From: an uncultured Latescibacterota bacterium
GTDB lineage: Bacteria > Latescibacterota > UBA2968
Direction: 5' to 3'
DNA: 64,000 bases
NCBI GenBank assembly: GCA_958295785.1
Contig: OY282377.1
Coordinates: 1,006,394 to 1,070,393, forward strand
In this document: piece by piece, positions 1 through 64,000 of the stretch
How positions within the stretch are numbered: the first letter of the stretch is position 1
Layout of the letters: the number at the start of each line of letters is the position of its first letter
Made by a program: the position numbers and the translations under genes
The notes under the pieces: generated by a model
Seen by the model: the letters and a program-made list of their open reading frames with translations, nothing else
Database searches by the model: none
Told to the model about the DNA's origin: nothing

Positions 1-2
1 GG

Positions 3-587
3 CGGGATTTTGTCGCCGATTCCGAGGATGTCCGCCGCGCCGCGATAGACGAATTGAAAAAGACGCTGGACGTGGGCAAAGCGTTTGGGGCAAAGTCCAT
101 TCGCATTGTGCCCGGCGATGGCAAACGCGCATCCATAGACGCGCTGTTGCCCCAGTTCCGAGACGCAGCGGAATACGCCGAGAAACTGGGCATTTACATG
201 GGCATTGAGAACCACGGCAGCGAAATTTCGGGCGATCCAGCCGCATGTCGGGAACTGTGCGAAAAGGTCGGGTCGAAATATTTTGGGATTTTGTACGAGC
301 CGTGCAATTTGATGGCCGCGGGGACAGACTACAAATCCGCTTTTGACGTGTTCAAAGATCACATCGTGCATGTGCATATCAAAGATGGCGATTACAACTC
401 GGAAGGCCAATGGGAACGCTGCATGCTCGGCGATGGCATCATCGATTATCGCTGGGTGTGGAACCAGGTGGAAGCCCTGGGCTATGACCGCGATTACGCA
501 CTCGAATTTGAGGTCGGGCATATCGAACCCGTGGAAACCGGCTATCGCAAGTGGTACGAGACGTGGGAAAAAGCGAGCGCGGGTTAA
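3..587 (+). CDS. Sugar phosphate isomerase/epimerase, TIM barrel (5' truncated)
   Basis: The reading frame is open to the window edge, so the N-terminus lies outside; the TTG at 54 is only an internal codon. The visible 194 residues are the C-terminal part of a xylose-isomerase-like TIM barrel (AP endonuclease family 2 fold). Family-type metal-site stretches are present: IENHGSEISGD, HVHIKDGDY and, near the end, ALEFEVGHIEP. Such proteins isomerise or epimerise sugars or inositols, and the substrate cannot be read from sequence. An HpcH/HpaI aldolase follows 83 bp downstream on the same strand, consistent with a carbohydrate or sugar-acid catabolic unit. The fold is confident, the exact activity unknown. 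Confidence 0.8.
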   Translation, partial: RDFVADSEDVRRAAIDELKKTLDVGKAFGAKSIRIVPGDGKRASIDALLPQFRDAAEYAEKLGIYMGIENHGSEISGDPAACRELCEKVGSKYFGILYEPCNLMAAGTDYKSAFDVFKDHIVHVHIKDGDYNSEGQWERCMLGDGIIDYRWVWNQVEALGYDRDYALEFEVGHIEPVETGYRKWYETWEKASAG

Positions 588-670
588 AGGCAGTGGTCGG
601 TGGCTGATGTAGCAGGTGGAAAGGAACAGGGATGGAGGGCAAGGCGGGGACTTCACGAAAGGAGATAGAA

Positions 671-1549
671 ATGAATCGCATCAATCGCGCAGTTGAACTG
701 CTGTCACGAGATCAACCCATTTATTACACGGGCGCGCATACCGGGCATGTGCTCACCTTTGAGCAGGGCGAGAAAGACGCCGCAACTTGGGCGGATTACA
801 TCAATGTGGGCATGGAACACGGTGCTTTTAATTTGGCCGGGCTGGACGAGTACATGCGCGGGTTGGTCGCAGGAGGGCCGACAAACAGCGGGCACAGGAC
901 GCCGGCCGTCATTGTCGAAGCCCCAGTGGAGGGCGCGTCTGAACAGATCGTGCGCTACAATGCGTGGCAATTTCGCCAAATTCTCGCGCGCGGTGTACAC
1001 GGCATTTTGCTCTGTCAGGCCGAATCCGCGGATGCGGTGCGCGCCTTTGTCGAATCGTGTCGCTATCCCATCAACAAAATCGGCGTTGGGCGCGGCTTGG
1101 GCACGGGTAGCCGAGGCGTGGGGTCCGAATCCCATGCCGCAGCGATATGGGGCGTCAGCCGGGACGAGTACGTCCAAAAAGCCGATCCCTATCCCCTGAA
1201 CCCAGATGGCGAATTGCTGTTGGGTCTCAAGATCGAGAATGTGCGCGGCGCGTCCAATATTGAACAAATCCTCAAAGTACCCGGCATTGGGTTTGCCGAA
1301 ATGGGCCCTGGGGATTTGAGCATGTCCCTGGGCTATTTGCACCGCCCAACGCCCTTTTCGCCCGAGATGCAGGAGATTCGGGATCGCGTCAAAGCCGCGT
1401 GTGCGGAAAATGGCATTGCGTTTCTCGAGGGGGCCAGCCCGGAAACAGTTGCATCAAAAATCGACGAGGGCGTGCGCGTCATTTCGGGCGGCAGGGAAGA
1501 AACCGCGCGGATCGGGCGCGAGCATTCGGGGCGTAGCATGCCGGTTTAA
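671..1549 (+). CDS. HpcH/HpaI aldolase/citrate lyase family protein
   Basis: The protein has 292 residues. ATG 671 is chosen over an in-frame ATG at 632 because AAAGGAGAT lies just upstream. Family members catalyse metal-dependent retro-aldol cleavage of 2-keto-3-deoxy acids to pyruvate and an aldehyde. The family signature is visible: a metal-ligand glutamate in KIEN (about 189) and the MGPGDLSMSLG loop (about 211-221) with its aspartate. The fold around IVEAPVEG and GILLCQAESADAV also fits. It probably works with the preceding sugar isomerase. Cytoplasmic, no signal sequence. Substrate not assignable. Confidence 0.82.
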   Translation: MNRINRAVELLSRDQPIYYTGAHTGHVLTFEQGEKDAATWADYINVGMEHGAFNLAGLDEYMRGLVAGGPTNSGHRTPAVIVEAPVEGASEQIVRYNAWQFRQILARGVHGILLCQAESADAVRAFVESCRYPINKIGVGRGLGTGSRGVGSESHAAAIWGVSRDEYVQKADPYPLNPDGELLLGLKIENVRGASNIEQILKVPGIGFAEMGPGDLSMSLGYLHRPTPFSPEMQEIRDRVKAACAENGIAFLEGASPETVASKIDEGVRVISGGREETARIGREHSGRSMPV

Positions 1550-1595
1550 GGGCAAAAAGCGCGAATAGACGAACCCCGTCCTGCTCCATTCCCAA

Positions 1596-1672
1596 GTGGT
1601 CAGCGGTCAGCAAAACAAGCACGTAGCGGGGAAGCGGCGGGGGCTGAAAGCTGATTGCCGATAGTATCTCGC
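1596..1672 (+). repeat. GGTCAGC/GCTGA heptamer-like tract
   Basis: The stretch carries GGTCAGCGGTCAGCAAAAC and GGGGCTGAAAGCTGATTG motifs. The same motifs recur at about 3836-3897, 8262-8290, 10385-10425, 20370-20480, 24765-24850, 36340-36690, 42035-42115 and 63891-63917, always between genes. It resembles the short tandemly repeated repetitive sequences of cyanobacteria in style. Function unknown. Confidence 0.7.
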
Positions 1673-1685
1673 CTCTCCCGTCTTA

Positions 1686-2089
1686 TACCAATTTGATTTT
1701 AAGTTGTCTGTATCCTGCCTCCCATTAGGGAGGAATGAGGAATGAGGAATGAGGAACAGACGTTCCGTAGAGATCATGCGTTGCTCGTCTCAAGCATTTG
1801 GTCCTACAGCATCGTTTGTTGCCTTTGATGCCTTCGGCGACTTACTTTTTTTCAACAGCAAAAAAAAGTAAGCAAAAAATGCCGCTCTCATGCGCCGAGA
1901 GGCTTGCACAGCGCAAAGCGCTTTTGTAGTAGCACGACAGGCTTTGGCCTGCAAGGTGGGTTGCAAGATGGATGTTGGTTGCGAGATGGACTTGCGCGCT
2001 GTGCGCGATGGCTTTATCGGAGGGTCTTTTGGGATGGCATTTTTGCGATGGCTTTTCTGAATGACTGCGTAACGGCAAGGGAATCATTT
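1686..2089 (+). repeat. Dispersed ~400-bp repeat, copy A
   Basis: The repeat begins TACCAATTTGATTTTAAGTTG and ends CAAGGGAATCATTT. Full copies lie at 3898-4296, 22171-22561 (inverted) and 61242-61658, with remnants near 15663 and 54316. Inside is a perfect hairpin, CTTACTTTTTTT / AAAAAAAAGTAAG with a short CAACAGC loop. On the minus strand an 81-codon reading frame (1842-2087) begins at the repeat terminus and is kept open in every full copy. No terminal inverted repeats or transposase are seen, so it is either a MITE-like non-autonomous element or a multicopy small gene. It fills the gap between convergent genes; nothing else is visible in 1550-2145. Confidence 0.8.
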
Positions 2090-2145
2090 GTGGGTAACAT
2101 ATCGCATCACATTAGGTCAACAGCTATTCAATTTGGTCTTACGTC

Positions 2146-3660
2146 TTACCTTTTTCCAAACGCCTCTTGAAGATACGCCAGATCGAGTTCGGGATAGAGG
2201 GGGAAACGCGCGAGGAGGGTGGCGATTTTTTTTTGGGCATTTTCGAGGACGCCATCTTTGACTTTGTATTTGATCTTGCTGAACTGACCCGCGCTTTTGC
2301 CGCGGGTGAATTTCAAGGGCCGCGCTTGGGTCAGAACATCGCCCATGATAGTGCCGATTTCGCACATTTCTCCTGCTCCCATGCCAAGGGTCGTCAGCGC
2401 GGGCGTGCCCACTCTGAGGCCGCTGGTGTACCACGGGCCGTTGGGATCAAAGGGAATGGTATTTTTGTTGAGGGTCATGCCAGCTTCGCGCAGCAGGGCC
2501 TCGGCTTGGCGACCTGTGAGATTGAAGGGCGTGACGTCGATCTGGATCAGGTGATTGTCCGTGCCGCCGGTGAGCACCGTAAGCCCCGCGTTGAGGCACG
2601 CTTGCGCGAGTGTATGGGCATTTTCGACAATTTTGCCCGCATACGCCTGAAATTCAGGGGTGCTGGCTTCGCGCAATGCGATGGCCTTGGCCGCCATCAC
2701 ATGGGGCAAAGGCCCGCCGAGCACCATGGGGCAGCCTTTATCGACCTGATCGGCAAATTCCTCAATGCACAACACCATGCCCCCTCTGGGGCCGCGCAGG
2801 GTTTTGTGGGTGGTGGTGGTGATGACATGGGCATGGGCAACGGGGTCAAAGTCGTCGCTGAAAACTTTGCCGGCAACAAGCCCGGCAAAATGCGCCATAT
2901 CGACCATCAAAACAGCCCCCACCTCGTCGGCGATTTCCCGGAAGATGCGAAAGTTCATTTTGCGCGGATACGCGCTGTAACCCGCCAAGAGAATCAAAGG
3001 GTGGATGGCTTTGGCCCGATCGCGGATGGCGTCGTAGTCGAGCAAACCCGATGCTTTGTCAACCGTGTATGCATGCGCGTCAAACATCCGCCCGGAAACA
3101 TTGATGCGATAGCCGTGCGTGAGGTGCCCGCCCGAAGAGAGATCGAGGCCCAAGAGCTTTTGATTGCCCAATTGCCTGCGAAGCGCGGCCCATGCTTTAT
3201 CGGAGAGATCAAAGGGCGATTTTTGACCCGCATTTTTCAGCGCGACATCTTGAACGCGCGCCGAGAGGATGGCCCAAAACGCGACCAGATTGGCGTCTGC
3301 GCCCGAATGGGGTTGCAGGTATGCGTGATCCGCGCCAAAGAGATCGCAGGCCAGTTTTGCGGCCAGGCTCTCAATGGCATCGACATTGTCACAGCCGGCG
3401 TAAAACCGGTGGTCGGGAATGCCCTCGGCGTATTTGTCGGTCAGCAAATTGCCCATCGCCAGTTGCGCGGCCAAAGAACAATAATTTTCGCTGGCAATCA
3501 TTTTGAGATTGGCGCGCTGGTCCGCCAATTCGGCCACGATGTTTTTTGCAACATCGGGAGATACAGACGCGACTTGCTCCAGCGCGGCCAAATAGGCGAC
3601 AAAGCCGGGGTTTGGGGTGGGATTTTGAGACAGGTACTCGGCAAGGGGACTGGTGGACAC
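2146..3660 (-). CDS. glyA: Serine hydroxymethyltransferase (long form)
   Basis: This PLP enzyme interconverts serine plus tetrahydrofolate with glycine plus 5,10-methylene-tetrahydrofolate. The start is a GTG at 3660 preceded by GAGGAGAAAACC; the frame is open for 10 more codons upstream but without a ribosome site. The 504 residues are longer than the usual ~415 and match the roughly 500-residue long form known from chlamydiae and others. The PLP lysine is K286 in [18 protein letters not shown] (about 54) and HRFYAG (about 84) are also typical. Transcription is predicted to be controlled by the ZTP riboswitch in the leader (3689-3790). It stands alone, with no other folate gene adjacent. Confidence 0.95.
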
Positions 3661-3688
3661 TGGTTTTCTCCTCGTGTGATCCAGATAC

Positions 3689-3717
3689 AAAAATAGCCCG
3701 AGCTACAAAGCCCAGGC
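3689..3717 (-). terminator. Riboswitch expression-platform terminator of glyA leader
   Basis: On the minus strand GCCTGGGCT (3717-3709), loop TTGT, then AGCTCGGGC (3704-3696) form a 9-pair stem with G-U wobbles, followed by TATTTTTG. The 5' arm reuses the conserved CCTGGGC of the ZTP aptamer. Aptamer folding and termination are therefore mutually exclusive, the standard on-switch design. Confidence 0.75.
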
Positions 3718-3790
3718 GAGCGGCTATCGGATTGGAGGGGCCGCGCTTCCCCGTGGTCAATTCCACGTTCATTCGCCAGTCGCGCAGGCC
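3710..3790 (-). ncRNA. ZTP (pfl) riboswitch aptamer upstream of glyA
   Basis: The minus strand carries the ordered conserved elements of the pfl/ZTP class: GACTGGCG (3781-3774), ACGTGGA (3768-3762), CCACGGGGA (3756-3748) and GCCTGGGC (3717-3710). CGTGG pairs with CCACG around a 6-nt loop. A P1-like helix forms between GCCTGCGC (3789-3782, one bulged T) and GCGCGGC (3746-3740). ZTP/ZMP, the alarmones of 10-formyl-THF shortage, are known ligands, and glyA is a classic target of the class. Element recognition is by eye; no covariance model was run. Confidence 0.8.
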
Positions 3791-3802
3791 ACTGTGAAAA
3801 CC

Positions 3803-3830
3803 AATATACAGAATCGCGGATCAAAGTCAA
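3803..3830 (-). promoter_or_regulatory. Sigma-70-type promoter for the glyA leader
   Basis: TTGACT (3830-3825), a 16-nt spacer and TATATT (3808-3803) on the minus strand. The expected start near 3796 lies just upstream of the riboswitch aptamer, which supports both calls. Confidence 0.65.
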
Positions 3831-3897
3831 CGGGTATCAGCGGTCAGCACATACATTGCCTTGGGGTGGATGGATGGGACTGACCACTGACCACTAA

Positions 3898-4296
3898 TAC
3901 CAATTTGATTTTTATTTGTCCGTATCCTCCCTCCCATCAGGGAGGAATGAGGAATGAGGAACAGGCGTTCCGTAGAGATCATGCGTTGCTCGTCTCAAGC
4001 GTTTGGCCTTACAGCATCGGTTGTTGCCTTCGATGCCTTCGGCGACCTACTTTTTTTCAACAGCAAAAAAAAGTAGGCAAAAAATGCCGCTCTCAAACGC
4101 CGAGGGGTGCTCTGCACAGCGCAAATCGCTTTTGTAATAGCCCGCCATGCGCTGGCCTGCAAGGTGAGTTGCAAGAGGGAGGTTGGTTGCGAGACGGCCT
4201 TGTGCGCTGTGCGCGATGGATTTATCTGATGGTCTTTTGGGAAGGCATTTTTGCAATGGCTTCTTTGAATGCCTGGGTAACGTCAAGGGAATCATT
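3898..4296 (+). repeat. Dispersed ~400-bp repeat, copy B
   Basis: Same orientation and ends as copy A, with the internal CTACTTTTTTT / AAAAAAAAGTAG hairpin. An 82-codon minus-strand frame (4047-4295) is conserved. Its terminal bases (4292-4296) supply the stop codon and last residue of the flippase gene. It fills the rest of the glyA-flippase gap. Confidence 0.8.
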
Positions 4297-5728
4297 CGCG
4301 GGGGTGGAAAAAACGCCAGCCCCACAAGATGAGGGGATAGCTCAACACAAAGATGAAACGTGCGCCAATCCCCTGTGCGGAAGTGTCGTGCAGATGGCCG
4401 GATAAGGCGACAAAAACGATGATTGCCGTGACGCATATTTTGCCCAAACGCGCGTATTCGTAGGGGACAGGATAAAACCGGCGCACAGTGAGAAAGAGCA
4501 AAACCACCATCAAAACGTGTGCGATGAGGGTGCTATACGCGGCGGCGACAAATCCGAACGCGGGCAAGCAGATAACATTGATCGCGACATTGACACACGC
4601 GCCCGTGCCCACAATAAACGGCAGGGACCCGGCGCGTCCTTTGGCATACACGCCCGCGGTGAGGATGATGTAAACCCCGTAAAAGAAAAAGGCCAGCCCC
4701 ACCAACGGGACGACCTGCACGCCTTTGAGATAGGTTTGGGCATTGCCGCCGGCAATTAGGACGATGATCTCGCGTGCAAACGCGCCCAAAATCAAGCAGG
4801 CAAAAATTCCGAACAGCGCGAAATACGTGGTGATATGCGCGCACATGCGCTGGGTTTCATCGTGCGGTTTGTCTTCGGTTTCATCTTCATCGAGCACCGC
4901 GGGCGCCCAGGCTGTGCGAAACGCTTTGACCAAAAAAAAAATCGGCAGGCCGAGTTTGTACGTGATGCCGTAAATGCCCAAGTCTTCGAGTCCGAGGAAA
5001 AAGCGAATCAGGAAGCGGTCGGACAAGCCGATGACGAGGACAGAAAGGGCCGATGGTACAAACGGCAGGCCAAAGTGCAACAAGTCGCGCAAGGAAAAAG
5101 AAGAAAAAGTGGGGCGAATCACGCGCAACCCCACGGGAAACATCACAATGAGCGCGAACAGAGAACTGATGAGATTGGCTTCAAAAACCGCGATTGGACC
5201 GCGCCCGAGATAGGCGATAAAATAAACCGTGAGACCGAGTTGCAATGTGTGTTGCACAACCCGCACAATCGCGTAGTGAAGCGACCGCTGACGCGCACGG
5301 CACACGGTGAACAGGGGTTCTGACAGCGCGTCCAAAAGGATAATGCCGGCCATCAACGCGAAGAACGCGCTGTATGTCGCGCTGCCCAACAGATGATGTG
5401 CGAGACTTTCGGCACTGGCCCAAATTACACTCGACAGGACGCCCCCCGTGGCGAGCAGCACCCAAAATGCCGAACTGAACGCGGTGCGGTGTTTGCGAAG
5501 ATCGGTTTTGCCGGACAAGAGGCGTATCAGCGCGGGATTGAGGCCGAGGGAATAAACCACCGAGCTAAATCCGATAAATGCAAATGCCAGAGACAAAATG
5601 CCATTGTCCGCGGACCCGAGATGCCGCGCATAAACCGGCACGAGCAACACAGATACCGCACGCCCGAGCAAATCGCCCATGCCGTAAATAGCCGTGTGTT
5701 GCGCGAGGGATTTGATTCGAGAAAACAT
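4292..5728 (-). CDS. Polysaccharide flippase (Wzx/MATE-like membrane protein)
   Basis: The protein has 478 residues. The likely start is the ATG at 5728 (MFSRIKSLAQHTAIYGMGD); the 25 upstream in-frame codons run through a GC-rich hairpin repeat and are not believed. About 12-14 hydrophobic segments span its length, and the N-terminal GMGDLLGRAVSVLLVPVYAR pattern is typical of lipid-linked oligosaccharide flippases of the PST/MOP superfamily. It would move undecaprenyl-linked repeat units across the inner membrane and may serve the exopolysaccharide cluster at 14-24 kb. The last codon and stop (CGC GAA TGA) are within the terminus of repeat copy B, so insertion may have changed the C-terminus. 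Confidence 0.85.
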   Translation of the reverse strand: MFSRIKSLAQHTAIYGMGDLLGRAVSVLLVPVYARHLGSADNGILSLAFAFIGFSSVVYSLGLNPALIRLLSGKTDLRKHRTAFSSAFWVLLATGGVLSSVIWASAESLAHHLLGSATYSAFFALMAGIILLDALSEPLFTVCRARQRSLHYAIVRVVQHTLQLGLTVYFIAYLGRGPIAVFEANLISSLFALIVMFPVGLRVIRPTFSSFSLRDLLHFGLPFVPSALSVLVIGLSDRFLIRFFLGLEDLGIYGITYKLGLPIFFLVKAFRTAWAPAVLDEDETEDKPHDETQRMCAHITTYFALFGIFACLILGAFAREIIVLIAGGNAQTYLKGVQVVPLVGLAFFFYGVYIILTAGVYAKGRAGSLPFIVGTGACVNVAINVICLPAFGFVAAAYSTLIAHVLMVVLLFLTVRRFYPVPYEYARLGKICVTAIIVFVALSGHLHDTSAQGIGARFIFVLSYPLILWGWRFFHPRE

Positions 5729-5774
5729 AGTTAAAGGCGTAAGATGGAAGTTTAGCCACAAAAGGCGAGTGCGT

Positions 5775-5801
5775 GTAGGGGCGATGCCCCCGTGCTCGCC
5801 C
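5775..5801 (-). repeat. GC-rich hairpin repeat (GGGCGAGCACGGGGGC type)
   Basis: The minus strand reads GGGCGAGCACGGGGGCATCG followed by CCCCTAC; GGGCGA pairs with TCGCCC. Related copies lie at 11361, 11408, 24859, 28098, 31118, 31155, 44874, 48865, 58713 and 61661, plus three inside the 91-bp tandem array at 36362. It separates flippase from sulfatase. Confidence 0.75.
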
Positions 5802-5827
5802 AAAGATACAAGACGGATAAAAAAAAC

Positions 5828-7123
5828 TCATTCAACAACCGTGCCGTATTCATTGGGAATCGGGCCAGTGTAAGTCCATGTTTCCCAAGGCGTCTCCCGA
5901 TGCGATTCTCGGACGATGGTTCGGATTTCTGAAACGAGGTCGGGATGACCGGCTGCGAGATCGTTTTGCTCGCCGATATCCGTTGCCAAATCGTAGAGTT
6001 CAACGCGCCCCTTGGGGTCGGTATGGCCTTTGGGCAAGTACGCTTTCCAATCGCCCATGCGAACCGCACTGACGCCGCGCCGCGCCCAATAGAGAAATTC
6101 GTGGGCGGGTTGGTCATCTCGGCCCATGAGCGCGGGCACCATCGAGATGCCATCCACGGGTTCGGGAATGGGAACATCGGCCAATTCGCAGAACGTGGGC
6201 AGCATGTCTTGAAACCCCGACGGATGCGCGCTATGGGTACCGGATGGGATCGTTCCCGGCCACCGTGCCACAAAGGGCACGCGGATGCCGCCTTCATACA
6301 GGCTGCCCTTTTTCTCGCGCAGTGGGCCGGCGGCGTTGAAGTGTGCGAGCGTGTTGCCAACACCATGGGGGCCATTGTCGCTCGTAAAAATCACGAGGGT
6401 GTCTTCGGCAATGCCGAGATCGTCCAGCATGTCCAAAAGCGCGCCGATGTCGCGGTCCATGCGCGTGATCATCGCCGCCTGCGTTTTCTGATCTTCCGTC
6501 CAGGGCCTGTCTTTGTAAATGTCGAGCGATGGAATTTCAAACCGGGTGTGGGGAATGGTGTACGCCAAGTACAGAAAAAACGGATTGGATTGCCGGTCGC
6601 GCACAAATTGCAATGCCTCGGTGGTGAGCAAGTCGTGGGAATACGAGTCGCCGTAGAGCATGATTTTTTGATCGTTTCGCCACAGGTGCTGCGGATAATA
6701 CGTATGGGCTTCGCGCTGGCAGTTGTACCCAAAGAAGTGATCGAATCCCTGATTGTTGGGATCGCCTTCCGAGCCGGGATACCCCAGTCCCCATTTGCCG
6801 ATGCAAGCGGTGGCATACCCGGCCTCTCTGAGCAATTTGGCGACCGTCTGCGTGTCGCATGGAATGGGGACATTGCCCTCGATGGGCAAAGCGCGATTGT
6901 CGCGCACATAACAATGGCCCGTGTGCAACCCGGTCATCAGCACGCACCGCGAGGGCGCGCAAACCGAAGACCCGGCATAGTGATCCGTGAAGCGAATGCC
7001 TTCTGCTGCGATGCGGTCGATATTGGGCGTGTAGATCAATTCCTGACCAAAACACCCCAAATCGCCATACCCGAGATCGTCCGAGAGGATGTAGATGATG
7101 TTGGGCAGGGAATTTTCAGACAT
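5828..7123 (-). CDS. Sulfatase (arylsulfatase A family)
   Basis: The protein has 431 residues and starts at ATG 7123 after AAGAGGTC. Formylglycine-dependent sulfatases hydrolyse sulfate esters. The activation signature C55-A-P-S-R is in SSVCAPSRCVLMTG, with the metal aspartates in LSDDLGYGD (N-terminal) and FTSDNGPHG (about 249-257). No signal peptide is visible, so it is either cytoplasmic or has an unannotated start. It lies directly downstream of the microcompartment operon on the same strand. That suggests desulfation of sulfated fucose/rhamnose glycans before their catabolism (inference). Cys-type maturation needs a formylglycine-generating enzyme or anSME, not in the window. Confidence 0.92.
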   Translation of the reverse strand: MSENSLPNIIYILSDDLGYGDLGCFGQELIYTPNIDRIAAEGIRFTDHYAGSSVCAPSRCVLMTGLHTGHCYVRDNRALPIEGNVPIPCDTQTVAKLLREAGYATACIGKWGLGYPGSEGDPNNQGFDHFFGYNCQREAHTYYPQHLWRNDQKIMLYGDSYSHDLLTTEALQFVRDRQSNPFFLYLAYTIPHTRFEIPSLDIYKDRPWTEDQKTQAAMITRMDRDIGALLDMLDDLGIAEDTLVIFTSDNGPHGVGNTLAHFNAAGPLREKKGSLYEGGIRVPFVARWPGTIPSGTHSAHPSGFQDMLPTFCELADVPIPEPVDGISMVPALMGRDDQPAHEFLYWARRGVSAVRMGDWKAYLPKGHTDPKGRVELYDLATDIGEQNDLAAGHPDLVSEIRTIVRESHRETPWETWTYTGPIPNEYGTVVE

Positions 7124-7309
7124 GGATGTTGACCTCTTGTTCGGGAAAAAATCGGATGTCTTCCGGAGTAATATGCGAATACCTGCGGGTGATATCGGCT
7201 TTGCTACGGCCCCCGTCCAGCGAGATTCGCGTGTCTTTTACCGGGGGCTTGCCGGCCATATCAGCGGGTCGGTCACAATTCGGTCTCGCCAGATTGCATT
7301 CTTTGTCAT
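7116..7309 (-). pseudogene. Decayed DUF433 (antitoxin-like) gene
   Basis: ATG 7309 overlaps the aldolase stop in an ATGA. It reads MTKNAIWRDRIVTDPLIW in one frame and hits a stop after 23 codons. A +1-shifted frame then gives GKPPVKDTRIS, LDGGRSKADI and RRYSHITPEDI before a stop at 7118-7116. Together these match the DUF433 order DRIVTDPxICGGKP-KGTRIS-DI..YP.LTPEDI, with one frameshift after DPLI and an internal in-frame loss of about seven residues after TRIS. DUF433 proteins are VapB-like small antitoxins. No partner toxin is visible. Coding remnant only. Confidence 0.6.
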
Positions 7310-8130
7310 TGCGCGTCTCCTCTCTTCAATTCTTCCATAACCCTGCGGGTGATTTCCGCGATGAGATCATCTTGTGAAGTTTGGGCAGTGGGCGCGCCGC
7401 CCGCGCTCAACGTGCGAATTGTGGGAATGCCGCTGTCAGATGCGGGTTGCGTTGCGGGCGCGTCCGGAATATCGCAGGCCGGGTTTGGGCCGCGCAGGCC
7501 CATGCGGTCGCGGATGGCGACCAATTTGGACACCTGTTCGGCATTGAGTTCGTTGTAACCGCCGAGTTGTTTTGCCACAAAAAGGATTTTTGCAAAATGC
7601 TCTAAGGTTTCCATTTTGTAATAGGCGTTCATCACATCCACGCCGATAGTGGTCGCGCCGTGATTTTCGAGCAAATACGCGTCGTAGTCCTTGACGTATT
7701 GCCGGATGGGTTCCGAGATTTCAGGCCCGCCCGGCGTGCCGTATTCCGCAATGGGTATGGCGCCGAGCGCGATCACCACTTCGGGCAACACACAAGCGGT
7801 GAGGGGCACGCCTGCGACCGCGAAACCCGTCGCGGTTGGCGGATGCGCGTGAACCACGGCGCGCACATCGGGACGCTGGCAATACAAAAAAATGTGCATG
7901 CCAATTTCAGAAGACGGACGCCTTTGACCGCTGACGAGCGCGCCATCCATATCCACAAGACAGAGGTCTTCCAGCTTGAGAAAGCCTTTGGACATGCCCG
8001 TCGGCGTAGTGAGAATGCGATCTTCTTCAATGCGACAAGAGATATTGCCGTCGTTGGAAGCGACAAAGCCGCGCCCGTACACGCGGCGACCGGCTTCGAC
8101 AATGTCGATTTTGGCTCGATGGAGATTCAT
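7306..8130 (-). CDS. Class II aldolase, microcompartment-targeted (fuculose/rhamnulose-1-phosphate type)
   Basis: The protein has 274 residues from ATG 8130; upstream in-frame codons run through a repeat. Zinc-dependent class II aldolases cleave L-fuculose- or L-rhamnulose-1-phosphate to DHAP and L-lactaldehyde. The catalytic glutamate is E75 (PSSE) and the zinc ligands are H94 and H96 (VHAHPP) and H157 (ENHGA). A Pro/Ala/Ser-rich linker (about 218-250) joins the enzyme to a C-terminal amphipathic helix, DDLIAEITRRVMEELKR. This is the classic encapsulation-peptide design, so the enzyme is predicted to be cargo of the adjacent shell. It is the last intact gene of the operon. Fucose versus rhamnose substrate cannot be decided. 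Confidence 0.9.
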   Translation of the reverse strand: MNLHRAKIDIVEAGRRVYGRGFVASNDGNISCRIEEDRILTTPTGMSKGFLKLEDLCLVDMDGALVSGQRRPSSEIGMHIFLYCQRPDVRAVVHAHPPTATGFAVAGVPLTACVLPEVVIALGAIPIAEYGTPGGPEISEPIRQYVKDYDAYLLENHGATTIGVDVMNAYYKMETLEHFAKILFVAKQLGGYNELNAEQVSKLVAIRDRMGLRGPNPACDIPDAPATQPASDSGIPTIRTLSAGGAPTAQTSQDDLIAEITRRVMEELKRGDAQ

Positions 8131-8145
8131 TGGGAAAGTCCTGAA

Positions 8146-8186
8146 AAGCAACCACAGATGAACACGGATAAACGCGGATGAAAGCG
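8146..8186 (+). repeat. ACAGATGAACACGGAT-type dispersed repeat
   Basis: The sequence ACCACAGATGAACACGGATA then AACGCGGATGAAAG belongs to a short family also seen inverted at 28861-28890, 44925-45005 and 58745-58782. It lies in the 163-bp gap between a shell gene and the aldolase. Confidence 0.6.
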
Positions 8187-8293
8187 GGGGGCGGGGCGAA
8201 CTGACTACTGCTTTTGGGGTTGGGTGCGAAGACAAGCACGGGGGCCTGTCCCTGCGATTGATGGGGCCGGGCGAGGGAACTGACCACTGACAC

Positions 8294-8566
8294 CTACCCC
8301 AACCAATCAATCCCATCGACAACGCCGACGATCACAGAGCGCACGGCGGGCAATTCCACGTTGAGGACAAGAGCCGCGGCAACGCCTTGGCGAAGCACGA
8401 GGACGGTCTCGCCGCGCCCAACGCCTACGGAATCCACCGCGAGTGCAGACGCGCCATCATCTTTGCTATCGGGCGTGATGGGCTGCACGACCATGAGTTT
8501 CGCGCCGTTGTAATCGCTGTGTTTAATGGTCGAGGTGACACTGCCGAGCACGCGCGCCAAGAACAT
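8294..8566 (-). CDS. Microcompartment pentameric shell protein (BMC-P, EutN/CcmL family) 1
   Basis: The protein has 90 residues from ATG 8566. It is a small OB-like barrel beginning MFLARVLGSVTSTIKHSDYN and ending VGVVDGIDWLG. The family hallmarks are the A-V-D-S-V-G-V-G-x-G-E-x-V-L-V core and the VIVGVVDGI C-terminus. BMC-P pentamers cap the vertices of icosahedral microcompartments. It is one of three paralogues in this operon, the usual number in planctomycete-type loci. It sits 25 nt downstream of the second BMC-P. Confidence 0.92.
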   Translation of the reverse strand: MFLARVLGSVTSTIKHSDYNGAKLMVVQPITPDSKDDGASALAVDSVGVGRGETVLVLRQGVAAALVLNVELPAVRSVIVGVVDGIDWLG

Positions 8567-8591
8567 CGCGTAGCCTCCTGTTGCCAACGCA

Positions 8592-8855
8592 TCACGCATT
8601 GACCCGATCCACAATGCCGACAACAGCGGCATCAATCGGGCCGTATTTATCGGGCAGGGCATTGGGGGCTTCCCGCGAGCCGACCCAGTAAATGATTTCG
8701 CCATCGCTGGCATTGACCACATCAACAGCCACAAAAGCATCCCCGTTCTGCGCGTGCTCATGGTCGATGGGTTCAACGATGAGCAACCGAAATCCGTTGA
8801 GCGCGGCGTCTTTGCGCGTTGCCCAAATTTTGCCGATAACGCGACCGAGAAACAT
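8592..8855 (-). CDS. Microcompartment pentameric shell protein (BMC-P) 2
   Basis: The protein has 87 residues. The start is ATG 8855, with GAGGAAAAT immediately upstream, beginning MFLGRVIGKIWATRKDAALN. EutN/CcmL fold residues AVDVVNASDGEIIYW and the C-terminal VVGIVDRVNA are recognised. It forms vertex pentamers. It is translated 22 nt after the aldehyde dehydrogenase stop. It diverges from paralogue 1 mainly in the loop after the IIYW strand (VGSREAPNALPDK). Confidence 0.92.
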   Translation of the reverse strand: MFLGRVIGKIWATRKDAALNGFRLLIVEPIDHEHAQNGDAFVAVDVVNASDGEIIYWVGSREAPNALPDKYGPIDAAVVGIVDRVNA

Positions 8856-8877
8856 ATTTTCCTCGCGCGATGCGGGT

Positions 8878-10314
8878 CTATACAATTCGGAAATAGTCGA
8901 TGAGGGCGCAACGGCGTTGGCGGGTAAATGTGCGGGCAGAGGTGCAGCCCTCGCCGGTGGGCGTGGCAATGGAGAACGAGGTATAACCTTCGCCCCCCGC
9001 GCCCAATCCCGCAGAAGACGCGCCGTTTTTGACGAAGATCGCACACTTGCAGCGACGCGCCATGACGGTCATATTCTCCACATTTTTAGAGTGCATGACC
9101 GCTGTGTGGCGATACCCCTGTTCGGCGCGAATCGCCCAGTCAATTGCCGTGTGAACATCGGGCGTGCGAACAATGGGGATGAACGGCATCATCTGCTCGT
9201 GTTGCACAAAGTCGTGCTCGTTATCGACCTCGCCGATCAAAAGCTCTGTGTCCGGCGACACATTGAGGTCAATGTGGGCGGCGAGCACATGGGCACTGCG
9301 CCCGACCAACTCGCGGTTGAGCGACCAATCGCCCTTCGCGTCGCGGGGAAACGCAATTTTCGTCAGCGCATCGATCTGATTGCGGTCGAGCACCACGCAG
9401 TTGTTCGCGCTCAAGTGGCGCGTCAGTTCGTCGGCAACCGGTTGCACCACAAAAATTTCTTTTTCCCCAATGCAGAGAATATTGTTGTCAAAACCGCCGC
9501 CTTCAACAATGCCGAGCGCGGCCTTTTCGATATCCGCGGTCTCATCCACCACCACCGGGGGATTGCCCGGCCCGGCGGCAATCACGCGCTTGGGGGCCTG
9601 CATCGCCGCCTTGACAACGCCGCCGCCGCCTGTGACGAGGACGAGATCCACACTCGGATGCACAAAAAGGGCTTGCGCGGTTTCGATACTCGGTTCGCGC
9701 ACCGCAACGAGCAAATTAGGCGGCCCCCCCGCACCTGTGATGGCGCGGTTGAGCATTTGCAGACCCAGTAGCGAAACGTTTTTCGCGCTCGGATGCGGGG
9801 CAAAAATCGCGCTGTTGCCCGCTGCGATCAGGCTGATGGTATTGTTGACTATCGTGGGTACCGGATGCGTGGATGGCGTGACTGCTGCAACCACCCCAAA
9901 GGGCGCCATCTCAACAACCGTCAGGCCATTGTCGCCCGTCCAAGCGATGGGGTGCAGGTCTTCGACCCCGGGCGTGTGCTGTGCCACGACCTCGAACTTG
10001 CGAATTTTGTGCGGCACTTTGCCCATGCCGGTTTCTTCCACGGTTTTTTGCGCGAGGCCCTTTGAATGTGCCAGGGATTCGCGGCGAATCGCAGCGATGA
10101 TGCCGCGGCGCTGGTCCAAGCTCATGGCTTCAAGGCCGCGTTGCGCTTCCACCGCAGCGGCAATGGCGTCTTCGAGGTCGTCGAAGATTCCCTCGTCGCC
10201 CTTGCCCTCGCAACGCGCAGGCGGCGCAACAACCGCAGGCGCCGCGTCTTCGGTCACGAGATTACGCACCACCTGCTCGACCACCGATTGGATTTGCATT
10301 TCGTCTAAGTTCAT
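8878..10314 (-). CDS. CoA-acylating aldehyde dehydrogenase, microcompartment cargo (PduP/EutE type)
   Basis: The protein has 478 residues from ATG 10314. It oxidises an aldehyde to acyl-CoA with NAD+ and CoA; lactaldehyde is the expected substrate here. The N-terminal amphipathic helix MNLDEMQIQSVVEQVVRNL (1-19) followed by an Ala/Pro-rich linker is a typical encapsulation peptide. The catalytic cysteine is C281 in FDNNILCIGEKE, and TGGGGVV (228-234) and AAGPGNPP are also family-like. It lies within the shell operon between BMC-P2 and BMC-P3. PduL, encoded at the operon start, would recycle the CoA. Confidence 0.95.
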   Translation of the reverse strand: MNLDEMQIQSVVEQVVRNLVTEDAAPAVVAPPARCEGKGDEGIFDDLEDAIAAAVEAQRGLEAMSLDQRRGIIAAIRRESLAHSKGLAQKTVEETGMGKVPHKIRKFEVVAQHTPGVEDLHPIAWTGDNGLTVVEMAPFGVVAAVTPSTHPVPTIVNNTISLIAAGNSAIFAPHPSAKNVSLLGLQMLNRAITGAGGPPNLLVAVREPSIETAQALFVHPSVDLVLVTGGGGVVKAAMQAPKRVIAAGPGNPPVVVDETADIEKAALGIVEGGGFDNNILCIGEKEIFVVQPVADELTRHLSANNCVVLDRNQIDALTKIAFPRDAKGDWSLNRELVGRSAHVLAAHIDLNVSPDTELLIGEVDNEHDFVQHEQMMPFIPIVRTPDVHTAIDWAIRAEQGYRHTAVMHSKNVENMTVMARRCKCAIFVKNGASSAGLGAGGEGYTSFSIATPTGEGCTSARTFTRQRRCALIDYFRIV

Positions 10315-10418
10315 AAGCCTACTCGCATGACAATCCTCTGGCGAATATATTGAAATGTCGTTCAGTTTGCTTTGCCATAGCGCGCCGCCTTTCAGCTTGT
10401 TTTGCTGACCCCTGACCG

Positions 10419-10709
10419 CTATTTCCGATAAATCGCTTCGCCTTCAATTTCTGCCGCGTCGATGATGGCGACGATGACCGCGTCAACTGGGCGATTTTCA
10501 GTCGCGCTCGTCATGCGCGCAGAACTCCCGCTGCAACAGAGCACGACTTCTCCATCGCCTGCCCCCACGGCATCTACGGCCACCACAAAACTCGCTTTGG
10601 GTTCGAGCGAGGGCAAGTCGAGGGTCTGGACAATTTGGAGCTTAAAACCGTCCAACCCGCTGTCTTTTTGGGTGGCAACCACGGTTCCCACCACTTTGCC
10701 GAGGGTCAT
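10419..10709 (-). CDS. Microcompartment pentameric shell protein (BMC-P) 3
   Basis: The protein has 96 residues from ATG 10709. The sequence MTLGKVVGTVVATQKDSGLD, then VVAVDAVGAGDGEVVLCCSG and VIVAIIDAAEIEG, is EutN/CcmL family. It starts 3 nt after the stop of the first BMC-H gene, so the two are tightly coupled. A 104-bp gap containing a GCTGACCCCTGACCGC repeat fragment separates it from the aldehyde dehydrogenase. It forms vertex pentamers and is the most divergent of the three, with a Cys pair (LCC) in the central strand. Confidence 0.93.
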   Translation of the reverse strand: MTLGKVVGTVVATQKDSGLDGFKLQIVQTLDLPSLEPKASFVVAVDAVGAGDGEVVLCCSGSSARMTSATENRPVDAVIVAIIDAAEIEGEAIYRK

Positions 10710-10712
10710 GGT

Positions 10713-11000
10713 TTAATCGTCTGAAGACGCGCCAATGGGCAGAATTTTTTCCAGACTGCCGTGCGGTCTTGGAATGACGTGAACGGAAACGAGTTCGCCA
10801 ATTTTGCCAGCCGCGGCTGCGCCAGCTTCGGTCGCAGCTTTGACCGCTGCCACATCGCCGCGCACCATCGCGGTGACATATCCCGCGCCAATGCGCTCCC
10901 AATTGACAAATTGGACATTGGCGGCTTTGACCATCGCGTCCGCCGCTTCGATCATCGCGACGAGACCTTTGGTTTCGATCATGCCGAGAGCTTCACCCAT
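10713..11000 (-). CDS. Microcompartment hexameric shell protein (BMC-H, PduA/EutM family) 1
   Basis: The protein has 95 residues from ATG 11000, with CAGGAGGAATTGC upstream. It is a single BMC domain: [20 protein letters not shown], pore loop [19 protein letters not shown] and the C-terminal [16 protein letters not shown]. Hexamers tile the facets, and the GAG pore differs from the KIGSG of PduA/EutM. A second BMC-H precedes it by 24 nt. Confidence 0.96.
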
Positions 11001-11024
11001 GTTGCAATTCCTCCTGTGAAAAGA

Positions 11025-11318
11025 TCACTGTGTCTGAAAAACAACCGCATCTACTTGCGGATCGAGATTTGGAATGACGTGAACGGCCACGAGGTCGCCA
11101 ACCCGTTCAGCGGCACGGGTGCCCGCTTCAAGGGCCGCACAAACCGCCCCCACATCGCCGCGCACGAGCGTGGTCGTATATCCCGCGCCGATTTTTTCGT
11201 ATCTTTCAATGGCGACATTCGCGGTCTTGACCATCGCATCGGCCGCTTCCGTCGTGCCAATAACGCCGAGTGTTTCGATCATGCCAAGAGCTGAAGCCAT
11301 GGTCAAATCCAGTTGCAT
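11025..11318 (-). CDS. Microcompartment hexameric shell protein (BMC-H) 2
   Basis: The protein has 97 residues if ATG 11318 is used (AGGA 8 nt upstream), or 91 from ATG 11300; I prefer the former. It is a BMC domain with SALGMIETLGVIGTTEAADA, pore loop EKIGAGYTTTLVRGDVGAV and VHVIPNLDPQVD. It lacks the EKILP tail of paralogue 1 and ends with a hydrophobic VDAVVFQTQ. It is the first shell gene of the operon, separated from the upstream ATPase gene by 133 bp containing two GC-rich hairpin repeats. Confidence 0.95.
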   Translation of the reverse strand: MQLDLTMASALGMIETLGVIGTTEAADAMVKTANVAIERYEKIGAGYTTTLVRGDVGAVCAALEAGTRAAERVGDLVAVHVIPNLDPQVDAVVFQTQ

Positions 11319-11360
11319 TATTTTAATCCTCGCTCCCCACGTTTCTATCCTTGTATCTTC

Positions 11361-11433
11361 GGGCGAGCACGGGGGTCTCGCCCCTACGTTTCTATCCTTG
11401 CATTTTCGGGCAAGCACGGGGCCTCGCCCCTAC
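11361..11433 (+). repeat. Two adjacent GC-rich hairpin repeats inside the microcompartment operon
   Basis: GGGCGAGCACGGGGGTCTCG (from 11361) and GGGCAAGCACGGGGCCTCG (from 11408), each followed by CCCCTACGTTT and TCTATCCTTG-like flanks. They lie between the ATPase stop and the first BMC-H and could attenuate read-through. Confidence 0.7.
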
Positions 11434-11451
11434 GTTTGACTTTTTGTTTCG

Positions 11452-13029
11452 TTAGTGCATCCCGGTCTGTCGCCATGAATTGATCTGTTCTTCGAGTCCA
11501 ATGCGGAACTCGCTTATTGTTTTCCCATTTTTCTCTGTTTCCAATTTTCCGACGATCCGTGCGACCTCGGGCGCTGATCGATTCAATTCATCGGCGAGGA
11601 TCGCCAATTTCGCTTTTGGAATATCCCGTGACCGCACATTGGGATCTCCCGAAAAGGTCTGTTCAATAGACAACAGCCTCTGATTCAAGGCATTGGCAGG
11701 CATGCCAAATTCAATGGCGTAGGCTTCGGAATTTCTTTGGACGGTGTCCCACAACCAACTTTCCGGAGAGGAGATACCGGGAAGGAAAATCGGCTCTATG
11801 CTGTGACCGTATTGCGTAGCAATGCTTTGCAAGGCGGGCGCGTGGGCGCGTGCATCTCCGTCTAACACAAAGACAAAGCCGGCCAGTGCCTCGATCTTCC
11901 CGAGTGTGTGGATGTGCGCTTTAAATTCATCGCTTCCCGTATCTCTTCCAATGCGGAAATCGTCGTGGCGCGTACCGATTTTGTGGTTCAACACATCCAA
12001 CGCGCCGAGGATCACCCCCTCGGCGACCTCGTCTTCGCAGAGAATGGAAAGCCGATCTGTGGACTGCCCGTACAGGGCCTTTAGAAAAATATCTCGATAG
12101 GCGGGCAGACGCGCTACATCCAAGGTCTGTGCATCTCGTTCAAAAAAAAGCCTGGCCTCAGGGGGGACGCTATCCAACACGACAGGGCTGTGAGAAGTCA
12201 CAATGATCTGCAAATCGTTCCGCAGGGCAATGCGCTGGAGTTCCAACATGATCTGCTGTTGCGTGTAGGGATGGAGCCCGGCTTCTACTTCGTCAATGAG
12301 AATCAGCGCGCCCTTCAGGTTGGATATGTCCTTGGAGATGCGTAAGATAGATCTTTCTCCCGCAGACATGTGAAACTCCGAGTATTTCACCGCCTGGTGC
12401 CCTTCGATGCCCGCAAAGAGCAAGTCGCGGTTTTTTGCGCGAATCAACGAGACATCGCGGTAGCGTTGCGGTAGAATGCGGTGGGCGAAAAGCAATCGTT
12501 CCGCGGTGATTTCCTCGGCATCAAACTGCCTTCGGCTCAGTTGCAGAATGCCTCTCACTTCAGAAGGGTTGGTCAAGTTGGCCAAGGTGCGGAGATAGAG
12601 TGCTCTTTCGGGTTGCCCCACACCCTTGCGTCCCATGAAGTTTTTCCCCCAGGACTTTCTCCTTTTCCATTCCATGGCATACCGCTTGCCTCCGGCCAGA
12701 TAGTAGAACTCGAGGGAAGTTTCGCCCCTTATATCCGAGAGCGCGCCGTCGCGCGTGTCGGTAAAACTGGGGAACAAAGTGGCGGGCGTAAAAGCGCGCA
12801 AACTGCGGTCTTTCGGTTTGTAGGCTGCGGCGCAGGCAAAGAGAACAGTCGATTTGCCACACCCGTTCGGACCGGCGAGCACGGAAACCGGGTACTCAAA
12901 AGGCACCCGCAAGCCCCTAATGCCGCGCAAATTGTTGAGGCGAACTTCGTCGAGGAAATCGTTTTGCTGGGCTTTTTTGCTCCGAAGCGAATCCCATACC
13001 GCCACCAAACTCTTGGTCATCATGGACAT
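11452..13029 (-). CDS. AAA/ABC-type ATPase with TOPRIM-like C-terminus (OLD-family-like) inside the microcompartment operon
   Basis: The protein has 525 residues. ATG 13029 follows GGGAGGCAGTAAAA, and the ribosome site lies in the end of pduL, whose stop is 2 nt away. Walker A is GPNGCGKST (53-61), signature SAGERS (222-227), Walker B ALILIDEVEAGLHP (241-254) and switch histidine H280 (VTSHSP). The C-terminal half carries a TOPRIM-like set: CEDEVAEG (331-338) and VLDGDAR (388-394). This matches OLD/GajA-like ATPase-nucleases, which usually belong to defence systems. No such gene is a normal part of shell operons. Base composition looks slightly A+T-richer than its neighbours by eye. It is either a transferred defence gene or a locus-specific partner. 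Confidence 0.8.
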   Translation of the reverse strand: MSMMTKSLVAVWDSLRSKKAQQNDFLDEVRLNNLRGIRGLRVPFEYPVSVLAGPNGCGKSTVLFACAAAYKPKDRSLRAFTPATLFPSFTDTRDGALSDIRGETSLEFYYLAGGKRYAMEWKRRKSWGKNFMGRKGVGQPERALYLRTLANLTNPSEVRGILQLSRRQFDAEEITAERLLFAHRILPQRYRDVSLIRAKNRDLLFAGIEGHQAVKYSEFHMSAGERSILRISKDISNLKGALILIDEVEAGLHPYTQQQIMLELQRIALRNDLQIIVTSHSPVVLDSVPPEARLFFERDAQTLDVARLPAYRDIFLKALYGQSTDRLSILCEDEVAEGVILGALDVLNHKIGTRHDDFRIGRDTGSDEFKAHIHTLGKIEALAGFVFVLDGDARAHAPALQSIATQYGHSIEPIFLPGISSPESWLWDTVQRNSEAYAIEFGMPANALNQRLLSIEQTFSGDPNVRSRDIPKAKLAILADELNRSAPEVARIVGKLETEKNGKTISEFRIGLEEQINSWRQTGMH

Positions 13030-13031
13030 TT

Positions 13032-13769
13032 TTACTGCCTCCCAACGGAGGTCATAAGCTTCTGTGTCAAAATATACACCGTATCGCCGCACACGAGATC
13101 CGCGGCATTGGCATCGTCTGTATCCAGATGGAGTTCGGGCAAATAGCTGTCGTCAATTTTGAGGCGCACATTTTCATACGTAACGCCTTTCTCGCCGCGC
13201 ACGCACACGTGCACGGATTCTCGTCCCTCAAAGCCGTAGCGCGTTACGTCCTCTGGGCGCAGGTGAATGTGGCGCGCCGCGCGAATGGCCGCATCGAGCG
13301 TGACCGCGCCCTTGGGGCCGATAAACGTGACGGACTCGGCATCTGCGAGATCGCCCGAATCGCGCACGGGCGGGTCAACGCCGAGAAAAATCGCGTCTGT
13401 TCGGGCGAGTTCGACCTGATTGTAGGAGCGGCTGGGCCCTAGGATACGCACGCGCTCAATTGCACGCAACCGAGGGCCAACCACGGAAATGACTTCCTCG
13501 GCGGCAAACGCGCCGGGTTGATAGAGATCGCGGTAGGGCGTTAGCGCGTGCCTCGGGCCAAATAGAATTTCGAGCGTTTCATCATCCACATGGGCATGGC
13601 GGGCCGATACCCCAACCGAAATGGGAATCCCTTCGCCATCTCCGCCGCGGATCTGGCGCGCTACTTCTCGCGCAATGCGGTCAACAGCATTGCTTTCCAC
13701 GCTGTTTTGCCCGAAAGCACAAAGGCCGCAGTCCTCGCAGGCAGAGGCATTTTTTGGCATTGGAATCAT
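13032..13769 (-). CDS. pduL: Phosphate acyltransferase PduL, microcompartment cargo
   Basis: The protein has 245 residues from ATG 13769. PduL converts acyl-CoA plus phosphate to acyl-phosphate, recycling CoA inside the shell. Metal-site histidine pairs are visible: H58/H60 (SARHAHV), H167/H169 (RHIHLRPED) and H214 (LHLDTDDANA). The two-barrel arrangement and length fit the family. The N-terminus carries an amphipathic helix, VDRIAREVARQIR (29-41), which looks like an encapsulation peptide, preceded by an unusual C11-x2-C-x2-C cluster (ACEDCGLCAF). First gene of the operon, with a promoter candidate at 13809-13837 and translational coupling to the downstream ATPase. Confidence 0.93.
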   Translation of the reverse strand: MIPMPKNASACEDCGLCAFGQNSVESNAVDRIAREVARQIRGGDGEGIPISVGVSARHAHVDDETLEILFGPRHALTPYRDLYQPGAFAAEEVISVVGPRLRAIERVRILGPSRSYNQVELARTDAIFLGVDPPVRDSGDLADAESVTFIGPKGAVTLDAAIRAARHIHLRPEDVTRYGFEGRESVHVCVRGEKGVTYENVRLKIDDSYLPELHLDTDDANAADLVCGDTVYILTQKLMTSVGRQ

Positions 13770-13808
13770 GGCGAAATTCCCGGATCAAACCCCGTTCACA
13801 AGGGGCGA

Positions 13809-13837
13809 AAAATAGCCCATTACTTCTGCAAAGTCAA
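13809..13837 (-). promoter_or_regulatory. Candidate promoter of the microcompartment operon
   Basis: Minus strand TTGACT (13837-13832), 17-nt spacer, TATTTT (13814-13809). The predicted start near 13802 gives a leader of about 33 nt to pduL. The rest of 13770-14045, between divergent genes, shows nothing else recognisable. Confidence 0.5.
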
Positions 13838-14045
13838 GGGGTTTCAAAGCTGTGATGCTTGACAATCACCGCGCTTTGAACCAAATTCAGACAATCGACG
13901 AATCGGCGCACAGGCATAGCGTACAACGCAGCGCAGCAAGTAATCGCACGCTTCAATCGCGAGATGAACGGCTATCGCAGTTGTGCCCCGTTCCGCTGAT
14001 TCTCCGAACCATTGCCTATTTCATCCGACCTTCCGAGAATAGCCC

Positions 14046-15659
14046 TTGCCGCTCCATCTCCTCACGCGCATCGCACTGTTTTTTTGTGCGGTCAGCCCCG
14101 CGCTGGGCGCCTCGCCCGATCTGCCTTTGAACCATCCCGCGTATCCCCTGTTGGATCGCATGGATGCGCGAGGGTGGGTCGCCGTGTCCGATACGCGACC
14201 CCTGACCCGAATGCAGGTTGCGCGGTTGCTCTCTGCGGTGTCGCATCAGCCGATGTCCGCAGCCGAGCGCGGCCTCGTCAAGCGGTACCTCGCCGAGTTG
14301 GCCGGGCACGCGGCCTTTGCACGCGAACCCCGCTGGGCATGGCGCGATTCGGTGGCCGCCATCATCCTCGAGCCTCTCTTGCGACAACGGATCATCGTGC
14401 GCAGGGGCGATGGGTTTGTCACCGAGACCGCGTCTCAGACCTATCTCGGCGGCACTGTGCGCGGGCGGTTGCACACCTTGGGATTTTACGCGCGGCATTG
14501 CGAAGCCCGCGAGTGGAGCACGCAACCGCGCCTGACCCGCGAAGATGTGCTCGCCCAACCCATTGAAGACGCGCAACTCAAAGGCAACAAAGCGGATTTC
14601 CGCGAAAGCGCGTTTCAACTCGCATGGGCAAATTCATGGGTGCGTCTCGACGCGGGCAAGGGCAGTCTGAATTGGGGCCCCGGGCGCACGGGAAATTTGT
14701 TGCTCTCCAACCGCACGCCGTCTTACGGCCTGTTGCGATTGCACGCATCCTACCGCCGGTTGCACTACACGCATGTCGCCGCGTCACTGCGGGCGCGAGA
14801 GGGGTTGATCGACACCGCGCGCCGGTGGATCGACAACGGGCATGTGCGAATTTTTCTGCGCCCAAAGCGACTGGCCGCGCACCGCTTGGAGATCGCGTTT
14901 TCAAAGCTACGCATTGGGTTGCACGAGGCCGTGGTGTACGGCGACCGAGGCTTTGAACCGCTCTACGTTTTGCCCGTGACCGTGTTTGCCGGCGCGCAAA
15001 ACCACTTGGGAAACCGCGATAATCTGGTGATCGGCGGCGATATATCGCTACGCCCTCGCCCGGGGTTGGAACTCTACGGCGCGTGGTTTTTAGACGATAT
15101 GGTAAAATTCGATCCCAGCGCGTTCGCCAATCAATTTGCCCTACAACTGGGCGCGTTCTGGGTCGATCCCCTGGGCCTGCGCGACACGGATGTGCGCGCC
15201 GAATACGCCCGCGTCGAGCCGTATGTGTACGCCCACAATTTTGACATCAACACGTTTGAACACCGCGATGCCCTGTTGGGCTATCCAACAGGGCCAAATG
15301 CGGACCGCTGGTTTGGGCAAGTGACACACCGGTTTTCCCCATCGCTCCAAGCATCCCTCGCGTTTGAACGCGAACGGCAGGGCGAAAATCCCGTCAACCC
15401 AGATGGCACAGTGGTCAACGTGGGGGGCAATGCCCAACTGGGGCGGCGATTAGAAGACGCACAGACGCGGGCCTTTATGTCGGGCGATGTGGAGACGCGC
15501 ACAAAAATCGATGTCCGCATCGAATACGCGCCGGTGAGGCATTGGATTTTGCAAGTGGGATATACGCGGCAAGCGGGCAAAAATATCATCCTGCCCAGCG
15601 GACGCGGCAACGCGGTGGGCCACGAGTGGGTGGCGACGGTGGATGTAAATTTTTATTGA
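14046..15659 (+). CDS. Capsule assembly Wzi-like outer-membrane protein
   Basis: The protein has 537 residues. An in-frame stop just upstream leaves TTG 14046 as the first possible start; no strong ribosome site is visible. A signal peptide is clear: MPLHLLTRIALFFCAVSPAL with cleavage after GA about residue 22. The remainder has the Wzi-family pattern: early LDRMDARGW and PLTRMQVARLL, then LNWGPGRTGNLLLSN, and a C-terminal string of amphipathic strands ending in an aromatic (VDVNFY). Wzi anchors capsule or polysaccharide at the outer membrane. It opens the polysaccharide cluster that follows on the same strand. Confidence 0.82.
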   Translation: MPLHLLTRIALFFCAVSPALGASPDLPLNHPAYPLLDRMDARGWVAVSDTRPLTRMQVARLLSAVSHQPMSAAERGLVKRYLAELAGHAAFAREPRWAWRDSVAAIILEPLLRQRIIVRRGDGFVTETASQTYLGGTVRGRLHTLGFYARHCEAREWSTQPRLTREDVLAQPIEDAQLKGNKADFRESAFQLAWANSWVRLDAGKGSLNWGPGRTGNLLLSNRTPSYGLLRLHASYRRLHYTHVAASLRAREGLIDTARRWIDNGHVRIFLRPKRLAAHRLEIAFSKLRIGLHEAVVYGDRGFEPLYVLPVTVFAGAQNHLGNRDNLVIGGDISLRPRPGLELYGAWFLDDMVKFDPSAFANQFALQLGAFWVDPLGLRDTDVRAEYARVEPYVYAHNFDINTFEHRDALLGYPTGPNADRWFGQVTHRFSPSLQASLAFERERQGENPVNPDGTVVNVGGNAQLGRRLEDAQTRAFMSGDVETRTKIDVRIEYAPVRHWILQVGYTRQAGKNIILPSGRGNAVGHEWVATVDVNFY

Positions 15660-15662
15660 CCG

Positions 15663-15727
15663 ATGTTACGCAGTTAAGCCCATCGCAAAAATGCCATCGC
15701 AAAAGACCCTCCGATAAAGCCATAATT
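15663..15727 (-). repeat. Remnant of the ~400-bp dispersed repeat
   Basis: GTTACGCAGTTAAGCCCATC and following bases match the end region of the repeat in inverted orientation, breaking off after GATAAAGCCAT. About 65 of 400 bp remain, in the 107-bp gap between two polysaccharide genes. Confidence 0.7.
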
Positions 15728-15766
15728 TTACCGAACTTTGTCGCAGTTGTGTGGAAAAATACCAAA

Positions 15767-16951
15767 ATGACCCATCGCCAGGGCCTATATCTCATCCTCG
15801 CCCTAACCTTGCTCTTGCGCGTGGGGTTTGGGTTGACGCAGTCCGATTTGCCCCATGCGTCTGACGAGCGGCATTGGGATGGCCTGGGGAAAGCGTATCT
15901 CGCGCTGGGGATTTTGCATCCCGATACCGGAATGTATCGTCCGCCGTTATACGGCTTATTTCTCGCGGGCATCTATCAGGTGTTCGGGCACGCGCCTGCC
16001 ATCGTGCGGATCGCGCAAGCGGTTATCGGCACAATGACCTGTTGGCTCATCTACATGCTCGGATGCAAAATGGGCCGGGGCAATGCGCGGGTCGGGCTTG
16101 TGGCCGCGGGCTTGTTTGCCATCTATCCCCTGTTCGTGTTTTTTTCCGCCGTGCTCATGGCCGAAACCCTGCTGGTATTTTTGACCACCGCCAGCGTTGT
16201 GTGTTGCGTTCGGTTTTGGCAACAAAGCACATACACGCGGGCCATATTATTTGGCATCGCCGTGGGCTTATCCGCGCTGTGCAAGCCGGTTTTATTGCCC
16301 TGGTTGCCCGCGATACTCTGCGTTTGGGCGTGGAAATCTCACCGGCCCCGCGTACAAAAAGCCGCACGCATCGCGGTTGTGATCGGATCAGTCAGCGCGG
16401 TCATTTTACCATGGACCACGCGCAACTACGCGCTGTCCGGCGAGATAGTGCCCATCTCCGCCAATTTGGGGATCAACTTGCTCGTGGGCGCGCATCCCCA
16501 AGGGCGCGGCTATTACGACAATAAGATCGACTATTTGGCGCACTATCGCACATTGGCCGATACGTCTCACGCCGCAGTGGCCGACCGCAAAGTGGCGGGC
16601 ATTGTCTTGGGCTGGATCGCGGACAATCCCCTGCACCACCTGCGCTTGGGCATCGACAAACTGTTCTATTTCTGGTGCCCCTGGGTACCGGGCGAATCTC
16701 CATTACGCACTGCGGTCGCCGCGCTGTCCTGCGGCCCGGTGTTGTTACTCGGCCTCGTGGGTGCGTATTGGCAACGCCGCACGCCCGAAGGCATGATGCT
16801 CGTTTTGCTGGTGATTTGCATGTCCGCCCTGCACATGGTATTTTTTTCCCACACGCGCTTTCGGTTGCCTGTGGATGCGGTCTTGTGCGCGCCTGCGGCC
16901 TGGGTGTTGGTGCGATGGATCTATCGGATGGGAAAACCTCATGACTGCTGA
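15767..16951 (+). CDS. GT39/ArnT-like membrane glycosyltransferase
   Basis: The protein has 394 residues; ATG 15767 (MTHRQGLYLILALTLLLR) is chosen because upstream codons run through the repeat remnant and the end of wzi. Polytopic, with an acidic D-E pair in the first extracytoplasmic loop (ASDERHWDGLGKAYL) and YRPPLYGLFLAGIYQ, the pattern of dolichyl-phosphate-mannose/undecaprenyl-sugar-dependent transferases (PMT_2). It would transfer a lipid-linked sugar outside the inner membrane. The stop overlaps the next gene start by 11 nt. Confidence 0.82.
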   Translation: MTHRQGLYLILALTLLLRVGFGLTQSDLPHASDERHWDGLGKAYLALGILHPDTGMYRPPLYGLFLAGIYQVFGHAPAIVRIAQAVIGTMTCWLIYMLGCKMGRGNARVGLVAAGLFAIYPLFVFFSAVLMAETLLVFLTTASVVCCVRFWQQSTYTRAILFGIAVGLSALCKPVLLPWLPAILCVWAWKSHRPRVQKAARIAVVIGSVSAVILPWTTRNYALSGEIVPISANLGINLLVGAHPQGRGYYDNKIDYLAHYRTLADTSHAAVADRKVAGIVLGWIADNPLHHLRLGIDKLFYFWCPWVPGESPLRTAVAALSCGPVLLLGLVGAYWQRRTPEGMMLVLLVICMSALHMVFFSHTRFRLPVDAVLCAPAAWVLVRWIYRMGKPHDC

Positions 16952-18332
16952 AGCGACCCGCTATCATCCGCGCCACGCGCCGCTGGTATGGGGCGTTTGT
17001 GCCTTGCAAGTCGTATTGATCGCCGCGCCCTTTTTCATCTCGGCAATCCTCCCGGTGGTCTGCGTGTTGACCCTGGTCTCCGCAGTCGCGCTGTTCGGGT
17101 CGATCACCCTGTCCGTGCTCTATCTGTGCTTTGTGGCCGCGGTCGTGCCCTCGTGGTTTTACGCAGATTATCTCCTCTTGCCGCTGGATTTTAAGTTCTA
17201 CGAGGGACTTTTCGCGCTCGTGATGGGCATGGCCTGCCTCACTCATTTGTCCGAAGGCCGATGGAACTGGCGGCGGCACACCGCGTTGGATCGACCGATA
17301 TGCGCGTTGCTCGCGCTGGTGGTTTTGTCGTGCGTGCTCGGCCTGATATACGGGCAATCGGTTTCTCAAATGCTGCGCGATGCGCGCTATCCCCTGTACT
17401 ACGCGCTGTTTTTCGCGGTGACGTGGTTTTTCGATGTGCGCCGCTTCGCCACCTTTTTGTACCTGTTTGTGGTCATCGCCGCCATAGTCGGCATTGAGTA
17501 TTTGGTCGAGTTTTTTCTTTTTGTGAATACGGATATTGCGGGCGGTTTTGTGCGGGTTGCGCGCCTCGAGGGCATTGTATTGCCCATGGGCATCCTCATG
17601 ATTGCGGCCATTTTATCGTTTGAACCGCGCGTGTACAAACGGGCATGGGCCTGCGTCGCCATGCTGCCTATCGGCTTGGCGTTGATTTTGACAGTGGGGC
17701 GCAGTATGTGGATTTCCCTATTTGTGGGGCTGATCGCTTTGGGCGGGTTGGTCGCGCTGGACAAGCGCGCATCGGGCCGACGCGTGTCGCGGTTTGTCGT
17801 CGTATCTGCGATTCCCCTGCTGCTGCTAACAATGGGCTATGTTTTTCAGCAACAGACGCGCACGGCTTTCAGCGATGTGGCCCGCGACCGCGTGACGCAA
17901 AGCACGGAAGCCATAACAGGGCGGTTACTGCCCTATGGCAAGGCGCTGGAAAAAATTCGCCAACACCCCTTGCTCGGCGGTGGGCACGGCCAAACCGTGA
18001 CGTTCCTATCCACCTTCCCAATGACCGAGGTGATAACCGTGGGCTCGGTTGACAATGTGTATTTGACCATTGGCATGCGAATGGGCCTCATCGGCATAGC
18101 CGCGTTCTTGTGGGTCTATGTCACGGCCCTGCGGTGTGCGTATCGCTTGTTCCAGCGCAGTGCCCATGCCCGCACGCGCTTGTTTTGCGCGGCGTTTATC
18201 GCCATCTATTCCGCCCTGCTCGTCCACGGCCTGGCCGATGCCACGCTCTTTGTCAATCGGTTGATCTTTATTCACGCGACATTTTTGGGCCTCGTCGCAC
18301 GCCTATTCGCCAAGGAGAAAAACCATGCCTGA
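16941..18332 (+). CDS. O-antigen ligase/polymerase-like membrane protein (Wzy_C)
   Basis: The protein has 463 residues from ATG 16941, overlapping the preceding gene. About 11-12 membrane segments surround a large periplasmic loop (about 305-360) holding RVTQSTEAITGRLLPYGKAL and HPLLGGGHGQTV, the typical Wzy_C/O-antigen ligase loop. TVGRSMWISLFVGL is also family-like. It joins or polymerises lipid-linked polysaccharide in the periplasm. Sequence alone does not separate WaaL from Wzy. The 3' end overlaps the following GT2 gene by 8 nt. Confidence 0.82.
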   Translation: MTAEATRYHPRHAPLVWGVCALQVVLIAAPFFISAILPVVCVLTLVSAVALFGSITLSVLYLCFVAAVVPSWFYADYLLLPLDFKFYEGLFALVMGMACLTHLSEGRWNWRRHTALDRPICALLALVVLSCVLGLIYGQSVSQMLRDARYPLYYALFFAVTWFFDVRRFATFLYLFVVIAAIVGIEYLVEFFLFVNTDIAGGFVRVARLEGIVLPMGILMIAAILSFEPRVYKRAWACVAMLPIGLALILTVGRSMWISLFVGLIALGGLVALDKRASGRRVSRFVVVSAIPLLLLTMGYVFQQQTRTAFSDVARDRVTQSTEAITGRLLPYGKALEKIRQHPLLGGGHGQTVTFLSTFPMTEVITVGSVDNVYLTIGMRMGLIGIAAFLWVYVTALRCAYRLFQRSAHARTRLFCAAFIAIYSALLVHGLADATLFVNRLIFIHATFLGLVARLFAKEKNHA

Positions 18333-19245
18333 ACGCGCCACAGCCATTGTGGTCAATTGGAATGCCGGGGCGCATCTGTCGCGGTGTGTCGCGGCATTGA
18401 TCGATCAACGCGGGATCGATCTCGACATCGTCGTGGTCGATAATGCCTCGTCGGACAACAGTCTAAAGGCCCTGAACGTTTATGGCGACCGCGTGCGCGT
18501 GGTGCAAACGGGCGAAAACCTGGGCTTTGGGCGCGCGATCAACCGGGGGTTGGCGGTTTCGGATGGCGCGATAGTCATTGCCCTCAACCCGGATGTGGTG
18601 TTGCGCCCCAATGCGGTCGATGCGATAGTCGAATTTTTAAACGCGCATACCGATGTGGGCATGGTCGGCCCGCGCTTGAAAGATGCAGAGGGTCGCGTCA
18701 TTGCCTCGTGCGGCGACGCGCCCAAGCTCGCAGGTGAAATTGGGCGCAAATTCCTATTGCACAAGCTATTTCCCATGCTTAACTTTCGCCGCCGATGGCC
18801 CGCCAAATCCGAAGCCGTGGACTGGGTCACCGGGGCGTGTTTTGCCGTGCAACGCCGCGCCATCGCCGCTGTCAATGGGTTGGACGAGGCCATTTTTATG
18901 TATTACGAAGATGTCGATCTGGGCCTGCGGATCCAACGCGCGGGTTGGCGAGTGGTGTATTTGCCCGAAGCCGAAGGTATGCACATCGGCGGCGAGAGTT
19001 CCAAACAGGCGTTGACGCGCATGCTGGTGGTCAGCGAGGCGTCTTATGCCTATTTTATTCGCAAACACCTGGGGCAATGGGCAGCGCGCCTGCTCCTCGT
19101 GTTGCGCCCCATCGAAATGATGTTGCGCGCCGCGCTTTGGGGCGGCGTGTTTTTGCTCATCCGCAGCCGTCGCCTTGAGGCGCGCGGGCGGTTGCGGGCT
19201 TATTGGTTTGTACTAACTCACGGTGCTGTGGAGGAAGGCTTATGA
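18325..19245 (+). CDS. Family 2 glycosyltransferase (rhamnosyltransferase-like)
   Basis: The protein has 306 residues from ATG 18325, preceded by AAGGAGAAAAACC. It is a GT-A fold with AIVVNWNAGAHLSRC, VVVDNASSDNS, LNPDVVLRP and the acceptor-side MYYEDVDLGLRIQRAGW. It resembles WbbL-like dTDP-rhamnosyl transferases, but the sugar is not assignable. A hydrophobic segment near 250-275 suggests membrane association. Overlaps both neighbours, hence one operon. Confidence 0.9.
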   Translation: MPERATAIVVNWNAGAHLSRCVAALIDQRGIDLDIVVVDNASSDNSLKALNVYGDRVRVVQTGENLGFGRAINRGLAVSDGAIVIALNPDVVLRPNAVDAIVEFLNAHTDVGMVGPRLKDAEGRVIASCGDAPKLAGEIGRKFLLHKLFPMLNFRRRWPAKSEAVDWVTGACFAVQRRAIAAVNGLDEAIFMYYEDVDLGLRIQRAGWRVVYLPEAEGMHIGGESSKQALTRMLVVSEASYAYFIRKHLGQWAARLLLVLRPIEMMLRAALWGGVFLLIRSRRLEARGRLRAYWFVLTHGAVEEGL

Positions 19246-20354
19246 TTCCCATTTTTCGTCCCTGCTTTGACGAGGCAGAAGTCGAGGCCGTGCGCGAGGT
19301 GTTGCTGTCCGGCTGGGTTGGCCCCGGGCAAAAGGTCGAAGAACTCGAAACGCGATTTGCCCAGTACGTGGGGGCAAAACACGCGGTTTCCGTCAATTCG
19401 TGCTCTGCCGCGCTCCTGTTGGCTTTGAAAACTCTAAATGTGGCAGGCGGCGAGGTGATTACCACGTCCATGACCTTTGTATCGACCAACCACGCGATTT
19501 TGCAAAATGGCGCCACGCCCGTGTTTTGCGATATCGATCCCGAAACCCTGAACATCGATCCAAAAGCGATTGAAACGCGCATCACACCGCGCACCCGCGC
19601 GATTATGGTCGTGCATTTTGCCGGGCACCCCTGCGATATGGACGCGATCTTAGCCATTGCAAATTCGCGCGGGATTCCCGTCGTGGAAGACGCCGCACAC
19701 GCCAGCGGGGCGCGCTACAAAGACCACATAATCGGCGGGGTTGGCACAGTGACGTGTTTTAGCTTTGACGCGCGCAAGAATTTATCGACCTGTGACGGTG
19801 GCATGTTGACCACCAACGATGCGGACTTGGCCGCGCATGCGTGCAAATTGCGCTGGCTGGGCATTTCCCGCGGCACTTATGATCGGTTTCGAAAAAACGG
19901 CACAGAGCGGCGATGGGAATACGAGGTGGGCGAACTCAGTTCTAAATGCTATATGAACGATCTCAACGCGGCTATCGGCCTGGTGCAGTTGGGCAAGTTG
20001 GAATCCGCCAATGCCCAACGCCGAGAGATTTTTTTGCATTACAAACGCGCTTTTGACGCGCTCGACTGGCTGCAAACGCCCACGGAACAAGCGGATGTTC
20101 GCAGCGCGATGCACGCCTATGTGGCGCGCACGCCCCAGCGCGATGGCCTCATCGATCACTTGGCGCAGCGCGGCATAGACGCGGGCGTTCACTACAAGCC
20201 CTGCCATCTTTTTGACGTGTATCGGCCCTATCGCACGGCTCTGCCCGTCACCGATTCGGTATGGCCCCATCTGATAACCCTGCCCATGTTTCCGAGCATG
20301 ACCGGGGGCGAAATCGAGCAAGTCGTCGATGCGGTGCGCGATTTCAACCCATAG
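19242..20354 (+). CDS. DegT/DnrJ/EryC1/StrS aminotransferase
   Basis: The protein has 370 residues; ATG 19242 overlaps the GT2 stop as ATGA, with GGAGGAAGGC upstream. It is a PLP enzyme making amino-sugars from keto-sugar nucleotides. The PLP lysine is K179 in SFDARKNLSTCDGG, and VEDAAHASGARY holds the conserved aspartate. It would supply an amino-deoxy sugar for the polysaccharide made by this cluster. Confidence 0.92.
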   Translation: MIPIFRPCFDEAEVEAVREVLLSGWVGPGQKVEELETRFAQYVGAKHAVSVNSCSAALLLALKTLNVAGGEVITTSMTFVSTNHAILQNGATPVFCDIDPETLNIDPKAIETRITPRTRAIMVVHFAGHPCDMDAILAIANSRGIPVVEDAAHASGARYKDHIIGGVGTVTCFSFDARKNLSTCDGGMLTTNDADLAAHACKLRWLGISRGTYDRFRKNGTERRWEYEVGELSSKCYMNDLNAAIGLVQLGKLESANAQRREIFLHYKRAFDALDWLQTPTEQADVRSAMHAYVARTPQRDGLIDHLAQRGIDAGVHYKPCHLFDVYRPYRTALPVTDSVWPHLITLPMFPSMTGGEIEQVVDAVRDFNP

Positions 20355-20367
20355 ACGAATAGACGCG

Positions 20368-20490
20368 AAGCAGGGGTCAGCAAAACCAGCGGTAAGCCCA
20401 TACCTCGCTTTGGGTGGATGGGCGAGGGCTAACCACTAACCGCTGACTTTTGACTGGGCGGGGGCTGAAAGCTGATTACATTTCCCGTCT
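20368..20490 (+). repeat. GGTCAGC-type repeat tract
   Basis: AGGGGTCAGCAAAACCAGCG, then GGGCGAGGGCTAACCACTAA and GGGGGCTGAAAGCTGATTAC: a longer copy of the heptamer-like tract, between the aminotransferase and the next polysaccharide gene. Confidence 0.6.
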
Positions 20491-20521
20491 CCCGTCTCAC
20501 CTCCTTTTCCCAAGGTGTGCT

Positions 20522-22102
20522 TTGACGCCCGTTATTTTATTTTTCTTTTCTGCGATTTTGGCGGTTTTGTTTGCGGCCCTCGCACGCCTGATTGCAAAAC
20601 GCACGCGCCGTTTTGGCGTGCCCGTCTCCACTTTGGGCGGTCCAGCTTTGCTGGCCGCTCTTTTTTGTGGCTTCTCTTTCACACCACTCCCATTGGGGCT
20701 CATCGCAGGCGCGCTTGGCATGGCACTGATCGGATTTTTGGACGACTGGCGTCCTTTCGCCCCCCTGCACAAATTCGCGCTGACCCTCGCGGTTGCCGGC
20801 ATGGCCGCAGGCCTGGGGCCGCGCATCCATCTCACCGATATTGTCTGGATCGATGGCGCACTGACCGCGCTGTGGATGGTGTGGATGTGCCATGCGTTCA
20901 ATGTGTTGGACATGGCAGATGGCCTGTCCGCGGGCATTGGGGCCATCGCTTCCCTGAGTTTGTGGCTGGTGGGCGCGGGCGATTGGGTGTTGGTGATAGC
21001 TGGCGCACTCATGGGCTATTTGGCGCACAATATCCATCCCGCGCGCCTCTATATGGGCGATGCAGGAAGCCTGTTGTTCGGCTTTTTGTTGAGTGGCATG
21101 GGCATTGCGGTCGCCAATGAGGTGGGAAATATCGCCGGCGTCATCGGCCCTTTGATCGCGCTGGGCGTTCCAACATTCGAGGCATTGTTTATCAGCGCGA
21201 TTCGATTTGCCAAAGGCCGATCCATTGTGCGGGCGAGCCGCGATCACGTCGCCCAGCGGTTGGTGCAATACGGCCTGTCGGTGCGCTTTGCCGTGGCCCT
21301 GATGTGGTGGGCGGGCCTCGTCGTGGGCGCGTTGGGCCTTGCGGTCGCGCTGGGGTATTGGATCGGTTTGCTCGGGGTTTTGTGTCTCGCGGTCGGCGCG
21401 TGGCAAGGGCTGGCCCGCGTGGATATGGAAGGCGATGGGTGCGATGGACACACGGTTGGATTGTTCGAGAAAAACTGGTTGATCCACCGCATCATGCGGC
21501 AGGCGATGGGAGAGGTGAAGGGGCTGGTGAACGGGCGATTGCTCGACGCGGGATGCGGTAGCAAGCCATATATCGGCATCTTTGAGGGGCGCGTGCAACA
21601 CTACATCGGCATAGAGAAAAGTCGCGGGCGATACGAACGGGCCGATGCGTGGGGCGATGTGCTGGCCCTTCCGTTTCGGGACCGCGCCTTCGATACCGCG
21701 TTGTGCAATCAAGTTTTAGAACACGTTCCCGAGCCGCAAATGGCAATGGATGAACTGGCGCGCGTGTTGCGTCCCGGGGGCTATCTCATTGTCACGGCGC
21801 CGCATATTTGGGGCTTGCACGAAGTCCCGCACGATTATTTTCGCTTTACGCCCTACGGCTTGCGCCATCTCGCGGAACGGGCGGGTCTCGCCATCTGCAA
21901 AACCCACGCGCTCGCGGGATTTTGGGTCACGGCCGGGGCGCGCTTCTGCTATTATTTGGCGCGGTTTGACCGCGGGCCTCTCATCCCTTTTGTGCGAATT
22001 GGATTTTTCCTCATCCAACTCGGCGCGCTGTTTTTAGATCGCTTGCACCGCGTGGAGAGCGATGCGTGGAATTTTCTGCTCATCGCACAAAAGCGAGGGT
22101 AA
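20522..22102 (+). CDS. Fusion: WecA/MraY-type glycosyl-1-phosphate transferase + SAM methyltransferase
   Basis: The protein has 526 residues. The likely start is TTG 20522 after AAGGTGTGC; upstream in-frame codons lie in a repeat. Residues 1 to about 305 are a polytopic GT4 domain with GFLDDW (71-76), NVLDMADG (127-134) and YMGDAGSLLFGF (177-188), the motifs that bind undecaprenyl phosphate and UDP-sugar. Residues from about 330 are a class I methyltransferase: LLDAGCGSKPY, LPFRDRAFDTALCNQVLEHV, ARVLRPGGYLIVTAP, ending in a hydrophobic stretch. The GT4 half would start lipid-linked repeat-unit synthesis. The methyltransferase target is unknown. No stop or start break is visible between the halves. 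Confidence 0.85.
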   Translation: MTPVILFFFSAILAVLFAALARLIAKRTRRFGVPVSTLGGPALLAALFCGFSFTPLPLGLIAGALGMALIGFLDDWRPFAPLHKFALTLAVAGMAAGLGPRIHLTDIVWIDGALTALWMVWMCHAFNVLDMADGLSAGIGAIASLSLWLVGAGDWVLVIAGALMGYLAHNIHPARLYMGDAGSLLFGFLLSGMGIAVANEVGNIAGVIGPLIALGVPTFEALFISAIRFAKGRSIVRASRDHVAQRLVQYGLSVRFAVALMWWAGLVVGALGLAVALGYWIGLLGVLCLAVGAWQGLARVDMEGDGCDGHTVGLFEKNWLIHRIMRQAMGEVKGLVNGRLLDAGCGSKPYIGIFEGRVQHYIGIEKSRGRYERADAWGDVLALPFRDRAFDTALCNQVLEHVPEPQMAMDELARVLRPGGYLIVTAPHIWGLHEVPHDYFRFTPYGLRHLAERAGLAICKTHALAGFWVTAGARFCYYLARFDRGPLIPFVRIGFFLIQLGALFLDRLHRVESDAWNFLLIAQKRG

Positions 22103-22170
22103 TGCGAATCGACAAATCAGCAAAACGGAGCACCGCCCCTGCGTTTGGCCTGATGTGATATGCGACCCGC

Positions 22171-22561
22171 AAATGATTCTCTTGACCTTACGCTGTCATT
22201 CAAAAAAGCCATTGCAAAAATGCCATCCCAAAAGACCATCGGATAAAGCCATCACGCACAGCGCACAAGGCCGTCTCGCAACCCACAGCCATCTTGCAAC
22301 CCACTTTGCAGGCCAGCGCATGTCGTCCTGTTACAAAAGCGATTTGCGTTGTGCCAGCCTCTCGGCGCATGAGAGCGGCATTTTTGAACTGCTGGGGCAG
22401 TTGTACCCCGCTCGCCTACTTTTTTTTTTTGTTGAAAAAAAGTAGGTCGCCGAAGGCATCGAAGGCAACAAACGAGGAGTTAGGACCAAACGCTTGAGAC
22501 GAGCAACCCATGATCTCTATGGAACGCCTGTTCCTCATTCCTCCCTGATAGGAGGCAGGAT
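22171..22561 (-). repeat. Dispersed ~400-bp repeat, copy C (inverted)
   Basis: Inverted relative to the other full copies; begins AATGATTCTCTTGACC and ends TAGGAGGCAGGAT. It contains a 90-codon plus-strand frame (22173-22445) homologous to the 81-82-codon frames of copies A and B, with an in-frame insertion of about nine codons and a longer T tract. The terminal GGAGG lies 14 nt before the ATG of the next gene. Nothing else is seen in 22103-22570. Confidence 0.8.
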
Positions 22562-22570
22562 TGTGATGCC

Positions 22571-24640
22571 ATGACGAACAAATCGGAAACCGCGGCCATC
22601 GCGCTGGTCATCGCCTTTGCTTTTGGCCTCCGCTATCTCCAATTAAACATCGGCTTGCCCTATTTGTATTTTTGGGACGAACCACTCACGGCCGGCAATG
22701 CCCTTCAGATGCTGAAAACCGGGGATTACAACCCCCACTTTTTCAAGTACGGCTCGCTGATGATTTATTTGAACCTCTTGGTCGATAAACTCCACTGCGT
22801 CTATCTCTCCCTCACAGGCGCGTTGCAAGGCGTGGAAAATATCCACATCGGCACGGGTTGGCATTGGGCGATTTCCCATCCGAGCTTTTATTTTTCCAAC
22901 CGCTTTTTAACCGCTGCAATGGGCACTGCAACGGTCTTTGTCACCTATCTAATGGGCAGGCTGATATGCAGCACATGGACGGGTATCGCATCGGCCTTTT
23001 TCCTCGCGGTTCTCCCGGTGCATATCGCGCATTCGGGCTTTGTAACCGTGGATGCGCCGGTCGCCTTGTTTGTCGCCCTGACCGCGCTGTTTTCCATTTT
23101 GTTCATTCACCGCCAAAAAAGAATCTATTTCATTTTGAGTCTGATCTGCGTCGGGTTTGCCGCAGCGACAAAATACAATTCGGGTCTGGCAATTTTGCTC
23201 CCCATCGCTTCGCTGATTTGGATGTCCTATAAACGCAAAATCGCACGCCAAAAATTTTATTGGCTGGCGATTCCAACCCTCCCCGCGCTCACCTTCCTGT
23301 GCGCGATGCCCTACGCAATCCTCGATTTCCCCAACTTCCTCAAAGACGTTTTGCATCAAATGATCTACTACAAAGTGACGGGGCACCCCGGGGCGACGAT
23401 TGCGCCCGGATGGGAGCACCTCGGGTTTCAGATGCGCGAATTTTACCAAAATATCGGGTTGGCAGGCGCGATCTTCTTTCTGCTCGGGCTGGCCGGGATA
23501 TTCTCCCGGCCCTCATGGTTTCTAATTTTGTTGTTCCCCACAGCCTATCTCTTGTTTATGAGTAGCATGACCGTCAACTTTCACCGCAACTTTATCCAAA
23601 TCTACCCCTTCATCGCTGTCTGTGTGGGCCTTGCTTTTTTTTGTCTGCATGTGGCTTTGAAGCGTTTGCGGTTCAGGCGAAAAAAACGGGCGATAATCTG
23701 TATCGTCGCCGCCCTCTTCTTGTTGCCCCGCGCCTATGACGCCTATCAGACGGGCCGGGCGTTGCACGCCAGCCGAGACACGAGAAGCGCGGTCATAGAC
23801 GCACTCAACGCGATGGAGAACGCGAAAAAAGTCATCTTCGCCAAAGAACTGCGGGTTCACGCGCAAGACCTCAACAGATTAAAATGCGACTACGCCATCC
23901 ACCCCATCGAGATGATGGGCGCGGCACAACACGAGGACAGCACGATTTACGTTCTGCCATCCAAAATCTCGCAGATTTACGATTACCACCGCGCAGAAAT
24001 CGCCGTCAAACAAGCCATCATCGACGACATTCACCGCGAGCACATCCTCCAATACGTCAAAAATCCCTACATTGAACAGGATCTCGGCGTGGATTATATC
24101 AAACAAAACGCCGCGACCATGCTCGATGTTTTCTCCACGAGCCCCACCTTGATCATCGCCAATTTCATGCCGCGCACCCCTTTGCACCCCGGGGTTATCG
24201 CACTGGACACCTGCACGCGCTCGCCCACGGGCACGCAAATCAACATCCGCAACACCGCCACGCTCCGCGAAGGTTCTATCGCCACCCCGGCTTACGAGTT
24301 AAAACCCGGCGCATACCTATTTTCCATGCGCGCCAAAAAACCCGCAGTTCCAGAAAGATCACAGAACTTCGCGTTTGGGGAATACGAAGTGGCGATCACT
24401 GTCAAACGCCCGTCTGCATTCCCCAACCGCGCCCGCATCAGGGTTTCAATCTTCGCGGACGAGATTCTCTTAAAGCAACGCATCTTTGACCCAACAGAAA
24501 CGTTTAAGCAAATGGACACCTCGTTTTCGCTCCCAAAAAGTCAGCGCGTTGCCGTAAAAATCGAAAACATCAACAACGCGCCCGACCATCCTTCCCCTGC
24601 GGAAACGACGATCAAAGAACTGAAAATTTTGGCTCTGTGA
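22571..24640 (+). CDS. GT39-like membrane glycosyltransferase with C-terminal extracytoplasmic domain
   Basis: The protein has 689 residues from ATG 22571. The first ~400 residues are polytopic, with the PMT/GT39 acidic motif WDEPLTAGNAL after the first membrane helix and FKYGSLMIYL. The C-terminal ~260 residues (from about 405) are hydrophilic, probably periplasmic, and end in a beta-rich region. It presumably transfers a lipid-linked sugar at the periplasmic face. Its ribosome-binding sequence appears to be the terminal GGAGG of repeat copy C. Composition is A+T-richer than the cluster upstream, so it may be a later addition. Confidence 0.78.
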   Translation: MTNKSETAAIALVIAFAFGLRYLQLNIGLPYLYFWDEPLTAGNALQMLKTGDYNPHFFKYGSLMIYLNLLVDKLHCVYLSLTGALQGVENIHIGTGWHWAISHPSFYFSNRFLTAAMGTATVFVTYLMGRLICSTWTGIASAFFLAVLPVHIAHSGFVTVDAPVALFVALTALFSILFIHRQKRIYFILSLICVGFAAATKYNSGLAILLPIASLIWMSYKRKIARQKFYWLAIPTLPALTFLCAMPYAILDFPNFLKDVLHQMIYYKVTGHPGATIAPGWEHLGFQMREFYQNIGLAGAIFFLLGLAGIFSRPSWFLILLFPTAYLLFMSSMTVNFHRNFIQIYPFIAVCVGLAFFCLHVALKRLRFRRKKRAIICIVAALFLLPRAYDAYQTGRALHASRDTRSAVIDALNAMENAKKVIFAKELRVHAQDLNRLKCDYAIHPIEMMGAAQHEDSTIYVLPSKISQIYDYHRAEIAVKQAIIDDIHREHILQYVKNPYIEQDLGVDYIKQNAATMLDVFSTSPTLIIANFMPRTPLHPGVIALDTCTRSPTGTQINIRNTATLREGSIATPAYELKPGAYLFSMRAKKPAVPERSQNFAFGEYEVAITVKRPSAFPNRARIRVSIFADEILLKQRIFDPTETFKQMDTSFSLPKSQRVAVKIENINNAPDHPSPAETTIKELKILAL

Positions 24641-25031
24641 AAACGAAATGCGCGAGAATGACATCGGACAGGCACGGGCGTTATGTCAGTTGTCAGTTCG
24701 CACAGCTCAAATTTCGAAAAGGCGGGAGAGGGGAGATGTAAGAAGCCCCGCCCAACCCCAGTCCCCCAAGCGGTCAGCGGATAGCAGTCAGCAAAACAAG
24801 CAATCAGCGGGATTGGGCGGGGGCTGATCGCTGATCGCCAAAAGCTAATTGTATTTTCGGGCGAGCACGGGGGCATCGCCCCTACACACACTCGCCTTTT
24901 GTGGCTAAACTTCCATCTCGCTTCTCCCGCTGTTGTCAAAAATCACACCTGTGCAAAATTGCCACACATTTCATTTTTCTTTTTTAATCACATCCCACTA
25001 AAATTCAACAACTTAAAAAAGTTGGGCACAA
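24641..25031. other. Non-coding gap with short repeats
   Basis: No gene is seen. It holds a GGTCAGC/GCTGATCGC heptamer tract (about 24765-24850), one GC-rich hairpin repeat (24859-24885) and an A+T-rich stretch (24940-25020) ending in the inverted repeat CAACTT-AAAA-AAGTTG (25009-25024), just upstream of the sigma-54 promoter. Confidence 0.6.
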
Positions 25032-25047
25032 TGGCACGCCTTTTGCC
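25032..25047 (+). promoter_or_regulatory. Sigma-54 (-24/-12) promoter
   Basis: TGGCACG-CCTT-TTGCC matches the sigma-54 consensus TGGCACG-N4-TTGCW almost exactly. The invariant GG (25033-25034) and GC (25045-25046) are separated by exactly 10 nt. The predicted start near 25058 lies 31 nt upstream of the lipoprotein ATG. Implies activator-dependent expression of the envelope genes that follow. Confidence 0.75.
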
Positions 25048-25088
25048 TAATATATGGGTACACCGAAAACCTCAACGGGACACGCACG

Positions 25089-26438
25089 ATGAAAACCATT
25101 TTCCTCACATTGCTGCTGGGCATCGCGTTGCAAGGTTGCACCACCTATGCCCACTTTTCGGGTGACATTCGCACCAGCCTTCGCACGCGCAATTACGACG
25201 AAGCCCGCGCCCAGATCGCCAAAGCAAAAAAAGGGGGGAATCAACTGCTCTACCTCCTCGAAAATGGCCTCCTCGCCCACTACGAGGGTCGCTACGCCGT
25301 GTCCAACCGGTATTTCGCAGACGCGGAGCGGCTCTCGGACAAACTCTATACCCGCTCTATTTCCCGAGAGGCCGCCGCATTTTTGACCAACGACGCCATC
25401 CGCAAATATCGAGGCGACAGCTTTGAAATGGTCGCCATCCACTACTATCGGGCGTTGAATTACTGGTATTTGGGCCTGCCTGAAGACGCGCTTGTCGAAT
25501 GCCGCAAAGCCAATTTGAAACTCGACCAATACGCCATTCACAACGGGCAGGCGAGTTACAAAAACGACGCCTTCATCCACTACATCACCGGGCTGTTTTA
25601 CGAAACCACCGGCGAACTCAATGACGCATACATTTCCTATCAACACGCGCGAGACGCCTATTCGCACTACGAAAAAACGTTCAACATCATCCCGCCGCAA
25701 GCTGTCTCGGAAGACCTCGAACACATGACCGCGGTGCTCGACGGAGAGGGAACAGACACGCGCCTCGTCTCGTTCAATGGCATGCCTTATGTGAAGCCCG
25801 CGGGCAATGGCGAACTCGTCATTTTTTTGGAAATCGGCTTCATCCCCCGCAAAGTGGAGGAGGAAATCGATCTGCCCCTTTACGAAGAGGACATCAAACG
25901 CAGCGAGGAGGTCAAAAGAGTCGCCACCGACATTTCGCGCCGCCGTCACCGCGTGCGTCCAGTTGGCGATGTCGAATATTGGTTGCGCGTGGTCCTGCCC
26001 AAATACGAAGTCGTTGCCCCGCGCACGCATCGCGTTCACATCCGCGCAGGCGACCGCGTCGTCCAAACGCAGATCGCCCAAAACTACGCCGCCATTGCAA
26101 AAGCATCTCTCAAAGACAACTATCCGAAAATTATGGTCAGAACCATTGCCCGAGGGTTCGTCAAATACCTGGCCTACCGCGAGGCGAACCAAAAAGATAA
26201 AGTCCTCGGCTTTTTCACCAACTTGCTCAATGTCGCCACCGAAATCGCGGACACGCGCAGTTGGGTCTCCCTCCCGCACAATATTCAGATCGGGCGTCTC
26301 AAATTGCCGCCGGGCACGCACGCCATCACCCTCGACGCCCTCGACGCCAACGGCCGGATCATCGAAACCGAGACCTTCAGCACTGTCGAAATCCACCCCG
26401 GCCAGCGCACGTTTTTGAACCACAGGGTCTATCAATGA
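25089..26438 (+). CDS. COG3014-type TPR-like lipoprotein
   Basis: The protein has 449 residues from ATG 25089. A lipoprotein signal, MKTIFLTLLLGIALQGC, puts the lipidated cysteine at 17. Helical TPR-like repeats follow (about 25-215: NYDEARAQIAKAKKGGNQLL, YYRALNYWYLGLPEDALVEC, GLFYETTGELNDAYISYQHA), then a beta-rich half. The pattern fits COG3014 proteins, often found next to LpoB genes as here. Probably periplasmic, attached to the outer membrane; function in peptidoglycan/PBP regulation is inferred from context. First gene behind the sigma-54 promoter. Confidence 0.82.
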   Translation: MKTIFLTLLLGIALQGCTTYAHFSGDIRTSLRTRNYDEARAQIAKAKKGGNQLLYLLENGLLAHYEGRYAVSNRYFADAERLSDKLYTRSISREAAAFLTNDAIRKYRGDSFEMVAIHYYRALNYWYLGLPEDALVECRKANLKLDQYAIHNGQASYKNDAFIHYITGLFYETTGELNDAYISYQHARDAYSHYEKTFNIIPPQAVSEDLEHMTAVLDGEGTDTRLVSFNGMPYVKPAGNGELVIFLEIGFIPRKVEEEIDLPLYEEDIKRSEEVKRVATDISRRRHRVRPVGDVEYWLRVVLPKYEVVAPRTHRVHIRAGDRVVQTQIAQNYAAIAKASLKDNYPKIMVRTIARGFVKYLAYREANQKDKVLGFFTNLLNVATEIADTRSWVSLPHNIQIGRLKLPPGTHAITLDALDANGRIIETETFSTVEIHPGQRTFLNHRVYQ

Positions 26439-26500
26439 TACGCACAATCCACATCGTCTTGAGAGGGATATTTTCCACCTCAATCCACAAGGAGGGACGC

Positions 26501-27316
26501 ATGAACGTTTCACGTCAGTACCCGTTGCTGGTTGCCCTTTTCGGCCTGTTGGTCGTTTCAACGGCGAGCGCGGAGCAATCGGACTTGCCGCCCACGCGGG
26601 GCATTGTCGTCAACCTCGTCGAATGGGACGGCGGGGAATTGCCCGCGGTGTATGAACGCACTGCCCAGCTTCCCTTTACCCGTGAGGACGTGTTGCAACT
26701 GGTGCAAAGCGATTTTGAACCCGCGCAAATCGCGCTGATGATTTCCGAGCGGCGGTACGCGGGCGATGCGTCTGCCGAAGGGCTGATCGCGCTGAAGAGA
26801 GCCGGTTTCGCGCCCGTCGTCATCCAGGCCATTTCCAAACACGCGCTCGCGCCCAACCAGTCGCTCAACTTCACGGTCTATCTGACCTTTGACGGCGGTT
26901 CCCAACCCGCGCGCCATCGCTTTCTCTACGTCATCATTCCCGACGGCGAGATAGAGCGCGTCTTCACCGCTGATTTGAACACCGTGCTCGCCGGGCAGTG
27001 GCAACGGGACGTGTTGATCGATGCGACCGATCCCTTGCTGCCGAGAAAAATCCGGCGCGTCACCTTTTCGGGCACCGTGCCCCTCAAAACGCACGGCGAC
27101 AAAACCGTTCGGATTTTCACCTCCTCGCGCCCGGGCATCCACCGGATCGACGAGATACCCCAAACGGACCTCGCCCGCGTGCAAACGTATGCCATGAACT
27201 ATCCCGTCAGTTCGTCCATTCAAGACTGCCGCGCCTATATTCGCTACAGGCAGGACGTGATGTTGCCCGACAAATGGCACATGAATGACGCGCGCATGGA
27301 ATGCGAGTGGCGGTGA
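26501..27316 (+). CDS. Secreted protein of unknown function
   Basis: The protein has 271 residues; ATG 26501 follows AAGGAGGGACGC, making it preferable to in-frame upstream starts. Signal peptide MNVSRQYPLLVALFGLLVVS with cleavage after TASA. The mature part has an N-terminal region with FTREDVLQLVQSDFEPAQIA and LKRAGFAPVVIQAISKHAL, a short helical module that resembles the degradation-signal-like repeats of envelope proteins. A beta-rich C-terminal half follows. I do not recognise the family. Lies 62 bp after the lipoprotein gene and before lpoB, so likely the same envelope unit. Confidence 0.7.
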   Translation: MNVSRQYPLLVALFGLLVVSTASAEQSDLPPTRGIVVNLVEWDGGELPAVYERTAQLPFTREDVLQLVQSDFEPAQIALMISERRYAGDASAEGLIALKRAGFAPVVIQAISKHALAPNQSLNFTVYLTFDGGSQPARHRFLYVIIPDGEIERVFTADLNTVLAGQWQRDVLIDATDPLLPRKIRRVTFSGTVPLKTHGDKTVRIFTSSRPGIHRIDEIPQTDLARVQTYAMNYPVSSSIQDCRAYIRYRQDVMLPDKWHMNDARMECEWR

Positions 27317-27332
27317 TTCAGCAGTCAGTCCG

Positions 27333-27444
27333 CCCAACCCCCATCACCCGTAGGGACAGGCCAGCGATCAGATGTCCACAAAGGCGATGCAGAACCAACC
27401 CCCATCACCCGTAGGGACAGGCCCCCGTGCCTGTCCTCGTGACC
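27333..27444 (+). repeat. Pair of CCCATCACCCGTAGGGACAGGCC repeats
   Basis: CAACCCCCATCACCCGTAGG followed by GACAGGCC occurs twice, about 57 bp apart; the second is followed by CCCGTGCCTGTCCTCG and so forms a hairpin. It is a variant of the GC-rich hairpin family. A degenerate copy is at 32890-32922. Confidence 0.55.
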
Positions 27445-27482
27445 GCCAAACGCTACCCCACTTTTCAACAAGGAGACCCCCC

Positions 27483-28070
27483 ATGAAATTCACCATTTGG
27501 ACCGCCATTGCCCTGCTCGGCATCGCAACCGGATGCGCTGGGCCCAGGGCCTTCACCAAAGGGACGTACGAAGATCCCAAGACTATCGCCTTGCTCGACG
27601 ACCGGTTCAACGAAAACGACATGCAACTCATCGCAAAAAAAGTCGTCAATTCGATCCTCCAAGCACCTTTGAAAGGGGAGCAACCCGCCATCATGATCGG
27701 CAAAATGCGGAATCGCACCACCGAACACATCGACATGGTGGCCCTGTCTGACAAAATCAAAACCGCATTGATCCAGAGCGGCAAAGTGCGCTTTGTCGAT
27801 GTGACCAACCGCCGAGACATCGCCTCGGAATACGAGTATCAGCAGTCTGGCTATGTGGATCCCGCGCAGGCAAAAGCACCGGGCAAACAGACCGGGTCAG
27901 ACATGATCTTGACCGGCACACTCAGCGCGAACGTGCAGGAAGTCGGCAAGGAAAAGCTGGTGTACTACAAAGCCACGTTTCAACTGACGGACTTGGTCAC
28001 GTCTGAAATCATCTGGACAGACGAAAAGGAAATCCGCAAAGCCTACAAGAAGCGCAGCATTGGGTTGTAG
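27483..28070 (+). CDS. lpoB: LpoB-like penicillin-binding-protein activator lipoprotein
   Basis: The protein has 195 residues; ATG 27483 follows AAGGAGACC. Lipoprotein signal MKFTIWTAIALLGIATGC. The mature domain matches COG3417: DDRFNENDMQLIAKKVVNSI, IMIGKMRNRTTEHIDM, LSDKIKTALIQSGKVRFVD and GSDMILTGTLSANVQE. In E. coli LpoB is an outer-membrane lipoprotein that activates PBP1b. Third gene of the envelope unit with the COG3014 lipoprotein. Assignment by family pattern; the partner synthase is not in the window. Confidence 0.85.
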   Translation: MKFTIWTAIALLGIATGCAGPRAFTKGTYEDPKTIALLDDRFNENDMQLIAKKVVNSILQAPLKGEQPAIMIGKMRNRTTEHIDMVALSDKIKTALIQSGKVRFVDVTNRRDIASEYEYQQSGYVDPAQAKAPGKQTGSDMILTGTLSANVQEVGKEKLVYYKATFQLTDLVTSEIIWTDEKEIRKAYKKRSIGL

Positions 28071-28095
28071 TCAGGTAAGATGCGAGGATAGAAAC

Positions 28096-28122
28096 GCAGG
28101 GGCGATGCCCCCGTGCTCGCCC
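28096..28122 (-). repeat. GC-rich hairpin repeat
   Basis: Minus strand GGGCGAGCACGGGGGCATCG then CCCCTGCGTTTCTATCCTCG, between lpoB and the beta-barrel gene. Confidence 0.7.
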
Positions 28123-28199
28123 GAAACACAAATCAAAAGTCTGCTACCCGAGCGGGCACAGGCTTGGCACACACCGCCATTTCGGAAAGGAGCAACACC

Positions 28200-28745
28200 A
28201 TGAAACGCATGCTTTTCACACTCGCTATCGCCCTGCTGTTGACGGGCGGAGCCAACGCGCAAACGGGTCGTACCGACGGCACAGAAGAAAGCGAATTTGG
28301 CAAGGGGGGATATCCCTTCGGTGAATCGCGCCATCGCTTCTATCTCAACACGGCCTTTGGCTCTGGCTTTTTCGACAAAACGGACCTCAACAACACGCGC
28401 ACGGGTTTTCTCTACGGCGCGGAACTCGGCGTTGAAATGGACGAGTGGATCGGCATTCAAGCGGGATATACCTATCTCTCTGACCGAGAAATGTCCATCA
28501 TCAGCCTCGGCTCGCGCTTTGCGTATGTGTTTGACCCGTTTGTGTACCACGTCTCGCTCAACGCCGGGCTGTACGCGCCCAAACAGGGCGACCGCAACTT
28601 CGGCCTGGCCCCAGGCGCGGGCATCGACATCATCCTGCACGAAAGGGTGCGTATCGGACTCGACTACAAGCACGACTTCGTCTTCTCCGACAACCGCACC
28701 ACAAACATCGACCGCGTCTATGCGGGCCTCAAATTCTTCTTTTGA
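28200..28745 (+). CDS. Outer-membrane beta-barrel protein (OmpX/OprF-like 8-strand)
   Basis: The protein has 181 residues; ATG 28200 follows AAAGGAGCAACACC. Signal peptide MKRMLFTLAIALLLTGGANA. The mature ~160 residues alternate aromatic and polar residues in strands such as HRFYLNTAFGSGFF, IGIQAGYTYLSD and VRIGLDYKHDFVF, ending with the C-terminal aromatic expected for Bam recognition (KFFF). Small barrel of unknown function. Last gene of the envelope group. Confidence 0.82.
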   Translation: MKRMLFTLAIALLLTGGANAQTGRTDGTEESEFGKGGYPFGESRHRFYLNTAFGSGFFDKTDLNNTRTGFLYGAELGVEMDEWIGIQAGYTYLSDREMSIISLGSRFAYVFDPFVYHVSLNAGLYAPKQGDRNFGLAPGAGIDIILHERVRIGLDYKHDFVFSDNRTTNIDRVYAGLKFFF

Positions 28746-28783
28746 GACCTACCCCCATAGGCAATGCTGATAGCGAATAAAAA

Positions 28784-28821
28784 GCCCCATCTGAAATCGC
28801 TTATGCGACCTCGGATGGGGC
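28784..28821. terminator. Candidate terminator hairpin between convergent genes
   Basis: GCCCCATC (28784-28791) pairs with GATGGGGC (28814-28821), with a smaller CGC-TTATG-CG hairpin inside. AAAAA precedes and GATGTTTTG follows, so it could serve both directions. Placed between the convergent beta-barrel and ROK genes. Confidence 0.45.
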
Positions 28822-28860
28822 GATGTTTTGATGGCTCACAGGCGAACAGCAACCGCTACA

Positions 28861-28890
28861 CCATCCGCGTTCATCCGCGGTTGCTTTTCC
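28861..28890 (-). repeat. ACAGATGAACACGGAT-family repeat
   Basis: CATCCGCGTTCATCCGCGGT followed by TGCTTTTCC is an inverted member of the short family also seen at 8146-8186 and 58745-58782. It abuts the end of the ROK gene. Confidence 0.55.
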
Positions 28891-29912
28891 TACCCAAACA
28901 CCTCACCCGCCACAAACGCCATGCCCAGCGAGGCGGCGAAATCGCCCTCTATCGCCCATTCAAATCGCGTTGAAATGGCCTGGGGATCAAAGGGATTTTT
29001 GAGATAGATCGGCCACGCGCTATCCTCAAAGCCCTCGATTACCCACGCCATATACTGGTCGCGGAAAGAGGCCTCGGCAAGGCCCCCGCCGATCACCACG
29101 AGGCCAGGATCGAACAGCCGCACCCAATCGGCGATGGCATAACCGAGAATCGATGCCTGCTCAAAAAAAAGCGATAGAGCGAGCGGATCGCCTCGTTCCG
29201 CGTAATCGCGGAGTTGATACGCCTTTTCCTCTATTGGCGCGGAAAAGGCATTAAGCGTGTGCGCTTGCCATTTGTTTTTTGCCAATTCAATGCCCAATCG
29301 GCGGCGCAACGCCATCAGGGAAACCCATGTCTCCGCGCAACCCTTCAGACCGCACGAGCAATCTGGCAATGCGCCATTGGCTTCCCGAAACGGCACAGAC
29401 GCATGGCCCACCTCCAGGGCGAGGCCGTTCGCGCCTTCGTAAATCTGTCCGCCGGGCAAAACCAACCCCCCGCCTAGGCCCGTGCCGGGCGCGATGAGCA
29501 ACAAGCCATCATCGCTATCTGGTCGGGCCGCGTATTCCCCGGCCGCCGCGGCATTGCCGTCATTGGTCATGTACACGGGCACGCCCACACGCGCAGAAAA
29601 TGCGTCTGGGATATTCACACCCACCCAATCGGCGCCCAAGTTGGCCTGCACCCGAACGATGCCTCCACTGCTCGGCGCGGGAATGTCCAACCCAATCCCC
29701 GCAATATCAGACCGCCTTTGCCCGGCTCGCTTTGTCAGCAAAAACAGGGCTTCCTCGAGTTGGTCAAACGTCGCCGCATACCCCTCTTTGACGCGACTGG
29801 GCACTTCCACCATTTCGCCCAACCGATTGCCAGACGCATCTATGAGGATGGATTTCACACTCGTCCCGCCGACGTCCAACCCCGCAAAACAGCGCGTTTC
29901 ATTTTTTTTCAT
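28890..29912 (-). CDS. ROK family sugar kinase (glucokinase-like)
   Basis: The protein has 340 residues from ATG 29912. ATP site D13-VGGT and catalytic aspartate D118 (NDGN). ROK zinc site: H170 (ALEVGH) with C185, C187 and C192 (CSCGLKGC). No N-terminal helix-turn-helix, so an enzyme rather than a ROK repressor. It phosphorylates a hexose or N-acetylhexosamine. Starts 10 nt after the propeller gene stop, so probably co-transcribed. Confidence 0.92.
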   Translation of the reverse strand: MKKNETRCFAGLDVGGTSVKSILIDASGNRLGEMVEVPSRVKEGYAATFDQLEEALFLLTKRAGQRRSDIAGIGLDIPAPSSGGIVRVQANLGADWVGVNIPDAFSARVGVPVYMTNDGNAAAAGEYAARPDSDDGLLLIAPGTGLGGGLVLPGGQIYEGANGLALEVGHASVPFREANGALPDCSCGLKGCAETWVSLMALRRRLGIELAKNKWQAHTLNAFSAPIEEKAYQLRDYAERGDPLALSLFFEQASILGYAIADWVRLFDPGLVVIGGGLAEASFRDQYMAWVIEGFEDSAWPIYLKNPFDPQAISTRFEWAIEGDFAASLGMAFVAGEVFG

Positions 29913-29922
29913 AACGCCCTTT

Positions 29923-31101
29923 CTATCGCCGGGTCATGACGAACAACTGGCGCGTCCCATCGCTGGAAATTGATGGAAAGAGCACTTGATCGCTCGTGCG
30001 ATTCCAACAGGGCGCGGGATCGCTCCGCAAATCGCCCGATATCCATTCGCGCTGATCGTATCGCTCGGTTCGCGCCCAGGCCCCATCGCCCATGCGATAC
30101 ATCGCATAAACCGTTCCGCCCTTTGGCCCCGAACCATTGACGATCCATTGCCCATCGGGCGAAAACGCATTGTCGCCGCCGGGGTCTGGAAAAACAGACC
30201 GATCCCCCAGGGCGCGTACAATCCTCTGCTGATCCGTGTCGTACACCACCAAATCATCTGCATTGTGCCCGAGAATCTCGTGGCCTTCCAACCACTCGGG
30301 ATGACCGCCAATAAACACTTTCTGGATCGTCAAATCACTGCCATCGGGATTCACTGTAAACGGCACGTTGAGCCGTTCTGCACGTTTGTTGAAATTGCCC
30401 CGCGCGTAAAAATAAATCCGATCATCGTCCCGATTCCACAGGGTATGGTTGATAAACATCGGCTTGTTTTCAACCCCCGGATGATAATCCCTCAGAGCAT
30501 CCCGCAGTTGGGCAAAAGACGCGATCAGGTCTTTTGCGCCCGTACGCACATCGACTTTGAAAATCCCATCGTCCTCTGGATGCGCCACATCCTCGGTCCA
30601 ATCCGCCGCGCCGAGATAGCCCGTCACCAAGCGCAACCGCGCCATGCGCGCGTAATTCAATCCCAAAAAATACCCGCCATTTTGCGCCACACCACTGTTG
30701 CCAAACGGCGTATCTTCATACCGATACTCGCGGATTCTCTCGTCCTTTGAAATATCGAACAGCACGGTAAAAACCCTCTGCGTCTCGGGGTCGCGTTCGT
30801 TGAAAAAGAACTGCGTCTCAGGCGAATCGGGATTCCAATAGAACATCGTCCCCTGCTGCGGATTCCACCCATGCGACTGATCGACCACGCGGATCGCATA
30901 GTCATTTTTCACATCGATCAAAATCACATCCGCGGCCTCCCCAGGGCCGGGCATGTGATCCTGAAAATCGTTCCGCAACGCGACAATATAGCGACCACTT
31001 CGATTCCAAGGAATGGTCTGCGATTGGCCTATGTACCCAAAAAAATGGTGCTTGGGGCCATGCGTAATTTGCTCAACCGCAAGATCGAATAAATCTGTCA
31101 T
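29923..31101 (-). CDS. WD40-like beta-propeller protein (oligogalacturonate-lyase/TolB-like fold)
   Basis: The protein has 392 residues from ATG 31101. Repeated blade motifs such as IGQSQTIPWNRSGRYIVALR, WNPDSPETQFFFNERDPETQ, NHTLWNRDDDRIYFYARG and NAFSPDGQWIVNGSG resemble TolB-like and pectate-lyase-22 propellers. No signal peptide, so cytoplasmic. Upstream partner of a ROK kinase, suggesting a role in oligosaccharide breakdown (inference). Catalytic residues cannot be assigned. Confidence 0.7.
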   Translation of the reverse strand: MTDLFDLAVEQITHGPKHHFFGYIGQSQTIPWNRSGRYIVALRNDFQDHMPGPGEAADVILIDVKNDYAIRVVDQSHGWNPQQGTMFYWNPDSPETQFFFNERDPETQRVFTVLFDISKDERIREYRYEDTPFGNSGVAQNGGYFLGLNYARMARLRLVTGYLGAADWTEDVAHPEDDGIFKVDVRTGAKDLIASFAQLRDALRDYHPGVENKPMFINHTLWNRDDDRIYFYARGNFNKRAERLNVPFTVNPDGSDLTIQKVFIGGHPEWLEGHEILGHNADDLVVYDTDQQRIVRALGDRSVFPDPGGDNAFSPDGQWIVNGSGPKGGTVYAMYRMGDGAWARTERYDQREWISGDLRSDPAPCWNRTSDQVLFPSISSDGTRQLFVMTRR

Positions 31102-31115
31102 TTTGATCCTCTGCT

Positions 31116-31185
31116 TCGGGCGAGCACGGGGGCATCGCCCCTACGGTTATCTTTGGGCGAGCACGGGGGCATCGTCTCTACACTT
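31116..31185 (+). repeat. Two GC-rich hairpin repeats
   Basis: GGGCGAGCACGGGGGCATCG at 31118 and GGGCGAGCACGGGGGCATCG at 31155, the second with a degenerate end (TCTCTAC). They fill most of the 109-bp gap between the GGT stop and the propeller start. Confidence 0.65.
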
Positions 31186-31210
31186 CGGGCGGGGACTGTC
31201 CACTGACTAT

Positions 31211-32839
31211 TCAAATCCCAATCGCGTACCCATCGCGCCGCGGGTCTGCGCCGCCCATCAGCGCGCTGGTTTCGCCATCGATCACAATCCCTTGCGCGCC
31301 CCCGCAAACCGGCGAGTAATCGGGCAGCACCTTCACATCGTGTCCGCGCGCCATCAGCGCGTGCCGAACAGATCGCGGCATGCGCTTTTCTATCGACACC
31401 TGCGTGCCCGCGCCTTCAATGCGGAACCGCGGGGCTTCTATCGCCGCCTGTATGTTCATGTTGTAATCCAGTACATGGGTCAAAAATTGCACCGACGTCT
31501 GTTGAATCCCCCAACTGCCCGGCGTGCCCAGCGCGGAAAAGAGCGCGCCCTCGTGAAACGCCAAAAGCGGCGACAAGCACATATCCAATTTTTTGTGCGG
31601 CGCAATGCAGTTTGGGCTGTGCGGAACGAGATCGCCCCACCGAATAAAATTGTTCAAAAACATGCCCGTATCGCCCATGATCATCCCGGATCCAAACCCC
31701 GACCCCAAACTCTGCGTAATCGCCACGGCATTGCCATCGGCATCAACTACGTCGAAATGCGTGGTGCATTCATTGAGCCAGGCCGCGGGATCCCCCGGTG
31801 CAATTTCGCCCGGCAATTTGGTCTCGGGATACCACTCCCCCCGATGCACGCCCGCGCGGTCGCCAATCAGCTTTCGGCGTTCTGCCGCATACCCCTTGCA
31901 CAGCAGGCCCTGGATCGGGGGACGCGCTGTTGCTGCGTATTCTATCCGATCCGCATTGCCCAAGCGCACGGCTTCGATGAACACATGAAGGGCGAGTTCC
32001 GAGTGGTGGCCCATCTCGGCGAGGTCGTAGCCCTCCAGCATATTGAGCGTTTCGAGAATCTGAAACCCCGCGCTCGGCGGCGGCGGGCACAGCACCTCAT
32101 AGCCCCGATAGGTCGTGGCGATGGGATCGACCCATTCGGGTTCAAACGCCGCCAAATCGCGCTCGGACAACCACCCGCCTTGGGCCCGAACCCACGCCGC
32201 CATTTCACGGGCGAGATCCCCGCGGTAAAACACCTCTGCGCCCCCTTCCGAGACCCGCCGAAACGTGTGCGCGAGGTCCTTTTGAACGAGCAATTCGCCC
32301 GGCAGCGGCGGATGGCCACGCGATAAAATCACGCGCGCGGCATCCTCGTTCAGCCGCCCGCCGCTGTTGCCCATAAACGCGCTGTTCTTCACGGTCAGAG
32401 CATAGCCCCGCTCTGCCAGTTCAATCGCGGGCGCGAAAACTTTTGCAGGCGGCATTGTGCCGCAGCGTTCCAACAGCGCCAACCAACCCCCACACGCGCC
32501 CGGCGTCAGGCACGACCGCGGCCCGGCGTCTTTGTCCGTCACCTTGTCGAACAACTCGGCACGCGCTTCATAAGGCGTCCGCCCGCAGTAATCCAGCATG
32601 TGCACGCGGTCGGTCTTCGCGTCGTATAGCATCGCATAGCCCACGCCCGCGATACCAGACATATAGGGTTCAACCACATTGAGCGCGGCGGCAACCGTGA
32701 CCGCAGCGTCAAACGCATTGCCCCCCTCGAGCAAGATCCGCACGCCTGACAGCGCGGCCAGCGGATGCGCGCAAGCCACCATCCCGCGCGTGCCCGTCAC
32801 TGTGGGCCTGTGTGTTATACCATGTGATGAAAAAGCCAT
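31211..32839 (-). CDS. Gamma-glutamyltransferase family protein (Ntn hydrolase)
   Basis: The protein has 542 residues; ATG 32839 (MAFSSHGITHRPTVTGTRGM) is chosen because the upstream in-frame extension runs through repeats. Self-cleaving Ntn hydrolase: the predicted nucleophile is T359 in ECTTHFDVVDADGNAVAITQ. AAHPLA-like start, GGNAFDAAVTVAAALNVVEP and GSGFGSGMIM are typical. No signal peptide, unlike periplasmic GGTs, so a cytoplasmic acylase-type relative is possible. It may act with the HyuA/HyuB oxoprolinase-type pair at 44.9-48.8 kb in gamma-glutamyl/5-oxoproline turnover (inference). Confidence 0.9.
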   Translation of the reverse strand: MAFSSHGITHRPTVTGTRGMVACAHPLAALSGVRILLEGGNAFDAAVTVAAALNVVEPYMSGIAGVGYAMLYDAKTDRVHMLDYCGRTPYEARAELFDKVTDKDAGPRSCLTPGACGGWLALLERCGTMPPAKVFAPAIELAERGYALTVKNSAFMGNSGGRLNEDAARVILSRGHPPLPGELLVQKDLAHTFRRVSEGGAEVFYRGDLAREMAAWVRAQGGWLSERDLAAFEPEWVDPIATTYRGYEVLCPPPPSAGFQILETLNMLEGYDLAEMGHHSELALHVFIEAVRLGNADRIEYAATARPPIQGLLCKGYAAERRKLIGDRAGVHRGEWYPETKLPGEIAPGDPAAWLNECTTHFDVVDADGNAVAITQSLGSGFGSGMIMGDTGMFLNNFIRWGDLVPHSPNCIAPHKKLDMCLSPLLAFHEGALFSALGTPGSWGIQQTSVQFLTHVLDYNMNIQAAIEAPRFRIEGAGTQVSIEKRMPRSVRHALMARGHDVKVLPDYSPVCGGAQGIVIDGETSALMGGADPRRDGYAIGI

Positions 32840-32885
32840 AGTAGATTCCGGATAAAAGGATGAATAGACGCCCCGCCCAATGCCC

Positions 32886-32925
32886 CATCCACCCGTAGAG
32901 GGACAGGCCCCATGCCCGTCCGAAG
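32886..32925 (+). repeat. Degenerate GC-rich hairpin repeat
   Basis: CACCCGTAGAGGGACAGGCC then CCATGCCCGTCCGAAGATAC, related to the repeats at 27333 and 36362. The rest of 32840-33127 shows nothing recognisable. Confidence 0.45.
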
Positions 32926-33127
32926 ATACAAGACGCGAGAGGCCCCCCCAACAGCTCAAAAATCGACGACCCAATCTAAGTCCGACAGGCAAAATTGACA
33001 ACCCCAGAGTCCAACGACCCATCGGAGAATTGATTGCCCCATTCACTGCAACCGAGTATATTGCCCGCGCTCAATCCCGTTCATCTCCCAATTCCCAATT
33101 TCCCAATTGTTCCGAGAGAGGGATTTT

Positions 33128-34240
33128 ATGGACCCCGTACAACTCACGCGAGAATTTGTCTCCTTCAACTCGGCCAGCTATTTGAGCAATGTCGATTGTT
33201 CAAATGCAATGGCAAAAAAGATGCGCGAAGCCGGCCTGAGTGTTGAACGCATTCCCTACACAGACCCCAACGGCGTTCCCAAACTGAACCTCGTCGGCAA
33301 AAAAGGACGCGGCACTGAGGGGCTTGCCCTGATGGGACACAACGACGTGGTGCCCGCCGAAGGTTGGGCGTGGGATCCCTTTCAAGTCGTCCAAAAGGGA
33401 TCGAAAATCTACGGCCGCGGCGTCGCAGATATGAAAGGCTCGGTCGCGTGCATGATCGCCACAGCGAGTCGTTTTTCCGAAAGCGAACTCGCGCATCCCA
33501 TCTATGTGGTCGTCACCGCAGACGAGGAAATCAACTGCGGAGGCGCCGCAGTCGTGGCCAAAAAATCAGAGGTTTTGAAAACGTCCAACGCGCGCTACGG
33601 CATTATTGGCGAGCCGACCCTGCTCGAGGTGGTACACGCGCACAAAGGCTCGGTCAAAATCAGCGTTACCGCCAAGGGCAAAGCCGCGCACAGCAGCACG
33701 GGCGAAGGCGTCAATGCCAATCACCAAATGATTCCATTTCTCAACGATGTGCTCGCCATAGACCGCGAACTCCAAACCGACGCAAAATACCTCAACAACG
33801 CCTTCACCCCCCCGCACGCCACGCTCAACACGGTCATTCACGGAGGCGAACAAGCGTCGAACATCACCACGCCAGAAGCCGGGGCAACCGTCAACATGCG
33901 CCCCATGCCCGGGCAAAATTTCGATCCCCTGCTCGATAAAATCAGATCCCTCGCGCAAACCCACGATGTCCACCTCGAGATATACGACGACCTATTTCCA
34001 CTCGCCACGCCCGTGGATTCCCGCATCGTGCGCGAAGCCCTCAGCGTCACGCAAACGCAAACGCCCAAAACCGTGGCTTATGGCACGGATGGCATGATCT
34101 TCGGCAAAACCATGGAACTCGTCGTCCTCGGCCCCGGCAACATCCAACAGGCGCACACCATCGACGAGTGGATCGAAATCGATCAACTCCACCGCGCGGT
34201 GGATACTTTCTCGGAAATGGTGCGCCGGTTTTGTACTTAG
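33128..34240 (+). CDS. M20 family zinc metallopeptidase (ArgE/DapE-like deacylase)
   Basis: The protein has 370 residues; ATG 33128 follows GAGAGGGATTTT. Two-metal site: H71 and D73 (MGHNDVVPAEGW), D101 (GRGVADMKGS), E133/E134 (ADEEINCGG) and E162 (GEPT). The lid domain follows (ISVTAKGKAAHSS). Hydrolyses an N-acyl amino acid, a dipeptide or succinyl-diaminopimelate; the specificity is open. Divergent from gamma-glutamyltransferase and 25 bp upstream of the AlbA gene. Confidence 0.92.
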   Translation: MDPVQLTREFVSFNSASYLSNVDCSNAMAKKMREAGLSVERIPYTDPNGVPKLNLVGKKGRGTEGLALMGHNDVVPAEGWAWDPFQVVQKGSKIYGRGVADMKGSVACMIATASRFSESELAHPIYVVVTADEEINCGGAAVVAKKSEVLKTSNARYGIIGEPTLLEVVHAHKGSVKISVTAKGKAAHSSTGEGVNANHQMIPFLNDVLAIDRELQTDAKYLNNAFTPPHATLNTVIHGGEQASNITTPEAGATVNMRPMPGQNFDPLLDKIRSLAQTHDVHLEIYDDLFPLATPVDSRIVREALSVTQTQTPKTVAYGTDGMIFGKTMELVVLGPGNIQQAHTIDEWIEIDQLHRAVDTFSEMVRRFCT

Positions 34241-34265
34241 CATTTGACGACCCGTTGGGATTCCC

Positions 34266-35960
34266 ATGCAGAATTTGCCAATCCACATCGACAATCTGAT
34301 CCACGCCAGATCCGTGGAAGACAACCGCCGGGAGTTCAAGGCGACTTGGAATGACGCCGTAAAAGAATCGGTTGTTCGGAGCGTGTGTGCATTTGCGAAT
34401 GACTTGCTCAACCTGAACGGCGGGTACATCATCTTGGGCATTGACACAGATGAACGCGGCCTCCCCATCCTGCCGCCGCGCGGCCTCGGGCATCGCGATC
34501 TCGACCGGATTCAAAGAGCGATACACGGGCAGTGCAATTGCATTGATCCCATGTACCAACCGCTCGTGTTCCCCGAAACATACTGCGATAAAACCATCCT
34601 GATTATATGGGCACCCGGCGGCGATAACCGGCCCTATCAAGCCCCGAAACGCGGACGCGGTGGCGAACGGGAATTTTATGTGCGGCAAGGCTCCAGCACG
34701 GTTGAAGCGCGGGGGGAAATACGCACGCAACTCATCGCGCAAACCGCGCGAATACCGTTCGACGACCGCCGCAACCTGCGCGCCACAGTTGATGCCATCT
34801 CTCCGACGGCGGTTCGCCGATTCCTTTCCCATGTACAAAGCGACCTGATACCGCCCGAAACAAACATCGCAGACAGCGACCTCTATCGGCGAATGCGAAT
34901 TGTGGTCCAGATCAATGATCACTTTGCCCCGCGCAATGTAGCCCTGCTGTTTTTCAGCGAGACCCCGGAGCGTTTCTTTTCCTGCGCGCAAATCGAGATC
35001 GTGCAATTTGCGGACCACGCAGGCGGCGATTTGATTGCCGAGCGGACGATTACGGGACCGCTCAACGATCAGGTTAGCCACACCTTAGCCCACCTCAATT
35101 CGCTCACCGATGTCATTCTAAAAAAACAACCGCGAAAGGCCGAAGTAGCGCGCACGGTCGCCTATCCCTACGAGGCGATAGAGGAAGCGGTCGTCAACGC
35201 CGTGTACCATCGTTCTTATGATAACCTGCTCGAGCCCACAAAAATATATGTGTATCCGGATCGCATGGAAATAATCAGTTATCCGGGCCCCCTTCACGGC
35301 ATTGAGGCACGCCATTTCGCGCCAGGCAGTGTCGTGCCCCCTGTACCTGCGCGAAATCGGCGGATAGGCGAATTTTTGAAAGAATTGAGACTGGCCGAAG
35401 GCCGCGGAACCGGGTTGCCCAAAATTCGCCGGCGCATGGCTGAAAACGGGTCGCCAGAACCCCAATTCGACTACGATGAGGGGCGGACGTATTTTCGCGT
35501 CACCCTGCTCGCCCATCCGCGCCACAGGGCGATCCACGCGGTGCGAGAAAGCGCGTTGCTGTGGTCAACCGGCGCGCGGCGCGCGGCACTGTCACACTTG
35601 AAGATGGCTTTTGAGGCCCAGCCCAATTCAGGCGCGTTGGCGAGCCAACTCATAAACTATCTGCTGACGACCAATGACCTTGAAACTGCACAGCGCGTTC
35701 TGACGCAATTTGATGCACAACCCGCAAAAACCGAAACCGCCCAACCTTATTTGGTATATGCCGAAGCATTGATCGACAAAAACCAACCGAAAAAAGCGCG
35801 TCAAATTTTAGATCTGATACCAGCGTCCGAACTATCAGAGGATAGCCCGTCGATTGAAACGATATACTGGCGATTCGATCCGCGAGATATGAGGGTGACT
35901 GAGCTATCGGAGAACCGCCTGTCGATAGAAACCCTGCGTAAGCGGTTGCGGAATGAGTGA
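34266..35960 (+). CDS. Schlafen AlbA_2 / HATPase_c_4 protein with helical-repeat tail
   Basis: The protein has 564 residues from ATG 34266. Residues ~10-140 are an AlbA_2 domain: EFKATWNDAVKESVV, CAFANDLLNLNGGYIILGID, and YVRQGSSTVEA. Residues ~285-410 contain the HATPase_c_4 region common in these proteins: YPYEAIEEAVVNAVYHRSYD, RRIGEFLKELRLAEGRGTG and LPKIRRRM. The C-terminal ~150 residues are alpha-helical and TPR-like (ARRAALSHLKMAFEAQPNSG, AEALIDKNQPKKARQILDLI). Relatives are putative transcriptional regulators or helicase-like proteins, some linked to phage defence. Role here unknown. Confidence 0.82.
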   Translation: MQNLPIHIDNLIHARSVEDNRREFKATWNDAVKESVVRSVCAFANDLLNLNGGYIILGIDTDERGLPILPPRGLGHRDLDRIQRAIHGQCNCIDPMYQPLVFPETYCDKTILIIWAPGGDNRPYQAPKRGRGGEREFYVRQGSSTVEARGEIRTQLIAQTARIPFDDRRNLRATVDAISPTAVRRFLSHVQSDLIPPETNIADSDLYRRMRIVVQINDHFAPRNVALLFFSETPERFFSCAQIEIVQFADHAGGDLIAERTITGPLNDQVSHTLAHLNSLTDVILKKQPRKAEVARTVAYPYEAIEEAVVNAVYHRSYDNLLEPTKIYVYPDRMEIISYPGPLHGIEARHFAPGSVVPPVPARNRRIGEFLKELRLAEGRGTGLPKIRRRMAENGSPEPQFDYDEGRTYFRVTLLAHPRHRAIHAVRESALLWSTGARRAALSHLKMAFEAQPNSGALASQLINYLLTTNDLETAQRVLTQFDAQPAKTETAQPYLVYAEALIDKNQPKKARQILDLIPASELSEDSPSIETIYWRFDPRDMRVTELSENRLSIETLRKRLRNE

Positions 35961-35973
35961 TAAATTCACACCA

Positions 35974-36013
35974 GAAAAAAACGGCCCCGCGATAGAGAAA
36001 TCGCGGGGCCGTT
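35974..36013 (-). terminator. Intrinsic terminator of the xdh-moaD unit
   Basis: A perfect 14-bp stem, AACGGCCCCGCGAT (35980-35993) / ATCGCGGGGCCGTT (36000-36013) with a 6-nt loop. On the minus strand it is followed by a T tract (TTTTTTCTGG). It closes the minus-strand MoaD-like gene; the plus side lacks a T run but could still slow read-through from the AlbA gene. Confidence 0.8.
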
Positions 36014-36040
36014 CTCATGGGCGATCTATATAGCACGCGC

Positions 36041-36322
36041 TCACTGCCAAGCACCTGACCCACCTGCAATTGACGTCACAAAATGCACCTCGCTATTGGG
36101 CGGCACTTGCGTTCGCAAGCCTTCCTCGGTGACAACGCCATCAATGGCGACCGCCAGCCCCGGTGCAATCCGGTAATTTTCGTAAACCACCCGATCTTTG
36201 ATACCGGGAAATTGCGCGTCCAAATTTTCGATCACCTCGCGCAGGGTTTGGCCTTCGACGATCACTTTTTCCCGGCCATCGGTCAATTTACGCATCAGCG
36301 AAGGAATCCACACTTCGGGCAT
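36041..36322 (-). CDS. MoaD/ThiS-family beta-grasp protein with five residues after the Gly-Gly
   Basis: The protein has 93 residues; ATG 36322 has AGGAG 8 nt upstream (an in-frame TTG at 36328 is less likely). Ubiquitin-like sulfur carrier: IVEGQTLREVIENLDAQFPG, LAVAIDGVVTEEG, VPPNSEVHFVTSIAGG. MoaD and ThiS normally end exactly at Gly-Gly; here SGAWQ follows, so thiocarboxylation would need processing, or the protein has another role. The nearest same-strand gene is a molybdenum hydroxylase, suggesting molybdopterin-related work, but 368 bp of repeats lie between. Confidence 0.82.
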   Translation of the reverse strand: MPEVWIPSLMRKLTDGREKVIVEGQTLREVIENLDAQFPGIKDRVVYENYRIAPGLAVAIDGVVTEEGLRTQVPPNSEVHFVTSIAGGSGAWQ

Positions 36323-36361
36323 GTTCAAAACTCCTGTTTTGAGGATCAGTTGTCAGTCAGC

Positions 36362-36634
36362 GGTCAGTCCACCCCGCCATCCCTAAAATCGAGATGTGAA
36401 ACCGTAGGGGCGGTGCCTCTGTGCCCGCCCGAAGATATGAGAAGCGGTCAGTGGTCAGTCCACCCCGCCATCCCTAAAATCGAGATGTGAAACCGTAGGG
36501 GCGGTGCCTCTGTGCCCGCCCGAAGATATGAGAAGCGGTCAGTGGTCAGTCCACCCCGCCATCCCTAAAATCGAGATGTGAAACCGTAGGGGCGGTGCCT
36601 CTGTGCCCGCCCGAAGATATGAGAAGCGGTCAGC
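36362..36634 (+). repeat. Three tandem 91-bp repeats
   Basis: ACCCCGCCATCCCTAAAATC occurs at 36371, 36462 and 36553, exactly 91 bp apart. Each unit joins a GGTCAGTCC heptamer segment to a GC-rich hairpin (GTAGGGGCGGTGCC / GCCCGCCCG). Copies look essentially identical, so the duplication is recent or being homogenised. It accounts for the gap between moaD and xdh together with flanking GGTCAGC tracts. Confidence 0.85.
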
Positions 36635-36690
36635 AAAACAAGCCGCCATTAGGGGTGGAGCGGCGGGGGCTGAAAGCTGAAAGCTGATTT

Positions 36691-38991
36691 TCAACCCACG
36701 CCATTCCCGCCATTTTTCTGCCACAGGGCACGCAACACGCGCGGGGGCGACATGGGCAACTCGGTCAGGCGCAGGCCAACCGCGTCGTAAATGGCATTGG
36801 CAACCGCTGGGGTGGGGGGCACAATCGGCACCTCGCCCACGCCGCGCACGCCGTAAGGGTGTCCGGGATTGGGCACTTCGACGATATGCGCCTCGATCAT
36901 GGGCAAATCCAGACAGGTTGGCATGCGGTAATCCAACAAGCTGTCGTTCCGCAAAATGCCGTCGTTGTCATAGACGTACTCTTCGTTGAGTGCCCAACCT
37001 ATCGCCTGCGCCACCCCGCCCTGCATCTGCCCTTCCACATAAGGCGGATAAATCGCTTTGCCCGCATCTTGGAAAATAGACGCGCGCAAAATATCGACTT
37101 TGCCCGTTTCCGGATCGACTTCCACATCCACTATCGACACCGCGTACGCGCCGCCAACGCCCGTGGGTTTTGCCGTGGCCTGCCCCATCACGGGGCCGCC
37201 CGTGGAATCGAGCCGCGCCGCCAAGTCCTTAAAGGTGATCGATTTCGACGGATCGGACTTGGACCGGAACACGCCTTGGTCGAACTCGATATCGTCCTCT
37301 GAAATCTCCCACATGATTGCCGCGCGCGCCATCATCTGCTCTTTGATGTCTTGCGCGCACTTGTACGCGGCCCAACCCGTTGCAAATGTCGTGCGCGACC
37401 CGCCGGTCACGCCCGTATAGCCTATCGAATCCGTATCGCCGACCTGCGGGCGGATCTGCTGTTCTGAAATGCCCAGGGCTTCGGCCATCTGCATGGCGAC
37501 CGACGTGCGCGTGCCCCCAATATCGGTCGATCCTTCCACCAAATTGATCGTGCCATCGTCATTCACGCTCGCAGCCGCGCTCGAAACGCCGCCCCCATTG
37601 CCCCAAAAGCCAGACGCCACACCGCGCCCGCGATATTTGCCATTGAGCGCGGTCTGATAGTGGTCGGAAGTGACCGCCGCACGCACGCATTCCTCGTGCC
37701 CAACGCGCTTGTTCACCGGGCCATCGGCGCGGCGCGTGCCTTCTTTTGCCGAATTGTCCAGCCGAAAGGCCAGCGGATCGAGATCCAATTTCTCGGCCAA
37801 TTCATCCACCACTGTTTCGACGGCAAAAGCCGCATTGGTCGTGCCCGGCGCGCGATAGGCCGATGTCGAGGGTTTGTTGACCACCACGTCATACCCATCC
37901 ACCGAGACGTGCGGGATGACATAAGGCGCCAGCATATTGCGCGCCCCCGCGCCCACAGGGCTTCCGGAAAAGGCCCCGGACTCATAGACGAGTTCGCTTT
38001 CAGCGGCGACGAGTTTGCCGTCTTGGGTCGCGCCCATTTTCACGCGAATCCACGATCCCGACGTGGGGCCCGTGGCTTGCAAGACCTCGGTGCGGGTCAT
38101 GATCATTTTTATCGGATGCCCGGTTTTCCGCGACAACAGCGCGGCGATGGGTTCCAAATACGCCTTGATCTTGCCCCCAAAGCCCCCGCCAATTTCCAGG
38201 GGGACGACCTTGATTTGCGACACCGGAATGCCCAAAATTTTTGCGGTCTGATCCCGCACCCCAAACGCGCCTTGGTTGCTGCACCAAATCGTCACCATCC
38301 CATCGGCATTCCACAAGACCGTGGCGTTTTGCGGTTCGATATAGCCCTGATGCACCATATCCGTGCGAAATTCGCGCTCGACAATCACATCGGCCTCGGC
38401 AAACCCCTGCGCGACATCGCCCAATTCCGTGCGAAAATGAGACGCGACATTGCTGAAGGTATCGCTCTTTTCGCCCATCGAGTTGGTTCTTTGATCCTCG
38501 TGTACCAGCGGCGCGCCATCCTCCATCGCTTCCAGCACGTCCAGCACATGGGGCAACACCTCGTATTCGACATCGATCAAATCCAAGGCTTCTTCGGCAA
38601 TGTGGACATTGGTCGCCGCCACTGCCGCGACCGGATATCCCTGATAGAGCACCTTTTCGCGCGCCAGCACCGCCGCGCACAGGTCTTTAATCCGCACCAC
38701 CTCTTCGCCCAAATCGGCCAACTGCTCTTCGGCATTTTGTGCCAAATCTTGGCCCGTGACCACAGCGCGCACGCCGTCGAGGGCTTCGGCCTTGCGCGTA
38801 TCGAGGGACTTGATCCGCGCGTGTGCGTGCGGGCTCCGCAAGACTTTGGCATAGAGCATATCGGGCAAATTGAGATCCGTGCCGTAAATCGCCCTGCCTG
38901 TCACCTTATCCGCGCCATCGTGTCGCACGGGCCGCGAACCCACGACCTTGTAGTCCACAATGCCCAGATAATCTTCCCGTTGTGTCGCCAT
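36691..38991 (-). CDS. Xanthine dehydrogenase/CO-dehydrogenase family molybdopterin-binding subunit
   Basis: The protein has 766 residues; ATG 38991 follows AAGGAGGAAAA. Large subunit of molybdenum hydroxylases: VGSRPVRHDGADKVTGRAIY, GGGFGGKIKAYLEPIAALLS (Moco-binding), AYRAPGTTNAAFAVE, GSTDIGGTRTSVAMQMAEAL and the catalytic-glutamate region GVRGVGEVPIVPPTPAVANA near the C-terminus. The FAD and 2Fe-2S subunits are absent from both flanks, so it either pairs with subunits elsewhere or is an orphan. Substrate not assignable. Confidence 0.92.
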   Translation of the reverse strand: MATQREDYLGIVDYKVVGSRPVRHDGADKVTGRAIYGTDLNLPDMLYAKVLRSPHAHARIKSLDTRKAEALDGVRAVVTGQDLAQNAEEQLADLGEEVVRIKDLCAAVLAREKVLYQGYPVAAVAATNVHIAEEALDLIDVEYEVLPHVLDVLEAMEDGAPLVHEDQRTNSMGEKSDTFSNVASHFRTELGDVAQGFAEADVIVEREFRTDMVHQGYIEPQNATVLWNADGMVTIWCSNQGAFGVRDQTAKILGIPVSQIKVVPLEIGGGFGGKIKAYLEPIAALLSRKTGHPIKMIMTRTEVLQATGPTSGSWIRVKMGATQDGKLVAAESELVYESGAFSGSPVGAGARNMLAPYVIPHVSVDGYDVVVNKPSTSAYRAPGTTNAAFAVETVVDELAEKLDLDPLAFRLDNSAKEGTRRADGPVNKRVGHEECVRAAVTSDHYQTALNGKYRGRGVASGFWGNGGGVSSAAASVNDDGTINLVEGSTDIGGTRTSVAMQMAEALGISEQQIRPQVGDTDSIGYTGVTGGSRTTFATGWAAYKCAQDIKEQMMARAAIMWEISEDDIEFDQGVFRSKSDPSKSITFKDLAARLDSTGGPVMGQATAKPTGVGGAYAVSIVDVEVDPETGKVDILRASIFQDAGKAIYPPYVEGQMQGGVAQAIGWALNEEYVYDNDGILRNDSLLDYRMPTCLDLPMIEAHIVEVPNPGHPYGVRGVGEVPIVPPTPAVANAIYDAVGLRLTELPMSPPRVLRALWQKNGGNGVG

Positions 38992-39039
38992 TTTTCCTCC
39001 TTGAAGTTTGAGTGTGTCAAAAACACCAGAAACACCTGC

Positions 39040-39279
39040 CTAAGCAACCTGCCTCGCCTTGACAGCTTTGGCCAAATCGTAAGTGGATTGCAAATTCATC
39101 CAAAGCCTGGCCGACGTTCCCAAAGTTTCGGCAAGATCGCCTCGAATAAACGCATTGAGTCGCGCTCTGGTCCAGCCGTTTTTTTTTGCAAACGCCATCT
39201 GGCTCATCCCCATGGGCTCGAGAAATTCCTCGATAAGCATCTCGCCCGGATGAAAGGGATTGTTAGGTTCTCGCACCAT
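39040..39279 (-). CDS. Shortened HigA-like addiction-module antidote protein (orphan)
   Basis: The protein has 79 residues from ATG 39279, with AAAGGTAAGAACA upstream. N-terminal PFHPGEMLIEEFLEPMGMSQ and C-terminal TLGTSARLWMNLQSTYDLAK are characteristic of HigA/VapI-type XRE antitoxins. Normal relatives have about ten more residues between the NxxxxG turn and the LAxxxGTS segment; here FIRGD runs straight into LAETLG, so part of the helix-turn-helix region is missing. No HigB toxin is present on either side. It lies 81 bp after the DarT-macrodomain gene on the same strand. It may be a relic or a specialised regulator. Confidence 0.7.
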   Translation of the reverse strand: MVREPNNPFHPGEMLIEEFLEPMGMSQMAFAKKNGWTRARLNAFIRGDLAETLGTSARLWMNLQSTYDLAKAVKARQVA

Positions 39280-39360
39280 TGTTCTTACCTTTCGCTCAAT
39301 CGTAATCACGAATTGCATGGCGTTGTTTCTCCGAGCGTCTTTGAGGACAAGGTACCTCTA

Positions 39361-40521
39361 TCAGTTTCGCGGCATGAGAAATTCTGGAGACAGGTATTTA
39401 TCCGGCGTCTGCCCCTCTGTTGGCAAGTAAATGATACAAGTTTCTACGGGTAATTCAGACAAGTATTTGCACATCAGCGGCCCGATGTCTTTCCAGTTCA
39501 ACCCGCCCAACCCACACCCCAACGCGGGCAGGGCGACCGATTGGATTTCCTCTTTTTCACAGTTTTTGACCAGCCACTGAAGACCTTGCACAATGCCGTC
39601 AATGGGAGATTTGTTTCTCCAGTCTCGTTTGGTGGGAAACAGCAGAAACCAGCGTTCTCCATTTGTGGAAGCAAGGGATTCTGGATCATCAGATAGTGCC
39701 CTTTCAATATTACTCCCGCGCTTGTATAAAACGGGCTTGCCCATCTTCAAGGTTTTTTTTTGGCACGCATCCTGGTAGATCACATAAACATCGGGAAACT
39801 GATATTTTGCTCGTGAAGCCAATCCCTTGCCCATTACACCGACAGTATTGACGCTGATCGTGAGTGTTTGTGCCTGTGAAAAGAACATGTCGCCCTTGGC
39901 CAGATGAATTTTGTCGCTCAATTTTTTCAGGTAATTGGGCAGGAAAAACATAAAGGGCTGAACGACAACCGGGACGCGCTCAGAACGCGCCGCTACTTCC
40001 CGTTTTACATCTTCTGTTGCCACATAAATGCACATAATTTTGTCCACTTCAATATGGGAAGGAACGAGAATCTCCGCCATGATCTTGCGTTTGGAATCGT
40101 CGTAATCATTCCAGTATTCGCGTTCGAAAACCCCTTCATCCAAATAATTTAGGCCATCGGAATCCGCGTTGTAGAACTGCGTGCGTTGATGCGCGGCATT
40201 GCCATCTGCGAGAAAAGCACCGGGGCGATCCATAATATTTGAATTGATTTGCAACACTGCGATGTTTTTGGTCGTTTTTTCACAAATGACGCGATACAAC
40301 ATGGGATTGCGAGCTTGAACATAGAAATTCGCGTATTCCCACAATGAGACGCCTGCCGGTGCGTGTTTTTCTTTTCGCCTACAAATAATCTCGTAGTCGT
40401 AAATTTTCGTGGACGGTATATTTTTCGCATTGAGTTGGCTATGTGAAAATATTCCGCGATTCACAATGGAATGAATATTGTCCTTATGCGTGATGTAATA
40501 GAAATATTGGGGTCTTTTCAT
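39361..40521 (-). CDS. DarT ADP-ribosyltransferase toxin domain fused to DarG-type macrodomain antitoxin
   Basis: The protein has 386 residues from ATG 40521. Residues 1 to about 200 match DarT (DUF4433): NAD-site YYITHKDNIHSIVNRGIFS with H12, YANFYVQARNPMLYRVI with R71, GNAAHQRTQFY and the catalytic glutamate E150 in KIMAEILVPSHI. Residues ~203-386 are a DarG-like macrodomain: VNTVGVMGKGLASRAKYQFP (224-243), LPALGCGLGGLNWKDIG (331-347). DarT ADP-ribosylates DNA bases and DarG reverses it; here both activities are on one chain. The product of a channel/GIY-YIG/DarTG transcript (gaps of -17 and 40 nt). Locally A+T-rich compared with neighbours, suggesting transfer. Confidence 0.88.
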   Translation of the reverse strand: MKRPQYFYYITHKDNIHSIVNRGIFSHSQLNAKNIPSTKIYDYEIICRRKEKHAPAGVSLWEYANFYVQARNPMLYRVICEKTTKNIAVLQINSNIMDRPGAFLADGNAAHQRTQFYNADSDGLNYLDEGVFEREYWNDYDDSKRKIMAEILVPSHIEVDKIMCIYVATEDVKREVAARSERVPVVVQPFMFFLPNYLKKLSDKIHLAKGDMFFSQAQTLTISVNTVGVMGKGLASRAKYQFPDVYVIYQDACQKKTLKMGKPVLYKRGSNIERALSDDPESLASTNGERWFLLFPTKRDWRNKSPIDGIVQGLQWLVKNCEKEEIQSVALPALGCGLGGLNWKDIGPLMCKYLSELPVETCIIYLPTEGQTPDKYLSPEFLMPRN

Positions 40522-40561
40522 GTCAGAGGTCCTTTGCTTTCATCTCGCTTATGCAAAATAA

Positions 40562-40945
40562 CTACCACGGGGAATTTACTTCTATGGGAGAGGCTTGGGG
40601 ATGGCGCGTGCCGACTATCGGTTTCCAAACATCAGCCAAATATGCTCCTACACCATTGAGGTAATCCTTCTGTACTACCGCCCAAGTTACGTAAAGATCT
40701 AGATATTCGTATTCTTGTATTTCCGGATCATTCCGGTGTTCAGCTATGCGTTCCTTGATATTCCCTTGACCAATGTACACAACCGAGGGATTTGGCCCCC
40801 CGTGCCAAATAATATAAACCCCATGGGGTTCATTGTCGAAATGCTCGTGATCCAAATTTACGAAATTGAGTTTGCACCAGACATTGCCATAGCACTGTGT
40901 CCAGTCTAGGCGCAGTGCTTGTGCGTGTCTATTCTGTATGCTCAT
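40562..40945 (-). CDS. GIY-YIG nuclease-superfamily small protein
   Basis: The protein has 127 residues from ATG 40945; the start overlaps the channel stop by 17 nt and uses AGGAGTGGACA inside that gene. GIY-YIG core: HGVYIIWHGG (41-50), VVYIGQGNIKERIAEHRND (55-73) with R66 and H70. Where relatives usually carry GVExYL (catalytic metal-binding glutamate) this protein has NGVGAYLADVWKPIVG, a glycine at residue 100. It may therefore be a binding rather than a cutting domain. Small stand-alone GIY-YIG proteins of this type are poorly characterised. It sits between a membrane channel and a DarT-macrodomain protein. Confidence 0.72.
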   Translation of the reverse strand: MSIQNRHAQALRLDWTQCYGNVWCKLNFVNLDHEHFDNEPHGVYIIWHGGPNPSVVYIGQGNIKERIAEHRNDPEIQEYEYLDLYVTWAVVQKDYLNGVGAYLADVWKPIVGTRHPQASPIEVNSPW

Positions 40946-41906
40946 TGTCCACTCCTGAAAGCTGTTGTGGTTCGTCAGTACCTTGCAAAATTTGATCGGG
41001 TTGCGATTCTTCCGGAACCGAAAAGTAACTTGCTAGCACCTTCTCGCAAATATCCTTAATACGCTGGAACACCTTTCGAGTCTCCTCATCAGTCGCATTT
41101 TGACCAACCATGTCACACACCTGTTTCTGGGCGTTGATCGCCTCGGAAATCCTCTGCCTATAGGACCTAACAAGGATTTCGGTTCTCGCTTGCGGCGACA
41201 AGTTGGTGAGAAGTTGACCAAAAATAAAGAATGTTTCATCAATGGCGTTACCTACTCGCACCATTTCACTGACTGGAGCGAGAAGAAAATAATTGCCTGG
41301 TGCCATTTCTTTTGAAAGGTAATCACGTAACTCGATACATTTTAATTCCAGATCACTAATAATTTTTTGGAAGCGTGCGATCAATGCCTTTTGATCCTCG
41401 GCAGGTGGAGATGTCTGACGGGGCGTACTCTGATAGGCAGTCGTAAGTTCCGGCATAATGGCATCGAGATTGACTCGAAAGGTATCGAATTGCGTGGCGA
41501 AATCTTCAAGTCGTTTTTGGGCATCAAAACTGAAGAGACGCGAAACATAATATGACAGGCGTCGCGAAGTCACTTTGGCGATCATGACGCCTATCATTGC
41601 CAGTCCCATGAGAACTTCGGCGCAAATGAGGGCCTTGGAAAAGCCCATCGGATGCATGTCGCCGTACCCCAAAGAAGAGATCGTGATAATACTAAAGTAT
41701 ATGCCTGTGAAAAATGTAATGTCGGAAAGCGGCTTGAAATTTTGCCCAATGCCGTGACCCATTGGGGTGAGTAGGGTATAAAAAATTCCAAAGACAATGA
41801 CCGCCAAAACGAAGCCCAAAATATACCAGATCATGCCGACCTCTTCGACGAGGAAGGTGAGTACTCTTTGGCTAAGTCTTGAAACAGTTTGCGTGATTTT
41901 AGACAA
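40929..41906 (-). CDS. Two-TM potassium-channel-like protein with long helical C-terminus
   Basis: The protein has 325 residues; a TTG at 41906 preceded by AGAGAGGTCGTT is the start. TM1 is about 25-47 (MIWYILGFVLAVIVFGIFYT), pore helix and filter ISSLGYGD (76-83) and TM2 about 91-112 (ALICAEVLMGLAMIGVMIAK). The remaining ~210 residues are soluble and look mostly helical, with no RCK/TrkA Rossmann motif or cyclic-nucleotide site that I can see, so the gating input is unknown. First gene of a three-gene overlapping unit with GIY-YIG and DarT-macrodomain proteins. In defence systems such membrane proteins often act as effectors (inference). Confidence 0.82.
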   Translation of the reverse strand: MSKITQTVSRLSQRVLTFLVEEVGMIWYILGFVLAVIVFGIFYTLLTPMGHGIGQNFKPLSDITFFTGIYFSIITISSLGYGDMHPMGFSKALICAEVLMGLAMIGVMIAKVTSRRLSYYVSRLFSFDAQKRLEDFATQFDTFRVNLDAIMPELTTAYQSTPRQTSPPAEDQKALIARFQKIISDLELKCIELRDYLSKEMAPGNYFLLAPVSEMVRVGNAIDETFFIFGQLLTNLSPQARTEILVRSYRQRISEAINAQKQVCDMVGQNATDEETRKVFQRIKDICEKVLASYFSVPEESQPDQILQGTDEPQQLSGVDNEHTE

Positions 41907-42034
41907 AACGACCTCTCTTCACTTCCCTTCTGCCAATCCCCAGATAGTCCGCAATATGGAGTTCATCTATGTCAAAAATAATCCAGAAAAATCGCCCTGT
42001 CCAGTCTTAATTATTCCTCGCCCAATCGCGCTGT

Positions 42035-42112
42035 CCAAGCGGTTAGCGGTCAGCAAAGCAAATCGCCGAGGGGGCGCGGCGGGGCTGACCGCTGAAAGCC
42101 GATGGCTGATAG
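42035..42112 (+). repeat. GGTCAGC/GCTGATAGCC repeat tract
   Basis: TTAGCGGTCAGCAAAGCAAA, GGGGCTGACCGCTGAAAGCC and GATGGCTGATAGCCCC, in the 210-bp gap upstream of the channel gene. The adjoining 41907-42000 is A+T-rich, without a recognisable gene. Confidence 0.65.
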
Positions 42113-42116
42113 CCCC

Positions 42117-43016
42117 TTATTCCCCGCTGATCCGAATGCCCGACAGGGTCTCGATGGCTTTGGACACGGCTGAAAAATCGAGTTCGCCTGCGCCCAAGTT
42201 GCTCGCCGCAGCGTACAATTGATAGGCCACAGCACCCAGAGGCACGGGCATATTCAGGGCGCGCCCCATCTCCACGCCAATGCCAATGTCCTTTTTCATC
42301 AAATCGAGCATAAACCCCGGCGCGTATTGGCCTTTGAGCAAAAAGTCTGCAACGCGCGACTGAAAAGCCGATGAATTGCCCGAACTCACGCCGATCACCT
42401 GCCGCATCACGTCTGCATCTGCGCCGGCCTTCACGCCTAGGGCGAGGGCTTCTGAAATCGCCACCATAGTGATCCCGCCGAGCAACTGATTGACAATTTT
42501 CACGGTTTGCCCCACGCCAACACCGCCCACATGAAAAACATTCTCCCTGTTGCCCATCGCGTCAAAAAGGCCCTCACAGCGATCAAAATCGTCCTTTTCC
42601 CCGCCCGCAATAATGGTCAAGGTGCCGTTTATGGCCCCGATATCGCCGCCGCTGACCGGCGCGTCCATCACGCGAACCCCTTTTTGCGATGCACGCGCTG
42701 CCACCTCCCGAACGGTCAGGGGGGAAATCGTGCTCATATCCACGATGAGATCGCCCTCAGAAGCCCCCTCCAAAACGCCCTGGTCTCCCAAAATGACTTC
42801 GCGCACCTCGGGATCAGCCGTCACAATCGCAATGACGATATCCGCGGCCTCGCCCACGGCCCGCGACGAGGGCACAAAAGTCGCCCCCGCGCGTTCCATC
42901 TCGGTCACAACAGCGTCTTTGCGCGCGTAAAATGTCACGTCAAAACCGGCCTTCAGCAAGTTGTGACACATCGGCTTGCCCATAATCCCCAGCCCGATAA
43001 ATCCAATTTTATCCAT
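42117..43016 (-). CDS. Beta-hydroxyacid dehydrogenase (3-hydroxyisobutyrate / tartronate-semialdehyde reductase type)
   Basis: The protein has 299 residues from ATG 43016. NAD(P)-binding FIGLGIMGKPMCHNLLKAG (5-23), substrate-binding MDAPVSGGDIGA (about 123-134), catalytic lysine in GQTVKIVNQLL and the C-terminal KDIGIGVEMG. Oxidises or reduces a short beta-hydroxy acid, e.g. 2-hydroxy-3-oxopropionate/glycerate; the subtype is not certain. Starts 30 bp after the ABC exporter stop on the same strand. Confidence 0.9.
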   Translation of the reverse strand: MDKIGFIGLGIMGKPMCHNLLKAGFDVTFYARKDAVVTEMERAGATFVPSSRAVGEAADIVIAIVTADPEVREVILGDQGVLEGASEGDLIVDMSTISPLTVREVAARASQKGVRVMDAPVSGGDIGAINGTLTIIAGGEKDDFDRCEGLFDAMGNRENVFHVGGVGVGQTVKIVNQLLGGITMVAISEALALGVKAGADADVMRQVIGVSSGNSSAFQSRVADFLLKGQYAPGFMLDLMKKDIGIGVEMGRALNMPVPLGAVAYQLYAAASNLGAGELDFSAVSKAIETLSGIRISGE

Positions 43017-43046
43017 CGAACGACTCCTTGTAAAAATGCCCTCAAA

Positions 43047-44843
43047 TCAACCGGCGGCTCGCGCAACCGATTCGATCTCCATATTGCGAAATTGCAAATC
43101 GCACAACTCGCGATAAAGCCCCTCTTGTGCAAACAGATCCCAATGGTTGCCGCACTGCACAACCTCGCCTTTGTCCAGCACCAGAATCCGATCCGCATGT
43201 TGCACAGTGGATAGCCGATGCGCGATGATAAACGTCGTGCGCCCCGCCATCAACCGCTCCAATGCCTGTTGCACCTGTGCTTCTGAAGCCGAGTCCAGCG
43301 ATGAAGTGGCTTCGTCGAGCAACAAAATCGGCGCGTCTTTCAGCAATGCCCGCGCAATGGCAATGCGCTGCCGCTGTCCCCCGCTCAATTTGACGCCCTT
43401 TTCCCCGACCAGCGCGCTGTATCCGTGCGGCAGTTCCGCGATAAAATCGTGGGCATTCGCATCTCGAGCCGCCTGTTTGACCTCGCCATCGGTCGCGTCC
43501 AATCGCCCGTATCGGATATTTTCACCGACAGATATGCCAAACAGATCGACATTTTGGGATACGAGCGCGATGTGTTCGCGCAGGGAGCGCGTTTGCACAG
43601 CGCGCACATCCAGGCCATCCACGCGCACACAGCCAGAAGTCGCATCGTAAAATCTCGGAATCAGATTCATCAACGTGGTCTTTCCCGCGCCGCTCGTCCC
43701 CACGAGTGCAATGGTCTGCCCGGGCGGGGTTTCAAACGAAATCCCCTTGAGCACAGGTCGGTCAGGCTGATATGCAAACCACACATTTTCAAACGCCACG
43801 GCGCCGCGCACATCTCGAAGCGGATGGGCACGAGCACTATCGGCAATTTCCGGTGGGGTGTCGAGCAATTCAAAAATGCGTTCAGACGCGCCCACCGCAG
43901 AATTTAAGGATCCATAGATGCGCGTCAGGCCCATCACAGATCGAGAGATATTCAGGGCGTAAAAAATAAACGCCACCAGATCCCCGGCCGAGAGGCGGTT
44001 GGCCAGCACTTCTGTGCCCCCGTACCAAAAAATCACCACCAGAGCCAGCAAAAAAAGAAACGCGATGCACGCAAAAAATATCGCCTCCATCACTATCAGG
44101 TATCGCCTCGTCTGAAACAGGTCTTCTGCGGCCTCGGCATACCGATGCACTTCGAAAACTTCGCGCACAAACGCCTTGACGACCCGCACAATCGACAGGG
44201 TTTCTTCGGCAATGGCGGTCGTCTCGGCCAACTGGTCCTGCACGGTTCGGGACAGTTTTCGGATGCGCCGCCCAAAATAAAACGCACCCACAGCAGCGAC
44301 GGGCGCGACAGCAAACACCACCAGACTCAACCGCCAATTGAGAACCACCATAGCCGCAACAGAGCCCACAGTTGAAATCGCCGTCAAAAAAACCTGCGAA
44401 ACAACCCGAGTCGCCGCATTTCTGATGGCCCCAACATCATTGGTCAGGCGCGACAGGAGGTCACCCAACTTGTAATCGGTATAAAAGCGAAGCCCCAAAC
44501 CATGCAGATGCGCGTAAACCCTCTTACGCAGATCCGTCACCACGCGCACGCCCACCCATAACGTGTAGTAATGGCTGCCCATGTGCAACAGTACCTGAAG
44601 CACAAAGAGCGCCAGCATGCCGAGCGCGATCAAGTCCAACTGTTGTCGATCCCCTTGCACAAACACGGAATCCAACAGGGAGCGCAAGCCCAGTGGAATC
44701 AGCAACCACACCCCTGTTGACAACGCGGTAAAAACCACGCCCAGAACGAGGCGCAACGCATAAGGCCGCACAAAAACAAAAATTCGCTTCCACGCCTGCC
44801 ACAATGCCATGGGGGAATGGTTTTGATTTTTTGTGATATTCAT
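43047..44843 (-). CDS. ABC exporter, fused permease-ATPase (MsbA/MDR type)
   Basis: The protein has 598 residues from ATG 44843 (MNITKNQNHSP); ATG 44810 (MALWQAW) is an alternative and neither has a strong ribosome site. Six membrane helices occupy ~1-320, then the nucleotide-binding domain with Walker A LVGTSGAGKTTLMN, signature LSGGQRQRIAIAR, Walker B ILLLDEATSSLD and the switch histidine IIAHRLST. Homodimeric exporter of lipid-linked saccharides, lipids or drugs. Substrate unknown. Preceded by GTCAGTCC and hairpin repeats. Confidence 0.92.
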   Translation of the reverse strand: MNITKNQNHSPMALWQAWKRIFVFVRPYALRLVLGVVFTALSTGVWLLIPLGLRSLLDSVFVQGDRQQLDLIALGMLALFVLQVLLHMGSHYYTLWVGVRVVTDLRKRVYAHLHGLGLRFYTDYKLGDLLSRLTNDVGAIRNAATRVVSQVFLTAISTVGSVAAMVVLNWRLSLVVFAVAPVAAVGAFYFGRRIRKLSRTVQDQLAETTAIAEETLSIVRVVKAFVREVFEVHRYAEAAEDLFQTRRYLIVMEAIFFACIAFLFLLALVVIFWYGGTEVLANRLSAGDLVAFIFYALNISRSVMGLTRIYGSLNSAVGASERIFELLDTPPEIADSARAHPLRDVRGAVAFENVWFAYQPDRPVLKGISFETPPGQTIALVGTSGAGKTTLMNLIPRFYDATSGCVRVDGLDVRAVQTRSLREHIALVSQNVDLFGISVGENIRYGRLDATDGEVKQAARDANAHDFIAELPHGYSALVGEKGVKLSGGQRQRIAIARALLKDAPILLLDEATSSLDSASEAQVQQALERLMAGRTTFIIAHRLSTVQHADRILVLDKGEVVQCGNHWDLFAQEGLYRELCDLQFRNMEIESVARAAG

Positions 44844-44873
44844 AGCAGTGGTCAGTCCGCCTTTTGTATCTTT

Positions 44874-45005
44874 GGGCGAGCACGGGGGCATCGCCCCTAC
44901 GTTTCTATCCTCGCATCTTTCTTATGCGTTCATCTACGTTCATCTGGTTTTGCTTTTCGCCTTTAATCCGTGCAATCCGCGCAATCTGCTTAATCCGCGA
45001 TCCAT
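44874..45005 (+). repeat. GC-rich hairpin repeat joined to GTTCATC/AATCCGCG repeat, reaching into hyuB
   Basis: GGGCGAGCACGGGGGCATCG (44874) with TACGTTTCTATCCTCGCATC, then GCGTTCATCTACGTTCATCT and AATCCGTGCAATCCGCGC. The 3' part from 44905 is read as the C-terminal ~30 codons and stop of hyuB, so a repeat has been incorporated into coding sequence. Confidence 0.65.
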
Positions 45006-46695
45006 CTTTTCTCATCTGATCTGTCGCCTCGACATCCACTTGCCCATCTGCCGAGATCGCCACGCCGTAATCTGCGCGTGCATAAGATAGCGATACCCGT
45101 TCCTGTTTGACATCTTCCAGCACCCGTTTGGAATCGCGTTCAAAGGGCGAGCCATAGCCGCCGCCGCCCGGAATACGCAATGTTACGCTTTGCCCGGGTT
45201 GGAGTTCGTAACGCCCTTTGGGCGGCAGGCGTGTGCCATCCGACAAAAAGAGTTCGCCGCACCTTCCATCGCGCCCGCCCAAAAAGCCGCGCGGCGCATA
45301 GTGGGTGCGGTCGTACATGCACGAATGCAGGGCGGGATGATCGGAATCAATCGACAAAACCATCTCTTGCCCCAAGCCCCCGCGAAAAGTGCCCGCGCCC
45401 CCAGAATCGAGGATCAAGGCGCGCTTGTGCATAATCACCGGCGAGACAGACTCAATGGCTTCGGCGGGCACCCCCCTGATCCCACTGGGAAAAGCCGTCG
45501 CGGAAATGCCATCGTCATTGGGCCGCGCGCCCATGCCGCCGGCGGAAAAAAAGATGTACGCAAAGCGTTCGCCATTGCGGTCTATGCCCTCCAACTGCGT
45601 GTTCCAAAGGCCGGCCGACCCATCGGCGATCACGCGGTCGGGAATCGCTTGAGACAGCGCGCCAAACAGGGGTTGCGACAGAAAATGCCCGACCAAGTGC
45701 CGCGCGCCCACCGCGCATGGAAATTGCGCGTTGAGGATACACCCCTCCGGCGCGGTGACGGCAATGGGCCGAAAACTGCCCTCATTGTTGGGAATGTGCG
45801 GGCTGATCGCGCATTTGAGGGGATAGGTCGTATAGGCGTGCGTGTAGTTGTACACCACATTGATCCCGCGTCCGACCTGGGGCGATGTGCCCGTATAATC
45901 CACGATCAGACTGTCGTCTTCCACAGTGATTTTTGCGCGAATAATCAGCGGGGCGTCGTACCCGTCGAGTGCCACCTCGTCTTCATACACCCCATTTGCA
46001 ATCTCCGAAATCGCCGCGCGGGTCGCCGCTTCCGAGCGGTCCAAAATTCGCGCCGATAGCTCCTCCAAATCCGAGAGATCGCAATCCTCGAGTGCCTGAA
46101 TCAGCTTGACCGCGCCCACGTCATTGCCGGCCTGCTGTGCGTAGAGATCGCCCACGACCTGATCGGGCACGCGCACATTGGCCCGCACTATCGCGATCAA
46201 ATCGCGGTTGATCTCGCCTTCGCTGAACAATTTCACTATCGGGATATTCAAACCCTCTTCATACACCTGTCGCGCCCCCGCGCCCAGGGTGCGCCCGCCG
46301 ATATCCATTGCGTGGCAGGTGTTGGCAAACCACCCCACGCCCACGCCCCGAAAAAAAACCGGCGTGACAACGGTGATATCGTGCAAATGCCCGGACCCCA
46401 ACCACGGGTCATTGGTGAGCAAACTGTCGCCCGGTTTGAGGGTATCAATCGGATGTTGTTTGACAAAATGCCGCACGCAATTCGCCATCGTATTGATATG
46501 ACCAGGCGTTCCGGTCACGGCTTGGGCGAGCATATTGCCCGCGCGGTCAAACACCCCCGCAGACAGATCGCCTGCTTCGCGCACCACTGTGGTAAAAGAA
46601 GCGTGCATCAAAGCCGCGGCTTGTTCATTGACAATGGAGATGAGCCTGTTCCACAGGACTTCCAATTCAACCGCATCAATCGCGCGTCCCGTCAT
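44905..46695 (-). CDS. hyuB: Hydantoinase B / 5-oxoprolinase beta-type subunit
   Basis: The protein has 596 residues; ATG 46695 overlaps the hyuA stop as ATGA. HyuB family pattern: MHASFTTVVREAGDLSAGVF, TPGHINTMANCVRHF, SGHLHDITVVTPVF, TCHAMDIGGRTLGAGARQVY and the C-terminal GGRDGRCGELFLSDGT with LQPGQSVTLRIPGGGGYGSP. With HyuA it forms an ATP-dependent hydantoin/5-oxoproline-type ring-opening enzyme. The last ~30 residues (RIKQIARIARIKGEKQNQMN onward) are encoded by dispersed repeats and probably replaced the native C-terminus. Confidence 0.92.
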   Translation of the reverse strand: MTGRAIDAVELEVLWNRLISIVNEQAAALMHASFTTVVREAGDLSAGVFDRAGNMLAQAVTGTPGHINTMANCVRHFVKQHPIDTLKPGDSLLTNDPWLGSGHLHDITVVTPVFFRGVGVGWFANTCHAMDIGGRTLGAGARQVYEEGLNIPIVKLFSEGEINRDLIAIVRANVRVPDQVVGDLYAQQAGNDVGAVKLIQALEDCDLSDLEELSARILDRSEAATRAAISEIANGVYEDEVALDGYDAPLIIRAKITVEDDSLIVDYTGTSPQVGRGINVVYNYTHAYTTYPLKCAISPHIPNNEGSFRPIAVTAPEGCILNAQFPCAVGARHLVGHFLSQPLFGALSQAIPDRVIADGSAGLWNTQLEGIDRNGERFAYIFFSAGGMGARPNDDGISATAFPSGIRGVPAEAIESVSPVIMHKRALILDSGGAGTFRGGLGQEMVLSIDSDHPALHSCMYDRTHYAPRGFLGGRDGRCGELFLSDGTRLPPKGRYELQPGQSVTLRIPGGGGYGSPFERDSKRVLEDVKQERVSLSYARADYGVAISADGQVDVEATDQMRKDGSRIKQIARIARIKGEKQNQMNVDERIRKMRG

Positions 46696-48758
46696 GTGCC
46701 CTCCCTGCCGAGAATGAGATTGCCCATGGCATCCACGCGCAACACCCAGCCGGGCGGCACGACTGTGGTGGATTCGACTTCTTCGACGATGACAGGCCCT
46801 TTCAAAACCATCCCTCCCTCAAGGGTTTGCCGCTTGTGAACCGCAACTTCCCGCGCGCCGCGATCAAACACAACCACGCGCCGTTCCGCAGGCGGATGGT
46901 CGGATTTTGCAATGGGCACCGCATCGCAAATCTCGGGTTTCGCGCCCGAAACCGTGACGCGCCAATGGATGGCTTCAACGGGCACGCCCTCGCATAGCCG
47001 ACCGTATATTTTGCGATAGCACGCATCGAAAGCCTCTTGGAGTATCGCATCGGATTCTTCGGTGAGTGTGCCCAATGGCACGGGCACGCCGATCTCGTGC
47101 CCTTGTCCCACATAGCGCGCGTCAGCCGTTCGCACGGTGCGAATCTCAGATTCAGCGACCCCGGCTTCTCGCACGAGCGCGCGGCCCTCGCCTTCCATCT
47201 CGGCATAGAGCGCGTTCACGATGTCGAAATCCAACCCGCTGATGCGCGACACAAAACTCCGCACATAATCAAACGCGATGGGCGCGAGCATCAAGCCAAA
47301 AGCCGACCCCACGCCCGCGGCCGGCGGCACGATCACCCGGTCAATGCCCAAGCGCGTCGCGACGCCGCATGCGTGGACAGGGCCTGCCCCCCCGGTTGCA
47401 ACGAGCGCGTATCCATTCAAATCGACCCCGCGCTCTGCGGCGTGAACGCGCGCGGCATTGGCCATGTTCTCATTCACCAAATCGCAAATGCCCTGCGCGG
47501 CGCGCATGCGATCCAGCCCCGCGGATCGGGCAAATTCATCGACCGCCTGCGCGGCCCGATCGATATCCAAATCCATCTGCCCGCCCAAAAAATACGCGGC
47601 ATTCAAATAGCCCAGCAAGAGATCCGCGTCTGTCACCGTGGGCAAGCGTCCGCCCCGCGCATAACACGCGGGCCCGGGTTCGGCCCCCGCGCTTTCGGGC
47701 CCTACCGCGGGCAGGCCGAGTTCACCCTTATGTGCAATGCTGCCCCCCCCCGCGCCAATCTCGATCATATCGAGCACGGGCACGAGCAGGGGCAACCCAC
47801 TGCCGCGCTTAAAGCGATAAACCCGCGCCACCTCGGATTCGGTCGTAATGGGAAACGCGCCGTTGTCGCTCAAAATGGCCTTGGCCGTCGTGCCGCCCAT
47901 GTCAAACGCGAGCACCCGTCGGTATCCGGCCCGGTTGCCATAATGCGCCGCGGCGAGCGCGCCTCCGCACGGCCCGGATTCCACGAGGCGCACGGGAAAT
48001 TCCGCAGCCGTCTGCACAGCACACGACCCGCCGTTTGAGAGCATAATGTGCAGCGGCGCCGCAATGCCGAGTGCTTTTAATCCCCGCGCCAAGCGCGCGA
48101 GATATTTTTCGACCAAGGGCTGTACATAAGCATTGGCCACAGTGGTGGATGTGCGCTCAAACTCCCGCAACTCGGCGGCGACCCTGTGCGAAACCGAAAT
48201 TGCGACATCGGGCAACTCGCGGCGCACAATTTCTGCGGCGCGCTGCTCGTGGTCGGGATTGACATAAGCGTGCAAAAAGACAATGGCAACCGCATGCACT
48301 TGGGCTCGGCGCAACACCTCGCATGCACTGACCACGTCCTCTTCGTTTAATGGCAGCATCACCTCGCCGCGTGCGTACACCCGCTCGCGCACCTCGAGGC
48401 GCAACCGCCTTTCCACCAGGGGTTCGGGCAATTTGAGGAACAAATCGTAGATATCGTATCGACCCTCGCGTCCAATTTCCAGCGCGTCTCGAAAACCCGC
48501 TGTGGTAATCAGCCCGGTCTTCGCGCCATCGCGCTCGATCAGCGCGTTTGTCACCAGCGTCGTGCCGTGAACCGCTCGGGAAATCGCTCCGGGCGGCACA
48601 TCTTTGAGCACCTCTTTTACGCCCTCTAATACCCCCACCGACGGGTCGGGATATTGCGTCAGCACCTTCGCCACGGACAATGCCCCCGACACGCGGTCTC
48701 GCAACACGACATCTGTGAACGTGCCTCCAATATCTATTGCCAGCGTCTTGTCGCTCAT
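46692..48758 (-). CDS. hyuA: Hydantoinase A / 5-oxoprolinase alpha-type subunit
   Basis: The protein has 688 residues; ATG 48758 (MSDKTLAIDIGGTFTDVVLR) is preferred to an in-frame ATG five codons upstream. Acetate/sugar-kinase-like ATP site IDIGGTFTDVVL (8-19), VHGTTLVTNALIERDGAKTG, LAFDMGGTTAKAILSDNG and VATGGAGPVHACGVATRLG. Consumes ATP to open a cyclic amide such as 5-oxoproline or hydantoin with HyuB, the stop and start overlapping. May link to the GGT gene at 31 kb in gamma-glutamyl metabolism (inference). Confidence 0.93.
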   Translation of the reverse strand: MSDKTLAIDIGGTFTDVVLRDRVSGALSVAKVLTQYPDPSVGVLEGVKEVLKDVPPGAISRAVHGTTLVTNALIERDGAKTGLITTAGFRDALEIGREGRYDIYDLFLKLPEPLVERRLRLEVRERVYARGEVMLPLNEEDVVSACEVLRRAQVHAVAIVFLHAYVNPDHEQRAAEIVRRELPDVAISVSHRVAAELREFERTSTTVANAYVQPLVEKYLARLARGLKALGIAAPLHIMLSNGGSCAVQTAAEFPVRLVESGPCGGALAAAHYGNRAGYRRVLAFDMGGTTAKAILSDNGAFPITTESEVARVYRFKRGSGLPLLVPVLDMIEIGAGGGSIAHKGELGLPAVGPESAGAEPGPACYARGGRLPTVTDADLLLGYLNAAYFLGGQMDLDIDRAAQAVDEFARSAGLDRMRAAQGICDLVNENMANAARVHAAERGVDLNGYALVATGGAGPVHACGVATRLGIDRVIVPPAAGVGSAFGLMLAPIAFDYVRSFVSRISGLDFDIVNALYAEMEGEGRALVREAGVAESEIRTVRTADARYVGQGHEIGVPVPLGTLTEESDAILQEAFDACYRKIYGRLCEGVPVEAIHWRVTVSGAKPEICDAVPIAKSDHPPAERRVVVFDRGAREVAVHKRQTLEGGMVLKGPVIVEEVESTTVVPPGWVLRVDAMGNLILGREGT

Positions 48759-48861
48759 CGCAAAATGCCCCAAACAAAAAATAAGCGCGTCTGCCCAACC
48801 AATCCCGCCGGAAAGCGCGAGACAGGGGTAGGGCAGACCGCTTGACCTTTCGCTCCTCGTA

Positions 48862-48890
48862 TTTTTGGGCGGGCCGCGCCCCTACATTCA
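48862..48890 (+). repeat. Short GC-rich hairpin repeat variant
   Basis: TTTGGGCGGGCCGCGCCCCT then ACATTCATCG, a shortened member of the hairpin family, between hyuA and the dockerin-type gene. Confidence 0.5.
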
Positions 48891-48919
48891 TCGATGTCCA
48901 TCTCTCATGCGGATTCGCC

Positions 48920-51682
48920 TTACCCGATAGGCTGCCCGAATTTCTCGGCAAATGCGATAAAATCGTCAAAGCCGACTTGCCCATCGCCATCGAGATCGTA
49001 GCGCGGATCGAATTGTTCATCATCCGATGACGTGCCAAACGCCCTCGCAAACAAAATAAAATCGTCGAAGTCAACTTGCCCATCGCCATTAAAATCGGGA
49101 TTGGAAACTCTGCCCGTGCCAGACAAGCCAATTTCGAGCGTATCGGACGCCGACACAATCCGCAACATACCCTGATGATCCCCCGCCATACCCGGCGCGA
49201 ATCGAACGCGAATGGCGTGCGTGTCTCCCGCGTTCAGCGTATCGGGCAACGGTATATCGGGCGAGTCGGGCACGAGTGCTTGGGCAAATCCATTGCCCGA
49301 AATCAGCACGTTCGAAATGATCTGCGCGATATTTCCATCGTTGGAAACCGTCACGGTTTGCAAGCTGTCTTCGCCCACCCCGACCGTCCCAAAATCGAGC
49401 TCGTCGTAATCTACCCGAGGTAGCGATTGAATGCCGCGCCCGGAAAGCGGAATCAGGTATGTCGTATCCCCAGTAGCGATCCGCAGCGTATCGCGTATCG
49501 CCCCCCGCACGCGCGGATTGAAGTTCACCTCTATCGCCGCGCTATCGCTACCGGCCACAGTGAGGGGCAACGCCACATCGGTCACAAAATTGCTATCGGA
49601 ACGCGCAAAATCAATCGCGTTGATACGCAGGGCATCCGCGTTGGGATTGGTCACAGTGACAGATTGTGACGAGTCTTGCCCCACAAAAACATCGCCAAAC
49701 GCGAGCGAATCGGGCATGACCCGCACGATGTCCGTCACAGAAGCCCGAACTTGAACCACAACGGGCGTCGGGTCGTCGGTATTAGAGGTAATCGTCAAAG
49801 TGCCAGAAAAAGGACCAACATCAGTCGCCGTATAGGTCACGCGCACAGGCATCCCATGGCCGCTGGGGTCCAACCAGTTGCCGACGATACGCGGTCTGTT
49901 CGTCATTGCCGGCGTGTCCGACGAAGCAGCCACAAAACCGGCCAGGCGGTCGCTCATGTTAAAAACGCGCACCGAATCTTGCACTGTTGTGCCCAAGCGC
50001 ACAGTGCCAAAATCGATCAGCCGAGGAACGGCGTCGAGGCCATTGGCGCCAATGCGCTTTGCGCTGATCGCATCGCGTTCCCCGCGATAGCCGCGCAAAA
50101 CCACATCGCCTATCGAAATCAGAGCTTGCACATCGGATTGTCCTTTGAGGGGCCGCACACTGATTTCAGCCAAATCCAAATAACTGGGGGTATGTACCAG
50201 CGCGCCAAATCCCATCCCCACAATTTCCGCGCCGGTGCGCGTTTTGTGAATGGGCAAAACCCCGCCGCCTGCGCGATCCCGCGCCCAGCGCAAATCCACG
50301 TCATTCCGATTGTACTTCAAAACGATCCGATACCCGCCCAACCGCTTGAGCCCGCGCGCAAAAATTTTCAACTCCTCGCCCTCGCCCTGAATCCGCACAG
50401 CCGCCTCGCCATTGGCACCGGAAACCACATCTACTCGGTCGAGATACGCGAGGTCAACCCCGCCGCCGAGTACATCGGCCAGCAAAAAAGCGTCGTCTGC
50501 ATCCACAACCCCATCGCGGTCCAAATCGTACTTGCTCGATCTGAGCGTTTGCCCAAACCGAGTGATCAACGGGTCAAAATCGCCGTAATCCACCGTGCCA
50601 TTGGTATCGAAATCGGCGATAACGCGCGTCAATCCCGCGTCGCCCTCCTCTCGCACGTGCGCCATAACGTGTACGCGGATATTTTCGCGTTTTTTTCGAT
50701 TCGTCTGGACATTGATATAACCCCAAAAAACGCCGAGTTGCATAGGGGTGACCGTCAATTTGATCTCTTGCATCCTACGTGCGCTCAAGCCGTTGGTCGA
50801 ATCGGTCAGCACCCCTATGCTTCTAGGGGTAACGGCTATTTCCGATCCCGATGTGGTCAACTCAAACGAGAGTTTGCGCGTCGTGCCGGGCGGCACTTTT
50901 TGCGTATCAAAGGTATTCTTAATCGAAAAGGTGTCCGGGACTGTTTTGCCAAGTGCGAGATGACCCAAATCAAAAATTCGGCGCGAAACGAGCACATCTT
51001 CCAGCGCGACCTTGCTGATGTTGCCACTGGCGATCTCATTGCGTTCGCCGTGGTAGTTGTGGTTGAGCAGATCATACCGAGTGCCGCGCAAATGCGCGGA
51101 TTCAATGTCAACGCCCGTTGCATCGCCCTTAAAGATCACTTTTGCGATCAATTCCGGCGGATCAATCTCCTGATTGCCCAATGTCAATCCGACGATCTCC
51201 ACGCCATCAACTGTGCGGCGCACCGGCAACAGCCCAATGCCTATTAGATCGTGTACCTTGCTGAGGGAAACCCCTTCGGGCAAGGAAAAGACAATGCGAT
51301 ACCCTCCAATGCGATTAATATCTGTTAAATAGATCAAATAACCATTGCCATCTGGATCGAGGCGCAACTTTGCCTGGGGGTTTTTCCCCTCACGAGTTTT
51401 CAAAGACGCCTCGGAGGCGTCGTCTGAAAACACATCGGCAAATAAGAACGCATCTTCGCCATCCACCTCGCCATCATTGTTCAAATCCAGCGCGGGGTCT
51501 ATCGCCGCTTGGGGGGGTTGCCTGAATTGGGCCATCAACCGCGAGAAATCGGCAAAATCGACCGCGCCATTGCCGTCAAAATCGGCCGATACCGGTATCG
51601 GTATCGGTATCCGTTGCGCCCATGCCGTTCCCGCACTCAAAAAACAAAAACCAATCACGAAAAAAAACAGGCTATTTCGCAT
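48920..51682 (-). CDS. Secreted protein with six dockerin-like Ca-binding repeats and Hydin/choice-of-anchor-D repeats
   Basis: The protein has 920 residues; ATG 51682 lies ten bases after GGAGG (an ATG at 51691 is too close). Signal peptide MRNSLFFFVIGFCFLSAGTA with cleavage after WA. Three pairs of EF-hand-like dockerin motifs: near 33-85 (ADFDGNGAVDFADF, LDLNNDGEVDGEDAF), mid-protein (ADFDTNGTVDYGDF, LDRDGVVDADDAF) and the C-terminus (PDFNGDGQVDFDDF, LDGDGQVGFDDF). Between the last pairs are at least three ASPM-SPD2-Hydin-like beta domains (LIDFGTVRLGTTVQDSVRV, LAFGDVFVGQDSSQSVTV, DELDFGTVGVGEDSLQTVTV). Likely an extracellular or surface scaffold. Cohesin-like partners not seen here. Confidence 0.85.
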   Translation of the reverse strand: MRNSLFFFVIGFCFLSAGTAWAQRIPIPIPVSADFDGNGAVDFADFSRLMAQFRQPPQAAIDPALDLNNDGEVDGEDAFLFADVFSDDASEASLKTREGKNPQAKLRLDPDGNGYLIYLTDINRIGGYRIVFSLPEGVSLSKVHDLIGIGLLPVRRTVDGVEIVGLTLGNQEIDPPELIAKVIFKGDATGVDIESAHLRGTRYDLLNHNYHGERNEIASGNISKVALEDVLVSRRIFDLGHLALGKTVPDTFSIKNTFDTQKVPPGTTRKLSFELTTSGSEIAVTPRSIGVLTDSTNGLSARRMQEIKLTVTPMQLGVFWGYINVQTNRKKRENIRVHVMAHVREEGDAGLTRVIADFDTNGTVDYGDFDPLITRFGQTLRSSKYDLDRDGVVDADDAFLLADVLGGGVDLAYLDRVDVVSGANGEAAVRIQGEGEELKIFARGLKRLGGYRIVLKYNRNDVDLRWARDRAGGGVLPIHKTRTGAEIVGMGFGALVHTPSYLDLAEISVRPLKGQSDVQALISIGDVVLRGYRGERDAISAKRIGANGLDAVPRLIDFGTVRLGTTVQDSVRVFNMSDRLAGFVAASSDTPAMTNRPRIVGNWLDPSGHGMPVRVTYTATDVGPFSGTLTITSNTDDPTPVVVQVRASVTDIVRVMPDSLAFGDVFVGQDSSQSVTVTNPNADALRINAIDFARSDSNFVTDVALPLTVAGSDSAAIEVNFNPRVRGAIRDTLRIATGDTTYLIPLSGRGIQSLPRVDYDELDFGTVGVGEDSLQTVTVSNDGNIAQIISNVLISGNGFAQALVPDSPDIPLPDTLNAGDTHAIRVRFAPGMAGDHQGMLRIVSASDTLEIGLSGTGRVSNPDFNGDGQVDFDDFILFARAFGTSSDDEQFDPRYDLDGDGQVGFDDFIAFAEKFGQPIG

Positions 51683-51742
51683 CGAAACCATACCTCCGTA
51701 GATTGTTAAAACACTTTTCGATAACCTACACGACATCAGAAT

Positions 51743-52834
51743 TAGGACTTACGCAATCACCATTGGAATATGAGGTGCTTTGAGTTGTTGTCTCAAGAAG
51801 TCAGCCAGCCCTCGGTATTTGACTTGATAAATGGTTTGTCCTGTTTGATAGGCCACCTGCTCGAGTCGAATCCAAACTAACATCGCACACCCAATATGAT
51901 TTCGTACAATGCGTGCCAACCGGCATTGACACTTTTCAAGCCCGGTCACTTGTTTGACTTCGCGGTGAAATTGCTCAATTTTCCATCTTTGGTGACACAC
52001 CTGTTGTACCACTGAAGAATCGTTTTGAGCATGGTCGTTGGTCACGACATACGCCGTGCGTCTGGCAGCAGACGCCACCCGGAATAATTTCACTTTGTGG
52101 TCTTTGGGAAACCCTCTGATTTTAATGGACTTGCCTTGTTTGCGCTCCTCTTGAGTCCAAGTTAAGCTATCTACGCGCTGGTAGGGGATTGTGCCTGCCG
52201 AATCGTCCACGCGCCGGTTCGTCTTGAGGGGACAATAATAGGTTTTTTGCATCTGCTCTATGTGTAGCATGACCGTTTTGGTCGCATACCAACTGTCCAT
52301 CAAGACCCCGGTAAAAGGAAGGTCCTTCTGATAGACCAACCCAGAGAGCATGTCCTTGAGATGATCCAATTTGGTTTTGCCATCGCCTTGCGGGTCATAA
52401 ATCCGATAGTCAATCAACCAGAACCGATCCTCTTGCGGATTGACATAGACACAGGTGACCACCCCAATGCCGTTGATGACGCCTTGGGCGTTGCCGCTAT
52501 ATTGACGGCGCACTAACGCGATCTTGCGTGCGTGTCGCTTGTCTAAAACCGTGTCATCAAAGATCACATAGCCTTTGGGCGTCAACGCGATGTGGTCTTT
52601 GACGTGTTCCCACACCAAGCGGGGTGGGATACGATCACCGGCGAGATAGCGGTTGATCATATCATGACTGAACCCTTCGCTATGGTCGGCGAAATGGGTC
52701 AGGGTATAGTTGAGGGGACTGCTAAGCAGATACTGACAGTAATCCAAACGCGTCGGTTGGCGCATTGATACCTCCTCAAAGTGATAAATTTTACGGAATT
52801 GCACCCTTTTTTAACTCAGCATGCGTAAGTCCTA
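51743..52834. mobile_element. IS701-like insertion sequence with terminal inverted repeats and AGAAT duplication
   Basis: Perfect 13-bp inverted repeats TAGGACTTACGCA (51743-51755) and TGCGTAAGTCCTA (52822-52834), flanked on both sides by AGAAT (51738-51742 and 52835-52839). The pair of AGAAT may be a 4- or 5-bp target duplication because one base is ambiguous. About 1.09 kb with a single intact transposase. Inserted just upstream of the dockerin gene, displacing any earlier promoter of that gene. Appears complete and probably recent. Confidence 0.88.
51749..52765 (-). CDS. DDE transposase, IS701-like family
   Basis: The protein has 338 residues; ATG 52765 follows GAGGAGGTATCA. Catalytic triad candidates: D70 (VIFDDTVLDK), D157 (GVLMDSWYATK) and E264 or E269 (RWKIEQFHREVKQ). 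The NDHAQNDSSVVQQVCHQRW stretch before the glutamate is characteristic of DDE_5/IS701 enzymes. Its stop codon lies inside the left inverted repeat. Intact, probably functional. Confidence 0.9.
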   Translation of the reverse strand: MRQPTRLDYCQYLLSSPLNYTLTHFADHSEGFSHDMINRYLAGDRIPPRLVWEHVKDHIALTPKGYVIFDDTVLDKRHARKIALVRRQYSGNAQGVINGIGVVTCVYVNPQEDRFWLIDYRIYDPQGDGKTKLDHLKDMLSGLVYQKDLPFTGVLMDSWYATKTVMLHIEQMQKTYYCPLKTNRRVDDSAGTIPYQRVDSLTWTQEERKQGKSIKIRGFPKDHKVKLFRVASAARRTAYVVTNDHAQNDSSVVQQVCHQRWKIEQFHREVKQVTGLEKCQCRLARIVRNHIGCAMLVWIRLEQVAYQTGQTIYQVKYRGLADFLRQQLKAPHIPMVIA

Positions 52835-52887
52835 AGAATATAACAAAGAACCCGTCCCATATCAACACATCTCCCACAAAATTGACC

Positions 52888-52916
52888 TTGACAAGCCACA
52901 GCCCTTTGCGTAGGTT
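52888..52916 (+). promoter_or_regulatory. Promoter of tRNA-Gly
   Basis: TTGACA (52888-52893), exact 17-nt spacer, TAGGTT (52911-52916). Transcription would start near 52923, eight bases before the mature tRNA. Confidence 0.7.
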
Positions 52917-52930
52917 TAGCATTGAAACGA

Positions 52931-53007
52931 GCGGGAATAGCTCAGCTGGCTAGAGCATCTGCTTGCCATGCAGAAGGTCGCGGGTTCGAATCCCGTTTCC
53001 CGCTCCA
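52931..53007 (+). tRNA. tRNA-Gly (anticodon GCC)
   Basis: Cloverleaf by eye: acceptor GCGGGAA/TTCCCGC, D-arm GCTC/GAGC, anticodon arm TCTGC-TTGCCAT-GCAGA with GCC at positions 34-36, T-arm GCGGG-TTCGAAT-CCCGT, discriminator T and an encoded CCA end (53005-53007). Reads GGC and GGU glycine codons. Flanked by its own promoter and terminator. Confidence 0.96.
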
Positions 53008-53013
53008 TTTTTT

Positions 53014-53040
53014 AACCCGTTAAATTAACGGGTTTTTTTT
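53014..53040 (+). terminator. Intrinsic terminator of tRNA-Gly
   Basis: AACCCGTTAA / TTAACGGGTT palindrome followed by TTTTTTTT, seven bases after the CCA end. Confidence 0.85.
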
Positions 53041-53054
53041 ATGGAGCAAACCGC

Positions 53055-54194
53055 TTGTCCCCTGCCCTTGTCCGAGAAATCGTCGACCTACGCCTGCCCG
53101 ATCTCGCGCTTTGGGCGCCTGGCCCGCACATGCTCACCCCGGCGGTTCGCCGAGTTTTGCAAACCTATCAGACGACCTATTCCCACCGATCCGCTGCATT
53201 CAAAGCCTGCTATCAAAAAGCCGCGGACCTGCTGCGCGAAGTCTTTCACATCCCCCCCGGCTTTACCCCGCTCATCTTTGGTCACACCGGTAGCTACAAC
53301 TGGGAAATGGTCGCCGCCAACACCCCGCGCAATTGTACGACATTGGGCATGGACATCGGCGCGTTTTCCAAAAAATGGGCACAAGTGTTCCAAAGTCGCG
53401 GGCGTCAAATCGATGTCTTAAAAGCCAACTGGGGCGAAGGTATCTCCGACCAAACATGGGCGGATGCGATTTCCAAATCCTACGGCTTGGCCCTTCTGAC
53501 CCACAACGAAACCTCCACAGGCGTGATGTTGCCCATCCAAGAAATGTGCGACGCGGTGCGACGCATATCCCCCCAAACCCTGATCGCCATTGACGCCGTG
53601 AGCATCGCTGGCGCGGCAAACACACCGATTAAAACCCTGCGCCCGGACTACTATTTTTGGAGCCTGCAAAAAGACTTTGCGTGCCCGACTATCGGCTCTG
53701 TGATGGTCGTATCTGACCGCGCCTTTGACATGGCCGCCAACACCCCAGAACGCGGGTATGTCCTCGACCTCATCGAATGGTGTGCGCGTGCGGAAACGGC
53801 CCAAACCCCGATGACCGTCGCGGACCTGACCTTGCAATGCCTGATCGCGCGCCTCGAAGAAATGAAGCGCGAAGGCGACCAACGCTTCAAACGCCATCGC
53901 AACCTCGCCGCCATGCACCGCGAGTGGGCCGCCGCGCACGGCTTGCGCCTCATCGCCCAACCGGGATACGAGAGCCTGACCGTGAGTGCCATCCGTTTGC
54001 CCCGCCATATTTCGGGTTCGGATTTCGTCGCCAAAGCACGGGCATTGCTCAACGTGCAACTCGGCGCGGGGTATGGCGAGACCGTGGCCCGCGCCTTTCG
54101 CATTGCGGCGATGGGGCACACGTCTGAACGCGATATGCAGCGCGTGCTCGAGGGCCTCTCGCTCCTGCTCGCCAACTGGTCACAACTCGAGTAA
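53055..54194 (+). CDS. Class V aminotransferase (alanine-glyoxylate / serine-pyruvate type)
   Basis: The protein has 379 residues. TTG 53055 with ATGGAGCAAACCGC upstream is the best start; no in-frame ATG is near. PLP-dependent fold-type I: APGPHMLTP, SHRSAAFKACYQKAAD, GHTGSYNWEMVAANT, HNETSTGVMLPIQEMCDA, IDAVSIAGA and the Schiff-base lysine K206 in FWSLQKDFACPTIGSVMVV. Transfers an amino group between alanine/serine and glyoxylate or pyruvate. Begins only 15 bases after the tRNA terminator. Which amino donor is used cannot be told. Confidence 0.88.
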   Translation: MSPALVREIVDLRLPDLALWAPGPHMLTPAVRRVLQTYQTTYSHRSAAFKACYQKAADLLREVFHIPPGFTPLIFGHTGSYNWEMVAANTPRNCTTLGMDIGAFSKKWAQVFQSRGRQIDVLKANWGEGISDQTWADAISKSYGLALLTHNETSTGVMLPIQEMCDAVRRISPQTLIAIDAVSIAGAANTPIKTLRPDYYFWSLQKDFACPTIGSVMVVSDRAFDMAANTPERGYVLDLIEWCARAETAQTPMTVADLTLQCLIARLEEMKREGDQRFKRHRNLAAMHREWAAAHGLRLIAQPGYESLTVSAIRLPRHISGSDFVAKARALLNVQLGAGYGETVARAFRIAAMGHTSERDMQRVLEGLSLLLANWSQLE

Positions 54195-54315
54195 TGCGAG
54201 ATCGCGTTGATATTGGCCTCATGTGATGCCCTCTGCTGACATCAATTGCGAATGATTACACGAATGGCGAATTGGGGGCATGGGCATTCCCAATTCTCAA
54301 TTCCCAATGACATGC

Positions 54316-54372
54316 CCTCTCTGTCATCCCTGATGGGATGACAGATATGGACAACTTAAAGCAAATTGGTAT
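54316..54372 (-). repeat. Degenerate end of the ~400-bp dispersed repeat
   Basis: TCATCCCTGATGGGATGACA then GATATGGACAACTTAAAGCA and AATTGGTATA matches the left end of the repeat in inverted orientation with substitutions. It abuts the rhomboid start. Confidence 0.6.
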
Positions 54373-54378
54373 AACGCC

Positions 54379-55203
54379 ATGCCTTCTCCCACGTCCATGA
54401 TCTGCCCGAGTTGCGGCTACCTCATCAACACCGACGAGAAACGTTGCCCGCACTGCGGCACCTATCAGCCCAACCTTTGGGGCCTCGGCCCCGCGCTGAA
54501 CCGGCTGTTCGGCGGTCGCATCGACGTCCTCACTTTGATTCCCACCGCGTGTATCGCGCTTTACGCCATCAGCCTGTTGCTCGACCTCAATGCCGCGTTG
54601 TCGATGGGCAGAGGGCTTTTCGGCATGCTCAGCCCGGGGCAACGCCCCTTGGTCGTGCTCGGCATGACATATCGCGATGCGCCGTGGTGGAGCGTGCTGA
54701 CCGCCACTTACCTGCATGGCAGCCTCCTCCACATCTTGTTCAACGTGATGTGGATTCGGCAACTCGGCCCGGACGTGGGGCATCTCTTTGGGCCCGCGCG
54801 CTATTTTATTATTTACACGGTCGCAGGGGTTGTCGGTTTTATCCTCTCCAACCTCGTTTCCGGCTATCCCACAGTCGGCGCGTCAGGCGCGATTTTCGGA
54901 CTCTTTGCCGCGCTCATCGTGCATGGTCGCAACCAAAAAACGCATATCGCCGCGCTCATGACGCGGCAGATGTGGCAATGGGCCATTCTGCTCTTTGTGA
55001 TGGGATTTCTCATGAGCGGCGTCAACAACTGGGCACACCTCGGCGGTTTTATCGGCGGTTGGCTCGCCGCGCAAGCCCTCATCTCCAACGCGCAATACCG
55101 CGAAGGCCGCATCACCATCCTCGTCGCCCTGCTTTGCCTCGCGCTCACCCTCCTCGGCTTCATCCTCTCTATCGCAACGCACTTTCCCCTGCTCCTGCCC
55201 TGA
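54379..55203 (+). CDS. Rhomboid intramembrane serine protease with N-terminal zinc ribbon
   Basis: The protein has 274 residues from ATG 54379 (ATG 54397 possible, but it would lose a residue near the first Cys pair). Zinc ribbon C9-x2-C12 and C23-x2-C26. Six membrane segments follow; catalytic S169 in VGASGAIFG and H220 in NNWAHLGGFIGGW, with the oxyanion-side HGSLLHILFNVMW. Cleaves single-pass membrane proteins within the bilayer. The cytoplasmic zinc ribbon is a common bacterial add-on whose binding target is unknown. Confidence 0.93.
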   Translation: MPSPTSMICPSCGYLINTDEKRCPHCGTYQPNLWGLGPALNRLFGGRIDVLTLIPTACIALYAISLLLDLNAALSMGRGLFGMLSPGQRPLVVLGMTYRDAPWWSVLTATYLHGSLLHILFNVMWIRQLGPDVGHLFGPARYFIIYTVAGVVGFILSNLVSGYPTVGASGAIFGLFAALIVHGRNQKTHIAALMTRQMWQWAILLFVMGFLMSGVNNWAHLGGFIGGWLAAQALISNAQYREGRITILVALLCLALTLLGFILSIATHFPLLLP

Positions 55204-55256
55204 CACCTCTTGGAACGCAGAGGTGGTTCAATCTCTCCGTGCAATCTTATTCGGGG

Positions 55257-55409
55257 ATGAGGGTCAAAAAACACGACACCTCGCGCAAACTCAACAAAGA
55301 AGTGTTGATCACAAATTTTGAACCACCCAAATTAGAACGCGAAGCCACAACAGCAGAACAACTCAAAATCCTCGAAGGCAGTCGCCCTTATGGAATCGAC
55401 GCCTCCTGA
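55257..55409 (+). CDS. Small hypothetical ORF
   Basis: A 50-residue frame, ATG 55257 to TGA 55409, ends with EGSRPYGIDAS. Hydrophilic and charged, with no recognised domain, and the only Shine-Dalgarno-like sequence is too close to the ATG. It lies between convergent genes. Could be a fragment or chance. Confidence 0.3.
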   Translation: MRVKKHDTSRKLNKEVLITNFEPPKLEREATTAEQLKILEGSRPYGIDAS

Positions 55410-55450
55410 AACATTTCTCCCTTCCTCCATCCTCTCTCCAATCCTCGCGT

Positions 55451-57067
55451 TCATCCTCTCTTTTTCATCAACCTCACATCCACGGGTTCGGGCAGCCATG
55501 AAGCGGCGATGCCCAAGTCGCTGTGAATGACCTGTGCCGCGTTATAGCCCGGCAACCCGGTCACATTGCCGCCGGGGTGGCAGCACGATCCGCAAAGATA
55601 CAGCCCGTCAAAACAGCCGCGATAGTGCCCCGCGCCGGGAAAGGGGCGATGGTATCCCACTTGCCCGTGTGTCAACGCGCCGATGAGCAAATCGCCTTGC
55701 CGCATATTGGGCAATGCGCGTTCGACATCCAAGGGACTGCGGACAAACGAATCGATGGTGCAATTCCGCAAATTGGGCGCGTACTCCGTCCACATCGCCA
55801 GCATATCCCGACCAACCGCATCGCGTTGGCGATCCCAATTTGCGGCATCGCCCGCCAGCGCGAAGGGCAGTTTCTGCCACATAAAAGCCGCGTGCTTTCC
55901 CGGCGGGGCCTGCGTCTCGTCAAAGCGCGTCGGGCACGCGCCCCACATCACTGTCGGCGGAATCGTTCCCTTTTCGTGGTGCGCCACAATGTCCAAAAAC
56001 TGATCCGCACGCTCCAGTCCCAAAATGACCATCAGCGCGTCCTCGAGGTCCGGATGATCTCGCGCTGCGCGGTAATGCGGGGCTTCGTCCAAATTCACAT
56101 GCAGCGCGAACAGCGGCGCCAGCACATTGTACTGAAATTTCTCGACCCGATTCCGCCATGGTATAGGCAAGACCTCGCGGTTGATCAAATCGAGAAATGT
56201 CTGATGCGGATTCAACCCGGAAACCACTATCGGCGCGTTGATGAACTCGCCCCCTGCGGTCTCCACGCCCACAACGCGCTTGCCTTCCACCACAACGCGC
56301 TTTGGCTCGGTTTGCAACCGCATGTCGCCGCCCAAATCGCCTATCGCAGACGCCAATGCATGCGCCAGCCCCGCTGACCCGCCTCTGCACATCTGCGCCT
56401 TTCCCTCGCTCGCCAACAGCGCAGGGATGTGGTGCCCAAACCCGGTAGCGCGCAAATCGACCTCGCGCAACCCATTGAAAAACAGCAACCCCGCCCGAAT
56501 GACCGGATGCTCAAACTCCCGATTCACAAACTCGAGGGGCGAAAGCGCGCCGACCTCGAGCAACAGCCTGCCCTCTCGGGTCTGCGACAAAATTTTGCGC
56601 CGCAACCCGTGCGGCAAGGGCGGCGCCTGCGCCTCTGCGGACAGGATATTGCCTACAATGGGCACAAACGCATCGCGCCACTGCCGAAGCGCGCGTGCAT
56701 CCCGTTTGCTGAAGCGCGCAAAACTGTCTTCGGTGCGATCAAAATCCTTCCACCATTTCAGCACCTCGCCATTTTTGAGCACGAGGGCGACATTGAGTTC
56801 GGGTTCGATATACTGCGCGCCATAGCGTTCGAGGTCCAAATCGTCAAACCACGGCATGTGCGTGATGCCGCGGTGAAAAAAAGAATGCGTATTGTGCAAA
56901 AAACCCGGATAGCGGGGGTCTTCAACCGTGGCCAGCCCGCCTCCGGGAGTGTGTGATCGGTCGAGACAAACCACCTTCAGCCCCGCGCGACACAAATAAG
57001 CCTGCAAAATCAAGCTGTTGTGCCCCGCGCCGAGCACAATCGCGTCATATTCTGTTTTAACACGCAT
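55451..57067 (-). CDS. FAD-dependent oxidoreductase, phytoene-desaturase/CrtI-like
   Basis: The protein has 538 residues from ATG 57067, five bases after the FNR stop. Rossmann motif AIVLGAGHNSLILQAYL (9-25) with an acidic end-of-strand (LDRSHTPGGGLAT) and the C-terminal FAD/amine-oxidase signature LYLCGSCCHPGGNVTGLPGY. Belongs to the CrtI/CrtO-like desaturase-ketolase superfamily, but no other carotenoid gene is present. It may oxidise another substrate. Reducing power or recycling could come from the adjacent ferredoxin reductase. Confidence 0.88.
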   Translation of the reverse strand: MRVKTEYDAIVLGAGHNSLILQAYLCRAGLKVVCLDRSHTPGGGLATVEDPRYPGFLHNTHSFFHRGITHMPWFDDLDLERYGAQYIEPELNVALVLKNGEVLKWWKDFDRTEDSFARFSKRDARALRQWRDAFVPIVGNILSAEAQAPPLPHGLRRKILSQTREGRLLLEVGALSPLEFVNREFEHPVIRAGLLFFNGLREVDLRATGFGHHIPALLASEGKAQMCRGGSAGLAHALASAIGDLGGDMRLQTEPKRVVVEGKRVVGVETAGGEFINAPIVVSGLNPHQTFLDLINREVLPIPWRNRVEKFQYNVLAPLFALHVNLDEAPHYRAARDHPDLEDALMVILGLERADQFLDIVAHHEKGTIPPTVMWGACPTRFDETQAPPGKHAAFMWQKLPFALAGDAANWDRQRDAVGRDMLAMWTEYAPNLRNCTIDSFVRSPLDVERALPNMRQGDLLIGALTHGQVGYHRPFPGAGHYRGCFDGLYLCGSCCHPGGNVTGLPGYNAAQVIHSDLGIAASWLPEPVDVRLMKKRG

Positions 57068-57072
57068 GGCGA

Positions 57073-57897
57073 TTACCAATAGCGTTCCACATGTACCTGC
57101 CCGGGGTCTCTGCGCTTGTGCTCCTTAAAGCCTTCTGAAACCAGAATCTTCGTCATGTCTTCGCACATATAGGGATTGCCGCAGACAAACACATGCGTGT
57201 CTTCCGGCGTTGGATGCCCATCCCAAACCTCGTCGAGCGGGCCATCTGTCCACAAATTTTGCACATAGCCCGTATGCCCGCTCCACCCCACATGCTCATT
57301 TGCCGGGCGGCTGATTTGGGGGATGTACGTAAAATTGGCGCACAAATCCTGCATGGTCTCCAATTCCGCTCGATACCCCAAATCCCACGAATGCCGTGCG
57401 CCGTGCAGCACGACAAAGCGTCGCTCCGTGTTCTCGCGCAAGTACGTCCGCAACATGCTCATATACGGCGCCAATCCCGTGCCGGTTGCCACCATCACGA
57501 CATTTTTGTTTGGCGGCACATCTTGCAACGTGAACATCCCCGTGATCTTCGGCCCCAACCACAGGCGGTCGCCGATCTCCAGCGCGAACAACATGGGCGT
57601 CAACGCGCCTGAGCGCACCAGCGTGATATAAAATTCGAGGTATTCTGTCGCCACCGAAGAAGAGGCGATGGAATACGCCCGCCGAATCAACCCTTTGCGC
57701 GGCTCTACAAAATCCTCAACCGGATCTGAAAATTCGGTTCGCGTCGCGTCGTGCGGCAACCCGATCACGGCAAATTGCCCGGCCTCAAACACCGGCAATT
57801 CCCATCCATCGGGCGTCACGCGGAGAATAATCAAATCCGGCGTCACTTCGAGACGCTGCGTCACAACGGCATTGAGTTCGTCCTGCGGCAAATCCAT
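57073..57897 (-). CDS. Ferredoxin/flavodoxin-NADP+ reductase
   Basis: The protein has 274 residues from ATG 57897; AAAGGAGG abuts the ATG directly, so the in-frame TTG two codons later (57891, spacing six) may be the actual start. FAD-binding GQFAVIGLP and RRAYSIASS, NADP-binding VVMVATGTGLAPYMSML and C-terminal VHVERYW. Transfers electrons between NADPH and ferredoxin or flavodoxin. In an operon with a metallohydrolase (7-bp gap) and an FAD oxidoreductase (5-bp gap). Confidence 0.92.
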   Translation of the reverse strand: MDLPQDELNAVVTQRLEVTPDLIILRVTPDGWELPVFEAGQFAVIGLPHDATRTEFSDPVEDFVEPRKGLIRRAYSIASSSVATEYLEFYITLVRSGALTPMLFALEIGDRLWLGPKITGMFTLQDVPPNKNVVMVATGTGLAPYMSMLRTYLRENTERRFVVLHGARHSWDLGYRAELETMQDLCANFTYIPQISRPANEHVGWSGHTGYVQNLWTDGPLDEVWDGHPTPEDTHVFVCGNPYMCEDMTKILVSEGFKEHKRRDPGQVHVERYW

Positions 57898-57904
57898 CCT
57901 CCTT

Positions 57905-58672
57905 TCACAATTCAACAGAACTGGCATAATACGTAACAGACGCCCCCGGGTTGAGGGCCACCACTTGCGTCTTGGGCGACAGAAATGAGACCGCGTTTGA
58001 AAACGCATCGATATCCGCGGGCTGGCCTAGGGGTTCGCCATAATGACATGGAATGACGACCTCCGGTCGAATAAAACTGGCCGCCCGCGCCGCTTCTCGA
58101 ATGCCCATCGTGTATTTCCCGCCCACGGGCAAAATCGCGATCTGAGGCCCATACATTTGCCCGATCAACTGCATGTCGCTAAACACGGTGGTATCGGACG
58201 TGTCGTAAACCGAGATGCCATTGTCAAACGCCATGACCATGCCGCAAACCGCGCCATCGGGGCGAAAATACTGATCATCGGGTGCGTCTCCCAGATCCAA
58301 CGCGGGCGACATCGAAAGCGAGTGAAACGCCTGCGTGGCCGTAATGCGCGCGCCCTGCACTTCCACTGTACCCCCCGGGTTGATCGGAATGGCATTGCGC
58401 CCGATTTCAAAGCCGTGTTTCGCCGCCACCAAACACAGTTCAAAATTGCCGACAAATGTGGCCCCGGTCTTTTGACACAGGCGCAGCGAATCGCCGATGT
58501 GATCGCCGTGCCCGTGACTGGCAACCACCACATCGGCGCGCTGCACATCTGCCACCGAAAGATCGCAAGTGGGATTCTCGTCGAGCCACGGATCGAAAAA
58601 GAACACCTCGCCCGAATCGGGTTGCAACCGAAAAGACGCATGTCCCAACAACGCAATGGTAATAGATGCCAT
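57905..58672 (-). CDS. Metallo-beta-lactamase-fold hydrolase (UPF0173 type)
   Basis: The protein has 255 residues; ATG 58672 follows AGGAGTATCTC. Metal site H53-x-H55-x-D57-H58 (ASHGHGDHIGD), later AFHSLS, YDTSDTTVFSD and IPCHYG. Members hydrolyse esters or unknown small substrates; the UPF0173 subgroup lacks an assigned reaction. First gene of the FNR-oxidoreductase operon. Confidence 0.9.
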   Translation of the reverse strand: MASITIALLGHASFRLQPDSGEVFFFDPWLDENPTCDLSVADVQRADVVVASHGHGDHIGDSLRLCQKTGATFVGNFELCLVAAKHGFEIGRNAIPINPGGTVEVQGARITATQAFHSLSMSPALDLGDAPDDQYFRPDGAVCGMVMAFDNGISVYDTSDTTVFSDMQLIGQMYGPQIAILPVGGKYTMGIREAARAASFIRPEVVIPCHYGEPLGQPADIDAFSNAVSFLSPKTQVVALNPGASVTYYASSVEL

Positions 58673-58712
58673 GAGATACTCCTAAATTTTTGAAGTGATG
58701 GGCAAACCCTTC

Positions 58713-58782
58713 GGGCGGGCACAGGGGCCGCGCCCCTACGATTTCCTTTCATCCGCGTTTATCTGTGGTTGCTTTTCGCCTT
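58713..58782 (+). repeat. GC-rich hairpin repeat followed by ATCCGCGTTTATCTGTGG repeat
   Basis: GGGCGGGCACAGGGGCCGCG then CCCCTACGATTTCC, next CATCCGCGTTTATCTGTGGT and TGCTTTTCGCC. Ends against the topA stop. The same two families occur side by side near 44.9 kb. Confidence 0.65.
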
Positions 58783-58783
58783 T

Positions 58784-61216
58784 TTACCGCTTGCGCCTTC
58801 TCTTATTCGTCGCGGGGCTTTGTGCGATGATTTTCTCGCAGGCCGCGCGCGTTAGGGACGTCGCATCCACATCTTTTGGAATGCGGTAATTTTTCCCATC
58901 GCGTTTGATATAAGGGCCGTAGCGCCCCGCGAGGACCTGAATGCCGTCAAAATCGTGGATGACGTGTTGCGACTGTCTGCCGCCTGCGCCGCGTTGCATG
59001 AGTTTTTCGAGCGTTGCGCGATCCAATGACGCCGCATCCAGTCCCTTGGGAATTTTGTAATTTTTGCCATCTTTGCGGATATACGGCCCATACCGCCCAT
59101 TGAGCACTTGAAAATCGCCAAACGCTTGAATCACACTGCGCGCTTTGCGATCTTTTTCCTGCGCCGCAATTTCTAGCGCGCGAGAAAGCGTCATTGCAAA
59201 CAGGTCTTCGCCCTTGGGGACGGAAAAAAAATCGCGCCCCATTCGCACATAGGGACCGTATCGACCGACATTGACCTCCACTTCGTCACCCGCGTCATTT
59301 TGGCCGAGCTTTCGGGGCAACGCAAAACACTTGAGGGCATCGGCCAATTCAATGTCAAAGATACTCTGGTTCGGCGGCACAGACGCGAACAAGGGCTTCT
59401 CCTCTTCCTCTGCGGTACCGATCTGAATGTAGGGGCCGTATTTGCCAAAGCGCACGCTCACCTCGCGTCCGGACTTGGGATCTGTGCCCAACTTGCGCCC
59501 GATTTTATCCACCGATTTTTTGTCTTCCACCCGCTCGTTAAACGGCGGATAAAACGCTTTTAACATCGCCTTCCACGAATTTTTTCCCTGGGCGATCTCG
59601 TCAAAATCCCCCTCGAGGTGCGACGTAAAACCCAAATCGACAATATCGGGAAAATGCGCGATCAAAAAATCGTTGACCACCTCGCCGATGTCCGTGGGCG
59701 CGAGTTTCTTATCCGGCGTGCGCGCCACATACTCCCGGCTTTGAATGGTCGAAATCGTCGGCGAATAGGTCGAGGGGCGTCCAATGCCCTCGCTTTCGAG
59801 TTTCTTCACCAGCGACGCCTCGGTATAGCGCGGGGGCGGTTTGGTGAACAACTGCTCCAAATGCAACTTTTTCAAATTGAGCACCTGTCCCTTTTTTACC
59901 GCGGGCAAAATCACGTCTTTGTCGCTGATCGCCGCCTCGGGATCATCCGACCCCTCGGTATAGGCTTTCAAAAATCCCGGGAACAAAACGCGCTGGCCCT
60001 TCGCCTCAAAAAGCAATTCCCCGGATTCCCCGGCCCGAATGCGGATGGTCGTATAGGCGATGCGCGCATCGGCCATCTGCGTCGCCAACGTGCGCTTCCA
60101 AATCAAATCGTACAGTCGAAACTGCCGCGCCTCGAGATGTTTTTGGACGCGCGTGGGTTTGATCGACAAATCCGCCGGGCGAATCGCCTCGTGCGCCTCT
60201 TGCGCGCCCTTGGTTTTATTGGCAAAGCGGCGCGGTCGCGCAATGGTGTAATCCGGGCCAAATTCCCGCTCGATCACCTCTTTGGCCTGTTTGACCGCTT
60301 GGTCGGCCAGATTCACCGAATCCGTCCGCATATACGTAATCAAACCGCCGGTATAGCCGGGAATTTCAAAATTGCCCTCGTAGAGTTGTTGGGCAACGCG
60401 CATGGTTTGCGACACGGAAAACCCCAACTTGCGAGACGCCTCTTGTTGCAGCGTTGAGGTCGTGAACGGCGGCACGGGTGATCGCTTGCCCTCGCGCTCG
60501 CCCACCTCGGCCACCACAAATTGCCCCTTCAACGCACTCGCTTCAATGGCCTTGGCTTGGGCTTCGTTTTTCACCGCCGCTTTTTTGTTGTTTTGCCGCG
60601 TCAATTCCGCCTGAAACGCGGGATCCCGAAAATCGGACTTGATCTTCCAATATTCTTCTGGCTTAAACGCTCGAATCTCCCGCTCGCGATCCACGATAAT
60701 CCGCACCGCAACGCTCTGCACGCGCCCGGCCGACAGCCCGCCCTTGACCTTTCGCCACAACAAAGGCGAAAGCCGATAGCCCACGGCGCGATCCAAAACG
60801 CGCCGCGCCTGTTGTGCATCGACCAAATTTTGATCTATGGTGCGCGGGTTTTTAAGCGCGTGCAAAATCGCCGAGCGGGTAATCTCGTGAAAAACAATGC
60901 GCTTGATGGGCTGATTCTCAATCCCGAGCGCGGCAATCAGATGCCATGAAATGGACTCTCCTTCGCGGTCTTCGTCCGTCGCCAGATAAACGGTCGTGTC
61001 TCTCCCAATCTCTTTTTTCAGCGCCCGAATCACCTCGCGCTTGTCTTGCGACACCTCGTATTGGGGATCGAAACTCTCTGCGTCAAAGCCCAATTCACGC
61101 GCGGGCAAATCGCGCACATGCCCCATCGAAGCGGCGACCTTGTAGTCTTTGCCCACAAACCGCGAAATCGTGCGCGCCTTGGCAGGGGATTCGACAATAA
61201 TCAAATTTTTCGCCAT
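58784..61216 (-). CDS. topA: DNA topoisomerase I
   Basis: The protein has 810 residues; ATG 61216 has GGAGGATATTTTCG upstream. TOPRIM domain IIVESPAKARTISRFVG with DEDREGE (81-87), cleavage tyrosine Y295 in LITYMRTDSVN. Relaxes negative supercoils via a 5'-phosphotyrosine intermediate. The C-terminus has no CxxC zinc ribbons; instead about four or five GRYGPYI/GKNYKIPK beta repeats run from residue ~600 to the end, the form found in several non-proteobacterial phyla. A basic tail (NKRRRKR) ends the protein. Confidence 0.97.
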   Translation of the reverse strand: MAKNLIIVESPAKARTISRFVGKDYKVAASMGHVRDLPARELGFDAESFDPQYEVSQDKREVIRALKKEIGRDTTVYLATDEDREGESISWHLIAALGIENQPIKRIVFHEITRSAILHALKNPRTIDQNLVDAQQARRVLDRAVGYRLSPLLWRKVKGGLSAGRVQSVAVRIIVDREREIRAFKPEEYWKIKSDFRDPAFQAELTRQNNKKAAVKNEAQAKAIEASALKGQFVVAEVGEREGKRSPVPPFTTSTLQQEASRKLGFSVSQTMRVAQQLYEGNFEIPGYTGGLITYMRTDSVNLADQAVKQAKEVIEREFGPDYTIARPRRFANKTKGAQEAHEAIRPADLSIKPTRVQKHLEARQFRLYDLIWKRTLATQMADARIAYTTIRIRAGESGELLFEAKGQRVLFPGFLKAYTEGSDDPEAAISDKDVILPAVKKGQVLNLKKLHLEQLFTKPPPRYTEASLVKKLESEGIGRPSTYSPTISTIQSREYVARTPDKKLAPTDIGEVVNDFLIAHFPDIVDLGFTSHLEGDFDEIAQGKNSWKAMLKAFYPPFNERVEDKKSVDKIGRKLGTDPKSGREVSVRFGKYGPYIQIGTAEEEEKPLFASVPPNQSIFDIELADALKCFALPRKLGQNDAGDEVEVNVGRYGPYVRMGRDFFSVPKGEDLFAMTLSRALEIAAQEKDRKARSVIQAFGDFQVLNGRYGPYIRKDGKNYKIPKGLDAASLDRATLEKLMQRGAGGRQSQHVIHDFDGIQVLAGRYGPYIKRDGKNYRIPKDVDATSLTRAACEKIIAQSPATNKRRRKR

Positions 61217-61241
61217 CGAAAATATCCTCCGTAAGCAGTAA

Positions 61242-61658
61242 TACCAATTTGCTTTTAAGTTGTCCGTATCCTGCCTCCCATCAGGGAGGAATGAGGAACA
61301 GACGTTCCATAGCACTCAGGCGTTGCTTGTCTCAAGCGTTTGGTCCTAATTCCTCGTGGGTTGCCTTCGATGCGTTGGCTACGCCTGTGCCTACGGCGTG
61401 CGGCGACCGACTTTTTTTCAACAGCAAAAAAAAGGAAGCAAAAAATGCCGCTTTCATGCGCCGAGGGGTGCTCTGCACAGCGCAAATCGCTTTTGGAATA
61501 GGACGACATGCGTTGGCCTGCGAAGAGAGTTGCAAGATGGCTGTGGGTTGCGAGACGGCCTTGCGCGCTGTGCGCGATGGCTTTATCCGATGGTCTTTGG
61601 GGATGGCATTTTTGCCATGGCTTCTTTGAATGACTGCGTAACGTCAAGGGAATCATTT
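61242..61658 (+). repeat. Dispersed ~400-bp repeat, copy D
   Basis: TACCAATTTGCTTTTAAGTT to GTCAAGGGAATCATTTT, same orientation as A and B. The conserved minus-strand frame (from 61656) runs on to 61255 without its usual stop. Between topA and the VWA gene. Confidence 0.8.
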
Positions 61659-61660
61659 TC

Positions 61661-61765
61661 GGGCGGGCACGGGGGCACCGCCCCTACGTTTCTATCCTCG
61701 CGTCTTCCCTGTGTATTGGCACAAAAATTTTTCGACTTTGCTCCGCTCAGAATGACAAAGCCCTA
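61661..61765 (+). repeat. GC-rich hairpin repeat and TTCGACTTTGCTCCGCTCAG-type repeat
   Basis: GGGCGGGCACGGGGGCACCG (61661) with CCCCTACGTTTCTATCCTCG, then TTTTCGACTTTGCTCCGCTC AGAATGACA (about 61730-61760). The second is similar to a short repeat I recognise from many bacterial genomes. The remaining bases to 61824 show nothing else. Confidence 0.55.
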
Positions 61766-61824
61766 TCTCACAAAACCCATTCAAGCCATACAGCGTAAAA
61801 AAATACGCGCCCCCATAGCAAATG

Positions 61825-63885
61825 TCAAGGTCGCGCCCCGCGGCTCGTGTGCGAGGATTGTGCAATGATCATCTCGGCAGCCATCGCCAGCAACGCCATC
61901 CCCAACACCCAACGCCAAAGCTCTCGACCGTGCCTTTGGGACAAAATCACCGCCTTCAAATCGGCATCGGCATCCACAACGCGCAAGCGGTCTTTGCCAA
62001 ACAATGCCTTGAGGCGCGCCATCGGCACGGGGGTCAAATCGGGTTCGCGCTCATCGACCTGCACGGCAAAGCGATCCGAAAGCCGCTCGCGTGCAAAAAT
62101 CTCCCACAGGCCCGGCACATCCACCGCGCCCACCGGCCACGCGGATTGCAAGCCGCGTTGTTGCGGCCAAATCGTTTTCGGCTCTCGGCCCGGCGCGCGC
62201 AAAACCGCTTCTGACGCATCCCCATCCCGAACATCTCGACGCACCACTTGCCCGACGCGATAGTCGGAACGCCCAAACGCGCCTGCGGCCAAATATCCGC
62301 TTAGGCGATGCACAAAGGGCACAAAAAAGCCGGACAGGGGCGCGTCATTCCATCCCAAATTCGCGCTGACCGAGGACGCGAACAGCGCGACTCGACCCTT
62401 GCCCTTGCGCGATTCGAGAAGCGCGGGCGCGCCCGATGTAAAGGACAACACGGGATATACATCTCGCCCGGGCCTTATCCGATACAAAACAAAAAAACGC
62501 GGGCTTTGAAACGCGCCTTTGAGTTCGAGGCTCGATAGCATGGGATGATCGGGCAACACCGCTTGCAACGCCTGATAGGCCCCGGCCCTGGCGCCGCGTG
62601 CGCCGAGCAAGGTGGCCGGGCAAAGTGCGGGCAACACGCGGTCATTGTAATGCCGGATATCGACCTGATCCCCCAAAAAGATCGCCAGCCCCATCCCGCG
62701 CGAAACCCGGTTTTGCAACGCGGCAATCGCGCCCTCTGAAAACCGAGCGACATTGCACAAAAAAACCACATCCACACCATCCAACGCCTGCTCTGAGATG
62801 TGGTCTGGTTTCATCTGCACCATCTCGGTAGAGACAACATCCAACGCCTGCGCGAGATAATACGCCTCATCCGGCGCGTCTGCAACGAGCAACACGCGCA
62901 CTTGCTCCGGCACGCGCAACACGGTCACGCGCTGGTTGTCCGCCTCGAGATCGTCTTCTCCAATCTCCACGCGCAGGGCCACATCCCCGCCCGTTTCCGG
63001 CACAAACGGCGCGTGCAATTTTCGACGCCCCTCCGCAGGCACATGGGCAATGTGCTGTGCTACGCGCCGATCATCCAAAAATATCTGCACGGGCACACCG
63101 CCGCGATGGGTCGCGCCGTAATTGATCAGTTCAACCGCCAACGTGCTCGAACGCCCGACCTGCGGCGCGCTGACCTTGACCTGCCCAATGCCGATATTGG
63201 CAACTTGCGAGGGCCGCTCGGCAATGATGTACACGGACACGCCATCCAAATCCGCCAACGTATCGGGCAAACTCGCCCAGCCATTGGCCGCGCAATCCGT
63301 GACGCAATACAACTCGCGATTGGGCATCTGCGACTCGGTCAAATGCGACAGTGCCAGTTTCACGCCCGCCTCAAAATCCGTGCTGCCAAACCCGGGTTGC
63401 AACGCATTTAGATGCAAGCGCAACCGCGCTGGCGAAACCACATCGACCTCCTCAACCCCTTCGTCAACCAATGCCAGACGCACCTCGTCGCGCTCGTCGA
63501 ACATCGCCAACAACGCCTGCACCCTACGCAACGCGCGCTCAAACGCCATCCCCTCGGCCGTGCGGTATTGCATGCTCAGTGAACGGTCGAGCAAAATAAC
63601 CGCCGCCGTGCCCGCATCGCCCACCTGCCCGCTGCCCCCGCTCAAAGTTGGGCGCGCAAACGCCAACACCAGCAACACAATGAGCAGGGTTCGCAAAATG
63701 AGCAACAACAGTTGCTTCACTTTTATCCGTCGCATGCGGTCGTGCTGAAGGGCCTGTAGCAACACTACATTTGAAAACGATACTGTAACCGTGCGCCGTC
63801 GATTCAGCAAATGGATCACAAGCGGCAACAGCGCGGCCCACAAGCCGTATAGCAGCGTTGGATTTGTGAATGAAAGACCGAACAT
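61825..63885 (-). CDS. BatA-like aerotolerance/VWA-domain membrane protein
   Basis: The protein has 686 residues; ATG 63885 (MFGLSFTNPTLLYGLWAALL) is chosen because the upstream in-frame codons lie in repeats. N-terminal BatA segment with two membrane helices (about 8-25 and 58-75), then a VWA domain with MIDAS DRSLSMQYR near 98. Next a long beta-rich region with a glutamine-amidotransferase-like section (DVVFLCNVARFSEGAIAALQ), and a C-terminal membrane helix. Typical of BatA-type proteins found with MoxR and DUF58 genes, which would lie upstream outside this window. Confidence 0.86.
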   Translation of the reverse strand: MFGLSFTNPTLLYGLWAALLPLVIHLLNRRRTVTVSFSNVVLLQALQHDRMRRIKVKQLLLLILRTLLIVLLVLAFARPTLSGGSGQVGDAGTAAVILLDRSLSMQYRTAEGMAFERALRRVQALLAMFDERDEVRLALVDEGVEEVDVVSPARLRLHLNALQPGFGSTDFEAGVKLALSHLTESQMPNRELYCVTDCAANGWASLPDTLADLDGVSVYIIAERPSQVANIGIGQVKVSAPQVGRSSTLAVELINYGATHRGGVPVQIFLDDRRVAQHIAHVPAEGRRKLHAPFVPETGGDVALRVEIGEDDLEADNQRVTVLRVPEQVRVLLVADAPDEAYYLAQALDVVSTEMVQMKPDHISEQALDGVDVVFLCNVARFSEGAIAALQNRVSRGMGLAIFLGDQVDIRHYNDRVLPALCPATLLGARGARAGAYQALQAVLPDHPMLSSLELKGAFQSPRFFVLYRIRPGRDVYPVLSFTSGAPALLESRKGKGRVALFASSVSANLGWNDAPLSGFFVPFVHRLSGYLAAGAFGRSDYRVGQVVRRDVRDGDASEAVLRAPGREPKTIWPQQRGLQSAWPVGAVDVPGLWEIFARERLSDRFAVQVDEREPDLTPVPMARLKALFGKDRLRVVDADADLKAVILSQRHGRELWRWVLGMALLAMAAEMIIAQSSHTSRGARP

Positions 63886-63890
63886 TGGAA

Positions 63891-63920
63891 GGCAGTGGTC
63901 AGGGGTCAGTCCCCACCCAG
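63891..63920 (+). repeat. GTCAGGGGTCAGTCC repeat at window edge
   Basis: GGCAGTGGTCAGGGGTCAGT CCCC: heptamer-like tract immediately upstream of the VWA gene. No gene is recognised in 63921-64000. Confidence 0.55.
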
Positions 63921-64000
63921 CCACGAGGCGCGGATGGCTCGAAGGATGCAACAGACATAGCGGATGCGGGGTTGTGGGGTTAATCCGCGCAATCCCCTAA

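What the first reader, a model, noticed from the sequence alone, without database searches (positions are those of the whole stretch)
11452..13029. OLD-like ATPase-TOPRIM gene embedded in a microcompartment operon
The gene starts 2 nt after pduL with its ribosome site inside pduL and precedes the shell genes. It carries a full ABC ATPase core plus TOPRIM-like acidic motifs, a pattern of defence nucleases (OLD, GajA), not of metabolosomes. Either it is a defence gene riding on a highly expressed operon, or a shell-associated ATPase not described so far. Two hairpin repeats flank its 3' side.
Basis: partly seen in the sequence, partly recalled or inferred. Interest (0 to 1): 0.7.

Follow-up and report, generated by a model that had tools for sequence, protein, structure and literature searches.

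The report
Antiphage nuclease inserted in microcompartment operon
A single-gene antiphage ATPase-nuclease, a relative of the known HEC-04/IbfA defence proteins, has dropped between two genes of a bacterial microcompartment operon in one species; the protein kind is known, and only its unusual landing place is new.

Summary
A 525-aa ORF (13029..11452, minus) starts 2 nt after pduL with its GGGAGG ribosome site inside pduL, and precedes two BMC shell genes. It has a complete ABC-ATPase core and a TOPRIM domain. Its best family match is HEC-04 (PADLOC, 139.7 bits), scoring like the experimentally tested IbfA of plasmid R64 (141.3 bits). It aligns with IbfA over both domains, and the key ATPase and TOPRIM residues are conserved in 19 of 19 relatives and, but for one signature-loop residue, in IbfA.

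It is not a microcompartment gene. In all 10 other species of the genus pduL directly abuts the shell gene, and none of them holds the ATPase. The relatives (42-70% identical) lie in MAGs of many phyla with no BMC or PduL genes in their flanks. Four sit beside HmaB; a near one lies behind a Kiwa KwaB gene. The window copy groups with Acidobacteriota copies, not with a second copy in its own genome, which indicates horizontal transfer. The 'hairpins' are copies of a dispersed repeat (over 170 sites).

Best reading: a horizontally acquired single-gene ATPase-TOPRIM defence protein inserted into a metabolic operon. New member of a known kind.

The parts
11452..13029 (-). HEC-04/IbfA-like ABC-ATPase-TOPRIM gene, 525 aa, single-gene defence candidate
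   Evidence: ORF; PADLOC HEC-04 2.7e-41; hhalign with IbfA 99.1%, E 6e-19; 17 relatives
12850..12891 (-). Walker A region PVSVLAGPNGCGKS (residues 47-60)
   Evidence: G53, G58 and K59 invariant in 19 of 19 relatives and in IbfA
12271..12369 (-). ABC signature MSAGER (residues 221-226) to Walker B LIDE and D-loop histidine (244-253)
   Evidence: G224, E225, D246, E247 and H253 invariant in 19 of 19
11761..12036 (-). TOPRIM core: E332 (CED), D390/D392 (LDGD), E423 (LPG..PE)
   Evidence: all four acids invariant in 19 of 19 and present in IbfA; beta-alpha-beta-alpha-beta order in the model
13030..13045 (-). ribosome-binding site GGGAGG and the pduL stop: translational junction
   Evidence: sequence GGGAGGCAGTAAAAATG; coupling itself is inferred
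11322..11451 (.). 130-nt spacer brought in with or after the insertion, holding two tandem copies of a dispersed palindromic repeat
   Evidence: absent from the congeners' junction
13032..13769 (-). pduL (phosphate propanoyltransferase); about 10 C-terminal residues differ from congeners at the insertion
   Evidence: PF06130; junction comparison
11025..11321 (-). BMC-H shell gene, directly after pduL in all 10 congeners
   Evidence: PF00936; synteny
10713..11000 (-). second BMC-H shell gene
   Evidence: PF00936

Best explanation
The gene is a horizontally acquired, single-gene antiphage protein of the HEC-04/IbfA kind. It entered the junction between pduL and the first shell gene of a microcompartment operon, most simply after this species split from its congeners. 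It has no clear promoter of its own; it is probably transcribed from the operon and translated by coupling to pduL. Most likely the ABC-ATPase part dimerises, senses a phage cue and licenses the TOPRIM part to cut nucleic acid, stopping the infection or the cell. Shown here: the insertion, the family, and the intact ATPase and TOPRIM residues. Inferred: expression by coupling, the sensing step, nuclease activity and the outcome.
For: HEC-04 is the best of 5027 defence models (139.7 bits), equal to IbfA of R64 (141.3 bits). hhalign of the family with IbfA spans both domains (residues 22-434, E 6e-19). IbfA is shown to reduce phage productivity, and HEC-04 is reported to act against T4 and T5 (PMC12111858). 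Fold matches: OLD nuclease 6p74 first, then GajA, PtuA and retron Eco8. E332, D390, D392 and E423 correspond by motif order to OLD ligands E377, D431, D433 and E480. Four of 17 relatives follow HmaB, with HmaC on the other side in three; the relative L069 has KwaB upstream. Empty site in 10 of 10 congeners. Only 2 of 64 phylum genomes hold the family. The window copy groups with three Acidobacteriota copies (97/100 support); grouping with the copy in its own genome is rejected (AU p 1e-4).
Against: Identity to IbfA is only 26%, so target and trigger may differ. The second metal site is not OLD-like: the residue four after E332 is Ala in all relatives. The IbfA passages read here do not report nuclease activity. 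No expression or phage data exist for this host. The AlphaFold model is only moderate (pLDDT 77, pTM 0.61; residues 151-221 poor), and the TM-scores to solved structures are low (about 0.33).
Confidence: 0.82

Rival explanations
1. The ATPase has been recruited to the microcompartment, for example as a shell-associated ATPase or a nuclease kept in the compartment.
For: It sits inside the operon with tight spacing and a ribosome site in pduL; the reading frame is intact.
Against: Absent from the operon in 10 of 10 congeners and three further family members that have pduL next to BMC genes. No BMC or PduL gene near any of 17 relatives, the own-genome second copy or the G046 copy. Relatives lie near Hma and Kiwa genes.
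Confidence: 0.04
2. A non-functional passenger: a chance insertion of a defence gene that is tolerated and will decay.
For: Present in a single species at this site; no promoter of its own beyond chance-level matches.
Against: The whole ORF is intact, the residues invariant in the family are kept, and it has a good ribosome site.
Confidence: 0.1
3. The protein is a GajA or class 1 OLD protein proper.
For: Top fold matches are OLD and GajA; same domain order.
Against: GajA models score about 50 bits against 140 for HEC-04; hhalign with P2 Old aligns only the ATPase (79%); the +4 acid of the OLD metal B site is Ala; no helicase gene adjacent.
Confidence: 0.04

Closest known systems
HEC-04 / IbfA (R64, pUA1135)
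   Same: Length (525 vs 518 aa), ABC ATPase plus TOPRIM in one chain, the same motifs in the same order, equal PADLOC score
   Different: 26% identity; IbfA is plasmid-borne next to proQ, this one lies in a chromosomal microcompartment operon; K472 and E337 are invariant here but absent in IbfA
Class 1 OLD nucleases (Ts OLD, P2 Old)
   Same: ABC ATPase then TOPRIM, stand-alone gene, metal A acids, nearest solved fold
   Different: the metal B acid four residues after the first Glu is Ala; all-helical C-terminus after the TOPRIM; no full-length profile match to P2 Old
Gabija GajA (class 2 OLD)
   Same: Overall ATPase-TOPRIM plan and fold match
   Different: no GajB helicase, much weaker profile score
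PtuA (Septu, retron I-A) and AriA (PARIS)
   Same: the ATPase core, best sequence matches in the PDB
   Different: their nuclease is a separate protein, here a TOPRIM is fused

Membership tests
HEC-04/IbfA | full-length match to the HEC-04 profile as the best family | tested here: met
   139.7 bits over residues 16-438, best of 5027 models; IbfA 141.3 bits
HEC-04/IbfA | ABC ATPase fused to TOPRIM in one gene | tested here: met
   motifs and model; alignment with IbfA over both
HEC-04/IbfA | found embedded in Hma loci | tested here: met
   met for relatives (HmaB upstream in four, HmaC downstream in three), not for the window copy itself
HEC-04/IbfA | antiphage activity | not testable with these tools
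   known for IbfA and HEC-04 from PMC12111858 only
OLD nuclease (class 1) | metal A acids Glu + DxD | tested here: met
   E332, D390, D392 in 19 of 19, by motif order and model; compare Ts OLD residues
OLD nuclease (class 1) | metal B acid four residues after the first Glu | tested here: not met
   A336 in 19 of 19 and in IbfA
OLD nuclease (class 1) | S/T/D-x-E metal B motif | tested here: inconclusive
   S421-P-E423 in the window; E423 invariant, position 421 varies
Gabija | adjacent GajB helicase | tested here: not met
   neighbours are pduL and BMC-H
microcompartment component | conserved presence in related BMC loci | tested here: not met
   absent in 10 of 10 congeners and 3 further family members

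The most novel reading that the evidence does not exclude
The insertion is adaptive: placing a costly defence nuclease behind pduL ties its dose to microcompartment metabolism, so that the cell is protected when it feeds on the compartment's substrate; or the protein has gained a role in the compartment.
Probability: 0.05. Interest if true: 0.7.

Novelty: new member of a known kind. Interest (0 to 1): 0.3.

Why it matters
It shows a defence gene outside any defence island, settled cleanly in a conserved metabolic operon with the empty site preserved in ten sister species. Such cases are missed by searches that look for defence islands. It also adds a diverse, cross-phylum clade to the HEC-04/IbfA family, with invariant residues that can be tested.

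Tried and rejected
GC and codon usage: the gene is ordinary for the window (GC 0.537, codon distance within the range of neighbours), so composition neither supports nor refutes transfer. Phage records: no full-length relative. Plasmids: only distant matches (28% identity or less over most of the length). The repeats as a regulator: the fold is not better than shuffles and over 170 copies exist. Promoter and terminator scans: near chance level. No target-site duplication or transposase was seen at the window insertion by eye. The host phylum could not be named by the tools.

Full report
The feature. The ORF 13029..11452 (minus) codes 525 aa. It starts two bases after the pduL stop; GGGAGG lies inside pduL. 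Most relatives begin at the same methionine. Downstream are a 130-nt spacer and two BMC-H genes, then EutN, an acylating aldehyde dehydrogenase of the EutE type, a second EutN and a class II aldolase.

The family. Pfam sees AAA_21/AAA_15. PADLOC gives HEC-04 with 139.7 bits, and the next model has half of that. IbfA of plasmid R64 (L083 20654-22210; taken as IbfA because it is the 518-aa ATPase gene next to proQ, as the paper describes) scores 141.3 bits on the same model. The profile of the window family aligns with IbfA from residue 22 to 434 with E 6e-19. The paper on IbfA (PMC12111858) reports that ibfA reduces productivity of a P22-like phage, and that HEC-04 is an ABC ATPase fused to TOPRIM with activity against T4 and T5, one of the genes found embedded in Hma systems.

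The domains. The ATPase residues G53, G58, K59, G224, E225, D246, E247, H253 and H280 and the TOPRIM residues E332, D333, D390, D392 and E423 are invariant in 19 of 19 relatives and present in IbfA; R226 of the signature loop is Gln in IbfA. In Ts OLD the metal A ligands are E377, D431 and D433, and the metal B ligands D381, S478 and E480 (PMC7049728). The order of motifs fits, but the +4 acid (D381) corresponds to A336, so the site is not simply that of OLD. This mapping rests on motif order and on the model's secondary structure; it is not a structural superposition. The model (17 sequences, pLDDT 77) finds the OLD nuclease 6p74 and GajA as first fold matches, with low TM-scores, probably because domain placement is uncertain.

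The insertion. In the ten other species of the genus held here pduL abuts the first BMC-H gene (overlap or up to about 20 nt), and the ATPase is absent there. In G011, G012 and G013 (same family) pduL is also followed by BMC-H (about 30, 45 and 376 nt) without an ATPase. A profile search of 64 genomes of the phylum finds the family only in this genome (two copies) and in G046. The second copy of the own genome (47% identical, G000:C1:1992487-1994016) stands among unrelated genes. The window copy forms a 97/100 supported group with three Acidobacteriota copies, and a clade with the own-genome second copy is rejected (AU p 1e-4). Two separate acquisitions are the simplest reading.

Contexts of relatives. 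17 loci in the genome collection, 42-70% identical, come from MAGs of Pseudomonadota, Acidobacteriota, Binatota, Chloroflexota, Spirochaetota, Tectimicrobiota and a Synechococcus bin. Many of these look like sponge metagenomes, which I infer from the record names and did not test. In L067, L068, L070 and L076 an HmaB gene lies upstream, and in three of them HmaC follows (PADLOC was run on L068 and L070 only, the others by similarity to those). L069 (69% identical) has a KwaB-like gene upstream and another AAA_21 ATPase downstream. L062 has transposase genes nearby. None has BMC or PduL genes within its flanks.

The repeats. The two tandem units at 11335-11434 belong to a dispersed palindrome of this genome: 67 matches to the palindrome against 5 in the control and 174 to the adjoining core against 0. 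They may have come later, or may have helped the insertion; nothing here decides.

Expression. In Poribacteria, a sponge phylum that has pduL and BMC genes, pduL and a BMC shell gene appeared to be part of one polycistron in a highly transcribed region (PMC5087111). Whether the host here is of that phylum was not established. Expression of the ATPase by the operon is therefore an inference.

Noticed in passing
L078 about 8973-10517 (G000:C1:1992487-1994016): A second, diverged HEC-04 copy in the same genome (47% identical; 164 bits on HEC-04), among unrelated metabolic genes.
   Followed up: partly
L089 (G000:C1:3990500-4010000): The genome carries an Hma-like locus (HmaB and part of HmaC) with two further ATPase genes in and next to it: a PD-T4-4_A-like one between HmaC and HmaB, and a HEC-01A-like one beyond HmaB.
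   Followed up: partly
window 11335-11434 and more than 170 sites genome-wide: Dispersed REP-like palindrome with core CAAGGATAGAAACGTAGGGGCGA.
   Followed up: partly
window 3703-3793 (-): ZTP riboswitch (60.6 bits) upstream of a serine hydroxymethyltransferase gene at 2146-3690.
   Followed up: partly
L069 5855-12697: HEC-04-like gene between a Kiwa KwaB-like gene and another AAA_21 ATPase: a probable defence island in an Acidobacteriota MAG.
   Followed up: partly
window 48920-51736 (-): A 938-aa protein with HYDIN-like Ig, dockerin and EF-hand matches.
   Followed up: no
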